A stretch of DNA of 34,756 bases from Lachnospiraceae bacterium (GTDB lineage Bacteria > Bacillota > Clostridia > Lachnospirales > Lachnospiraceae), in NCBI GenBank assembly GCA_017551665.1, contig JAFZLB010000097.1:1-34756 (forward strand), written 5' to 3'. This document shows, piece after piece, positions 1-34,756 of this stretch. The notes under the pieces are model-generated. The model was given only the letters and a program-made list of their open reading frames with translations. It did no database searches and was not told the DNA's origin. Position 1 is the stretch's first letter; each line of letters opens with the position of its first letter. Both the position numbers and the translations under genes were made by a program.

Positions 1-486
1 GGCGCGACAAGCGCGGCAACGGGAAACAGCTCCGCGACCGGCGCGACGGCTGCTTCGACGGCGGCTTCCGACACGGGTGCGGCGGACGCTTCCAAACCGC
101 CGGCAACCTCCGGCATCGACGCGGCAGGGATGTACGGAAAGATTTCCGCTGCCATCGGACTGCCCGGCATGTCGCCGGTGGACGCGTATAATGTCTACGG
201 CGTCAGCACCAATCTTTGCGACAGCGCCGTGTTTTACCGCGCGATGGACGTGATGGACGCGACAACCGTCGCCGTCTTTTATGTGAAGGACGAGGCGGAT
301 GTGCCGACCATCGTCGGACAGCTGAACAACGCGAAGGAACTGGATACGAACAGCGTGGAAAGCTATAATCCGGACGCTGCAACCTTATTAAAAGCAAGCC
401 AGGTGGGGAGCATCGGCCATTGGGCCTACTGGATCGTCCACGCGAATCCCGGCGGAGGTGTGGCCGTCATCCAGGCAAATCAGTAA
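1..486 (+). CDS. Secreted/lipoprotein C-terminus, DUF4358-like (5' end outside window)
   Basis: The frame is open from base 1, so the gene begins upstream. The first 40 or so visible residues are a low-complexity Ala/Ser/Thr/Gly linker, typical of the stretch after a lipoprotein signal. A compact domain of about 115 residues follows, with aspartates, alternating beta-like segments and the ending AVIQANQ. Size, linker and position just before an MBOAT acyltransferase and a DHHW protein fit the DUF4358 lipoproteins that accompany such genes in Clostridia. That family call rests on context and general resemblance, not on a diagnostic motif. The stop lies 3 bases before the next start, so the three genes are probably one operon. 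A role in surface-polymer O-acetylation is inferred only. Confidence 0.55.
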   Translation, partial: GATSAATGNSSATGATAASTAASDTGAADASKPPATSGIDAAGMYGKISAAIGLPGMSPVDAYNVYGVSTNLCDSAVFYRAMDVMDATTVAVFYVKDEADVPTIVGQLNNAKELDTNSVESYNPDAATLLKASQVGSIGHWAYWIVHANPGGGVAVIQANQ

Positions 487-489
487 GAG

Positions 490-1947
490 ATGGTTTTTTC
501 GGGTTTACCTTTTTTATTCTTTTTCTTACCGGCATTTTTGCTGCTGTATACGATTGTGAGAGGCAGGGCGAAAAACATCGTCCTGCTTCTGTTCAGTTTG
601 TTTTTCTATGCCTGGGGGGAACCGCTGTACATCATCCTCATGCTTGTGACGACGCTGGTGGATTATACGGCGGGACGTCTCATGGGACGGCTGGACGACA
701 AGGCGTCTGAGGCGGACGAAGGCAGTCTGAAACGAAAGCGCCGCCTGATTCTGTTTTGCGCGGTGCTTGTCGATCTTGGTCTGCTTGGTTTTTTCAAGTA
801 CGCGGATATGGCGGTGCGCGCCGTCAATCTGCTGACCGGTTTCTTTTCTTCGGAGCGCGTGCCCTTTGATCTGCCCGGCATCGCGCTGCCCATCGGCATC
901 AGCTTTTACACCTTCCAGTCCATGTCCTATACGATTGACCGCTACCGCGGCAAGGTGCCCGTGCAAAAAAACTACGCGGATTATCTGACCTACGTTTCCA
1001 TGTTCCCGCAGCTCATCGCCGGTCCCATCGTGCGCTATGCCGATGTGCAGCGGGAATTAAAGGAGCGTCACGCGGGAAAAGAAGCCTTTTTCATCGGCTT
1101 CCGCCGGTTTCTTGTGGGGCTCTTCCGCAAGGTGCTCATCGCCAATCAGATGGGGGCGCTCTGGGACGAGATCCGCACGGCGGAGCAGATTTCGATCCCC
1201 GCGGCCTGGCTGGGCCTTGCCGCCTTTACGCTGCAGATTTACTATGACTTCTCCGCGTACTCCGATATGGCCATCGGCCTCGGGCGCATGATGGGCTTTC
1301 ATTTTCTTGAAAACTTCCGCTATCCCCTGGTGGCGGATTCCGTCACGGAATTCTGGCGCAGATGGCATATTTCCCTGGCCACCTGGTTTCGGGACTATGT
1401 TTATATTCCGCTCGGCGGAAACCGCAAGGGACTGCCCAGACAGGTCTGGAACATGTTCATCGTGTTTTTCTTAACCGGCCTCTGGCACGGCGCCTTCCCG
1501 AACTACATCCTCTGGGGGCTGTACCAGTGGTTTTTCCTGATGCTGGAAAAGTTTTTCCTGCTGGACAAAATGAAACAATGGCCGAAATGGTGCCGGCATG
1601 TCTATGTGCTGCTGCAGGCCCTGCCCGGCTTCGGTCTCTTTTACTTTGAGGACTTATCCGCCTACGGCGCGTACATCCTGAAGCTCTTCGGCGCGGGCGC
1701 GGGAAGCAGCCTCTTTACCACGGACATCCTCTGGTACGCGGGCAACTACCTCCCGCAGCTTTTGATCGCCTGCGCCTGCGCTTACCCGCTGGTGCCGTGG
1801 CTGAAGACGAAGATTGCCGCGTCGCAAGAACGTACACAGAGAACGATATCGATTATCTGCGCCATGGGGCTGCTCCTGTTTTTCACCCTCAGCGTGGCCA
1901 GCCTTGTGCGTGATACCTACAACCCCTTCCTGTACTTTAGGTTTTAA
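490..1947 (+). CDS. MBOAT family membrane-bound O-acyltransferase (AlgI/DltB-like)
   Basis: 485-residue polytopic membrane protein. It carries the MBOAT signatures: FWRRWHIS with His near residue 293, followed by WFRDYVYIPLGGNRKG, and LTGLWHG with the invariant catalytic His near residue 333. Early hydrophobic helices start directly at the N-terminus (VFSGLPFLFFFLPAFLLLY). AlgI-type proteins move acetyl groups across the membrane for transfer to an extracellular polymer, usually with a partner SGNH/DHHW-type protein. The next gene, 2 bases downstream, encodes exactly such a partner. The substrate (wall polymer or exopolysaccharide) cannot be read from sequence. The ATG follows the upstream stop by 3 bases with only a weak ribosome site, which suggests translational coupling. 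Confidence 0.93.
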   Translation: MVFSGLPFLFFFLPAFLLLYTIVRGRAKNIVLLLFSLFFYAWGEPLYIILMLVTTLVDYTAGRLMGRLDDKASEADEGSLKRKRRLILFCAVLVDLGLLGFFKYADMAVRAVNLLTGFFSSERVPFDLPGIALPIGISFYTFQSMSYTIDRYRGKVPVQKNYADYLTYVSMFPQLIAGPIVRYADVQRELKERHAGKEAFFIGFRRFLVGLFRKVLIANQMGALWDEIRTAEQISIPAAWLGLAAFTLQIYYDFSAYSDMAIGLGRMMGFHFLENFRYPLVADSVTEFWRRWHISLATWFRDYVYIPLGGNRKGLPRQVWNMFIVFFLTGLWHGAFPNYILWGLYQWFFLMLEKFFLLDKMKQWPKWCRHVYVLLQALPGFGLFYFEDLSAYGAYILKLFGAGAGSSLFTTDILWYAGNYLPQLLIACACAYPLVPWLKTKIAASQERTQRTISIICAMGLLLFFTLSVASLVRDTYNPFLYFRF

Positions 1948-1949
1948 AC

Positions 1950-3098
1950 ATGGAAAAAACAGGCAAAGCCGAAAACTTCATCATGTGCGCAATCCTCGCC
2001 GCGATGGCCCTCTTCGGCGTCCTGTTTTTGCTGCTGCCCAAAAAGACCTTCTCGGAAAACGAGAACCGCAACCTCGCGCGCTTCCCGGAGTGGAAGACGG
2101 AGGAGCTCAACGGCGGCGTCTATACCGGGAAGATCGAGAAGTATCTGGCGGATCATTTTCCGGGGCGGGATACCTGGATGATGATCGTATCGGAAGCGGA
2201 CCGCCTTGGCGGAAAGCAGGAAATCAACGATGTGTACCTCGCTTCGGACGGCAGGCTGATCGATATTTATCAAAGGCCCAAGCAGCCGGAGCGCCTGGTC
2301 AATTCCGTCGTGCGCTTCGCGGACGCGCTGCCGGAGACTAACATCGCGCTGATGCTTGTACCGACGGCGCAGCAGGTGTATGAGGATCTGCTGCCGCAGT
2401 TCGCCCCGGAGGAAAGGGACTGGCAGCTGAAGGCCATCGCGGAGATTTACGGGACCGTTGCGGAAGGGACGCAGGGAAGGGTCCGGACGGTGGACCCTGC
2501 CTGGAGTACGGAGCGGACGGACGCGGACAGCTATTACCGCACGGATCATCACTGGACGGTCCGGGGCGCGAAGCTTGCCTTTGACGCCTGGTGCAGTGCC
2601 ACGGGCAGGCCGGAAAAGACGGTGGACGAGGCGGGACTCAGCGCGGTTTCGGACAGCTTCCGCGGGACGACATGGTCAAAGCTGAACGATCCGCTGATCG
2701 CACCGGACACGATACTTTCTTATTGGGACGACAGCTGGGACCTGACCGTGACCTACACCGACACCGGCGAGGTGACGGACACGCCCTACGGGGAGGAGTG
2801 GCTGTCCAAAAAGGATAAGTACGCCTATTATCTGAACGGCCTGCATCCCCTGCTCATCATCGAAAACAAGGCGGTTCCCGAGGAGCAGGGCGCGATTGCC
2901 GTCATCAAGGATTCTTATGGCAACAGCATGATTCCTTATATGATCTCCGATTTCCGGACGATCTATGTCTTTGATACGCGCTACTGGCAGCAGGGCGTTT
3001 CTTCCTTCGTCCTGGAGCATGAGGATATTCAGGAGGTGCTCATCCTTTACAGCATCTCCATGATCGACACCGACGCGGGCATCGGCGGAATTTTCTGA
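1950..3098 (+). CDS. DHHW family protein (putative extracellular O-acetyltransferase partner)
   Basis: 382 residues with one N-terminal membrane anchor (about residues 11-30) and an extracytoplasmic body. The eponymous DHHW motif is at residues 198-201 in the context YRTDHHWT, and a KDSYGN motif is at about 320-325. In the related AlgJ/AlgX-type SGNH-like acetyltransferases these motifs supply catalytic Asp/His and Ser residues. FSENENRNLA near the N-terminus is also typical of the family. It starts 2 bases after the MBOAT stop, so the pair is co-translated, and it probably accepts acetyl groups from that transporter. The upstream operon ends here, and a promoter for the next genes lies about 30 bases further on. 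Confidence 0.88.
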   Translation: MEKTGKAENFIMCAILAAMALFGVLFLLLPKKTFSENENRNLARFPEWKTEELNGGVYTGKIEKYLADHFPGRDTWMMIVSEADRLGGKQEINDVYLASDGRLIDIYQRPKQPERLVNSVVRFADALPETNIALMLVPTAQQVYEDLLPQFAPEERDWQLKAIAEIYGTVAEGTQGRVRTVDPAWSTERTDADSYYRTDHHWTVRGAKLAFDAWCSATGRPEKTVDEAGLSAVSDSFRGTTWSKLNDPLIAPDTILSYWDDSWDLTVTYTDTGEVTDTPYGEEWLSKKDKYAYYLNGLHPLLIIENKAVPEEQGAIAVIKDSYGNSMIPYMISDFRTIYVFDTRYWQQGVSSFVLEHEDIQEVLILYSISMIDTDAGIGGIF

Positions 3099-3130
3099 AA
3101 ATAACCCTATCAATTTTTCGTGAAATAGTG

Positions 3131-3136
3131 TATAAT
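3131..3136 (+). promoter_or_regulatory. Candidate -10 box for the phosphorelay operon
   Basis: A perfect TATAAT sits 58 bases before the receiver-protein start. The -35 region around 3108-3113 is poor, so the promoter may need an activator. The predicted start (about 3143) falls inside the palindromic element at 3138-3177, which suggests that element controls initiation. Confidence 0.5.
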
Positions 3137-3137
3137 A

Positions 3138-3177
3138 TATCGTGATACCCTGTGGCGCAAGCCGTAGTATCACGATA
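3138..3177 (+). promoter_or_regulatory. 40-bp palindromic element: 11-bp inverted repeat, GNRA-capped hairpin
   Basis: TATCGTGATAC (3138-3148) and GTATCACGATA (3167-3177) are exact reverse complements. Between them TGTGGC and GCCGTA can also pair, with two G-U pairs, around a GCAA tetraloop. The whole is a 17-pair stem with only a two-base CC bulge. Each outer arm is also almost palindromic itself, TATC-GT-GATA and TATC-AC-GATA, and the two copies start exactly 30 bp apart. It has no T-tract, so it is not a standard terminator. It overlaps the predicted transcription start and lies just before the ribosome site at about 3180-3186. It could be a double operator or a leader-RNA hairpin. Confidence 0.6.
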
Positions 3178-3193
3178 CAGAAAGGGAATCTGT

Positions 3194-3988
3194 ATGCTGC
3201 GCGAAATTTTATTGATCGCGGACAAAGAAAACTTCGGAATGAAATCCGTCGCGAACGCGTTTCGGACGCGTGGCGTCGCGGTGCGTAACGTCGGCATGTC
3301 CTTCAGCGCCCTGCCGCGCCCCGCGGACTGCCCGCCCGTGATCTTCCTCTTTCTGGACGAATGGGATGTGGACCGCCGCGGCGTCATGGGAGAAATCCGT
3401 GACCTCGTGCAAAACGCGGACACGCTCTTTTTTGTGGCGAGCGACGGGAACTATTTTCTTTCGGACGCCGCCAAAAGGGACCTGGGCGACCGCGTGACCG
3501 GCACCTTCTCGCGCCCCTTCAACGCCAACGAAATCGCGGAGCGGGTGCTGCGGGTTTTAGACGAAAAAATCAGCACCGGCGAAGTCGTCATACAAAAGCC
3601 GCAGCAAAAGGAAGAGCGGGCAAAGCGCATCCTCATCGTGGACGATGACCCGACTTCCCTGCGCGCCCTGCGCGGCGTGCTGCACAATGCCTATAAGGTT
3701 GTCATGGTGGACTCCGCCATGAGCGCGCTGGTCTATCTGGAAGACCGTCATCCCGACCTGATTCTTTTGGACTACGAGATGCCGGCCATCAACGGGCCGC
3801 AGTTTCTGGCGATGCTGCGGGCCAGGGAAAAACTGAAGGACATTCCCGTCATGTTTCTGACGGGCAAGAGCGATAAAGACACGGTGATGACGGTCATGGA
3901 TCTGAAGCCCGCCGGCTATCTGCTGAAGAGCACGCCGACGGAACAGATCCTCGAAAAGCTATCGGACTTTTTTCTGAGCAATGAGTAA
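3194..3988 (+). CDS. Tandem receiver-domain response regulator without output domain
   Basis: 264 residues. The start is the ATG at 3194, preceded by AGAAAGGGA; the in-frame ATG at 3152 lies inside the palindrome and has no ribosome site. Residues 145-260 form a canonical receiver: acidic triad Asp150-Asp152, phosphoacceptor Asp193 (LLDYEMP), Thr223 (LTG) and Lys245 (LLKS). Residues 1-125 look like a second, degenerate receiver, with FLFLDEWD around Asp55 and FSRPF where the conserved Lys would be. No DNA-binding or enzymatic output follows. The stop overlaps the next start by 8 bases, so it is translationally coupled to the kinase. It is probably a phosphate-accepting or adaptor element of the relay encoded by the next two genes. 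Confidence 0.85.
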   Translation: MLREILLIADKENFGMKSVANAFRTRGVAVRNVGMSFSALPRPADCPPVIFLFLDEWDVDRRGVMGEIRDLVQNADTLFFVASDGNYFLSDAAKRDLGDRVTGTFSRPFNANEIAERVLRVLDEKISTGEVVIQKPQQKEERAKRILIVDDDPTSLRALRGVLHNAYKVVMVDSAMSALVYLEDRHPDLILLDYEMPAINGPQFLAMLRAREKLKDIPVMFLTGKSDKDTVMTVMDLKPAGYLLKSTPTEQILEKLSDFFLSNE

Positions 3989-5888
3989 TTTCTGGCCGGA
4001 GGCGGGCGCGGCGGTCTTCGGACTGATTCTGTGCATCAGCCTCGCAACGAAATACAGGGACGCGAACGAGGCAAACAAGTACTTCCGCGAGCTTGCCTAT
4101 GCGGTGACGTCCGTCGCGATCATCGACGTGGTCTCGGTGCTGTTTCATATTCTTCTGCCCCCCGCATACGCGGGACTGTTCCTGTTCATCTCCACCCTGT
4201 ACTATATCCTGACGGCGCGTTCCGCTTACTGTCTGCTGCGTTATGTCGCTTTCCGGGCGGAGCGGCAGAACGGTAAGTTTTACCGCGCGCAGAAATACAT
4301 TTTCCTGCTGGACATGCTGCTGATTCTCAGCAATCTGCCCTTTCCCTGGCTTTTCCGCTGGGGCGCGGACGGACAGGTGATCTACGGGACGCTGTATCTG
4401 CCCGTCACCTACGGCGTCGCCCTGTATTTCCTTCTGACCGCCTGCATCCTGCAGGGGGTGGACCGGGAAATCTATACGCTTTTGCAGCGCATCGTGCTGC
4501 GCATGGCAGGGGCGTTGATGCTGATTGCCTTTCTGATTCAGTTTTTCATCCTGCGTGATTTGTATTTCAGTTTTGCGGTGGGCATTTTCAGCGTGTACAT
4601 TGTGTTTTTTGCGGTGGAGGCGCCGGTGTACCGGAGGCTGGAGGAACTGACCGGACATCTGATTCTCACAAGACAGGAATCGGACGAGGCCACGGTGCGC
4701 GCCCATCACGCGGCCAACGCAAAGAGCTCGTTTTTGGCGTCCACCTCCCATGAAATCCGCACGCCCATGAACGCGATCATGGGCATCAACGAACTGATTT
4801 CGCGAGCCACGGCGGACGAGCATATTAAAGAGGTTTCGGAGGAAATCCGCATCGCGGGCATCAATCTGCTGCAAATCATCAACGATGTTCTGGATTACAG
4901 CCGCATCGAATCCGGCAAGATGGAGCTGGTGGAGGATGTGTTCAGTTTAAGTGACGTTTTGATGGAAGTGGAGCGCACCTGGCTCGCCCGTGTGGAATCG
5001 AAGCAGCTGCAGTTCCAGATCGTCATCGACGACAAGGTGCCGGATGAGCTTTACGGAGATCAGGACAAGCTCCGGCAGGTGCTGACCAATCTCGTGTCCA
5101 ACGCCGTGAAATACACGGACCAGGGCTCCGTCATCCTCTATGTCAAGCGCGTCCGCAAGGACGGCAGGGATCTGCTGGAAATGAATGTCGAGGATACCGG
5201 CGCGGGCATCCGCGAAGAAGAGCTGGGCAAGCTCTTTACGGTCTTCACCCGCGCGGCGCTCGAGGAAAACCGCAACAAGCCGGGCGCGGGCCTCGGCTTA
5301 AAAATCAGCGAAGAGCTCACGCACATGATGGGCGGCACGATTTCCGTCGAAACCGAATACGGCAAGGGAAGCCGCTTCATTCTGCACATTCCGGTGGATG
5401 TCACGGAATCGGATACGAAGGCAAGGCCCTTATTCTGGGACAAGGAAGCCAAGCGGCGCGAAGAGGAAAACAGCATTTCCTTCGGCGCACCGGGACGAAG
5501 GGTTTTGGTGGTGGATGATACCGTCGTCAATCTGACGGTGATGCGCGGGATGCTGCGCCCCACGCAGATGACGGTGGATGAAGCCATGAGCGGCGCGGAA
5601 GCCATCGCGATGGCCAGGCAGACCCGCTATGACATTGTCTTCCTGGATCACATGATGCCGGAAATGGACGGCATTGAGACGCTGCACGCTTTGCGCAAGA
5701 TTCCGGAATACGGCCAGGGCGAGGCCTGCATCGTGGCGCTCACCGGCAACGCGGACGAAAAGGCAAGGGCCTTCTATCTGGAGCAGGGCTTTAACGATTA
5801 TCTCGCAAAACCGGTGAAGGAGCGGGAGCTGTTCCTTGTGCTTCGGCGTCACCTTGCGGATTACGCGGCGGAAGGAGGTGGCCTGTGA
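3981..5888 (+). CDS. Membrane hybrid histidine kinase (7TM-like sensor, HisKA, HATPase, receiver)
   Basis: 635 residues. Residues 1-215 contain about seven hydrophobic segments with no large loop, so the sensor is probably membrane-embedded. A HisKA domain follows with phosphorylatable His257 (STSHEIRTPMN). The ATPase has an N box (LVSNAVKYTD, about 370-380), DTGAGI (405-410) and AGLGLK (436-441). A C-terminal receiver has VDD at 511-513, phosphoacceptor Asp556 (FLDHMMP) and Lys610 (LAKPV). It overlaps the preceding gene by 8 bases and the next by 4, so all three are one translationally coupled unit. With no Hpt domain of its own, it could use the Hpt of its neighbour. The signal is unknown. 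Confidence 0.93.
   Translation: MSNFWPEAGAAVFGLILCISLATKYRDANEANKYFRELAYAVTSVAIIDVVSVLFHILLPPAYAGLFLFISTLYYILTARSAYCLLRYVAFRAERQNGKFYRAQKYIFLLDMLLILSNLPFPWLFRWGADGQVIYGTLYLPVTYGVALYFLLTACILQGVDREIYTLLQRIVLRMAGALMLIAFLIQFFILRDLYFSFAVGIFSVYIVFFAVEAPVYRRLEELTGHLILTRQESDEATVRAHHAANAKSSFLASTSHEIRTPMNAIMGINELISRATADEHIKEVSEEIRIAGINLLQIINDVLDYSRIESGKMELVEDVFSLSDVLMEVERTWLARVESKQLQFQIVIDDKVPDELYGDQDKLRQVLTNLVSNAVKYTDQGSVILYVKRVRKDGRDLLEMNVEDTGAGIREEELGKLFTVFTRAALEENRNKPGAGLGLKISEELTHMMGGTISVETEYGKGSRFILHIPVDVTESDTKARPLFWDKEAKRREEENSISFGAPGRRVLVVDDTVVNLTVMRGMLRPTQMTVDEAMSGAEAIAMARQTRYDIVFLDHMMPEMDGIETLHALRKIPEYGQGEACIVALTGNADEKARAFYLEQGFNDYLAKPVKERELFLVLRRHLADYAAEGGGL
5872..5878 (+). promoter_or_regulatory. 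Ribosome binding site that fixes a GTG start
   Basis: AAGGAGG lies 6 bases before the GTG at 5885, inside the end of the upstream kinase gene. It supports the GTG start, whose last two bases begin the upstream TGA stop. Confidence 0.8.
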
Positions 5889-8452
5889 GCACCCCTTATA
5901 TCGTCGAACTGAACGCGGTGGCCCTCTTCTTCTCGCTTGCGCTGAGTGCGTTTTTGTTTATCCTGCGCCGGCGCGCCCACAGCATCCGCCCGTCCTTCCT
6001 GCATCTTTTGATGTTCGGCTCCCTCGTCTGCGCGGCGGAGGTGGTGAACGGCCTGCTGTATAATTACAGCATTTCCCATCCGCCGGGATTCTCCTTCCTG
6101 ACCGTCAGCAATATGCTGGTGGAAGTGCTGGAGCTGGCCAATGTCGTGTTTTACATGCGTTATATTGTGGATCTGTCGGGGGATGAACAGCGGGGCAAAA
6201 AGGTGCTCCTGCCCTTTTACGGCATTCTGATTGTGCTCACGGCGGTGCAGCTGTTCAATGTGATGACCGGCTTCTTCCTGCGCATCACCGGGGACGGCGT
6301 CATGCATCACGGCACGGGCATGTATTTCATCAGCTACATCATCCCCTTCGGCACGCTCACGGCCGTGGTGGTGATTTACTTCATTCTGATTCCGAAGGAG
6401 CTTCCGTCCAGACGCTTTGCGGTGCTGAGCACCTATGTGCTGCTGCTCGTCGCGGTGCTGATTCAGGTGGTCTTTGCGCCGCAGCTGACGGCCGTCGGCT
6501 TTGCGGTGGTGGTGAGTGATTTCATTATCTATTTCATATACGAGACGCCGCCCTTCAAGCAGCTGCAGGAAAAAATTGTGCAGCTGGAGGAAGCGGCACA
6601 GCTGGCGGAGGAAGCCAAGGCCAAGGCGATGGAGGAAGACCGCGGCATGAACGATTTCCTCGCGAACATGTCCCATGAAATCCGCACGCCCTTAACCGCC
6701 ATCTTAGGCTACAACGAGGTCATCCTCATGGACGCCCAGGAGGAGGATGTGCAGGATTACGCGATGGACATCGCCAACGCCGGCAATTCCCTGCTGCATA
6801 TCGTGAACGACATCCTGGACTTTTCGCGCATCGAATCCGGCGAGATTACGCTGGCGGGCACGGAATATCTGCTGACGGATGTGTTGGACAATATCGAAAA
6901 CATGATCCGCAAAAAGGCCGGGGACAAGGGGCTGGAATACCGCAGGCAGATCGACGAAAAGACGCCGAACGAGCTCTTCGGCGACAGCGTGCGCGTGGGA
7001 CAGATTCTCATCAACCTGCTGAACAATGCCGTGAAATACACGAGGCGCGGTTTTGTGGAGCTGCGGATCCGCGAGGAAAAGGACCGCCGGGCGAGGGACC
7101 GCATCGTGCTGCACGCGGAGGTTGTCGACAGCGGCATCGGCATCCGCGACAAGGACGCGGCGAAGCTGTTTGAGCGCTTTGCGCGACTGGATACGGAAAA
7201 GAACCGCAGCATCGAGGGCAGCGGCTTAGGCCTTGAAATCACCTCCCGTTACTTAAAGCTCATGGGCGGCAGCATCACCTTCAAGAGCATATACGGCGAG
7301 GGCTCCACCTTTATCGTGGAGATTCCGCAGGAGATTACGGGCACGCGCACCGTCGGGGATTACGAGAGCGGCGTTATGAAGCGCATCCGCAGACATACGG
7401 AGATTCTCGCGCCCGACGCGAAGGTGCTGGTGGTGGATGATAATGAAACGAACCGCACCGTGGCCAAGGAGCTGCTCCGGGATACGCTGGTGCAGGTGGA
7501 TTTGGCGGATTCCGGTGCCGCCTGTCTGGAAGTGATTACCGAAGAAAGCTACGACCTCATCCTTTTGGACCAGATGATGCCGAACTTGAGCGGCCCGGAA
7601 ACGCTGGCCTACATGAAGGCCATGAAGGACAACAAGAGCGCGCAGGCCCGCGTCATCGCCTTTACGGCGGACGCGATCGCCGGGGCCAGGGAGCGGCTGC
7701 TGGCGCAGGGCTTTGACGACTATGTCTCCAAACCCGTGACGCGCGGCGATCTCTGCGGTCTGCTGTACCGGCATCTGCCGGAAGACAAGCTTCTGATGCC
7801 GGGGATGAAGGGCTATGACGAAGCTAAGAGCAGGGAGGACGCGCTGCACCGCGAGCAGGAAAAGAGCGAGGCGCAGACGATGCTCGAACGCCTGGAGGGC
7901 ATTGACCTTGCGGAGGCGCTTTCCATCTGCGGAACGAAGGAAGTGCTGCTGGCGGCGGTCAGGGATTTTTATCTGACGATCGACCAGCAGGCGGATCTGA
8001 TCGAGCAGTACCTTGCGGCGGATGATCTTGCGAATTACACGATCAAGGTACACGCGCTAAAGAGCGCCGCCCGTTTCATCGGCGCAAGGAAGCTTTCGGA
8101 AGACGCCGCCGCGCTGGAGGAGCTCGGAAACCGCAAGGAAAAAACGCAGATTGAAGAGCGGACACCGGAGCTGCTTTCGATGTACCGCGCTTACAAAAAG
8201 CATCTGTCCGCCATTGACCCGGACGCGAATGCCGGCGAGGAAGACCCGCGGGAGGAGATTTCTTCGGAAGAGCTGGCCGAGGCCTTGTCCGAGATGAAGG
8301 CCTTCGTGGATGACTTTGACTTCGACGGCGTCGATGCCGTGCTGGAAGCGCTCGAAGCCTACCGCATGCCGGAGAGCGAAGCGGAGCGCTTCAAAAAAAT
8401 CCGTCTGGCGGTCACAAACGTGGACCGCGAGGAGCTTTTGAAGCTGCTTTGA
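5885..8452 (+). CDS. Membrane hybrid histidine kinase with receiver and Hpt domains
   Basis: 855 residues starting at GTG, overlapping the previous stop by 4 bases. The N-terminus (about 10-220) has seven or so membrane helices, then a coiled-coil-like linker (about 225-252). HisKA His264 is in MSHEIRTPL. The ATPase has NLLNNAVKYT (377-386), DSGIGI (415-420) and GSGLGLE. The receiver has VDDNETN (517-523), phosphoacceptor Asp562 (LLDQMMP) and Lys616. An Hpt domain follows with His723 in VHALKSAAR, then a helical tail to 855. HisKA, receiver and Hpt together give a full His-Asp-His chain, so the final Asp acceptor may be the double-receiver protein encoded first in the operon. No transcription regulator is encoded with them. 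Confidence 0.93.
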   Translation: MSTPYIVELNAVALFFSLALSAFLFILRRRAHSIRPSFLHLLMFGSLVCAAEVVNGLLYNYSISHPPGFSFLTVSNMLVEVLELANVVFYMRYIVDLSGDEQRGKKVLLPFYGILIVLTAVQLFNVMTGFFLRITGDGVMHHGTGMYFISYIIPFGTLTAVVVIYFILIPKELPSRRFAVLSTYVLLLVAVLIQVVFAPQLTAVGFAVVVSDFIIYFIYETPPFKQLQEKIVQLEEAAQLAEEAKAKAMEEDRGMNDFLANMSHEIRTPLTAILGYNEVILMDAQEEDVQDYAMDIANAGNSLLHIVNDILDFSRIESGEITLAGTEYLLTDVLDNIENMIRKKAGDKGLEYRRQIDEKTPNELFGDSVRVGQILINLLNNAVKYTRRGFVELRIREEKDRRARDRIVLHAEVVDSGIGIRDKDAAKLFERFARLDTEKNRSIEGSGLGLEITSRYLKLMGGSITFKSIYGEGSTFIVEIPQEITGTRTVGDYESGVMKRIRRHTEILAPDAKVLVVDDNETNRTVAKELLRDTLVQVDLADSGAACLEVITEESYDLILLDQMMPNLSGPETLAYMKAMKDNKSAQARVIAFTADAIAGARERLLAQGFDDYVSKPVTRGDLCGLLYRHLPEDKLLMPGMKGYDEAKSREDALHREQEKSEAQTMLERLEGIDLAEALSICGTKEVLLAAVRDFYLTIDQQADLIEQYLAADDLANYTIKVHALKSAARFIGARKLSEDAAALEELGNRKEKTQIEERTPELLSMYRAYKKHLSAIDPDANAGEEDPREEISSEELAEALSEMKAFVDDFDFDGVDAVLEALEAYRMPESEAERFKKIRLAVTNVDREELLKLL

Positions 8453-8459
8453 ACCTTCT

Positions 8460-8491
8460 TGTAAGAAACGTGAAAAAAGCCTGTCTTATAG
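8460..8491 (+). promoter_or_regulatory. Candidate ECF-type (autoregulated) promoter
   Basis: TGTAAGAAAC (8460-8469) and TGTCTTATAG (8482-8491) lie just before the sigma-factor start. The spacing from the TGT to the GTC core is 23 bases, as expected for an extracytoplasmic-function sigma promoter. This would make the sigma operon self-activating. It is a pattern match by eye only. Confidence 0.4.
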
Positions 8492-8506
8492 TACAAAGGA
8501 ACCCGA

Positions 8507-9067
8507 ATGGACGACACAGCCATCATTGAATTATATTTCGCGCGCAGTGAGAGTGCCATACAGGAGACCATGCAGAAATACGGCGCGTATTGCATGCAGG
8601 TGGCCAGGAATATTCTGCGCTCCGAAGAGGACGCGGAGGAATGCGTGACGGATACCTGGATGAAGGCATGGGACGCCATTCCGCCGCAACGGCCGCAGTT
8701 TTTGAAGCTGTTTCTCGCCAAGATCACGAGGAACCTCTCCATCAACCGTTACAAGGAGCAGCGCAGGCAAAAGCGCGGCGGCGGCGAAGCGGAGGCGGTG
8801 CTGGACGAACTGGCGGAGGTGGTGCCCGCGGCCGGCGGCGTGGAGGATACGGTGACGGCAAAGGAGCTGCACGGTCTCATTGACGCCTTTGTGCGGGAGC
8901 TTCCGGAGCGGGACGGCAATCTGTTCATCCGACGTTACTTTTACACGGAGCCCGTGACGGAGATCGCAAAGCGCTATAACCTGACGCAGACCAACGTCTC
9001 CGTCATTCTGAACCGCACGCGCGGCAAATTGAAAGAGTACTTGCAGAAGGCAGGGTACGAGGTATGA
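8507..9067 (+). CDS. RNA polymerase ECF-type sigma factor
   Basis: 186 residues. Region 2 lies at about 20-90, including YCMQVARNILRSEEDAEECV, DTWMKAWD and a basic helix ITRNLSINRYKEQRR. Region 4 lies at about 125-180 with the helix-turn-helix VTEIAKRYNLTQTNVSVILNRTR. Regions 1 and 3 are absent, as in ECF factors. AAAGGA precedes the ATG. The stop overlaps the next start (ATGA), coupling it to a membrane protein that is probably its anti-sigma factor. It would redirect RNA polymerase to a small envelope-stress-type regulon, possibly including its own promoter. The subgroup cannot be assigned by eye. Confidence 0.93.
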   Translation: MDDTAIIELYFARSESAIQETMQKYGAYCMQVARNILRSEEDAEECVTDTWMKAWDAIPPQRPQFLKLFLAKITRNLSINRYKEQRRQKRGGGEAEAVLDELAEVVPAAGGVEDTVTAKELHGLIDAFVRELPERDGNLFIRRYFYTEPVTEIAKRYNLTQTNVSVILNRTRGKLKEYLQKAGYEV

Positions 9068-10050
9068 AACGCATCGATAACGAAAACTTATATGAGGCAA
9101 TGGGCGGCATCGGCGAGGATCTTCTGCAGCGAAGCGAAGAAGCCTCTTATACCGGTAAGGCCGGGGAACTGCGCCTGCAGCGGATGGAAGAAGAAAAGAA
9201 AGCCGCCGCGGACAAGGTTGTGCCGTTGCCCGGTGCCAAACGCCGCGCCCTGACGACGCTCGTGCTGGGGCTGGCCGCCATCGTGATCTTGGGCATTGCC
9301 GCCCGCACCATCATGCGGGGCAATACGCTGATGAGCCCTTCCGCGGATTCCGCGCAGAAGGAAGTACAGGCCGTCAAGGACGCAATGGAGACCGCACAGG
9401 AAAGCGCCGCGCCGCAGATCGCACAGGAAAGTGCGGCGGCGGAGGAAGGTGTGGCGTACGAGGCCGCGGAGGAAGAGGCTGCCGCCGTCGCGGAGGATGC
9501 CACAAGCCCGGAGGTCCTGAAACCCGCGCTGGGGGCGAGAAAGGGCGGATATCCGGAGGAAAAGATCGAACTGGATGACGGCAGCGGTCTCCGCCCGGAG
9601 GGGATGCCCAAGGAACCGCAGGATACCTCTGAAAAAGCCGTTTATCAGCGGCCTTATCGCGGGAGCGCGGAACAGCGGGAGAAGGAAGCGACAGAGCGTC
9701 TTGTTGAGCTGCTGTCAGCCTTCCGCGAGGAACATGATGTGACGGTTCCTGTCATCAGCGAGGACTTATCGTTCTACGCAAGCGTCAGGGCCGAGGAAAC
9801 CGCCATCCGTTTTTCCCACGAGCGGACGAACGGGAATGCGTTCTGGACGGTGGAAATGTTCGGCGAAACCGCCGTGGCGGCGGAGCTCTTTGCGAGAGGC
9901 GAGGCGACGCCCGAAGCGTTTTTCGAGGCCTTTTGTGAATCCGAAGCCCACAGGGAACTGCTGCTGAACCCCGCGTTCGGGCAGGCGGGGATCCGTGTGT
10001 ATGAGGACAATCAGGGATTGCTGCATGTCGTGATTCTGTTCGCGGAATGA
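9064..10050 (+). CDS. Putative anti-sigma factor with extracytoplasmic CAP domain
   Basis: 328 residues. An acidic/basic cytoplasmic N-terminus (about 1-58) is followed by a single membrane helix (about 60-84, LVLGLAAIVILGIAA). Next comes a long Ala/Glu-rich, probably disordered linker to about 205, and then a CAP (SCP/PR-1) domain. The CAP call rests on RAEETAIRFSHERTNG, on GETAVAAE in place of the usual GENIA, and on SEAHRELLLNPAFGQAGIRVY ending in a hydrophobic strand. The presumed CAP-cavity His and Glu positions are present. Overlap with the sigma gene and single-pass topology suggest an anti-sigma factor whose outer domain senses a ligand. No classical zinc-finger anti-sigma motif is visible, so that role is inferred from context. 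Confidence 0.8.
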   Translation: MKRIDNENLYEAMGGIGEDLLQRSEEASYTGKAGELRLQRMEEEKKAAADKVVPLPGAKRRALTTLVLGLAAIVILGIAARTIMRGNTLMSPSADSAQKEVQAVKDAMETAQESAAPQIAQESAAAEEGVAYEAAEEEAAAVAEDATSPEVLKPALGARKGGYPEEKIELDDGSGLRPEGMPKEPQDTSEKAVYQRPYRGSAEQREKEATERLVELLSAFREEHDVTVPVISEDLSFYASVRAEETAIRFSHERTNGNAFWTVEMFGETAVAAELFARGEATPEAFFEAFCESEAHRELLLNPAFGQAGIRVYEDNQGLLHVVILFAE

Positions 10051-10059
10051 CAAAATCTA

Positions 10060-10088
10060 TTGAATCCCGTTCAAAAAAACGATATAAT
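10060..10088 (+). promoter_or_regulatory. Sigma-A-type promoter for the EAL-HDOD gene
   Basis: TTGAAT (10060-10065) and TATAAT (10083-10088) are separated by 17 bases. The predicted transcript start is about 40 bases before the ATG at 10136. It begins 9 bases after the CAP-protein stop, so the next gene is its own unit. Confidence 0.8.
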
Positions 10089-10135
10089 TTAGAAGACTAT
10101 GGGGTTTTGCGCGCGTTGCGCCGGAAAGGAGCAGC

Positions 10136-11359
10136 ATGTTAGCGACACTGATTCCGTTATTTGATGCCGAAATGAGCGTCAGCGGCTATTCCGTGTTTGC
10201 CCAGAAAGCCAATTATTTCTTAAAGCCCGGACTGAACGGCACGATCCGCCTGGACGGTGCCGGAAATGTGACGGGCATGGATCTGATTGATTCCATGGGA
10301 ATCGAGACGCTTTCCGGAGAAAAAGAAGTCTTTGTGGAGATCAACAACATCTCCATTTTCGCGGATCTGGACGCGCAGTGCAGCGCCCCGCACGAAAAGC
10401 TGGTGCTGCTCATGGACCACACGGTGAAGCCGGAGGCCATGTACATCAACCGCGTTAAGGAACTGAAATCCTTGGGCTACGGCCTGGCCGTCCGCAAGCT
10501 GCAGATTGACCAGTTTGAGCCTTATAAGCCGCTGTTGCAGATGATGGATTTCATTCTTCTGGATCACAAAAAAATCCGCATCGAGAGCGCGAAGATTTAT
10601 TTCAGCAAACAGTACCCGAACATCCGGCTCTGCGCGGTCAACGTGGACACGCAGGAAGAATATGACAAGCTCGTGGCGCACGGCGGCTATGATCTGTACG
10701 AAGGCGCCTTCTTCCGTATGCCGATCCAGCAGTCCGAACGTGAAATCGCGCCCTTAAAGGTGAATTACATTGAGCTGTTGAACGTCGTCAATGCGCCGGA
10801 TTATGATCTGACGGACGCGGCGGATGTCGTGGGCAGGGATACGGCGCTCGTGGTTTCCATGCTGGAAATGGTCAACCGCATGACGGTGGCGGGCGGCGTT
10901 TCGAGTGTGCGCCACGCGGCGGCCATGCTCGGTCAAAAGGAACTGAAGAAGTGGATTAACACGGCCATCACAAAAGAGCTTCTGGCCGACAAGCCCTCGG
11001 AAATCATGCGGCTGTCGCTGCTGCGGGCGAAGTTTGCGGAAAACCTCGCGAAGATTTTTGAGCTCGCGCAGATGTCGCAGGAGCTGTTCCTGATGGGCCT
11101 GTTCTCCGTGCTGGACATCATGCTGGATAAGACGATGGAGGAGGCCCTGGAAATGGTCAAGGTATCCAAGCCCATCCAGGACGCGCTCTTACGGGACGAG
11201 GGTCCGCTGGCACCGGTGTTGAACTTTGTCAAAGAATACGAAAACGCTTCCTGGCAGGAGGTGTCCCGCCTGATGGTGCTGTCCAACATTGACATGGATC
11301 CGGTGTATGAGGCTTATACGGATTCGCTGAAGTGGTACCGGGAGCTGTTCAAATCCTGA
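10136..11359 (+). CDS. EAL-HDOD signalling protein (YuxH-like), EAL catalytically degenerate
   Basis: 407 residues, ATG preceded by AAAGGAGC. Residues 1-200 have the EAL-domain fold pattern, ending in DLYEGAFFRMP where active enzymes have a YFQGYFFSKP-type end. The catalytic positions are replaced: the opening motif lacks EAL, and the usual AEGVET stretch reads AVNVDT. It should therefore not hydrolyse cyclic di-GMP, though it might bind it. Residues 200-400 are an HDOD domain (LLNVVNAPDYDLTDAADVV, VSSVRHAAAMLGQKELKKW) without HD metal residues. Such EAL-HDOD proteins are single-gene signalling adaptors in Firmicutes. It has its own promoter and ends at a structured intergenic region. Confidence 0.87.
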   Translation: MLATLIPLFDAEMSVSGYSVFAQKANYFLKPGLNGTIRLDGAGNVTGMDLIDSMGIETLSGEKEVFVEINNISIFADLDAQCSAPHEKLVLLMDHTVKPEAMYINRVKELKSLGYGLAVRKLQIDQFEPYKPLLQMMDFILLDHKKIRIESAKIYFSKQYPNIRLCAVNVDTQEEYDKLVAHGGYDLYEGAFFRMPIQQSEREIAPLKVNYIELLNVVNAPDYDLTDAADVVGRDTALVVSMLEMVNRMTVAGGVSSVRHAAAMLGQKELKKWINTAITKELLADKPSEIMRLSLLRAKFAENLAKIFELAQMSQELFLMGLFSVLDIMLDKTMEEALEMVKVSKPIQDALLRDEGPLAPVLNFVKEYENASWQEVSRLMVLSNIDMDPVYEAYTDSLKWYRELFKS

Positions 11360-11360
11360 A

Positions 11361-11399
11361 TTTATCGCAAACGAAATCGTAGATTTCGTTTACGATAAA
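11361..11399. repeat. Inverted repeat 1 of the 11.4-kb hairpin array
   Basis: An 18-base arm (11361-11378) pairs with 11382-11399 around a GTA loop with 17 of 18 matches. The single mismatch (C against A) becomes a U-G pair in RNA read from the minus strand. It starts 2 bases after the EAL-HDOD stop. There is no T-tract on the plus strand, so termination is possible but not typical. Confidence 0.75.
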
Positions 11400-11411
11400 C
11401 CACCGGGGGAT

Positions 11412-11465
11412 GCGCACGACCGCAATCTGTATGTATTGCTGCTTCGCAGCAAATGCGGTCGGCGC
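11412..11465. repeat. Inverted repeat 2 of the 11.4-kb hairpin array (nested hairpin)
   Basis: The outer stem pairs CGACCGCA (11417-11424) with TGCGGTCG (11454-11461), extended by GCGC (11412-11415) with GCGC (11462-11465) across one bulged A. Nested inside is TTGCTGC-TTC-GCAGCAA (11436-11452). An 11-base unpaired strand remains on one side, the pattern of an RNA internal loop rather than a simple terminator. Confidence 0.7.
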
Positions 11466-11470
11466 GACGC

Positions 11471-11501
11471 AAACGCCAAAACGAAAAGAGTTTTGGCGTT
11501 T
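11471..11501. repeat. Inverted repeat 3 of the 11.4-kb hairpin array
   Basis: AAACGCCAAAAC (11471-11482) and GTTTTGGCGTTT (11490-11501) pair perfectly around a 7-base loop. The minus-strand stop codon of the MATE gene lies in this stem. GTTTACGATA occurs at 11388-11397 and again at 11498-11507, and both stems carry the same C-A mismatch next to AAACG, so hairpins 1 and 3 look like related copies. Confidence 0.75.
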
Positions 11502-12876
11502 ACGATACGGATGAGTAATTATTTCTCAGACGTTTCCTGAGATAGAAGAAGCAGATCAGGTGCACGAGACCGGTCACCGTCCAGCTGACGGGATAGGAAA
11601 GATACAGCACATAGAGGCTGTGGTGCGCGGGCGCGGAAAAAATCGTGACAATCCAGAGAATGCGCAGCCCGCAGGCACCCAGGACGGAGACGATCATCGG
11701 CAAAAAGGACGCGCCGAGGCCGCGGATGGAGCCGCAGATCACATCCATCATACCGCAGAGAAAATAGACCCTGCAGATCACGCCCATTCGGGTCAGCCCG
11801 ACGGCGACGGCCTGCGGGTCTTTGTTATAAATGGAAAGCAGGGGGTTCGCAAAAAGGTAAGCACCGTTGCCGAGCAGAAGCCCCACCGCAAACACCAGCG
11901 CAAGACAGGTGATGAGCACCCGGTCGATGCGCTTTTTTTCAAGCGCGCCGTAGTTGGCACTTGTGAAGGTCACGCAGGCCTGGTGAAAGGAATTCATGGC
12001 CACATAGACAAAGCCCTCGATGTTGGCCCCGGCAGCATTGCCCGCCATGGCCAGCGCCCCGAAGGAGTTGATGGAGGACTGGATCAGCACGTTCGAGAGC
12101 GAAAACACCGTGCCCTGCAGCCCCGCCGGAAGGCCGATGTGCAGGATGCGCTTCAGCTTCCCGCGCGTGATGCGGCACTGCGAAAGAATCAGGCGGTAGC
12201 TTTCCTGGCTTTTCGCAAGGCAGCGCAGCACCAGGAAGGCGGAGAGCGCCTGGGCTAAAATCGTCGCGAGGGCAACGCCCGCCACGCCCATATCAAAGAC
12301 CAGAATGAAGACGAGGTTCAGCCCCACATTGACCAGTCCCGCGAGCGTCAGATAATACAGCGGACGTCTGGTGTCGCCGACGGCGCGCAGGACCGCCGCG
12401 CCGATGTTGTAGAGCAGATTCACCGGCATCCCGGCGAAATAAATCCGCATATACAGCGTGCTTAAATCAATGACCTCCGGCGGCGAGTCCATGAGACTCA
12501 AGAGCGGGCGGCACAGCGTAATGCCGAAGACCGTGAGAAAGCAGCCCGCGAACAGTGCCGCGGTGAGGGCCGTATGCACGGTTTCCGAAACGTCCTTGTC
12601 CCGCTGGATCGCGTAGTAATGCGCCACCATGACATTGACGCCGACGCTTAGTCCCATAAAGAGCGCCACCAGCATATTGATCAGCGAACCCGTTGAGCCG
12701 ATCGCCGCCACGGGATAATCATTCACCGCGTTCAGCCGCACGATGATGATGTCCGCCGCGTTGAACAGCAGCTGCAAAATGCCGGACAGCATCAGCGGCA
12801 GCGTGAACAGCAGAATCTTCCCCGTCAGGGCGCCGTGGATCATATCAATTTCATAACTTTTCTTTTTTGAATGCAT
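11500..12876 (-). CDS. MATE family multidrug/cation efflux transporter
   Basis: 458 residues from the ATG at 12876; a TTG at 12903 in frame would add 9 residues. The opening EIDMIHGALTGKILLFTLPLMLSGILQLLFNAADIIIV is typical of NorM/DinF-type MATE proteins. About twelve hydrophobic helices follow in two similar halves, ending in a short basic tail (RKRLRNNYSS). The family exports drugs or metabolites using Na+ or H+ gradients; the substrate cannot be inferred. It lies 65 bases downstream of the second ECF operon on the same strand. TATACT just before the ATG could be its own promoter, but the -35 (TTGCTT) and spacing are weak. Its GC content matches the main chromosome better than the genes upstream of it. 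Confidence 0.92.
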   Translation of the reverse strand: MHSKKKSYEIDMIHGALTGKILLFTLPLMLSGILQLLFNAADIIIVRLNAVNDYPVAAIGSTGSLINMLVALFMGLSVGVNVMVAHYYAIQRDKDVSETVHTALTAALFAGCFLTVFGITLCRPLLSLMDSPPEVIDLSTLYMRIYFAGMPVNLLYNIGAAVLRAVGDTRRPLYYLTLAGLVNVGLNLVFILVFDMGVAGVALATILAQALSAFLVLRCLAKSQESYRLILSQCRITRGKLKRILHIGLPAGLQGTVFSLSNVLIQSSINSFGALAMAGNAAGANIEGFVYVAMNSFHQACVTFTSANYGALEKKRIDRVLITCLALVFAVGLLLGNGAYLFANPLLSIYNKDPQAVAVGLTRMGVICRVYFLCGMMDVICGSIRGLGASFLPMIVSVLGACGLRILWIVTIFSAPAHHSLYVLYLSYPVSWTVTGLVHLICFFYLRKRLRNNYSSVS

Positions 12877-12941
12877 AAAGTCCAGTATAGACCTTTCACC
12901 CAAAAAAGCAAGCCTTATTCGCCCGAATGAATGATTCAGAC

Positions 12942-13982
12942 CTATCTGATTCTGGAAAGAAAGATATCAAAGCTTTTTCCTTCCAAGCTCACACGGACAA
13001 GACGCGCGCCGTTGCGGACCGCGGGAAGATTGCAGGTTCTGAGAAAAATGCCGTCGGAGTACGTGGAAGGACGGAGGCTCGTCACGCCATAGGATGCGTC
13101 TGTTCCGTCCTCATAATACAGGGTCAGCTCGGGGAGGGAATTATGCCACTCCCGATAGACAATATACCCCTGTTCCAATTCGTCCGGTGAAAGAACGCTG
13201 GCGTTAAAATCCAGCCCTTCCAGCGATTCCATATCCGGAAAAACGAAACCCGCCCACACAATGCCGTCAATGATCCGAAGCTCTGTCAGCCTGCCTTCCT
13301 CGCCGTTGGTCTCATTGATAAAGGAAACACCTTCACCGAGCGGGATGATCTGCATGTTTATATCCGTATCCTCCGACGGTTGCAGCGTCAGCGTTCCGTG
13401 ACAGATCTCATCAATACCGATGCGCCCCTCCGCCGTTTCCTTCTCCGCAAAGTGCGCGGGACCGCCGACCAGTTCCACTTCAAAGGTTTCCCTCAAATCC
13501 CGCGGGAGCGTATAGTCGGAACCTTCTTCGCTTAAGCCGAAACGGACATGCAGTAATATGGACTGCGTTTCTTTGCGCCAGGAAGTGAGCGGATCCAGAG
13601 AGGGCCAGTTGGCATGCGGCGCATCAATCAGCACGCCGTCTTTTTTGACCGCCCAAGTGAACTCACGCGCTTCCTCTTTGGAAACCGGGGAAACGGAGAG
13701 CGTAAACGACTGCTCCCCCCATCTGCGCCAGTCGCGAACAACGGTCGCAGTGACTTCGTGTGCCATAAAGCCGCCCGCATTCACTTCTGCCGTGGCTTTG
13801 GCCCCGGTTTCACCACTGCCCTCCTTTACAGCGTTTTCCGTCATCGCCGTTGCGGGTTCCGTATCGACGGAAGACGGCGTTTTGGCGCAACAGGACAGGA
13901 TGAGCGGACAAAAGAGCAACAGCAGCAGACGACGTGCCGCGGATGATTTGTAAGCAGTGCTGATGAACTTGTGATATTTCAT
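12942..13982 (-). CDS. Predicted lipoprotein of unknown family, third gene of ECF operon
   Basis: 346 residues. The start is the ATG at 13982, 5 bases after AGGAGG; the in-frame ATG 8 codons upstream lacks a ribosome site. A basic N-terminus, a hydrophobic stretch (RLLLLLFCPLILSCC) and a following Ser/Thr/Glu-rich linker indicate a lipoprotein signal, probably cleaved before one of the adjacent cysteines. The remaining 280 residues are beta-rich with many acidic residues and no motif I recognise. It starts 20 bases after the anti-sigma-like gene and belongs to the same operon. It may be an envelope target or sensor partner of the sigma/anti-sigma pair. GC content is lower than in the flanking chromosome. 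Confidence 0.75.
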   Translation of the reverse strand: MKYHKFISTAYKSSAARRLLLLLFCPLILSCCAKTPSSVDTEPATAMTENAVKEGSGETGAKATAEVNAGGFMAHEVTATVVRDWRRWGEQSFTLSVSPVSKEEAREFTWAVKKDGVLIDAPHANWPSLDPLTSWRKETQSILLHVRFGLSEEGSDYTLPRDLRETFEVELVGGPAHFAEKETAEGRIGIDEICHGTLTLQPSEDTDINMQIIPLGEGVSFINETNGEEGRLTELRIIDGIVWAGFVFPDMESLEGLDFNASVLSPDELEQGYIVYREWHNSLPELTLYYEDGTDASYGVTSLRPSTYSDGIFLRTCNLPAVRNGARLVRVSLEGKSFDIFLSRIR

Positions 13983-14002
13983 GGCTTCCTCCTGTTGAAA
14001 AT

Positions 14003-14938
14003 TCAATTTCCGATACCTTCCGCAATCTGCAGCATTTCTTCCGGACTTGCATATCCGTCAATCAAAACGGGAATCCCGTCAACGGAAAACACAAAGGTAC
14101 CGTAGCCTTCTCCGCCCGTGACAAGATAAGCGATTTCATCGTGAAACAGCAGTGTTTTCATCTCCAGTCCCTGCGTGTCGATTGAGCTGATGACACCGGG
14201 AATCTGTAGCGTGATGTCCAGCATCTTTGCCTCGTCATCCTGATAGCCGTACACAATCCAGCGCTCCGCTTCCAGCGTTTCCACAAGACGGTAGCGTTCG
14301 GGCATATACGACGGTCGGTATTCCCTCAGGTGTTCCATCGTGACGGCGTCGTCCGTTTCCGGTTGCACGACGCTGTTCTGGCGGAATGTTGTCAGATACC
14401 AGTTGATCACTTTTCCCCGGAACTCCGCGTTTGTGGTGAATGCAAGAAGAAAACCCGCGGAGATGACGATAAATACGGCAGCAACACTTTTCCACACCTT
14501 TGACAGGATGCGTTTTTGTCTTTTCTTTCTCTTCTTTTGTGTCGTGGTCACAGGTTCTTCGACGGGGATGTCCCGTTGTAACGCTGCATGACACGCCCTT
14601 TCAAAGGAATCAGCAGAGATTCGTTTTGTGTCATCGGAAAGCATTGCGTACGACAGGAAATTCTCATAGCAGCGCAAACGTCCATCCGGCCTCTCCGCAT
14701 CAAGGAGCGCGATCATTGCCTCGCGATCGAGGTGAAAGCAGTATTTGCTAAAAAAAAGCGACCGGATGTCTTCACGCAGGAGTAGAATCCGTTTGCAGAG
14801 ATCCGCAACCTGATCATCCGTCAGCCTTATCTCCTCGCGGGGATCATCGGCGCTCCCGTCAAGGAGACGCACTTCTTCTTCAAAGACAGCGTTTACGGCA
14901 TTTCTTATAACCGAATCCTGTAGTTGCTCTTTATCCAT
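14003..14938 (-). CDS. Anti-sigma-factor-like membrane protein with DUF4367-type C-terminus
   Basis: 311 residues. A cytoplasmic helical N-terminus (about 1-150) ends in a strongly basic patch (TTQKKRKKRQKR). One membrane helix follows (about 155-175, VWKSVAAVFIVISAGFLLAF). The extracytoplasmic domain carries the DUF4367-like pattern YRPSYMPERYRLVE ... GYGTFVFSVDGIPVLIDGYASPEEMLQIAEGI. Proteins of this form are commonly encoded right after ECF sigma factors in Clostridia and are thought to hold them at the membrane. It overlaps the sigma gene by 8 bases, and the lipoprotein gene follows after 20 bases. The binding role is inferred from this arrangement. Confidence 0.82.
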   Translation of the reverse strand: MDKEQLQDSVIRNAVNAVFEEEVRLLDGSADDPREEIRLTDDQVADLCKRILLLREDIRSLFFSKYCFHLDREAMIALLDAERPDGRLRCYENFLSYAMLSDDTKRISADSFERACHAALQRDIPVEEPVTTTQKKRKKRQKRILSKVWKSVAAVFIVISAGFLLAFTTNAEFRGKVINWYLTTFRQNSVVQPETDDAVTMEHLREYRPSYMPERYRLVETLEAERWIVYGYQDDEAKMLDITLQIPGVISSIDTQGLEMKTLLFHDEIAYLVTGGEGYGTFVFSVDGIPVLIDGYASPEEMLQIAEGIGN

Positions 14939-15464
14939 TGTGCCTGTCCTTTTTTAGCAGTTCACGAAGTTTTCTCAGTATGCGCTCCGTGCGTTTTCTT
15001 GCGGTTTCTTCGGTGATCCCGAGAATGTCAGCAATCTCTTTGTAGTTTGCGTCATCCACATACCTGAGCTGCAACAGCATCCGCTCCTCCCTTGACAGTG
15101 CACGGATGATGTCTTGCAGCTCCTTCGCCTGCTCCTGTTCAAGGAATGCTTCTTCCGGCTGAATCAAGGAATCATTTACAGCAATACTCATTTCTGTCGG
15201 AATCTCGCCTGCCTTTCTGAATCTGGCTAATGCGCAGTTTCTTACTATTACAATGCAATACGAGCGTATTTTGTGACGCGGCAGGGCGGAAATTTTATCC
15301 AGATTTGTGATGATCCGGATCATGGCCTCGGAAACAGCATCCTCCGCTTCCGCGAAAGAATCAAGGATTTGCCTTGCAACATTCAGAAAAAGCGCCCTAT
15401 GTTCTTTGAATAATTCTTCCACAAACGACCTGTCATCGTCTGTTAATGGAAATGTCAACAGCAT
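14931..15464 (-). CDS. RNA polymerase ECF-type sigma factor (second)
   Basis: 177 residues. Region 2 contains ARQILDSFAEAEDAVSEAMI and the basic SYCIVIVRNCALARFRK. Region 4 contains LSREERMLLQLRYVDDANYKEIADILGITEETARKRTERILRKLRELL. Region 3 is missing, as in ECF factors. It differs clearly from the first sigma factor at 8507, so it is not a local duplication. It heads a minus-strand operon of sigma factor, anti-sigma-like protein and lipoprotein, divergent from the truncated SH3-type gene across about 170 bases. That divergent gene is a natural candidate target. No convincing promoter for this gene could be picked out by eye in the gap. Confidence 0.92.
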   Translation of the reverse strand: MLLTFPLTDDDRSFVEELFKEHRALFLNVARQILDSFAEAEDAVSEAMIRIITNLDKISALPRHKIRSYCIVIVRNCALARFRKAGEIPTEMSIAVNDSLIQPEEAFLEQEQAKELQDIIRALSREERMLLQLRYVDDANYKEIADILGITEETARKRTERILRKLRELLKKDRHNG

Positions 15465-15636
15465 GCGTATTCCTCTGATGTATGGTGCGAATCCCTGTTT
15501 CAGAACAAGGATAACAGAAAAAAGAAGGCATTTCTATGATGAAAAAACAATAAACTATGTCACAAAAGGCACGGGTCTTGCATAGTATTAATGAAACACA
15601 ATGATGCACCCGTCTTACATGAAGGAGGTATATGGG

Positions 15637-15999
15637 ATGAAGAAACTGAAGAAAAGGTTAATTGCGGCACTATTGTTGTTTGTTCTTTGTTCGACAAGTA
15701 TTACGACACATGCGGCTGTGCCGCCTCCGGAAGATGAGGCACAAGAGGAAGTACAGGTTCGCGCCGGAATCCCCGGCGTACATACCATTGTCGGTGACAA
15801 CGTGGCTCTTCGCTCTGCACCCGGTCCGCTGAATAATTCTACCTTTATCGGAAGTATGTATTCAGGAGGAAAATGCAAGAGGGATGCTTCCGCGATCAGG
15901 CGCAGTACACCGGAAGTCTCCAGAACAGATACAGGGGCAACTGTATCATCCGGACGCCGTTGTGATCGGCGATGCCGATGTTTTTCATGGACACCTTGA
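15637..15999 (+). pseudogene. Truncated secreted protein with partial SH3-type domain
   Basis: The start is the ATG at 15637 after AAGGAGG. A signal peptide is clear (KKLKKRLIAALLLFVLCSTSITTHA), then an acidic linker. Next comes the first half of what looks like a bacterial SH3 domain: HTIVGDNVALRSAPG ... FIGSMYSGGKC, compare the usual VNVRSGPS..YKVIGS..KG. From about 15875 the frame runs into bases that are the antisense of the ATPase C-terminus and becomes a basic, Arg/Ser-rich tail with no family character, ending at 15999. The second half of the SH3 fold is not found in the 335-bp gap beyond the ATPase. The simplest reading is a gene cut at its 3' end by insertion or deletion at about 15875-15896. 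Confidence 0.6.
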
Positions 16000-17218
16000 C
16001 AGCAAGGCGCGGTTTGAATGTTTTACAGTACAGGGCAAGGCTTTTGGCACGCGTATGCGTCGCGCTTTTGACCTCGACGGGGATGATGTCCGCGTGGTGT
16101 TCCACTAAAAAATCCACCTCCGCGGTATGTTTGCTTTTCCAAAAACAGGGATGATAACCGGAGGCAATGAGCTCTGTCAGAACATAGTTTTCCGTGATGG
16201 CACCCCGGTAGGGCGAGAAGCCGGAAGGCGGCAACAGCAGGGCTTCGCAGGAGATACGGGACAATCTGCGCATCAGCCCGACATCGCACAGATATACCTT
16301 GAAAAAGGAATCGTCCGCACAGCCTGACAGAGGGAGTGCCGGAACGGTTACCCGGCATTGTTTATAGACGAGCCCCGCATCTACAAGCCACTGCATGGAA
16401 TCTTCCAGATCGCGGGCGCGTCCCCCTTCGTGCACGTGGGAAAAGACAAACTTCTGATTGTCCTTTGCAAGTTGTTGGGGTACGGAGGTCCAAATCTGCG
16501 AGAGTCTTGGGATGTCAATGGCGTCCGCGTGTTTGGAAAAATCATCCCGATAGTCCTGCAACAGCGTGTCCAGTGCTTTATCAATGACATGATAGTCCCG
16601 GGTTTCAAACCATCGCCTGACCACATAGGGCATTCCGCCTGTCAGCAGATACAAACGCAACTGCTGTTCCAGGCGGTGGGAAACGGCTTCCGGGAGCGGG
16701 CGCGCGGGATCAAAGCCGCTGATGAGGGTGTGAAGATCTTTCTCTTCGGAGGCAAGCAAAAATTCTTCAAAGCACATCGGATACATTTGCAAGCGATCCA
16801 CCTTGCCGACAGGAAAGGAGACATTTTTCCGCTTCAACTCCACGCCAAGCAGGGAGCCCGCGCAGATCAGCCAATATTCCTTTTCATCCTCACAAAAATA
16901 TTTCAGGGAGGTGATGGCGCGGGGACATTCCTGAATTTCGTCAAATACGATGAGCGTCCCGGCAGGGTCAATCGGATGCCCGCAGGTCAGAAGACCGAGC
17001 TCGTTCAGGATGCGCTCCGTATCAAAATCATAGTCAAAGACGGCTGCGTAATCCCCGGACTCCTCAAAGTTGATGTAGGCGATTTCAGGAAAAAAAGCCT
17101 CACCGAAGGCCCGGATGGTGTAAGTCTTTCCGCATTGCCGGACGCCTGTAATCAGCATCGGTTTCCTCTGCGGTGTATTTTTCCAGTTTTCCAATTCATC
17201 TTGTATGCGCCGGTACAT
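15896..17218 (-). CDS. AAA-family ATP-binding protein with DUF4143 (AAA_14-DUF4143)
   Basis: 440 residues. Walker A is ITGVRQCGKT (Gly25-Thr32) and Walker B is TLIVFDEIQE (Asp93-Glu94). The next conserved block, CAGSLLGVELKR..SFPVGKVDRLQMYPMCFEEFL, is characteristic of AAA_14 proteins. The C-terminal half matches DUF4143, ending in LTELIASGYHPCFWKS..AEVDFLVEHHADIIPVEVKS, a nuclease-like D...E-x-K arrangement. Family members are widespread, patchily distributed and mobile, with no settled function. This one has a strong promoter, is convergent with the truncated SH3 gene, and its stop sits where the SH3 homology ends. It looks full length. Confidence 0.9.
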   Translation of the reverse strand: MYRRIQDELENWKNTPQRKPMLITGVRQCGKTYTIRAFGEAFFPEIAYINFEESGDYAAVFDYDFDTERILNELGLLTCGHPIDPAGTLIVFDEIQECPRAITSLKYFCEDEKEYWLICAGSLLGVELKRKNVSFPVGKVDRLQMYPMCFEEFLLASEEKDLHTLISGFDPARPLPEAVSHRLEQQLRLYLLTGGMPYVVRRWFETRDYHVIDKALDTLLQDYRDDFSKHADAIDIPRLSQIWTSVPQQLAKDNQKFVFSHVHEGGRARDLEDSMQWLVDAGLVYKQCRVTVPALPLSGCADDSFFKVYLCDVGLMRRLSRISCEALLLPPSGFSPYRGAITENYVLTELIASGYHPCFWKSKHTAEVDFLVEHHADIIPVEVKSATHTRAKSLALYCKTFKPRLAVKVSMKNIGIADHNGVRMIQLPLYLFWRLPVYCA

Positions 17219-17313
17219 GTTGCCGCCCCCTTATCTTTGAAGCAAAACCCAAAACGGCCAAATATTATACGAAACAAAACCAAAATTGGAGAAAGTTCAA
17301 ACGAATCAAGACC

Positions 17314-17342
17314 ATCATATACAAAAATCTCCCGTTTGTCAA
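17314..17342 (-). promoter_or_regulatory. Sigma-A-type promoter for the AAA_14-DUF4143 gene
   Basis: Read on the minus strand: TTGACA (17342-17337), a 17-base spacer, then TATGAT (17319-17314). This is close to consensus. The predicted start is near 17307, leaving a leader of about 90 bases. Confidence 0.8.
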
Positions 17343-17537
17343 TGTGCGGTGCAACAATTAACGAATATGCAGGAAAACGGCAAAATAAATTTGACGATGT
17401 TGCAGGAAATCACGTAAAACCCCTGTATACATGGCGGAGAAGGAGGGGAGTTGCTGTGGTATGTGCGCACGGATGCGCCATGCCACCGAGCCGACTGTTT
17501 TTCGTTCCGCCAGGGATGGCAGAAAAGGGAGATGATA

Positions 17538-17546
17538 TGTTACAAT
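17538..17546 (+). promoter_or_regulatory. Candidate extended -10 (TGTTACAAT) before the HAD phosphatase
   Basis: TG-T-TACAAT matches an extended -10 element, without a clear -35. The expected transcript start is at or just before the ATG at 17554, so the message could be nearly leaderless. An AGGGAG at 17526-17531 would instead serve a four-codon frame starting at 17536. Confidence 0.35.
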
Positions 17547-17553
17547 AACGGAC

Positions 17554-18342
17554 ATGAAGACAGCAGCTGTTTTTGTGGATATTGACCATACGATCTGGGA
17601 TTCGCAGCGGGTCATACCGGACTCGGTGCCGGAGGCCTTTGCGCGGCTGCAAAAAAACGGGCATCTCGTGTTTTTGAACAGCGGGCGCGCCCGTGGGCAT
17701 ATCTATGACGAGCGGTTGTTGGCGCTGCCGATGAAGGGCATTGTGGCGGCCTGCGGCACGCATATCGAGGCGGACGGGGAGCTTTTGTACGCGCGTTACC
17801 TTCCCTGGGAGACGCTGCAAAAAGCGCTTGCGCTGCTGAGAGAAGAATCCATGCCTTATATTTTGGAAGGCAGGGAATACCACTGGATGAACATTGAGGA
17901 CTTTGCCGGCGACGCCTATGTGGAGCGGCTGTACCGCGAAATGCGGGAAAAGGTCAGGCGTCTGGAGACGCTGCAGGAAGGCGACGAGGTCAACAAGTTT
18001 TCCGCGGCCGCCACTGCGAACACGGACATTGAACGTATCCGGCGGGAGCTGGACGCGGACTTCCGGCTGTTGTTTCACAACGAAACCGTCGCGGAGTTTA
18101 TCGCAAAGGACAGCGGCAAGGCCAAGGGCATGGAACGAGTCTGCGAACTCTTTGACATTCCGAAGGAACAGACCTATGCGATCGGCGATTCCGTCAATGA
18201 TCTGGATATGCTGGAATACGCCGCCCACGGCATCTGCATGGGCAACGGCTCCGAGGTGGCGAAGGCCGCCGCGGAATATGTGACGGATGCCCTGCACGAA
18301 GACGGTCTTTACAAGGCAATGGAGCATTACGGACTGATATGA
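17554..18342 (+). CDS. Cof-type HAD-IIB family hydrolase (sugar-phosphate phosphatase-like)
   Basis: 262 residues. HAD motif I is FVDIDHTIWDS (DxD near residues 9-11), motif II is the Ser of LNSGRARG, and motif IV is GDSVNDLDML near the C-terminus. The central insert (about 80-190) is the IIB cap. Family members dephosphorylate small sugar or cofactor phosphates in the cytosol; the exact substrate is not visible. The last bases overlap the mutS2 start (ATGA), coupling the two. There is no obvious ribosome site directly before the ATG, but MKTAAVFVDIDHT is the expected family start. Confidence 0.9.
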   Translation: MKTAAVFVDIDHTIWDSQRVIPDSVPEAFARLQKNGHLVFLNSGRARGHIYDERLLALPMKGIVAACGTHIEADGELLYARYLPWETLQKALALLREESMPYILEGREYHWMNIEDFAGDAYVERLYREMREKVRRLETLQEGDEVNKFSAAATANTDIERIRRELDADFRLLFHNETVAEFIAKDSGKAKGMERVCELFDIPKEQTYAIGDSVNDLDMLEYAAHGICMGNGSEVAKAAAEYVTDALHEDGLYKAMEHYGLI

Positions 18343-20807
18343 ACAAACGCGCACTGACCGTATTGGAATATGACAAGATCACCGCAAGGCTCGCGGAACA
18401 CGCTTCTTCGGAACCGGGGAGGAAGATGTGCGAGGCGCTTTTGCCCTGTGCATACGAAACGGACGCCGAACGCGCCCTGCAGGAAACGGCGGACGCCTTA
18501 AAACGCATCGGCGTCAAGGGCGGAATTTCCTTCGGTTCCAACTTTGATTCCGCGGCGCTCAGACAGTCCCTTGCCATCGGCGCGACATTGGAGATGCGGC
18601 AGCTTCTGCGCGTCGCTTCTTTTTTGGAAAACACGGAGCGCGTCAGAACCTACGGCGTTCGGCCGACGGACAAAGACGACGGCGCTTCGGACGACAGCCT
18701 TTCCGATTACTTCCGCGCGCTCGAACCGCTGAAGGACATTTCTTCGGAGATCCGGCGCTGCATCCTCTCCGAAGACGAAATGGCGGACGAGGCCTCGCCG
18801 GCATTGAAGCAGATCCGCAGGCAGCTGGCCCAATCCTCGGAGCGCGTGCGGGAAACCTTAAACAAAATGGTGAACGGCAGCATGCGCGGGTATTTGCAGG
18901 ACGCCGTCGTGACGATGCGCGGCGACCGCTACTGCCTGCCGGTGCGCGCGGAGCACAAGGGCAATGTGAACGGCATCGTGCATGACCGCTCTTCCTCGGG
19001 TTCCACGCTCTTCATTGAGCCCGCGGCCGTTGTGGAGCTCAACAACAAAATCCGGGAGCTGGCCTTGCAGGAAGAAAAGGAAATCGCAAGGATTCTCGCG
19101 GAGATCAGCGCGTCCCTGACGGACCGCATCGACGCGCTGACGGACAACGCGACTTACATGACGCTGCTGGATTTCATTTTTGCGAAGGCGCTGTACGCGC
19201 AGGAACTCGATGCCGTGAAGCCGGCCTTTACGAAGGACCGGGGCTTCTGGCTCTTGCAGGCAAGGCATCCCCTGATCGGGAAGGACCAGGTCGTCGCGAC
19301 GGACATTTGCCTCGGCGAAAACCTGCCCTGGGAGCGTGCCCCCTACCGGATGCTCATCATCACCGGCCCCAACACCGGCGGCAAGACCGTGACGCTGAAA
19401 ACCACGGGGCTGCTCATGCTCATGGGCATGTCGGGTCTCATGATTCCCGCGGACGAAAAGAGCCGCATCGCCTTTTACCGCGAAATCTACGCGGACATCG
19501 GCGACGAGCAGTCCATCGAGCAGAGCCTGTCCACCTTTTCCTCGCACATGACGAACATCGTGCGCATTTTGCAGGAAGCGGGCAGCGAAGACCTGTGTTT
19601 ATTTGACGAACTCGGCGCGGGAACGGACCCGACGGAGGGCGCGGCACTGGCCATTTCCATCCTCTCCGATCTGCTGAACCGCGACGCGGCGGTGCTCGCC
19701 ACCACCCATTACGCGGAGCTCAAGGTCTTTGCCATGACGACGGAGCGCGTGGTCAACGCCAGCTGTGAATTTGATATTGAAACCCTGCGCCCGACCTACC
19801 GCCTGTTGATTGGCACCCCCGGCATGTCCAATGCCTTTGCAATTTCCAGAAAACTGGGGTTGCCCGAAGAGATCATTGACGGAGCACATGCGCAGATCGA
19901 TACGGATAAGGCGCGGATGGAGACGCTGTTTGCGGACCTGGAAACCAGCCGCAAAACCATCGAGGCGGAACGCGAACGCATTGAGCAGTACAAGCAGGAA
20001 ACGCAGGCGCTGAACGCGAAGTTAGAGGAGCAGTCGAGGGAATTCGACAGCCTCGGCGAGGACATCCTCGCGGACGCGCATGAAGAAGCGGAGCGGATTC
20101 TGACGGAAGCGAAACGCTTTGCGGACGACACGATCCGGCTCATGCGAAAGAGCGGCGCGGATGAAGAGCTTCTGGCCGTCATGGAACGGGAGCGCACGAA
20201 GCTCAATGAGCGGATCGGGGCGCAGCGCTCTTCCGGGAAGAAGGCAAAGGAGAAGGCCGCCCCGCCGCAGGAAGGCGAACGCCTGACAAAGGAACAGGCA
20301 AAGAAGGGCGAGCGCGTGCACATTGTTTCCATGGGCTTAACCGGCATCATCGAATCGCTGCCGGATAAGGACGAGAACGTGTATGTGCGCTGCGGTGTGA
20401 TGCAGGTGAAGGCAAAGGTCTCCGATCTGTCGCCCGCGCCGGAAAAGGAAGAGAGCGCGCAGGAAATTGCGAAGAAGTTTTCCATGAAGCAGGCCTTTGC
20501 GGCAAAGGAGAGCGGCGGCGGCAAGGGCGGCGGAAAGCGGCACAGTGTCTTAAACGACGAATACGTTTCCGCCGAGATCAACCTCATCGGCAAAAACACG
20601 GATGACGCCCTGCACGCACTGGACAAATACTTAGACAACGCCTACCGCGCCCATCTGCCGAGCGTGCGCATCGTACACGGCAAGGGCACGGGCACCCTGC
20701 GTAACGCGGTGCGGACGCACCTGAAAAGCGTGCGTTACATCAAGAAGTTCCAGGAAGGCGAGTACGGTGAAGGCGACGCAGGGGTAACGGTGGCAACGTT
20801 TAAGTAA
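18339..20807 (+). CDS. mutS2: Endonuclease MutS2
   Basis: 822 residues, near the usual family length. The N-terminal core and clamp domains (about 1-320) lack the MutS mismatch-recognition domain, as in MutS2. The ATPase has GPNTGGKT at about 342-349, then a DELGAGTDPTEGAAL Walker B/signature block and TTHYAELK. A long charged coiled coil (about 520-620) follows. The C-terminal Smr domain is at about 744-822 with HGKGTG near 780. The Smr motif usually written LDLRG reads INLIG here, so the Asp and Arg linked to nuclease activity in that motif are replaced. MutS2 acts in recombination control and, in Bacillus, ribosome rescue. It is coupled to the upstream phosphatase by a 4-base overlap. Confidence 0.95.
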   Translation: MNKRALTVLEYDKITARLAEHASSEPGRKMCEALLPCAYETDAERALQETADALKRIGVKGGISFGSNFDSAALRQSLAIGATLEMRQLLRVASFLENTERVRTYGVRPTDKDDGASDDSLSDYFRALEPLKDISSEIRRCILSEDEMADEASPALKQIRRQLAQSSERVRETLNKMVNGSMRGYLQDAVVTMRGDRYCLPVRAEHKGNVNGIVHDRSSSGSTLFIEPAAVVELNNKIRELALQEEKEIARILAEISASLTDRIDALTDNATYMTLLDFIFAKALYAQELDAVKPAFTKDRGFWLLQARHPLIGKDQVVATDICLGENLPWERAPYRMLIITGPNTGGKTVTLKTTGLLMLMGMSGLMIPADEKSRIAFYREIYADIGDEQSIEQSLSTFSSHMTNIVRILQEAGSEDLCLFDELGAGTDPTEGAALAISILSDLLNRDAAVLATTHYAELKVFAMTTERVVNASCEFDIETLRPTYRLLIGTPGMSNAFAISRKLGLPEEIIDGAHAQIDTDKARMETLFADLETSRKTIEAERERIEQYKQETQALNAKLEEQSREFDSLGEDILADAHEEAERILTEAKRFADDTIRLMRKSGADEELLAVMERERTKLNERIGAQRSSGKKAKEKAAPPQEGERLTKEQAKKGERVHIVSMGLTGIIESLPDKDENVYVRCGVMQVKAKVSDLSPAPEKEESAQEIAKKFSMKQAFAAKESGGGKGGGKRHSVLNDEYVSAEINLIGKNTDDALHALDKYLDNAYRAHLPSVRIVHGKGTGTLRNAVRTHLKSVRYIKKFQEGEYGEGDAGVTVATFK

Positions 20808-20840
20808 TGTTGAGTAAGACTCAAAACGTAGAAGCGGCGA

Positions 20841-20920
20841 CCCCTGCGGGCTATTTGTGGCAAGGCTGCGATTTGTTGCGAAGCAACTCATGGAGCAGCC
20901 GGGCACAAATCTCGCAGGGG
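20841..20920. repeat. 80-bp nested hairpin between mutS2 and the response regulator
   Basis: The outer stem pairs CCCCTGCG (20841-20848) with CGCAGGGG (20913-20920). The next stem pairs ATTTGTG (20853-20859) with CACAAAT (20904-20910). Then GGCTGC (20864-20869) pairs with GCAGCC (20895-20900), and GTTGC-GAA-GCAAC (20875-20887) closes the tip. The stems stack with small internal loops in a 135-base gap. There is no T-tract after it. It could be a leader-RNA element of the two-component operon or an intergenic repeat. Confidence 0.65.
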
Positions 20921-20942
20921 GAGCCGGACAAAGGGTGAATTT

Positions 20943-21644
20943 ATGATCAACAAACAAAAAATCCTCATCGTAGACGACGACGAAAACATCGCGGAACTGA
21001 TTTCGTTGTACTTAACGAAAGAGATGTTCGACACGAAGCTCAGCGCGGACGGCGAAGGCGCGCTGACGGCCTTCCGGGAGTACCGGCCGGATCTCGTGCT
21101 TTTGGACATCATGCTGCCGGGCATTGACGGTTACCAGGTCTGCCGCGAGATCCGCAAGGAATCGCAGACGCCCATCATCATGCTGAGCGCGAAGGGCGAG
21201 GTCTTCGATAAGGTGCTGGGGCTGGAGCTCGGCGCGGACGATTATATCGAAAAGCCCTTTGATTCAAAGGAGCTCGTGGCCAGGGTGAAGGCGGTGCTGC
21301 GCCGCTATCATGCCGTGCCGGAGGGGCTGACGCTGACGCCCGAGGTGCAGATGGTATCCTTCCCGGACCTCGAAATCAATATGACGAATTACAGCGTGAC
21401 CTGTTACGGCGCGCGCCTCGAAATGCCGCCGAAGGAGCTGGAGCTTTTGTATTACCTCGCCAGCGAACCGAACCGCGTCTTTACGAGGGAGCAGCTGCTG
21501 GATCATATCTGGGGCTATGAGTATGTGGGCGACACCCGCACGGTGGACGTGCACATCAAGCGCATCCGCGAAAAGATCGGCGATCACTCCAAGTGGGCCA
21601 TCGCCACGATCTGGGGCGTGGGCTATAAATTTGAAACCTTTTGA
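20943..21644 (+). CDS. OmpR/PhoB-family response regulator
   Basis: 233 residues. The receiver domain (1-120) has Asp11-Asp13, phosphoacceptor Asp55 (LLDIMLPG) and Lys104 (YIEKPF). A winged helix (about 135-232) includes EMPPKELELLYYLASEPNRVFTREQLLDHIWGYEY and DTRTVDVHIKRIREKI, typical of OmpR/PhoB/WalR-like DNA-binding domains. The ATG follows AAGGGTGAATTT. It is paired with the sensor kinase that begins directly after its stop. The 80-bp hairpin upstream may lie in its leader. The regulon and signal are unknown. Confidence 0.95.
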   Translation: MINKQKILIVDDDENIAELISLYLTKEMFDTKLSADGEGALTAFREYRPDLVLLDIMLPGIDGYQVCREIRKESQTPIIMLSAKGEVFDKVLGLELGADDYIEKPFDSKELVARVKAVLRRYHAVPEGLTLTPEVQMVSFPDLEINMTNYSVTCYGARLEMPPKELELLYYLASEPNRVFTREQLLDHIWGYEYVGDTRTVDVHIKRIREKIGDHSKWAIATIWGVGYKFETF

Positions 21645-21650
21645 TTGTTT

Positions 21651-23087
21651 ATGAGAAAACGCAGTCCCTACAACCGGACCATTTTCTGGAAGTTCCTGCT
21701 GGCCTACGCGCTCTTTGCCGTCTTCGGCGTGATCGCGACGGCCACCGTCATTCGCTCTCTGGTGCTGACACAGCTGCGCACGGAGCAGAGCGAACGTCTC
21801 TATCAGTTTGCCACGGAAATCTCCAACACCTACGCGGCGGATCTCTATGACAGCCGCACGTCCATCGAAACCGTGCATACCCAGCTGAACGCGCTTTCCG
21901 CGTATCTGAACGCGGAGGTGCGGATCATCAGCCCCTCCGGGCGCGTGGTTGTGGATTCCGGGCGGATGATTCCGGAGGACGAGGAAGTCATTGTGGAAGG
22001 CTTTGATCCGGCGGCAAGGGGCAACAGCAATTACACCGTGGGCGATTTCTTCGGCAGCGAGGAAGAAGAGGTGCTTTCGGTCTTTGCGCCCATCACGGCG
22101 GATTACCGCGTGCTGGCTTATGTGGTGGCCCAGGTGCCGATGTCGCGCATTGAGACCAGGGTGGACAGCTTTATGAAGTTCTGCTACATCCAGCTTATCA
22201 TCGTGCTGCTGCTCTCGCTCATCATCCTCATTTTCTTCGCGGAAATGGTCTATGTTCCTTTGCGCAGAATCACGGAGGCGACGGAGCAGTATGCCGCCGG
22301 CAACATGGAATACAAGGTCAGCGTGGAATCGGACGACGAGATCGGCTATCTCGCGGCGACGCTGTCCTACATGGCGGGTGAAATCGCGCGCTCGGAGGAA
22401 GACCAGCGCAAGTTTATCGCAAATGTCTCCCATGACTTCCGCTCGCCCTTAACCAGCATCAAGGGCTATCTCGAAGCCATGCGGGACGGCACGATTCCGC
22501 CGGAGGCCTATGACAAATACTTAGGCATCGTGCTGAACGAAACGGAGCGTCTGTCCAAGCTCTCAAACGGCCTGCTGACGCTGAACAACCTGACGAGCCA
22601 GGGCATGTACATGGAGCTTGCGGACTTTGACATCCATACCGTCATTCGCGAGGCGGTGGCTTCCTTTGAGGGGGCCTGCCGCGGCAAGGGCATCACGGTG
22701 GACCTTGTGTTTTCCGAGGATGTGGCCGTGGTGCACGCGGACAAGGAGCGCATCCGCCAGGTGCTCTACAACCTGACGGACAACGCCATCAAATTCAGTC
22801 CGGAGCATTCCGTCATCATAATCGAGACCACGGCGTCCCGGGACAAGCTCTTTGTCTCGGTCAAGGACACGGGCGTCGGCATCCCGAAGGAAGATTTGCC
22901 CTTCATCTTTGAGCGTTTCTACAAGTCCGATCATTCCCGCGGCAAGGACAAGAAGGGCACGGGACTGGGGCTTTCCATCGTGCGCGACATCATCAAGGCG
23001 CACGGGGAAAACATCGATGTGATTTCCACCGTCGGCGTCGGCTCGGAATTTGTCTTCTCCCTGCCGATGGTGGAGACGGAGGATTAG
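21651..23087 (+). CDS. Sensor histidine kinase of the OmpR-type pair
   Basis: 478 residues from the ATG at 21651; a TTG two codons earlier is directly adjacent to the previous stop. One membrane helix at about 13-37, an extracytoplasmic sensor domain (about 40-175, PAS-like size) and a second helix (about 178-198) precede a HAMP region. HisKA has His261 in NVSHDFRSPLTS. The ATPase shows NLTDNAIKFS, DTGVGIP, FERFYKSD and GTGLGLSI. This is the classic WalK/PhoR-like layout. It forms a two-gene operon with the regulator; translation is probably coupled since no strong ribosome site is visible. Confidence 0.94.
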   Translation: MRKRSPYNRTIFWKFLLAYALFAVFGVIATATVIRSLVLTQLRTEQSERLYQFATEISNTYAADLYDSRTSIETVHTQLNALSAYLNAEVRIISPSGRVVVDSGRMIPEDEEVIVEGFDPAARGNSNYTVGDFFGSEEEEVLSVFAPITADYRVLAYVVAQVPMSRIETRVDSFMKFCYIQLIIVLLLSLIILIFFAEMVYVPLRRITEATEQYAAGNMEYKVSVESDDEIGYLAATLSYMAGEIARSEEDQRKFIANVSHDFRSPLTSIKGYLEAMRDGTIPPEAYDKYLGIVLNETERLSKLSNGLLTLNNLTSQGMYMELADFDIHTVIREAVASFEGACRGKGITVDLVFSEDVAVVHADKERIRQVLYNLTDNAIKFSPEHSVIIIETTASRDKLFVSVKDTGVGIPKEDLPFIFERFYKSDHSRGKDKKGTGLGLSIVRDIIKAHGENIDVISTVGVGSEFVFSLPMVETED

Positions 23088-23101
23088 AAAGGGCGAAGCG
23101 G

Positions 23102-23791
23102 ATGGCACTGCCGGTATCGGAGTTTCTCTCAATCGGAAAGGGTGTGACCGTGCTGCTTGGCAGCGGCGGCAAGACCGCGCTCATGCAGACGCTGGCAAGA
23201 GAGTTGCCGGGGCGGGTGCTTCTGTGCACCACATATTACTTCTTTCCGCTGCCCGGCACGGCCTTTTTGTCCATTTCCGACTGCACGGAGGAAGAGGAAA
23301 AGGACAAGCTGAAGATGCTGCTCTCCGAAAACCGCGTCGTCTGCGCGGGGCAGATCGCGGGGGGCGGGAAGCTCTCGCGTCCCTTTACCTCCTTTGACCG
23401 CCTGCGGGAGCTGGCCGACTATGTGCTGGTGGAAGCGGATGACGCGCGGGGCCTACCGCTGAAAGCACATGAGCACAATGAGCCGGTGCTGCCGGAGACG
23501 GCGGACGATACGGTGTTGGTGATCGGGGCGAGCGGCTTTATGAAGCCGGTGAAGGAAGTCGTGCATCATCCGGGCGTCTTCAAGCTGCTGACCGGCTGCG
23601 CGGATGACGCCCTCGCGAAGCCGGAGCTTGTGGCAAAGGCCTATCAAAATGAGCACCTCGCGAAAAAGGTGCTCATCAATCAGGTCGAGTCCCGCGAAGC
23701 GCTCGCGCTTTCGGAGCGCTTTCTCAACGCGACGGATGTGGCGGTGACGGTCGGCTCCTTACAGAAAAACGCCTTTAAGCAGTATCTGTGA
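23102..23791 (+). CDS. yqeC: YqeC-type putative selenium cofactor biosynthesis protein
   Basis: 229 residues. The N-terminus VTVLLGSGGKTALMQTLA is a P-loop-like motif (residues 16-33). VLVEADDARGLPLKAHEHNEPVLP matches the YqeC family signature (VEADGSxGLPLKAHxxxEPVIP), and VVHHPGVFKLLTG follows. YqeC is associated with selenium-dependent molybdenum hydroxylases, where its precise reaction is unknown. None of the usual partners (yqeB, selD, xanthine dehydrogenase genes) is in this window, so the copy is isolated here. It starts 14 bases after the kinase stop and may simply be co-transcribed. It is convergent with the next gene with a 2-base gap. Confidence 0.85.
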   Translation: MALPVSEFLSIGKGVTVLLGSGGKTALMQTLARELPGRVLLCTTYYFFPLPGTAFLSISDCTEEEEKDKLKMLLSENRVVCAGQIAGGGKLSRPFTSFDRLRELADYVLVEADDARGLPLKAHEHNEPVLPETADDTVLVIGASGFMKPVKEVVHHPGVFKLLTGCADDALAKPELVAKAYQNEHLAKKVLINQVESREALALSERFLNATDVAVTVGSLQKNAFKQYL

Positions 23792-23793
23792 GC

Positions 23794-24396
23794 TTACCAG
23801 GTGACCGCGATGTCCAGCTGATACGAATCCCACTGCGTAAAGAGACCGGTGTCACAGACGATGGCCTTGCCAAGCGAGGTCTCGACGATGGTGCCGATGG
23901 GGCGTAAGTCAAAATCCGCGGCGCACATAATGTATTCGCCGAACATCTTCACGCCGTCCTCGCGGACGTGATACTCACCGGAAAACCCGAGATAACGCAG
24001 GCGCTCAATCACGCCCGTCATGTCCAGATTGTAATAGGTATCTTTGCCGGAAGGGCCGTGCACCCAGCCGTCGTAAGGCGAAAGCACGGGCTGCCCCTCG
24101 GCGTTATAGAGCGAGCGCAGCTTTGCCAGATGGATGACCTGTTCCGTGGTGAATTCTGCGAAGCGGTCCCATTCCGTGATAACGGTGCCGCGCGCGCCGG
24201 CGGTTGCGATGAGTTCTTCCCGGCCCTGTCTGCGCATTTCCCGCTTCAGTGCCAGCTGTGTTTCCTGCGGCGTGACGGGCACGGTTTCTTCCGAACCGCT
24301 GCTCTCGTCAAGCGCGTAGACTTCCCGTGACGGTCCGGCCAGCACAGCAGCCAACAGCAGCGGCAGCAGGAGCCGGAGTAATCGAAACTTTTTCAT
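23794..24396 (-). CDS. Secreted 3D-domain protein
   Basis: 200 residues. A signal peptide (RLLRLLLPLLLAAVLAGPSREVYA, residues about 5-28) is followed by a charged helical stretch. The C-terminal 60 residues resemble the 3D (Asp-Asp-Asp) domain: FGEYIMCAADFDLRPIGTIVETSLGKAIVCDTGLF ... QLDIAVTW. The CDTG and LDIAV segments match the AEDTGG and IDVYF Asp positions of that family, which has a lytic-transglycosylase-like double-psi barrel fold. Such proteins are wall-associated and act on peptidoglycan. The similarity is partial, so activity is uncertain. It has a near-consensus promoter and the ribosome site GGAGGGAG, and stands alone as a transcription unit. Confidence 0.72.
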   Translation of the reverse strand: MKKFRLLRLLLPLLLAAVLAGPSREVYALDESSGSEETVPVTPQETQLALKREMRRQGREELIATAGARGTVITEWDRFAEFTTEQVIHLAKLRSLYNAEGQPVLSPYDGWVHGPSGKDTYYNLDMTGVIERLRYLGFSGEYHVREDGVKMFGEYIMCAADFDLRPIGTIVETSLGKAIVCDTGLFTQWDSYQLDIAVTW

Positions 24397-24419
24397 AATC
24401 TCCCTCCAAAAACCATTAA

Positions 24420-24448
24420 ATGTTACACAAATATTGCGGTTTTGTCAA
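24420..24448 (-). promoter_or_regulatory. Sigma-A-type promoter for the 3D-domain gene
   Basis: On the minus strand, TTGACA (24448-24443), a 17-base spacer and TAACAT (24425-24420). The ATG at 24396 is about 24 bases below the -10 box. Confidence 0.75.
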
Positions 24449-24510
24449 GCCTTATTACAAGATGTTGTGTTTATTTATAAAACAGCCCCGCTCCGCCCGC
24501 TACCGCTTAT

Positions 24511-24539
24511 TTGCTCCACATGCAGAGCAGTGATATAAT
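24511..24539 (+). promoter_or_regulatory. Sigma-A-type promoter for the lipoprotein-apbE unit
   Basis: TTGCTC (24511-24516), a 17-base spacer and TATAAT (24534-24539), preceded by TGA so that it is also an extended -10. The leader is about 45 bases and ends with AAGGAGG. Confidence 0.8.
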
Positions 24540-24591
24540 ATGAGATGTTTACAAACCATCAACCACAGTTGTATTTGTAAAGGAGGACGAT

Positions 24592-25335
24592 ATGAAAAAG
24601 AGATTTTTGGCAATGGTCGTCGGGATGTCGATGCTCGCGCTGACAGCCTGCGGCTCGACGGCAGTGACCGACAGCGGCAGCTCCGCATCTGCCGCGGCAT
24701 CAACGGCCGGCGCGGAGAGTTCGACGGCAGCGGCAGAGACCGCGGAATCCGTGTATGAGCTCTACAACCGCACCGGTGATGATCTGACCGAGGTATTCAT
24801 CTACGAGGCCGGTTCTTCCGACAAGGGCGAAAACCTCAGCGATCAGTTCCACGGCGGACACGCACACATTGACAAGGGCCAGCTGCCCACCGGTGTGGAC
24901 TTCATCCTGGAGTTCACGACAGCGGGAGGCTACACGGCGAAGTTTGAAACCCTGCATGCCGAGGTGGCGCCGATCACCCTGCTGGCGGAGGATGCGCTGA
25001 CCGGCCCTACGGTCATCGCCTTCCAGTACCCTGTGGAGCCCGCGCAGTACGAAGTGCACAACCGCACCGGCGAGGCCGTCACGGAGCTGTATATTTACGA
25101 AGTCGGCTCTGCGGACAAGGGAACGAATTTCGCGGACGGCGGCATGGACGCGGATGCGAAGGTCGATATCGATTACGGCGATCAGAGCGTGGAGATCAAG
25201 TACACGATCGAGTACACGACAGAGAGCGGCCGCAACGCACAGTTTGATACCCTTTCGGTTGAGGTGGCACCGATTTATCTTCTGTCCGAAGATGCCATGA
25301 CCGGCGCTTCCCCGATTTCCTTCATGGAGCCGTAA
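24592..25335 (+). CDS. Lipoprotein with two tandem copies of an unknown domain
   Basis: 247 residues. The lipobox LTAC places the lipidated Cys at residue 20, and a Ser/Ala-rich linker runs to about 52. Two homologous units follow, about 53-146 and 152-247. Each starts with a Y-E-L/V-N-R-T-G motif, continues with LTEVFIYEAGSSDKG or VTELYIYEVGSADKG, and ends with VAPI.LL.EDA.TG plus a hydrophobic tail. I do not recognise the domain. It has its own strong promoter, and apbE follows after 18 bases, so the two lipoproteins are probably co-expressed. It could be a surface component of the flavin electron-transfer system, but no redox motif is visible. Confidence 0.85.
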   Translation: MKKRFLAMVVGMSMLALTACGSTAVTDSGSSASAAASTAGAESSTAAAETAESVYELYNRTGDDLTEVFIYEAGSSDKGENLSDQFHGGHAHIDKGQLPTGVDFILEFTTAGGYTAKFETLHAEVAPITLLAEDALTGPTVIAFQYPVEPAQYEVHNRTGEAVTELYIYEVGSADKGTNFADGGMDADAKVDIDYGDQSVEIKYTIEYTTESGRNAQFDTLSVEVAPIYLLSEDAMTGASPISFMEP

Positions 25336-25353
25336 GAAGTATCGTTCTGCCGT

Positions 25354-26418
25354 ATGAAAAAAGTGCTTCAAAAAACAATGCTATTGTTACTTGTCTTGTG
25401 TCTGGGTGCCTGCGGTGCCCGGACACAAGCCGTTTCGGGGACATCCGCCGGGGAAGAAGAAACGAAGATGCGCCGTTTCGAAGAGACCTGGCTGGATCTC
25501 TTTGACACGGTCACGGTCGTCAAGGGCTACGCAAAAGACAAAGAGACCTTTGACGCGGAGGCCTCCAACATCTACGACAGACTGCTGTATTGCTACCGGC
25601 TCTTTGACATCTATGAGAGCTACGAGGGCATTAACAATCTGAAAAGCGTGAACGACAACGCAGGAGTGGCCCCGGTGGCGGTGGATGCGGAGATCCTGTC
25701 CCTGCTGAAGTTCGGAAAAGAGATCTATGAAGCCTCCGGCGGCACGGCGGACATCACGCTCGGTGCGGTGCTTTCGGTCTGGCACGAGGCAAGGCTGACG
25801 GGCATGGAGCATCCCGCGGAAGCATACGTGCCGGAAGAAGCGCTTCTCTTAGAAGCAAAAACACACACCGGCTGGGAACTGCTGGAAATTGACGAGGCAA
25901 AGGGAACGGTGTTTCTGACGGACCCGGAGGCCTCGCTTGATGTGGGTGCGATCGCCAAGGGCTATGCCGCGGAATATGCCATGAAGGACGCGCCGGAGGG
26001 ATATCTTTTGAGCCTCGGCGGCAATGTGCGCACGAAAGGGATGCGCTCCGACGGCACCCCCTGGGTGGTCGGCGTGCAAAACCCGGAGGCCCCCGATTCC
26101 GGCTCCCTCTTTTCGATCTACGCGACGGACTGCTCGGTGGTGACAAGCGGCGATTACCAGAGATACTATACCGTGGACGGCGTCAACTATCATCATCTCA
26201 TTGACCCGGACAGCTGTATGCCCGCGGCGTACTGGCGCGGCGTCACGGTGCTGTGTAAGGATTCCGGCGTGGCGGACGCGCTTTCCACGGCGCTGTTTTT
26301 GATGGAATTGGAGGAAGGGCAGGCACTGGCCGCCCGTTACGATGCCGAGGCCGCATGGATTGCCGCGGACGGCAGCACCGTCTTTACGGAAGGCTTTGAG
26401 GCACTGATCCGGCAATGA
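25354..26418 (+). CDS. apbE: FAD:protein FMN transferase (ApbE), lipoprotein
   Basis: 354 residues. The signal ends in the lipobox LGAC (Cys20), so it is anchored on the outer face of the membrane. Family marks include WLDLFDTVTVV near the start, GGTADITLGAVLSVW, DVGAIAKGYAAEYA at about 196-209, LLSLGGNVRTKG, and YHHLIDPDSCMPA near the C-terminus with the conserved Asp/His metal-site region. ApbE splits FAD and attaches FMN to a Thr in the motif (S/T)GAT of partner proteins. Its likely targets, the FMN-binding protein at 27732 and RnfD at 28288, are encoded convergently just downstream. Only 6 bases separate it from the end of the Gx-family gene. Confidence 0.95.
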   Translation: MKKVLQKTMLLLLVLCLGACGARTQAVSGTSAGEEETKMRRFEETWLDLFDTVTVVKGYAKDKETFDAEASNIYDRLLYCYRLFDIYESYEGINNLKSVNDNAGVAPVAVDAEILSLLKFGKEIYEASGGTADITLGAVLSVWHEARLTGMEHPAEAYVPEEALLLEAKTHTGWELLEIDEAKGTVFLTDPEASLDVGAIAKGYAAEYAMKDAPEGYLLSLGGNVRTKGMRSDGTPWVVGVQNPEAPDSGSLFSIYATDCSVVTSGDYQRYYTVDGVNYHHLIDPDSCMPAAYWRGVTVLCKDSGVADALSTALFLMELEEGQALAARYDAEAAWIAADGSTVFTEGFEALIRQ

Positions 26419-26424
26419 GCCCGC

Positions 26425-26952
26425 TCAGTGCAGAAAGCGCTTCATCAGCGGCAACAGCCGCAGACTGATGACCCCTAAAAGAAAGCCCGTGATTGCCCCG
26501 GCGATGAGCAGGGGCGGCACAAAATACCAGACGCTGTAGGTTTTGACAATCCAGGCCGCGCAGGCGGTCTGTCCGATGTTGTGCAAAATGCCCCCCGCAC
26601 AGCTGACGCCCGCGGCGGAAAAGCAGGGCAGCCGCTTGAGCAGCAGCATCCCGGCAAAGCTCAAAAGCGCACCGGAGAGACTGAACAGGATGGCGGAGAG
26701 GCCGCCGAACAAAAAGCCCGAGACGAGGATGCGCATGAGATTGATGCTCAGGGCCGGAACGGGACCTCTGGTGTAGAGCAAAAGCACCGTTACCAGATTG
26801 GGCAGCCCCCATTTCATGCCGGGCACCGCAAAGGGAACGGGAATCATGGTTTCGAGATAGGACAGCACCAGCGCAAGCGCCAGCATCATGCCGTACAGGG
26901 TCACCGGTATGCTGCCGCTGTTTTTGTTATCTGGCGAAGACATCGACATCAT
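26425..26952 (-). CDS. Gx transporter / heptaprenyl-diphosphate-synthase-component-I-like membrane protein
   Basis: 175 residues from the ATG at 26952; ATGs at 26949 and 26943 are alternatives. All overlap the end of the upstream gene. About five membrane helices are visible. The YLETMIPVPFAVPGMKWGLPNLVTVLLLY signature and GGILHNIGQTACAAWI are typical of proteins annotated as Gx transporters or component I of heptaprenyl diphosphate synthase. From memory, a NusG-domain-II plus Gx pair is found in the Listeria flavin-based extracellular electron transfer locus (eetA/eetB); here the same pair is last in an Rnf-like operon. It may serve assembly, quinone/flavin delivery or anchoring. A direct enzymatic role in prenyl synthesis is unlikely without component II. 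Confidence 0.83.
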   Translation of the reverse strand: MMSMSSPDNKNSGSIPVTLYGMMLALALVLSYLETMIPVPFAVPGMKWGLPNLVTVLLLYTRGPVPALSINLMRILVSGFLFGGLSAILFSLSGALLSFAGMLLLKRLPCFSAAGVSCAGGILHNIGQTACAAWIVKTYSVWYFVPPLLIAGAITGFLLGVISLRLLPLMKRFLH

Positions 26953-27289
26953 CCGCCTCGCCTCCCTCCACGGTAACAATGACACGATGCGGCAGACAGA
27001 TAATGCTCTGCCCCTCTTTGGAAATTTTGCCGGTTTTGACACAGGAAAGATCCGGACAGTCGGCGTCCTCCAAAAAGGCCTGCCCGTCCCGGATGACCAG
27101 ATTGTTATAGCCGCCGTCCGCGCCTTCGATTTGCAGACTGGTTTCTTCGGAAAGCGGATAGCGCCCGGACAAAGCGCCGTCAACGGTCACGACAACGAAG
27201 CCGCCCGAAGGCTTCCGGGATAACACAAAAAACAGAATGACCGCGACGAGAAGCACCGCGGGGAGAAACAGGAGATCACCCTTGCGCAT
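26927..27289 (-). CDS. NusG domain II-containing membrane-anchored protein
   Basis: 120 residues. One N-terminal membrane helix (about 6-24) is followed by an extracytoplasmic NusG-II-type beta domain. The pattern DCPDLSCVKTGKISKEGQSIICLPHRVIVTVEG, with paired cysteines CPDLSC and a third Cys in ICLP, is characteristic of this family in Firmicutes. These proteins are not transcription factors despite the name. They occur beside FMN-binding and Gx-type genes and are thought to support flavin-based electron transfer. It starts 5 bases after the upstream stop and overlaps the next gene by 26 bases, so the order is fixed within one operon. Confidence 0.88.
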   Translation of the reverse strand: MRKGDLLFLPAVLLVAVILFFVLSRKPSGGFVVVTVDGALSGRYPLSEETSLQIEGADGGYNNLVIRDGQAFLEDADCPDLSCVKTGKISKEGQSIICLPHRVIVTVEGGEADDVDVFAR

Positions 27290-27294
27290 CGGAC

Positions 27295-27735
27295 TTAAAT
27301 CAGGCCGCTCAGCACCTGGCTCGCCAGGTAGATCACAAAGGCGTTGACGAGAAGCGCCCCCTTCGTTCCCTTCACCGCTTCCGCGCGTTGTGCCATGCCG
27401 TCAAACATCAGCCCCGTGACCACAAAGACGAGGCAGCCGAAAAGACCGGTCAGGGCCGCCGCACGGATGCCGCTCACAAAGCCCGCGCCCCAGAGGAACA
27501 GGCCGAAGGTCAGGAAGGAAAACACAGCGCACAGGAGGGGATTATGAAACTTTTCCCTGCCCGTAAAGGCCTCGATCAGCATGGCAACGAGGCTGATGGC
27601 GGTCATCATCGGCAGATCCGGCTCGGGATACATGACCAGCGGTGCGATCACGCGCAGCAGAATCCCGATCAGGCAATAAGCCCCCAGCACCGCCGCCAGA
27701 CAGGTTTGGATATGCAGTCCGCTTTTTTTGCTCAT
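27295..27735 (-). CDS. Small polytopic membrane protein of unknown family in the Rnf-like operon
   Basis: 146 residues, ATG at 27735 after GGAGGAGGG. Four to five hydrophobic helices are visible: about 10-32, 42-60, 67-90, 92-114 and 124-146. A polar loop (EAFTGREKFHNP) sits between the second and third. It lacks the length and the conserved Cys-containing helices of RnfA or RnfE, and has no CxxC, haem or FMN motif. It occupies the place where rnfE would follow rnfG in an rnf operon. The overlap with the preceding FMN-binding gene (ATGA) indicates stoichiometric expression. A structural or quinone-channel role in the complex is a guess from position only. Confidence 0.8.
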   Translation of the reverse strand: MSKKSGLHIQTCLAAVLGAYCLIGILLRVIAPLVMYPEPDLPMMTAISLVAMLIEAFTGREKFHNPLLCAVFSFLTFGLFLWGAGFVSGIRAAALTGLFGCLVFVVTGLMFDGMAQRAEAVKGTKGALLVNAFVIYLASQVLSGLI

Positions 27736-28274
27736 TCTCCCTCCTCCCATTCCGAGGCACCGGACTCGGTATCCTCTCCGGTCACGACGGCACGCGCCGC
27801 GTTGATCGCGCGGGCCACCGCCTTGCTGGATACGGTCGCACCCGTGAGCGCGTCAATATTCTGACCGACCGTAACACTTGTTTTTTTACCGAGAAACTGT
27901 GACAGGAAGCCGGTGTCGTTTTTGACGCGGCCGCCGAGCCCCATTGTCTCCGACACCTTGCGGGGCGCAATGCCTTTGATCGTGCCGTCCGCGTCCACGG
28001 CGACCCAGAGGACGATGCTGTCCACATAGCCGTCCGTTTCGACTTCGATGATCCTGCCCTCTCCGGCGCGATAGACCGCGCGGATGCCGGCGTCATCCCC
28101 CTCATAAGGGAGCTCTTCGTAGGAATCCGCGGGAAGCATCGTGCCAAACATCTGCTCCCGCGCGAGAATCTCTTTTTCCGCCGCGGTGGAACGCAGCCCC
28201 GCGGAAAGCGCAAACAGGAGGACAGCGCAAACCGCCGTGACCACTCCGCTTTTCATCCATCGATTCAGAGACAT
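27732..28274 (-). CDS. rnfG: FMN-binding domain protein, RnfG-like
   Basis: 180 residues, ATG at 28274 preceded by GGGAGGAG; an upstream in-frame ATG has no ribosome site. One N-terminal membrane helix (about 8-26) and an extracytoplasmic FMN-binding domain. The flavinylation motif DALTGATVSS is at residues 141-150, with Thr147 the expected covalent FMN site. SETMGLGGRVK (about 108-118) is the family glycine-rich loop. In Rnf complexes RnfG passes electrons through this FMN, which ApbE attaches; an ApbE gene is nearby. The C-terminus carries a short acidic tail (GEDTESGASEWEEGE). It starts 13 bases after rnfD. Confidence 0.93.
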   Translation of the reverse strand: MSLNRWMKSGVVTAVCAVLLFALSAGLRSTAAEKEILAREQMFGTMLPADSYEELPYEGDDAGIRAVYRAGEGRIIEVETDGYVDSIVLWVAVDADGTIKGIAPRKVSETMGLGGRVKNDTGFLSQFLGKKTSVTVGQNIDALTGATVSSKAVARAINAARAVVTGEDTESGASEWEEGE

Positions 28275-28287
28275 GTCCGCTCCTCCC

Positions 28288-29253
28288 TTATCCTTTCTTT
28301 GCGCCGTAGATGCGCCGCGCAAACAGCCTGTCCAATAACGGTGCGATGCCGTTCATCATCAGAATCGCGTAGGTGACGCCTTCCGGGAAGAGCCCGAAAT
28401 ACCGGAAGACCACGGTCAGAACCCCGCAGCCCGCGCCGTAGACGATCTGCGCCGTCTGTTCCACCGGCGAAGAGGCGTAATCCGTCGCCATGAAAATCGC
28501 GCCGAGCATCACGCCGCCGCTCAAAAGGCTGTACGCCATCCAGGCCACCACATTCTCGTCCTTGGCAAAGATCAGCGTCAGCAGCGCAACCGTCAAAAGA
28601 TAGGCGCCCGGAATCCGGAGGCTGATGACCTTGCGGAACACGAGGTAAGCACCGCCGACGAGCAACGCGACCGTGCAGACCTCCCCGATGCAGCCGCCGG
28701 TTTTGCCAAGGAGCAAGTCCGTCAGTTCCACACGTGGCAGCGCCGGCATCTGCATTGTGTGCAGGGGCGTCGCGCTCGTGATGATGTCCGCGGGGTCAAT
28801 GTTGCCCGCGGGCAGAATGCCGAAGGGGGCGGTAAAGCGCACCATGCCGACCGGAAACAGCAGCATCAGAAGGGCACGGGACGCCAGTGCGGGATTGAAG
28901 CAGTTGTGTCCGAGCCGGCCGCCGATGCCCTTGACGACAAAGGTGGCGAAAAAGCCGCCGACGAGCGGGATGTGATACGGCACCGTCACCGGCAGCGTCA
29001 GGGCGAGCAGCAGTCCCGTGACGACGGCGCTCATGTTCTTTAAGTTCCCCGGCTCCCGCGAAACCAGATGATACACAAATTCTCCCGCCAGCGCCGCGAG
29101 GACGGAAACGGCGGTCACGAGCAGGGCCCGATAGGTAAAGATCAGGGTACCGGCGATCAGGGTCGGAAGCAGTGCGATGATCACATCCGTCATGATCCGC
29201 CCGGTGGTATCCTTTCCCCGGATATGGGGCGATACAGTCACTCTCAGATTCAC
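28288..29253 (-). CDS. rnfD: RnfD-like membrane subunit of electron transport complex
   Basis: 321 residues from a GTG at 29253, which overlaps the rnfC stop by 4 bases (GTGA). AAGGAGG 10 bases upstream fixes this start. It is a polytopic membrane protein with about nine helices of the NqrB/RnfD family. LRVTVSPHIRGKDTTGRIM at the start, NLKNMSAVVTGLLLALTLP, LGHNCFNPALASRALL and ATDYASSPV are all family marks. ITSATPLHT around Thr162 corresponds to the covalent FMN site of RnfD (usually SGAT); the Gly is missing here. It should accept FMN from ApbE and move electrons and ions across the membrane. Confidence 0.94.
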   Translation of the reverse strand: MNLRVTVSPHIRGKDTTGRIMTDVIIALLPTLIAGTLIFTYRALLVTAVSVLAALAGEFVYHLVSREPGNLKNMSAVVTGLLLALTLPVTVPYHIPLVGGFFATFVVKGIGGRLGHNCFNPALASRALLMLLFPVGMVRFTAPFGILPAGNIDPADIITSATPLHTMQMPALPRVELTDLLLGKTGGCIGEVCTVALLVGGAYLVFRKVISLRIPGAYLLTVALLTLIFAKDENVVAWMAYSLLSGGVMLGAIFMATDYASSPVEQTAQIVYGAGCGVLTVVFRYFGLFPEGVTYAILMMNGIAPLLDRLFARRIYGAKKG

Positions 29254-30557
29254 GCCTTGGTTTCCTCCTTCAGAAAGCGCTTTCCTTCTTTGAAACGCGC
29301 GGTAAGCGGCAGCTTTGCGGGGCAGACATAAGCGCAGCAGCCGCATTCAATACAGTCGTTCAGATGAAGCTTTTGCAGCTCCTCCGCGTTTTTGGCCTCC
29401 GCGTACAGATACATGTTCAGCGGCTGTAAGCGGATGGGGCAGACGGTCAGGCATTTGCCGCAGCGGATGCAGACGGGGTGTTCCACCTCGCGGTTGTCTT
29501 TTCGGGAAAGACAAAGCACGGCGTTGGTGCCCTTGGTGACGGGCGCGTCCAAAGCGTTTTGCGCAATGCCCATCATGGGTCCGCCGGAAATGACCTTGTC
29601 CGCGTCCTCGGTCAGACCGCCCGCCGCCTCAATCAGCGCGGAAAAAGGCGTGCCGATGGCGGCAATCACATTTTTGGGCTCCCGGACCGCCTCACCCGTG
29701 ACGGTGACGATGCGCTCCGTCAGGGGCTTGCCTTCATACACCGCCCGGCAGACGGCGGCAAGCGTTGCCACGTTAAACACCGCGCAGCCCGCGTCGGCAG
29801 GCAGCCCGCCGGAGGGAACCTCACGGCCTGTCACCGCCATGATCAGCTGCTTTTCGGCCCCCTGCGGATAACAGGTGGGAACAGGCAGGCAGACCATGCC
29901 CGCAAAGGAAGAAAGGGCTTCCGTGACCGCGGCGATGGCTTCTTTTTTATTATTCTCCACGGCGATCACAATCCGCTTCGGCTCCAAAACAGAGGCGATG
30001 CAGCGCAGCCCGCGCAGCACATCCCGTGCCCGTTCGCGCAGTAGCAGATCATCCGCCGTGATATAGGGCTCACATTCACAGCCGTTGGCAATCAGCGTAT
30101 CCACCTTGCCGATGCCGGAGCGGATTTTCACATCCGTCGGGAAGGTCGCGCCGCCCATGCCGGTGATGCCGGCTTCCCGGACGATACGGATGAGCTCCTC
30201 CGCGGAAAAGACCGTATCTTCGGGATGTGCCGTGAGCGTGTTATCCTTCACATCCGTAAAATTGTTGCGGATGATGACGCTTAAGACCGTACCGCCGCCG
30301 GGGTAAGGCATTTCCTTTATGTCTTCCACGATGCCGGCGACCGGCGTGTGCACCGGCACGCACAGCCCCTCGCCGTCCCCGATCTTCTGACCGGCCTTCA
30401 CCAGATCTCCCACGGAGACCAGCGGCTTGCAGGGCGCACCGATATGCTGACGCAGCGGTATTGTTAAAATGGCCGGTGCGGCAAGCGGCTCCGGCGTTTT
30501 GAGACACAATTCTTTTTTTTGCGGGGGATGCGTTCCCCCATAGAACAGAGATTTCAT
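29250..30557 (-). CDS. rnfC: RnfC-like NADH/ferredoxin-side subunit
   Basis: 435 residues, the normal RnfC length without the long Ala-rich tail of proteobacterial forms. The N-terminus IPLRQHIGAPCKPLVSVGD is typical. GITGMGGATFPTDVK is the SLBB/FMN-NADH-type binding stretch, followed by ANGCECEPYITADD. Two [4Fe-4S] motifs are present: C363-x2-C366-x2-C369-x3-C373 and C402-x2-C405-x2-C408-x3-C412. RnfC is the cytoplasmic electron-entry subunit. It is first in the operon, with a TATAAT 22 bases above the ATG and AAGGAGGG before it. The divergent neighbour is rpiB, so no rnfB or rnfA precedes it. Confidence 0.95.
   Translation of the reverse strand: MKSLFYGGTHPPQKKELCLKTPEPLAAPAILTIPLRQHIGAPCKPLVSVGDLVKAGQKIGDGEGLCVPVHTPVAGIVEDIKEMPYPGGGTVLSVIIRNNFTDVKDNTLTAHPEDTVFSAEELIRIVREAGITGMGGATFPTDVKIRSGIGKVDTLIANGCECEPYITADDLLLRERARDVLRGLRCIASVLEPKRIVIAVENNKKEAIAAVTEALSSFAGMVCLPVPTCYPQGAEKQLIMAVTGREVPSGGLPADAGCAVFNVATLAAVCRAVYEGKPLTERIVTVTGEAVREPKNVIAAIGTPFSALIEAAGGLTEDADKVISGGPMMGIAQNALDAPVTKGTNAVLCLSRKDNREVEHPVCIRCGKCLTVCPIRLQPLNMYLYAEAKNAEELQKLHLNDCIECGCCAYVCPAKLPLTARFKEGKRFLKEETKA
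29264..29270 (-). promoter_or_regulatory. Ribosome binding site that fixes the rnfD GTG start
   Basis: AAGGAGG on the minus strand lies 10 bases before the GTG at 29253, within the end of rnfC. It rules out the longer frame that would run far into rnfC. Confidence 0.75.
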
Positions 30558-30578
30558 TCAAATCCCTCCTTCCCTCAC

Positions 30579-30584
30579 ATTATA
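30579..30584 (-). promoter_or_regulatory. Candidate -10 box of the rnfC operon
   Basis: TATAAT on the minus strand, with only a weak T-rich -35 region around 30602-30608. It leaves a very short leader containing AAGGAGGG. It is divergent from the rpiB -10 box about 75 bases away. Confidence 0.6.
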
Positions 30585-30654
30585 CTCCCCGCAAAAGGAA
30601 AAGAAAACAGGGGATCGGAAAAAGCGGTTACGGATGGCGGAAGATGGCGGAAAG

Positions 30655-30663
30655 TGGTATAAT
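30655..30663 (+). promoter_or_regulatory. Extended -10 promoter of the rpiB-transketolase-rpe-map operon
   Basis: TGG-TATAAT, an extended -10 (TATAAT at 30658-30663), without a good -35 hexamer. The rpiB ATG is 36 bases further, preceded by AAGGAG. Confidence 0.65.
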
Positions 30664-30699
30664 GATAAGGTTATTTTCCCCGTCGAAGGAGAGCACAGG

Positions 30700-31158
30700 A
30701 TGATCATCGGATTCGGTAACGATCACGCAGCGGTGGCACTCAAAAAAGCCATGATGGAACACGTCGCCTCTCTCGGGCACGAATGCATTGACTACGGCGC
30801 GCAGGATGGCGAAAAAATGGATTACCCCGTACCGGGAAAAGCGGTGGCGGAGGCGGTTTTGCGCGGCGAAATCGACAAGGGCATCCTCATCTGCGGCACG
30901 GGCATCGGCATTTCCATTGCGGCCAACAAGGTACCGGGCATCCGCGCGGCGGCCTGCTCCGAGCCTTTTTCCGCAAGGCTTTGCGTGGAGCACAACAACT
31001 GCCAGATCGTCGCCTTCGGTGCGCGCGTGATCGGCGAAGGCACGGCCAGGGATATCGTCGATGCGTTTCTCTCCGCGGAATTTGAAGGCGGAAGACACGC
31101 GGCAAGGGTGGAGCTCATCGGCGCGATTGACGCGGCATACTGCAGGACGGAGGAATGA
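30700..31158 (+). CDS. rpiB: Ribose-5-phosphate isomerase B
   Basis: 152 residues; the ATG at 30700 is chosen because AAGGAG precedes it and MIIGFGNDHAA matches the family start. Family marks: GNDHAAVALK, DYGAQDGEKMDYPV, the active-site block GILICGTGIGISIAANKVPGIRAA with the catalytic Cys, and EHNNCQIVAFGARVIG. It interconverts ribulose 5-phosphate and ribose 5-phosphate in the non-oxidative pentose phosphate pathway. The downstream genes encode both transketolase halves and Rpe, so this is a pathway operon. A small 6-bp hairpin overlaps its stop codon (31157-31170). Confidence 0.95.
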   Translation: MIIGFGNDHAAVALKKAMMEHVASLGHECIDYGAQDGEKMDYPVPGKAVAEAVLRGEIDKGILICGTGIGISIAANKVPGIRAAACSEPFSARLCVEHNNCQIVAFGARVIGEGTARDIVDAFLSAEFEGGRHAARVELIGAIDAAYCRTEE

Positions 31159-31210
31159 CCGTGAACGGTCGGTAATACAGAACAGAAACGCAACAGAAAG
31201 GATCGAGGCT

Positions 31211-32041
31211 ATGGACAATCTTTCGTTACAACAACAGGCGAATGACATCCGCAAGGGCATTGTCACCGCCGTGCACGCGGCAAAGGCCGGGCATCCCGGC
31301 GGCTCGCTTTCGGCGGCGGACATGATGACCGCACTGTTCTTTGAAGAAATGCGGATTGACCCGGAAAAACCGACGGACCCGGAGAGGGACCGCTTCGTGC
31401 TTTCGAAGGGGCATTGCGCACCGGCGCTGTATTCCGCCATGGCATACCGGGGATACTTCCCGGTGGAAGAGCTCAAGACGCTGCGCAAGATCGGCAGCCG
31501 TCTGCAGGGACATCCCTCCATGCAGTATCTGCCGGGCATTGACATGTCCTCCGGTTCCCTCGGGCAGGGACTGTCCGTGGCCTGCGGCATGGCGATGGCG
31601 GGACGCCTCGATGGCAAGGATTACCGCGTGTACTGCATGTGCGGCGACGGTGAGATCCAGGAAGGGCAGATCTGGGAAGCGGCGATGTTTGCCGGCTTCC
31701 GCAAGCTGGACAACCTCTGCGTCATCGTGGATAACAATAATCTGCAGATCGACGGCGCCATCGACGAGGTCTGCTCGCCCTATCCGATTGACGAAAAGTT
31801 CAAGGCCTTCAATTTCCATGTGATCAATATCGACGCGCATGACTTTGACGCCATCCGCGCGGCGCTGGATGAAGCGAAGAATACAAAAGGCATGCCGACG
31901 GCCATTGTCATGAAATCCTTAAAGGGCAAGGGCGTTTCCTTCATGGAAAACAAAGCCGGCTGGCACGGCAAGGCACCGAATGACGAAGAATACGCGCAGG
32001 CGATGAAAGATTTGGAAGCCATCGGGGAGGGACTTGCTTAA
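31211..32041 (+). CDS. Transketolase N-terminal subunit
   Basis: 276 residues from the ATG at 31211 (AGAAAGGATCGAGG upstream). It covers the thiamine-diphosphate-binding half of transketolase: AGHPGGSLSAADMMTALFFEEM, DRFVLSKGHCAPALYSAMA, SSGSLGQGLSVACGMA, and the ThDP/Mg motif GDGEIQEGQIWEAAMFAGFRKLDN ... DNNNLQIDG. Transketolase moves two-carbon units between ketose and aldose phosphates. The enzyme is split into two genes, as in many Clostridia and archaea, and the C-terminal half is encoded next. A 122-base gap with a large hairpin separates the halves, which is unusual for subunits needed in equal amounts. Confidence 0.95.
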   Translation: MDNLSLQQQANDIRKGIVTAVHAAKAGHPGGSLSAADMMTALFFEEMRIDPEKPTDPERDRFVLSKGHCAPALYSAMAYRGYFPVEELKTLRKIGSRLQGHPSMQYLPGIDMSSGSLGQGLSVACGMAMAGRLDGKDYRVYCMCGDGEIQEGQIWEAAMFAGFRKLDNLCVIVDNNNLQIDGAIDEVCSPYPIDEKFKAFNFHVINIDAHDFDAIRAALDEAKNTKGMPTAIVMKSLKGKGVSFMENKAGWHGKAPNDEEYAQAMKDLEAIGEGLA

Positions 32042-32098
32042 TCAGTCGGCACGCACTTGCTGCGGGACGACGTATGAACGAGTGAAGCAGGCCGAGTG

Positions 32099-32145
32099 GC
32101 GATGCAGCCCATCCGCGATGGCGGATTTGGAATGGGATGCATCGC
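32099..32145. repeat. Nested hairpin between the two transketolase genes
   Basis: A 14-base arm (32099-32112) pairs with 32132-32145 with one mismatch. CCGC (32113-32116) pairs with GCGG (32121-32124) at the tip. No T-tract follows. The element ends 18 bases before the next ATG, just upstream of AAAGGAG, so it may tune translation or mRNA stability within the operon. Upstream, 32047-32094 has weaker self-complementarity. Confidence 0.65.
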
Positions 32146-32163
32146 AAAAGAAAGGAGCGAAGA

Positions 32164-33099
32164 ATGAGCGACTTTATAGCAACACGTGAAAGCTACGGTG
32201 AGGCACTGGCGGCTCTCGGCGAGGAATACCCGGATCTGGTGGTTCTGGACGCGGATTTGGCCGGTGCGACAAAGACCAGCACCTTCCAGAAAAAGTTCCC
32301 GGAGCGGCATATTGACTGCGGCATCGCGGAATCCAACATGACGGGCATCGCGGCGGGTCTTGCCACCTGCGGCAAGATTCCCTTCGTGTCTTCCTTCGCG
32401 ATGTTCGCGGCGGGCAGGGCCTATGAACAGGTGCGCAATTCCATCGGCTACCCGCATTTGAACGTGAAAATCGGCGCGACCCATGCCGGCATCACCGTCG
32501 GCGAGGACGGCGCTTCCCATCAGTGCAATGAGGATATTGCCCTGATGCGGACGATTCCCGGCATGGTGGTCCTGAGCCCCGCGGATGACATCGAGGCGAA
32601 TGCCGCGGTGCGTGCGGCGGTGGAGCACAAGGGGTCGGTCTATCTGCGCTTCGGGCGTGCGGTCTCGCCGGTAATCCATGACGAGAAGTATCAGTTTACG
32701 ATCGGCAAAGGCGAGGTATTAAAGGAAGGCAGCGATCTCACGATTGTCGCGACCGGTGTCTGCGTGGATTCCGCCTTGCAGGCGGCGGAAGCGCTGGCCG
32801 CGGACGGCGTTTCGGCGGAGGTCATCAACATCTGCTCCGTAAAGCCTCTGGACGAGGAGCTGATCACCGCTTCCGCGAAGAAGACGGGGAAAGTCGTGAC
32901 CGTGGAAGAGCACAGCGTGATCGGCGGTCTGGGAAGCGCGGTCTGTGACGCGCTTTGCGCACATCATCCCGTGCCGGTGAAGAAGATCGGCGTGCAGGAT
33001 GTCTTCGGACAGTCCGGCAGCGCGAAGGCGCTCATGGAAAAATATGAGCTGGATGCCGTGGGTGTGACGAAGCAGATCCGGGCATTTCTCGGAAAGTAA
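32164..33099 (+). CDS. Transketolase C-terminal subunit
   Basis: 311 residues from the ATG at 32164, preceded by AAAGGAGCGAAGA. It contains the pyrimidine-binding domain: ATRESYGEALAALGEEYPDLVVLDADLAGATKTSTFQ, ERHIDCGIAESNMTGIAAGLA, FVSSFAMFAAGRAYEQVRN, and THAGITVGEDGASHQCNEDIALMRTIPGM. The transketolase C-terminal domain follows (SVKPLDEELI, TVEEHSVIGGLGSAV). The catalytic Glu that activates the cofactor is in CGIAESNM. It works only with the subunit encoded at 31211. It lies 15 bases before rpe. Confidence 0.95.
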   Translation: MSDFIATRESYGEALAALGEEYPDLVVLDADLAGATKTSTFQKKFPERHIDCGIAESNMTGIAAGLATCGKIPFVSSFAMFAAGRAYEQVRNSIGYPHLNVKIGATHAGITVGEDGASHQCNEDIALMRTIPGMVVLSPADDIEANAAVRAAVEHKGSVYLRFGRAVSPVIHDEKYQFTIGKGEVLKEGSDLTIVATGVCVDSALQAAEALAADGVSAEVINICSVKPLDEELITASAKKTGKVVTVEEHSVIGGLGSAVCDALCAHHPVPVKKIGVQDVFGQSGSAKALMEKYELDAVGVTKQIRAFLGK

Positions 33100-33114
33100 G
33101 ACGGGGGGAGGAAG

Positions 33115-33768
33115 ATGAAACGGATTCTTGCCCCGTCGATTCTCTCGGCGGACTTTGCGAATCTCGCCTCCGATGTGAGAAAGGCGACGGACGCGGGTGC
33201 TGCGTGGCTGCATGTGGATGTGATGGACGGGATTTTCGTGCCATCGATTTCCATCGGCTTTCCCGTGATCGAGTCCCTGCGGAAGGCGACGGACGCGGTG
33301 CTGGACGTGCACCTCATGGTGACGGACCCGCTGCGTTACATTGACCGCTTCGCGGACGCGGGCGCGGACATCATCACCTTTCACCAGGAAGCGGCCTTTG
33401 ACTGCGATGCCGTGATTGAACGCATCAAAGCAAAGGGGAAAAAATGCGGCATGACCATCCGCCCGTACACGGATATTTCCGCGCTCTTCCCTTATCTGGA
33501 CCGGCTGGACATGGTGCTTCTGATGAGCGTGGAGCCCGGCTTCGGCGGACAGGCGTATATTGAGAGCAGCACGGAAAAAATCCGCGCGATGCGGGCGGCA
33601 CTGGATGAGAAGGGGTATGCGGATACGGATCTGGAGGTGGACGGCGGCGTCAAGAGTACGAACTTAAAGACGGTGCTGGACGCCGGGGCCAATGTCATCG
33701 TCGCGGGCAGCGCGATTTTTTCGGGCGACATCGCGGCGAACACGAAGGCGTTTTTGGAACAGATGTAA
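33115..33768 (+). CDS. rpe: Ribulose-phosphate 3-epimerase
   Basis: 217 residues, ATG after GGGGGGAGG. Motifs: LAPSILSADFANLA, WLHVDVMDGIFVPSISIG (metal-binding His and Asp), LDVHLMVTDP, ADIITFHQE, VLLMSVEPGFGGQAYIESSTEKI and LEVDGGVKSTNLKTVLDAGANVIVAGSAIF. It interconverts ribulose 5-phosphate and xylulose 5-phosphate, supplying transketolase encoded by the two genes before it. Length and motifs are standard and nothing is missing. Confidence 0.97.
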   Translation: MKRILAPSILSADFANLASDVRKATDAGAAWLHVDVMDGIFVPSISIGFPVIESLRKATDAVLDVHLMVTDPLRYIDRFADAGADIITFHQEAAFDCDAVIERIKAKGKKCGMTIRPYTDISALFPYLDRLDMVLLMSVEPGFGGQAYIESSTEKIRAMRAALDEKGYADTDLEVDGGVKSTNLKTVLDAGANVIVAGSAIFSGDIAANTKAFLEQM

Positions 33769-33777
33769 GGAAAAACT

Positions 33778-34656
33778 ATGGCTTATCGAAAGATGCTTGC
33801 CAACTTCCCCTGCTGGTGCGGGAGCGGCAAGAAATACAAAAAATGTCACGAGGCCTTTGACGAGCGCATCATCGCGGCGGAGAAGGCGGGGCATGTGGTG
33901 CCGGATCGCAAGCTCTTCAAGACGGCGGCGCAGATTCAGGGCATCCGGGACGCGGCCGTCATCAACCGCGCCTGCCTGGACGCGGTCGCGGAGAAAATCT
34001 GCGTCGGCATGAGCACGCAGGACATCGATGACATCGTTACCTCCGTCACGAAGAAGATGGGCGGCATTTCCGCGACGCTCGGCTACGAGGGCTTTCCGAA
34101 GAGCTGCTGCACCTCCATCAACGATCAGGTCTGTCACGGCATCCCTTCCGAGGATGATATTCTGGAGGACGGCGACATCATCAACGTGGACTGCACGACG
34201 ATTTTGAACGGCTGCTACGCGGATTCCTCGCGCATGTTTCTGATCGGCGATGTGGACCCCGCCTGGAAGAAGCTGGTGGAAGTCACGAAGGAATGTGTGG
34301 ACATCGGCATCCGGGAAGCGAAGCCCTGGCGCTATCTGGGCGACATGGCGAGTGAGATGAACAAGCACGCGCGGGCCCACGGCTATGAAATCGTGGAAGA
34401 AATCGGCGGGCACGGCTGCGGCAATGACTTCCACGAAGACCCCTTCGTGAGTTATGTGACGGAAGCGGGCACGGAAATGCTCATGGTGCCGGGCATGGTC
34501 TTTACGATTGAACCGATGATCAACATGGGCGAGCATCATGTCTTTGTGGATGAGGAAAACGACTGGACCGTATACACCGAGGACGGTAGCCCCTCCGCGC
34601 AGTGGGAGGTGGAGGTGCTGATTACGGAAGACGGCAATGAAATTCTTTGCTGGTGA
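33778..34656 (+). CDS. map: Methionine aminopeptidase with N-terminal SEC-C zinc motif
   Basis: 292 residues. A SEC-C zinc motif opens the protein (FPCWCGSGKKYKKCH, residues about 10-24), followed by a type I methionine aminopeptidase. Metal-binding and catalytic segments are visible: YEGFPKSCCTSINDQVCHGIP (His), GDIINVDCTTILNGCYADSSRMF (two Asp-type ligands), IGGHGCGNDFHEDPFV (His) and MVFTIEPMIN plus VEVLITEDG (Glu ligands). Asp97-type ligands appear in the usual spacing. It removes initiator methionine from new proteins. SEC-C-bearing forms are known in Clostridia and the motif may help ribosome association. It follows rpe by 9 bases. Confidence 0.95.
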   Translation: MAYRKMLANFPCWCGSGKKYKKCHEAFDERIIAAEKAGHVVPDRKLFKTAAQIQGIRDAAVINRACLDAVAEKICVGMSTQDIDDIVTSVTKKMGGISATLGYEGFPKSCCTSINDQVCHGIPSEDDILEDGDIINVDCTTILNGCYADSSRMFLIGDVDPAWKKLVEVTKECVDIGIREAKPWRYLGDMASEMNKHARAHGYEIVEEIGGHGCGNDFHEDPFVSYVTEAGTEMLMVPGMVFTIEPMINMGEHHVFVDEENDWTVYTEDGSPSAQWEVEVLITEDGNEILCW

Positions 34657-34708
34657 CAGCGGCTTCCTCCGTGCCGGGGGAGAACAAGAAAATTTTTCAT
34701 GACAGGTA

Positions 34709-34736
34709 TTGACAACACAGGGAAAAACCATATAAT
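34709..34736 (+). promoter_or_regulatory. Strong sigma-A-type promoter at the window edge
   Basis: TTGACA (34709-34714) and TATAAT (34731-34736) with a 16-base spacer: two perfect hexamers. It reads out of the window into an unseen gene. Confidence 0.85.
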
Positions 34737-34740
34737 CGCC

Positions 34741-34756
34741 CTGGACTGGACTGGAC
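34741..34756. repeat. CTGGA pentamer repeat, three copies plus one base, at the window edge
   Basis: CTGGACTGGACTGGAC, period 5, starts 4 bases after the -10 box, i.e. at the predicted transcription start. It may continue beyond the window. Confidence 0.6.

Follow-up and report, generated by a model that had tools for sequence, protein, structure and literature searches.

The window, that is, the whole stretch of 34,756 nt analysed here, comes from contig JAFZLB010000097.1 of the Lachnospiraceae bacterium assembly GCA_017551665.1, and the feature under study is located at 25354..30557. Open reading frames and family profiles bear out the gene series described in the initial annotation: a tight minus-strand operon encodes RnfC, RnfD, RnfG, a small membrane protein (hereafter X), a NusG_II protein and Gx, with apbE convergent and rpiB divergent, so that both ends of the operon do lie within the window (Table 1). 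Several starts were refined by eye, namely those of RnfD (GTG, 29253), RnfG (ATG, 28274), X (ATG, 27735) and Gx (ATG, about 26952). The GTG start of rnfD is coupled to the stop of rnfC, the start of X overlaps the stop of rnfG, and the start of Gx, picked by position, overlaps NusG_II; the stop codons of apbE and Gx are 6 bp apart. A lipoprotein gene located 18 bp upstream of apbE had been overlooked.

Table 1 Genes of the operon and its apbE side
Gene or product	Position	Strand	Basis
rnfC, NADH/FMN subunit, two [4Fe-4S] motifs	29250..30557	-	TIGR01945, PF01512, PF13375
rnfD, membrane flavin subunit	28288..29253	-	PF03116, TIGR01946
rnfG, membrane-anchored extracytosolic FMN subunit, DALTGAT	27732..28274	-	PF04205
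X, 146-aa membrane protein where rnfE-rnfA-rnfB would sit	27295..27735	-	position; no family over cut-off
NusG_II domain protein	26927..27289	-	PF07009
Gx, EetB-like ECF-S subunit, probable FAD exporter for ApbE	26425..26952	-	PF07456
apbE, FAD:protein FMN transferase, lipoprotein-like N terminus	25354..26418	+	PF02424
247-aa lipoprotein-like protein, candidate ApbE substrate	24592..25335	+	two repeats, motifs DALTGPT and DAMTGAS

With regard to the three Rnf subunits, RnfC scores 500.7 bits against TIGR01945 (cut-off 245.95) and 391.7 bits against the solved RnfC 7zc6_C. It exhibits the features of an RNF-type RnfC, that is, the FMN/NADH domain and two [4Fe-4S] sites, the latter as two CxxCxxCxxxCP motifs whose 8 cysteines are all conserved in 90% or more of 29 X-type RnfC, this operon's included. 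RnfD matches PF03116 (329.3 bits) and TIGR01946 (269.4 bits, cut-off 207.05), and the profile search returned PF03116 only, without a PF00175 fusion. In RnfD of A. woodii, T156 is reported to be the flavinylated threonine, and N123 and D249 are reported as riboflavin-site residues (PMC11889175). By hand count, these residues align with T193, N151, and D289 (352-aa numbering) of the present RnfD, which are conserved in 90% or more of 30 X-type RnfD, again counting this one. RnfG, the sole FMN_bind match in its genome, exhibits PF04205 (51.4 bits, cut-off 22) and an S/TGAT-type motif, and aligns with RnfG 7zc6_G and 9eri_G; its score against TIGR01947 (55.2 bits) is below the cut-off of 102, which indicates a divergent RnfG. 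The two 4Fe-4S motifs of RnfC and the DALTGAT of RnfG, both pointed out previously, are thus present in the sequence, and, judging from the alignments, the cofactor residues mapped in RnfC, RnfD, and RnfG are all kept.

The NusG_II protein, which we take to be EetA-like, matches PF07009 with 104.3 bits, Gx matches PF07456 with 132.4 bits, and ApbE matches PF02424 with 206.2 bits. PF07456 has been described as EetB, an FAD-exporting ECF-S subunit that feeds ApbE; the same report locates it close to rnf genes of 572 Clostridia genomes and finds extracellular electron transfer unchanged upon eetA deletion (PMC9973259). In our scan, NusG_II and Gx were also present, within the fetched stretch, in 20 of 74 canonical rnf loci. 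As Gx is often located beside ordinary rnf genes, Gx alone is no sign of extracellular electron transfer, and the suggestion that NusG_II and Gx signal such transfer is not supported.

The absence of rnfA, rnfB, and rnfE from the locus, as stated in the initial annotation, is confirmed and extends to the assembly. No match to RnfA/E (PF02508) was obtained in it, with 4 of 14 control genomes positive in the same search, and none to the RnfB-type FeS domain (PF04060), for which 6 of the 8 genomes searched were positive. As the assembly is 91.4% complete and comprises 118 contigs, the genome-wide absence of these genes is likely, not proven. The ordinary rnf locus of the genus is located on another contig, C28, where only rnfC and rnfD are left among the flanking genes, rnfG, rnfE, rnfA, and rnfB having been lost. 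As regards the proposed search of the genome for a second rnfC/D/G set, this locus provides rnfC and rnfD, and no second FMN_bind match was obtained. Since the RnfCD of C28 group with those of the genus (bootstrap 100), the C28 locus is the rnf of this genus, and the view that the operon is its decayed canonical rnf was rejected. Contamination was likewise rejected for the contig carrying the operon, because its transketolase half sides with the same genus: across 21 of 24 same-genus genomes its identity is 68 to 76%, the remaining three (at most 80% complete) giving distant matches only, whereas identity to other members of the order is at most 61%.

Faecousia is a common, largely uncultured gut genus. 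For the genus of one Faecousia record (G477), 101 genomes were sampled; 30 have X, directly after RnfG in all 30 loci. The gene-order survey that had been called for shows a conserved core: C-D-G-X is complete in 28 of these loci, and a lipoprotein-ApbE pair is located upstream in 27, the others being cut by contig ends in both cases. According to an HMM map of all ORFs, none of the 30 loci has a RnfE/RnfA match, less than 2 kb of sequence being present downstream of X in 4 of 28 fetched loci, and no other neighbour family occurs in more than 7 of the 28. In a tree of RnfC and RnfD, this operon and 14 X loci form one clade (bootstrap 100). As the same set occurs in about a third of the sampled Faecousia-type genomes, it seems to be a genuine module for electron export. 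That the operon is instead what is left of a canonical rnf operon, decaying and without function, is extremely improbable. The C28 locus, without rnfG, rnfE, rnfA, and rnfB, shows that rnf decay does occur in the lineage, but the operon falls into another, conserved clade and has the mapped residues intact, and its relatives at X loci are under purifying selection.

Both Faecousia-type genomes checked for it (G477 and G478) exhibit a canonical rnf beside the X operon, as a complete CDGEAB set (L159) and as DGEAB with a cut RnfC (L160), so shared subunits are possible there. An rnfABE set elsewhere, named earlier as a finding that would count against a reduced complex, is thus present in these two genomes and was not found in the present one. 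RnfCDG-X might, on this basis, pair with the RnfA, RnfE, and RnfB of a canonical operon located elsewhere and form a second isoform of the ion-pumping Rnf. Nevertheless, this is unlikely, as the present genome has no RnfA/E or RnfB match, its canonical locus is down to rnfCD, and X would be left without a role.

X itself reached no cut-off in Pfam- and TIGR-type profile searches, and its homologue at another X locus (L073) gave weak matches to Bax1-I and YqhR (E 0.01). Across 31 X sequences, no Cys or His column reaches 90%; the commonest Cys column is present in 25 of 31 and is missing from the X of this operon. The dN/dS of X ranges from 0.04 to 0.33 in six pairs, indicating purifying selection on X in related loci. 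A 260-aa protein located at the same place in another locus (L037) was rejected as a homologue of X in the absence of profile similarity; that protein itself appears RnfE/A-like (hhalign 84% to RnfE).

Profiles hint at a kinship between X and RnfA. Alignment of X (31 rows) with RnfA by hhalign gave 51% and p 1.5e-4 over 58 C-terminal columns, a result judged against reversed controls (0.14 to 0.31), other membrane families being too few for a null. With the RnfA HMM, one X is matched at E 1.7e-5, as against 0.06 for the best reversed X, and among RnfA the X HMM scores best with L075 and L076, which are near the X clade in the tree. Together with the placement of X after rnfG, this could make X a strongly diverged RnfA, deprived of the first helix and the cysteines but still providing an ion path and thereby allowing coupled ion transport. 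However, with the X HMM an RnfD fragment (16.5 bits) outscores any RnfA (12.7 bits), global hhalign gives only 2.5%, and X has no profile match to RnfE. In addition, both cluster-binding cysteines occur in 40 of 40 RnfA, whereas X does not conserve them. We therefore regard a diverged, ion-conducting RnfA as unlikely. With regard to the earlier caveat that X could be a diverged RnfA or RnfE, the sequences hint at the former kinship, which is not established.

The lipoprotein encoded at 24592-25335 comprises two repeats that are 47% identical according to internal BLAST and that end in DALTGPT and DAMTGAS. The latter is the only DA.[ST]GA[ST] in 228,909 residues of ORFs without a Rnf, NusG_II, Gx, ApbE or X match, in which the looser motifs D..[ST]GA[ST] and [ST]GA[ST] occur 3 and 25 times, respectively; DALTGPT does not fit the strict motif. 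Profile searches assigned the protein to no family over cut-off, and NF041941 (PplA) covers only residues 7-51, with 15.9 bits against a cut-off of 325. In a class sample of 391 genomes, it was matched in 14 others, weakly and in the N-terminal part only; a second match in its own genome, on contig C53, is inside a different lipoprotein. It is a candidate for a new type of ApbE substrate. The lipoproteins of Faecousia can be aligned to the repeats of a protein in which a true FMN_bind domain is also present. Their first repeat exhibits DL...[AS][TS]I in 25 of 27 cases. For the two X-operon lipoproteins that were searched (L073 and L074), Pfam FMN_bind was not called and NCBIfam PplA gave no match at E 0.1; in place of the A[ST] of the known motif, their second repeat exhibits [VC][TS].

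The initial annotation had proposed a hybrid or reduced complex delivering electrons to surface flavins. Given the absence of rnfA, rnfB, and rnfE and the conserved C-D-G-X core, a reduced complex working outward is the best reading, and we consider it reasonably probable that RnfCDG-X conducts electrons one way from NADH to surface flavoproteins, probably without pumping. Electrons of cytosolic NADH would enter the FMN and two 4Fe-4S clusters of RnfC, pass to the riboflavin and covalent FMN of RnfD and then to the covalent FMN of RnfG. From there they would reach flavoproteins of the outer face, which would be two-domain FMN-bind-type lipoproteins in Faecousia and probably the 24592-25335 lipoprotein in this genome, and finally some acceptor. 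Gx (EetB) would export FAD, from which ApbE would attach FMN to RnfD, RnfG, and the lipoprotein. In the solved Rnf, RnfG-RnfD-RnfC is described as the limb linking NAD with the outside, and RnfG is reported to contact mainly RnfA/E (PMC11889175); X may replace RnfA/E as a cofactor-free membrane partner on which RnfG docks. Without RnfA/E, which bring the 2Fe-2S cluster and the ion path, and without RnfB, through which ferredoxin electrons enter, the complex would not use ferredoxin and would probably not pump ions. RnfD was reported by one group not to translocate Na+ (PMC11889175), whereas others assign a Na+ path to NqrB, the homologue of RnfD (PMC12174285), so residual pumping is possible.

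In the ordinary complex, the RnfG-RnfD-RnfC limb carries electrons toward NAD+ (PMC11889175). An inward path, in which NAD+ is reduced via this limb by extracellular flavins in their reduced form or by other donors, would follow the same direction. However, the neighbours of the operon in 28 loci include no recurrent extracytosolic donor enzyme, and the lipoproteins, ApbE, and FAD exporter seem to resemble known outward systems, which makes an inward path highly unlikely.

Concerning the origin of this outward, reduced complex, we tentatively propose a scenario that we hold as possible rather than probable. RnfCDGX would be a quinone- and ferredoxin-independent, non-pumping NADH:extracellular-acceptor oxidoreductase derived from a canonical rnf operon, in the Faecousia / [Clostridium] viride lineage, by loss of E and B, its RnfA having turned into the docking protein X once stripped of the iron-sulphur site. 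Common in Faecousia, it would have been passed to the present lineage, where the resident pumping Rnf was subsequently lost; electrons would go to surface lipoproteins, here of a new class of ApbE substrates. If the one-way outward reading is right, a pump has been cut down to an electron exporter, nature offers a test of what RnfA/E and RnfB contribute, and Faecousia has a quinone-free route for disposing of NADH to the cell surface. Annotation might record a partial Rnf in such genomes, and an energy-yield model that credits them with a Rnf pump would be wrong; the lipoprotein adjoining apbE would add a new flavinylated domain.

The Gram-positive extracellular electron transfer locus comprises Ndh2, demethylmenaquinone, FmnA/B, EetA/B, and PplA. 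The present locus shares with it an EetB-like FAD exporter (PF07456) and ApbE (PF02424), and Faecousia-type loci share a lipoprotein predicted to carry two flavins. In contrast, the operon has no quinone gene, no Ndh2-type NADH dehydrogenase is present among the genes of 24592-30557, and no PplA-family call was obtained for the lipoproteins of the window, L073, and L074; electrons would enter via RnfC-RnfD.

The NQR/RNF-like systems (Meheust 2021 / Huang 2024) use half of the Rnf/Nqr path, for which one-way transfer from NAD(P)H to an extracytosolic FMN-binding protein has been proposed (PMC8238504, PMC11334425). They comprise two subunits, a fusion of an NqrB/RnfD domain with PF00175 lacking the RnfD flavinylation site, and an RnfG/NqrC-like subunit (PMC8238504, PMC11334425). 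The gene content of this operon appears to fit such a half path, but here a separate RnfC serves as NADH module, the RnfD threonine is kept, X is present, and there is no PF00175 fusion. By the operational definitions of 2021 (RnfB for RNF, PF00175 fusion for RNF-like), this operon would be overlooked.

With the RNF complex (RnfABCDGE; 7zc6, 9eri), the operon shares RnfC, RnfD, and RnfG with their mapped cofactor sites as well as ApbE, and part of the canonical rnf operons in our scan are also adjoined by NusG_II-Gx. It differs in having X in place of RnfA, RnfE, and RnfB, and Faecousia-type X loci further exhibit a fixed two-domain lipoprotein and ApbE upstream.

The minus-strand series proposed in the initial annotation (RnfC, RnfD, RnfG, a small membrane protein, NusG_II and Gx, with a convergent ApbE and a divergent RpiB gene) is present in its entirety, and adjoining genes overlap or nearly so once their starts are refined. 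The membrane protein, hereafter X, directly follows rnfG, in the place of rnfE-rnfA-rnfB. A lipoprotein gene that had not been listed lies 18 bp upstream of apbE. The postulated absence of rnfA, rnfB and rnfE extends to the assembly (91.4% complete), in which neither the RnfA/E profile nor the RnfB FeS profile gave a match. The former matches 4 of 14 control genomes and 211 of 291 class-sample genomes, three of the window's genus included; the latter was run on 8 genomes and matches 6.

Features of the window and of related reduced loci
Location	Strand	Feature
Window 3152-8449		Response-regulator protein, two consecutive hybrid histidine kinases, then CAP-domain and HDOD-domain proteins
Window 23102-23791		Protein presumably resembling the selenium-related YqeC
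Window 24592-25335	+	Lipoprotein-like protein, 247 aa
Window 26425-30557	-	RnfC, RnfD, RnfG, X, NusG_II, Gx
Window 27295-27735	-	X, 146 aa
L036:4430-6927		RnfC-RnfD pair on contig C28 of the window's genome, ORFs open
L153:6523-8882		RnfC-RnfD pair of G353, ORFs open
L037:5412-11797		Second, independent rnfC-rnfD-rnfG-NusG_II-Gx cluster (G316), apbE divergent; a 260-aa RnfE/A-like protein (hhalign 84%) stands in for rnfE-A-B; canonical RnfA/E also in G316
L038:6245-8699		Another rnfC-rnfD pair (G326), no rnfG/E/A/B adjoining; canonical rnf operon elsewhere (L039)
L089:94-2055		RnfC (titled Candidatus Zymogenus); the other 3.8 kb of its contig gave no RnfD

The window RnfC was compared with one genome each of 84,980 species, and the best 80 of 88 loci were kept. 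Two of these, L073 (titled Faecousia sp., 56% RnfC identity) and L074 (titled Bacillota bacterium, 55%), exhibit the order lipoprotein-ApbE-RnfC-RnfD-RnfG-X with no RnfE, RnfA or RnfB. RnfE is present in 74 of the remaining 78; three of the four others stop at a contig end, and L089 comprises RnfC alone on a short contig. X was found in one of 391 class-sample genomes, the window's own. Of 101 genomes sampled from the genus to which the L073 genome belongs, 30 have X, the L074 genome among them. Among the 28 further X-loci of this genus, X starts at most 64 bases from the end of RnfG in all, C-D-G-X is complete in 26, and the lipoprotein and ApbE lie upstream in 25 (the lipoprotein of L226 being split into two ORFs); the incomplete loci, L204, L209 and L213, each stop at a contig end. 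RnfE or RnfA was found in none of the 28 fetched regions, and one contains a weak RnfB-type match about 6 kb away on the opposite strand. Of the suggested gene order C-D-G-X-NusG-II-Gx, the C-D-G-X part recurs in Faecousia-type loci. The fetched sequence includes NusG_II-Gx in 5 of the 28 and in L073. In four of the 28, less than 2 kb is available downstream of X. No additional gene family recurs in more than seven of the 28.

A tree of RnfC and RnfD was built on 745 columns from 65 loci selected among those collected, 15 of which have X, with two Shewanella as root. The 14 other X-loci and the window form one clade in it (bootstrap 100), with the window as sister to the rest (bootstrap 96). 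The nearest sequences are the canonical RnfCD of L159, from the same genome as L073, of L075 ([Clostridium] viride) and of L076 (Oscillospiraceae), which together with the X clade form an 18-member group (bootstrap 100). Given this grouping, the most likely source of the X operon is a canonical rnf operon of that lineage, with later transfer to the lineage of the window, a direction that we infer. RnfD is matched in 77 of 79 genomes of the window's genus, and apart from its own gene the window RnfD has no match above 43% identity there.

A search for a second rnfC/D/G set in the same genome, as had been suggested, yielded an RnfC-RnfD pair on C28, with the only other RnfD; rnfG, rnfE, rnfA and rnfB are gone from that locus. 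As homologues of the genes that adjoin rnf elsewhere in the genus surround the pair, and its RnfCD groups with that of the genus (bootstrap 100), C28 carries what is left of the rnf locus native to the genus. G353, a 94% complete genome of the same genus, exhibits the same reduction and gave no RnfA/E or RnfB match in profile searches. Between the two, neighbouring genes share 86 to 95% identity, against 75% for RnfC and 63% for RnfD, so the rnfCD remnant changes fast. In the C28 RnfD, the flavinylated Thr is lost (aligned with Pro), with the riboflavin-site Asn and Asp kept. RnfD lacks the S/T-x-A-T flavin site in both remnants, and the C28 copy carries a long acidic tail.

X is kept in position, and dN/dS values of 0.04 to 0.33 in six pairs show purifying selection on it. 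No Cys or His column reaches 90% conservation, which makes it unlikely, judging from sequence, that X carries a cluster or haem. There is a hint that X is a relative of RnfA: hhalign aligns it with 58 C-terminal RnfA columns (51%, p 1.5e-4, reversed controls clean), and the best RnfA matches of its HMM are those of L075 and L076. However, X has no conserved cysteine pair and no family match, its global alignment with RnfA is weak, and an RnfD fragment outscores RnfA with the same HMM. RnfG contacts chiefly RnfA/E in the solved Rnf (PMC11889175), and X may be a docking partner for RnfG.

The order in that structure is RnfB, the RnfA/E 2Fe-2S, the RnfG FMN, the RnfD FMN and riboflavin, the RnfC Fe-S and FMN, and NAD (PMC11889175). 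All cofactor residues mappable on the C-D-G side of the window are kept, and those mapped are at 90% or more in the X-type set. The RnfC-RnfD-RnfG side by itself would bridge the membrane from NAD(H) to the outside; without RnfB there would be no ferredoxin entry, and without RnfA/E no 2Fe-2S step. RnfD reportedly passes electrons on but moves no Na+, contrary to earlier suggestions (PMC11889175). A review locates a Na+ path in the homologue of RnfD, NqrB (PMC12174285), so the complex is no more than probably non-pumping.

The window lipoprotein comprises two repeats (47% identical) ending in DALTGPT and DAMTGAS, and the ApbE target is a [S/T]GA[S/T]-like motif (PMC11334425). A motif count covered 228,909 residues of ORFs from the window and 80 named loci, leaving aside ORFs that match Rnf, NusG_II, Gx, ApbE or X: DA.[ST]GA[ST] occurs once, in this lipoprotein, D..[ST]GA[ST] 3 times and [ST]GA[ST] 25 times. 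The X-loci lipoproteins likewise consist of two repeats; 25 of 27 carry DL...[AS][TS]I and all 27 a [VC][TS]I form. They align with repeats of the L046 protein, which begins with a true FMN_bind domain. The two tested were named by neither Pfam nor NCBIfam.

NusG_II and Gx had been taken as signs of extracellular electron transfer, a reading that is not supported. Gx is PF07456, that is, EetB, which in Listeria is the FAD-exporting ECF-S subunit required for PplA flavinylation and which has Rnf genes nearby in 572 Clostridia genomes; extracellular electron transfer is unaffected by eetA deletion (PMC9973259). NusG_II matches 214 of 291 class-sample genomes, and both genes lie in the fetched stretch of 20 of the 74 canonical rnf loci among the best 80 of 88. 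As EetB exports FAD, adjoins Rnf widely and accompanies these canonical loci, Gx is a sign of flavin supply and not in itself of extracellular electron transfer.

No description of RnfCDG without A, B and E was found among the matches listed in the open-access literature searched. In a 2021 survey, RnfB is the defining mark of RNF and a PF03116-PF00175 fusion that of NQR/RNF-like systems (PMC8238504), the latter being described as two subunits in a 2024 paper (PMC11334425). By these definitions the window operon falls outside both. Since two defining parts, RnfA/E and RnfB, were searched for and gave no match in the assembly, we file it not as a member of RNF but as a new variant among the one-way Rnf/Nqr-derived systems.
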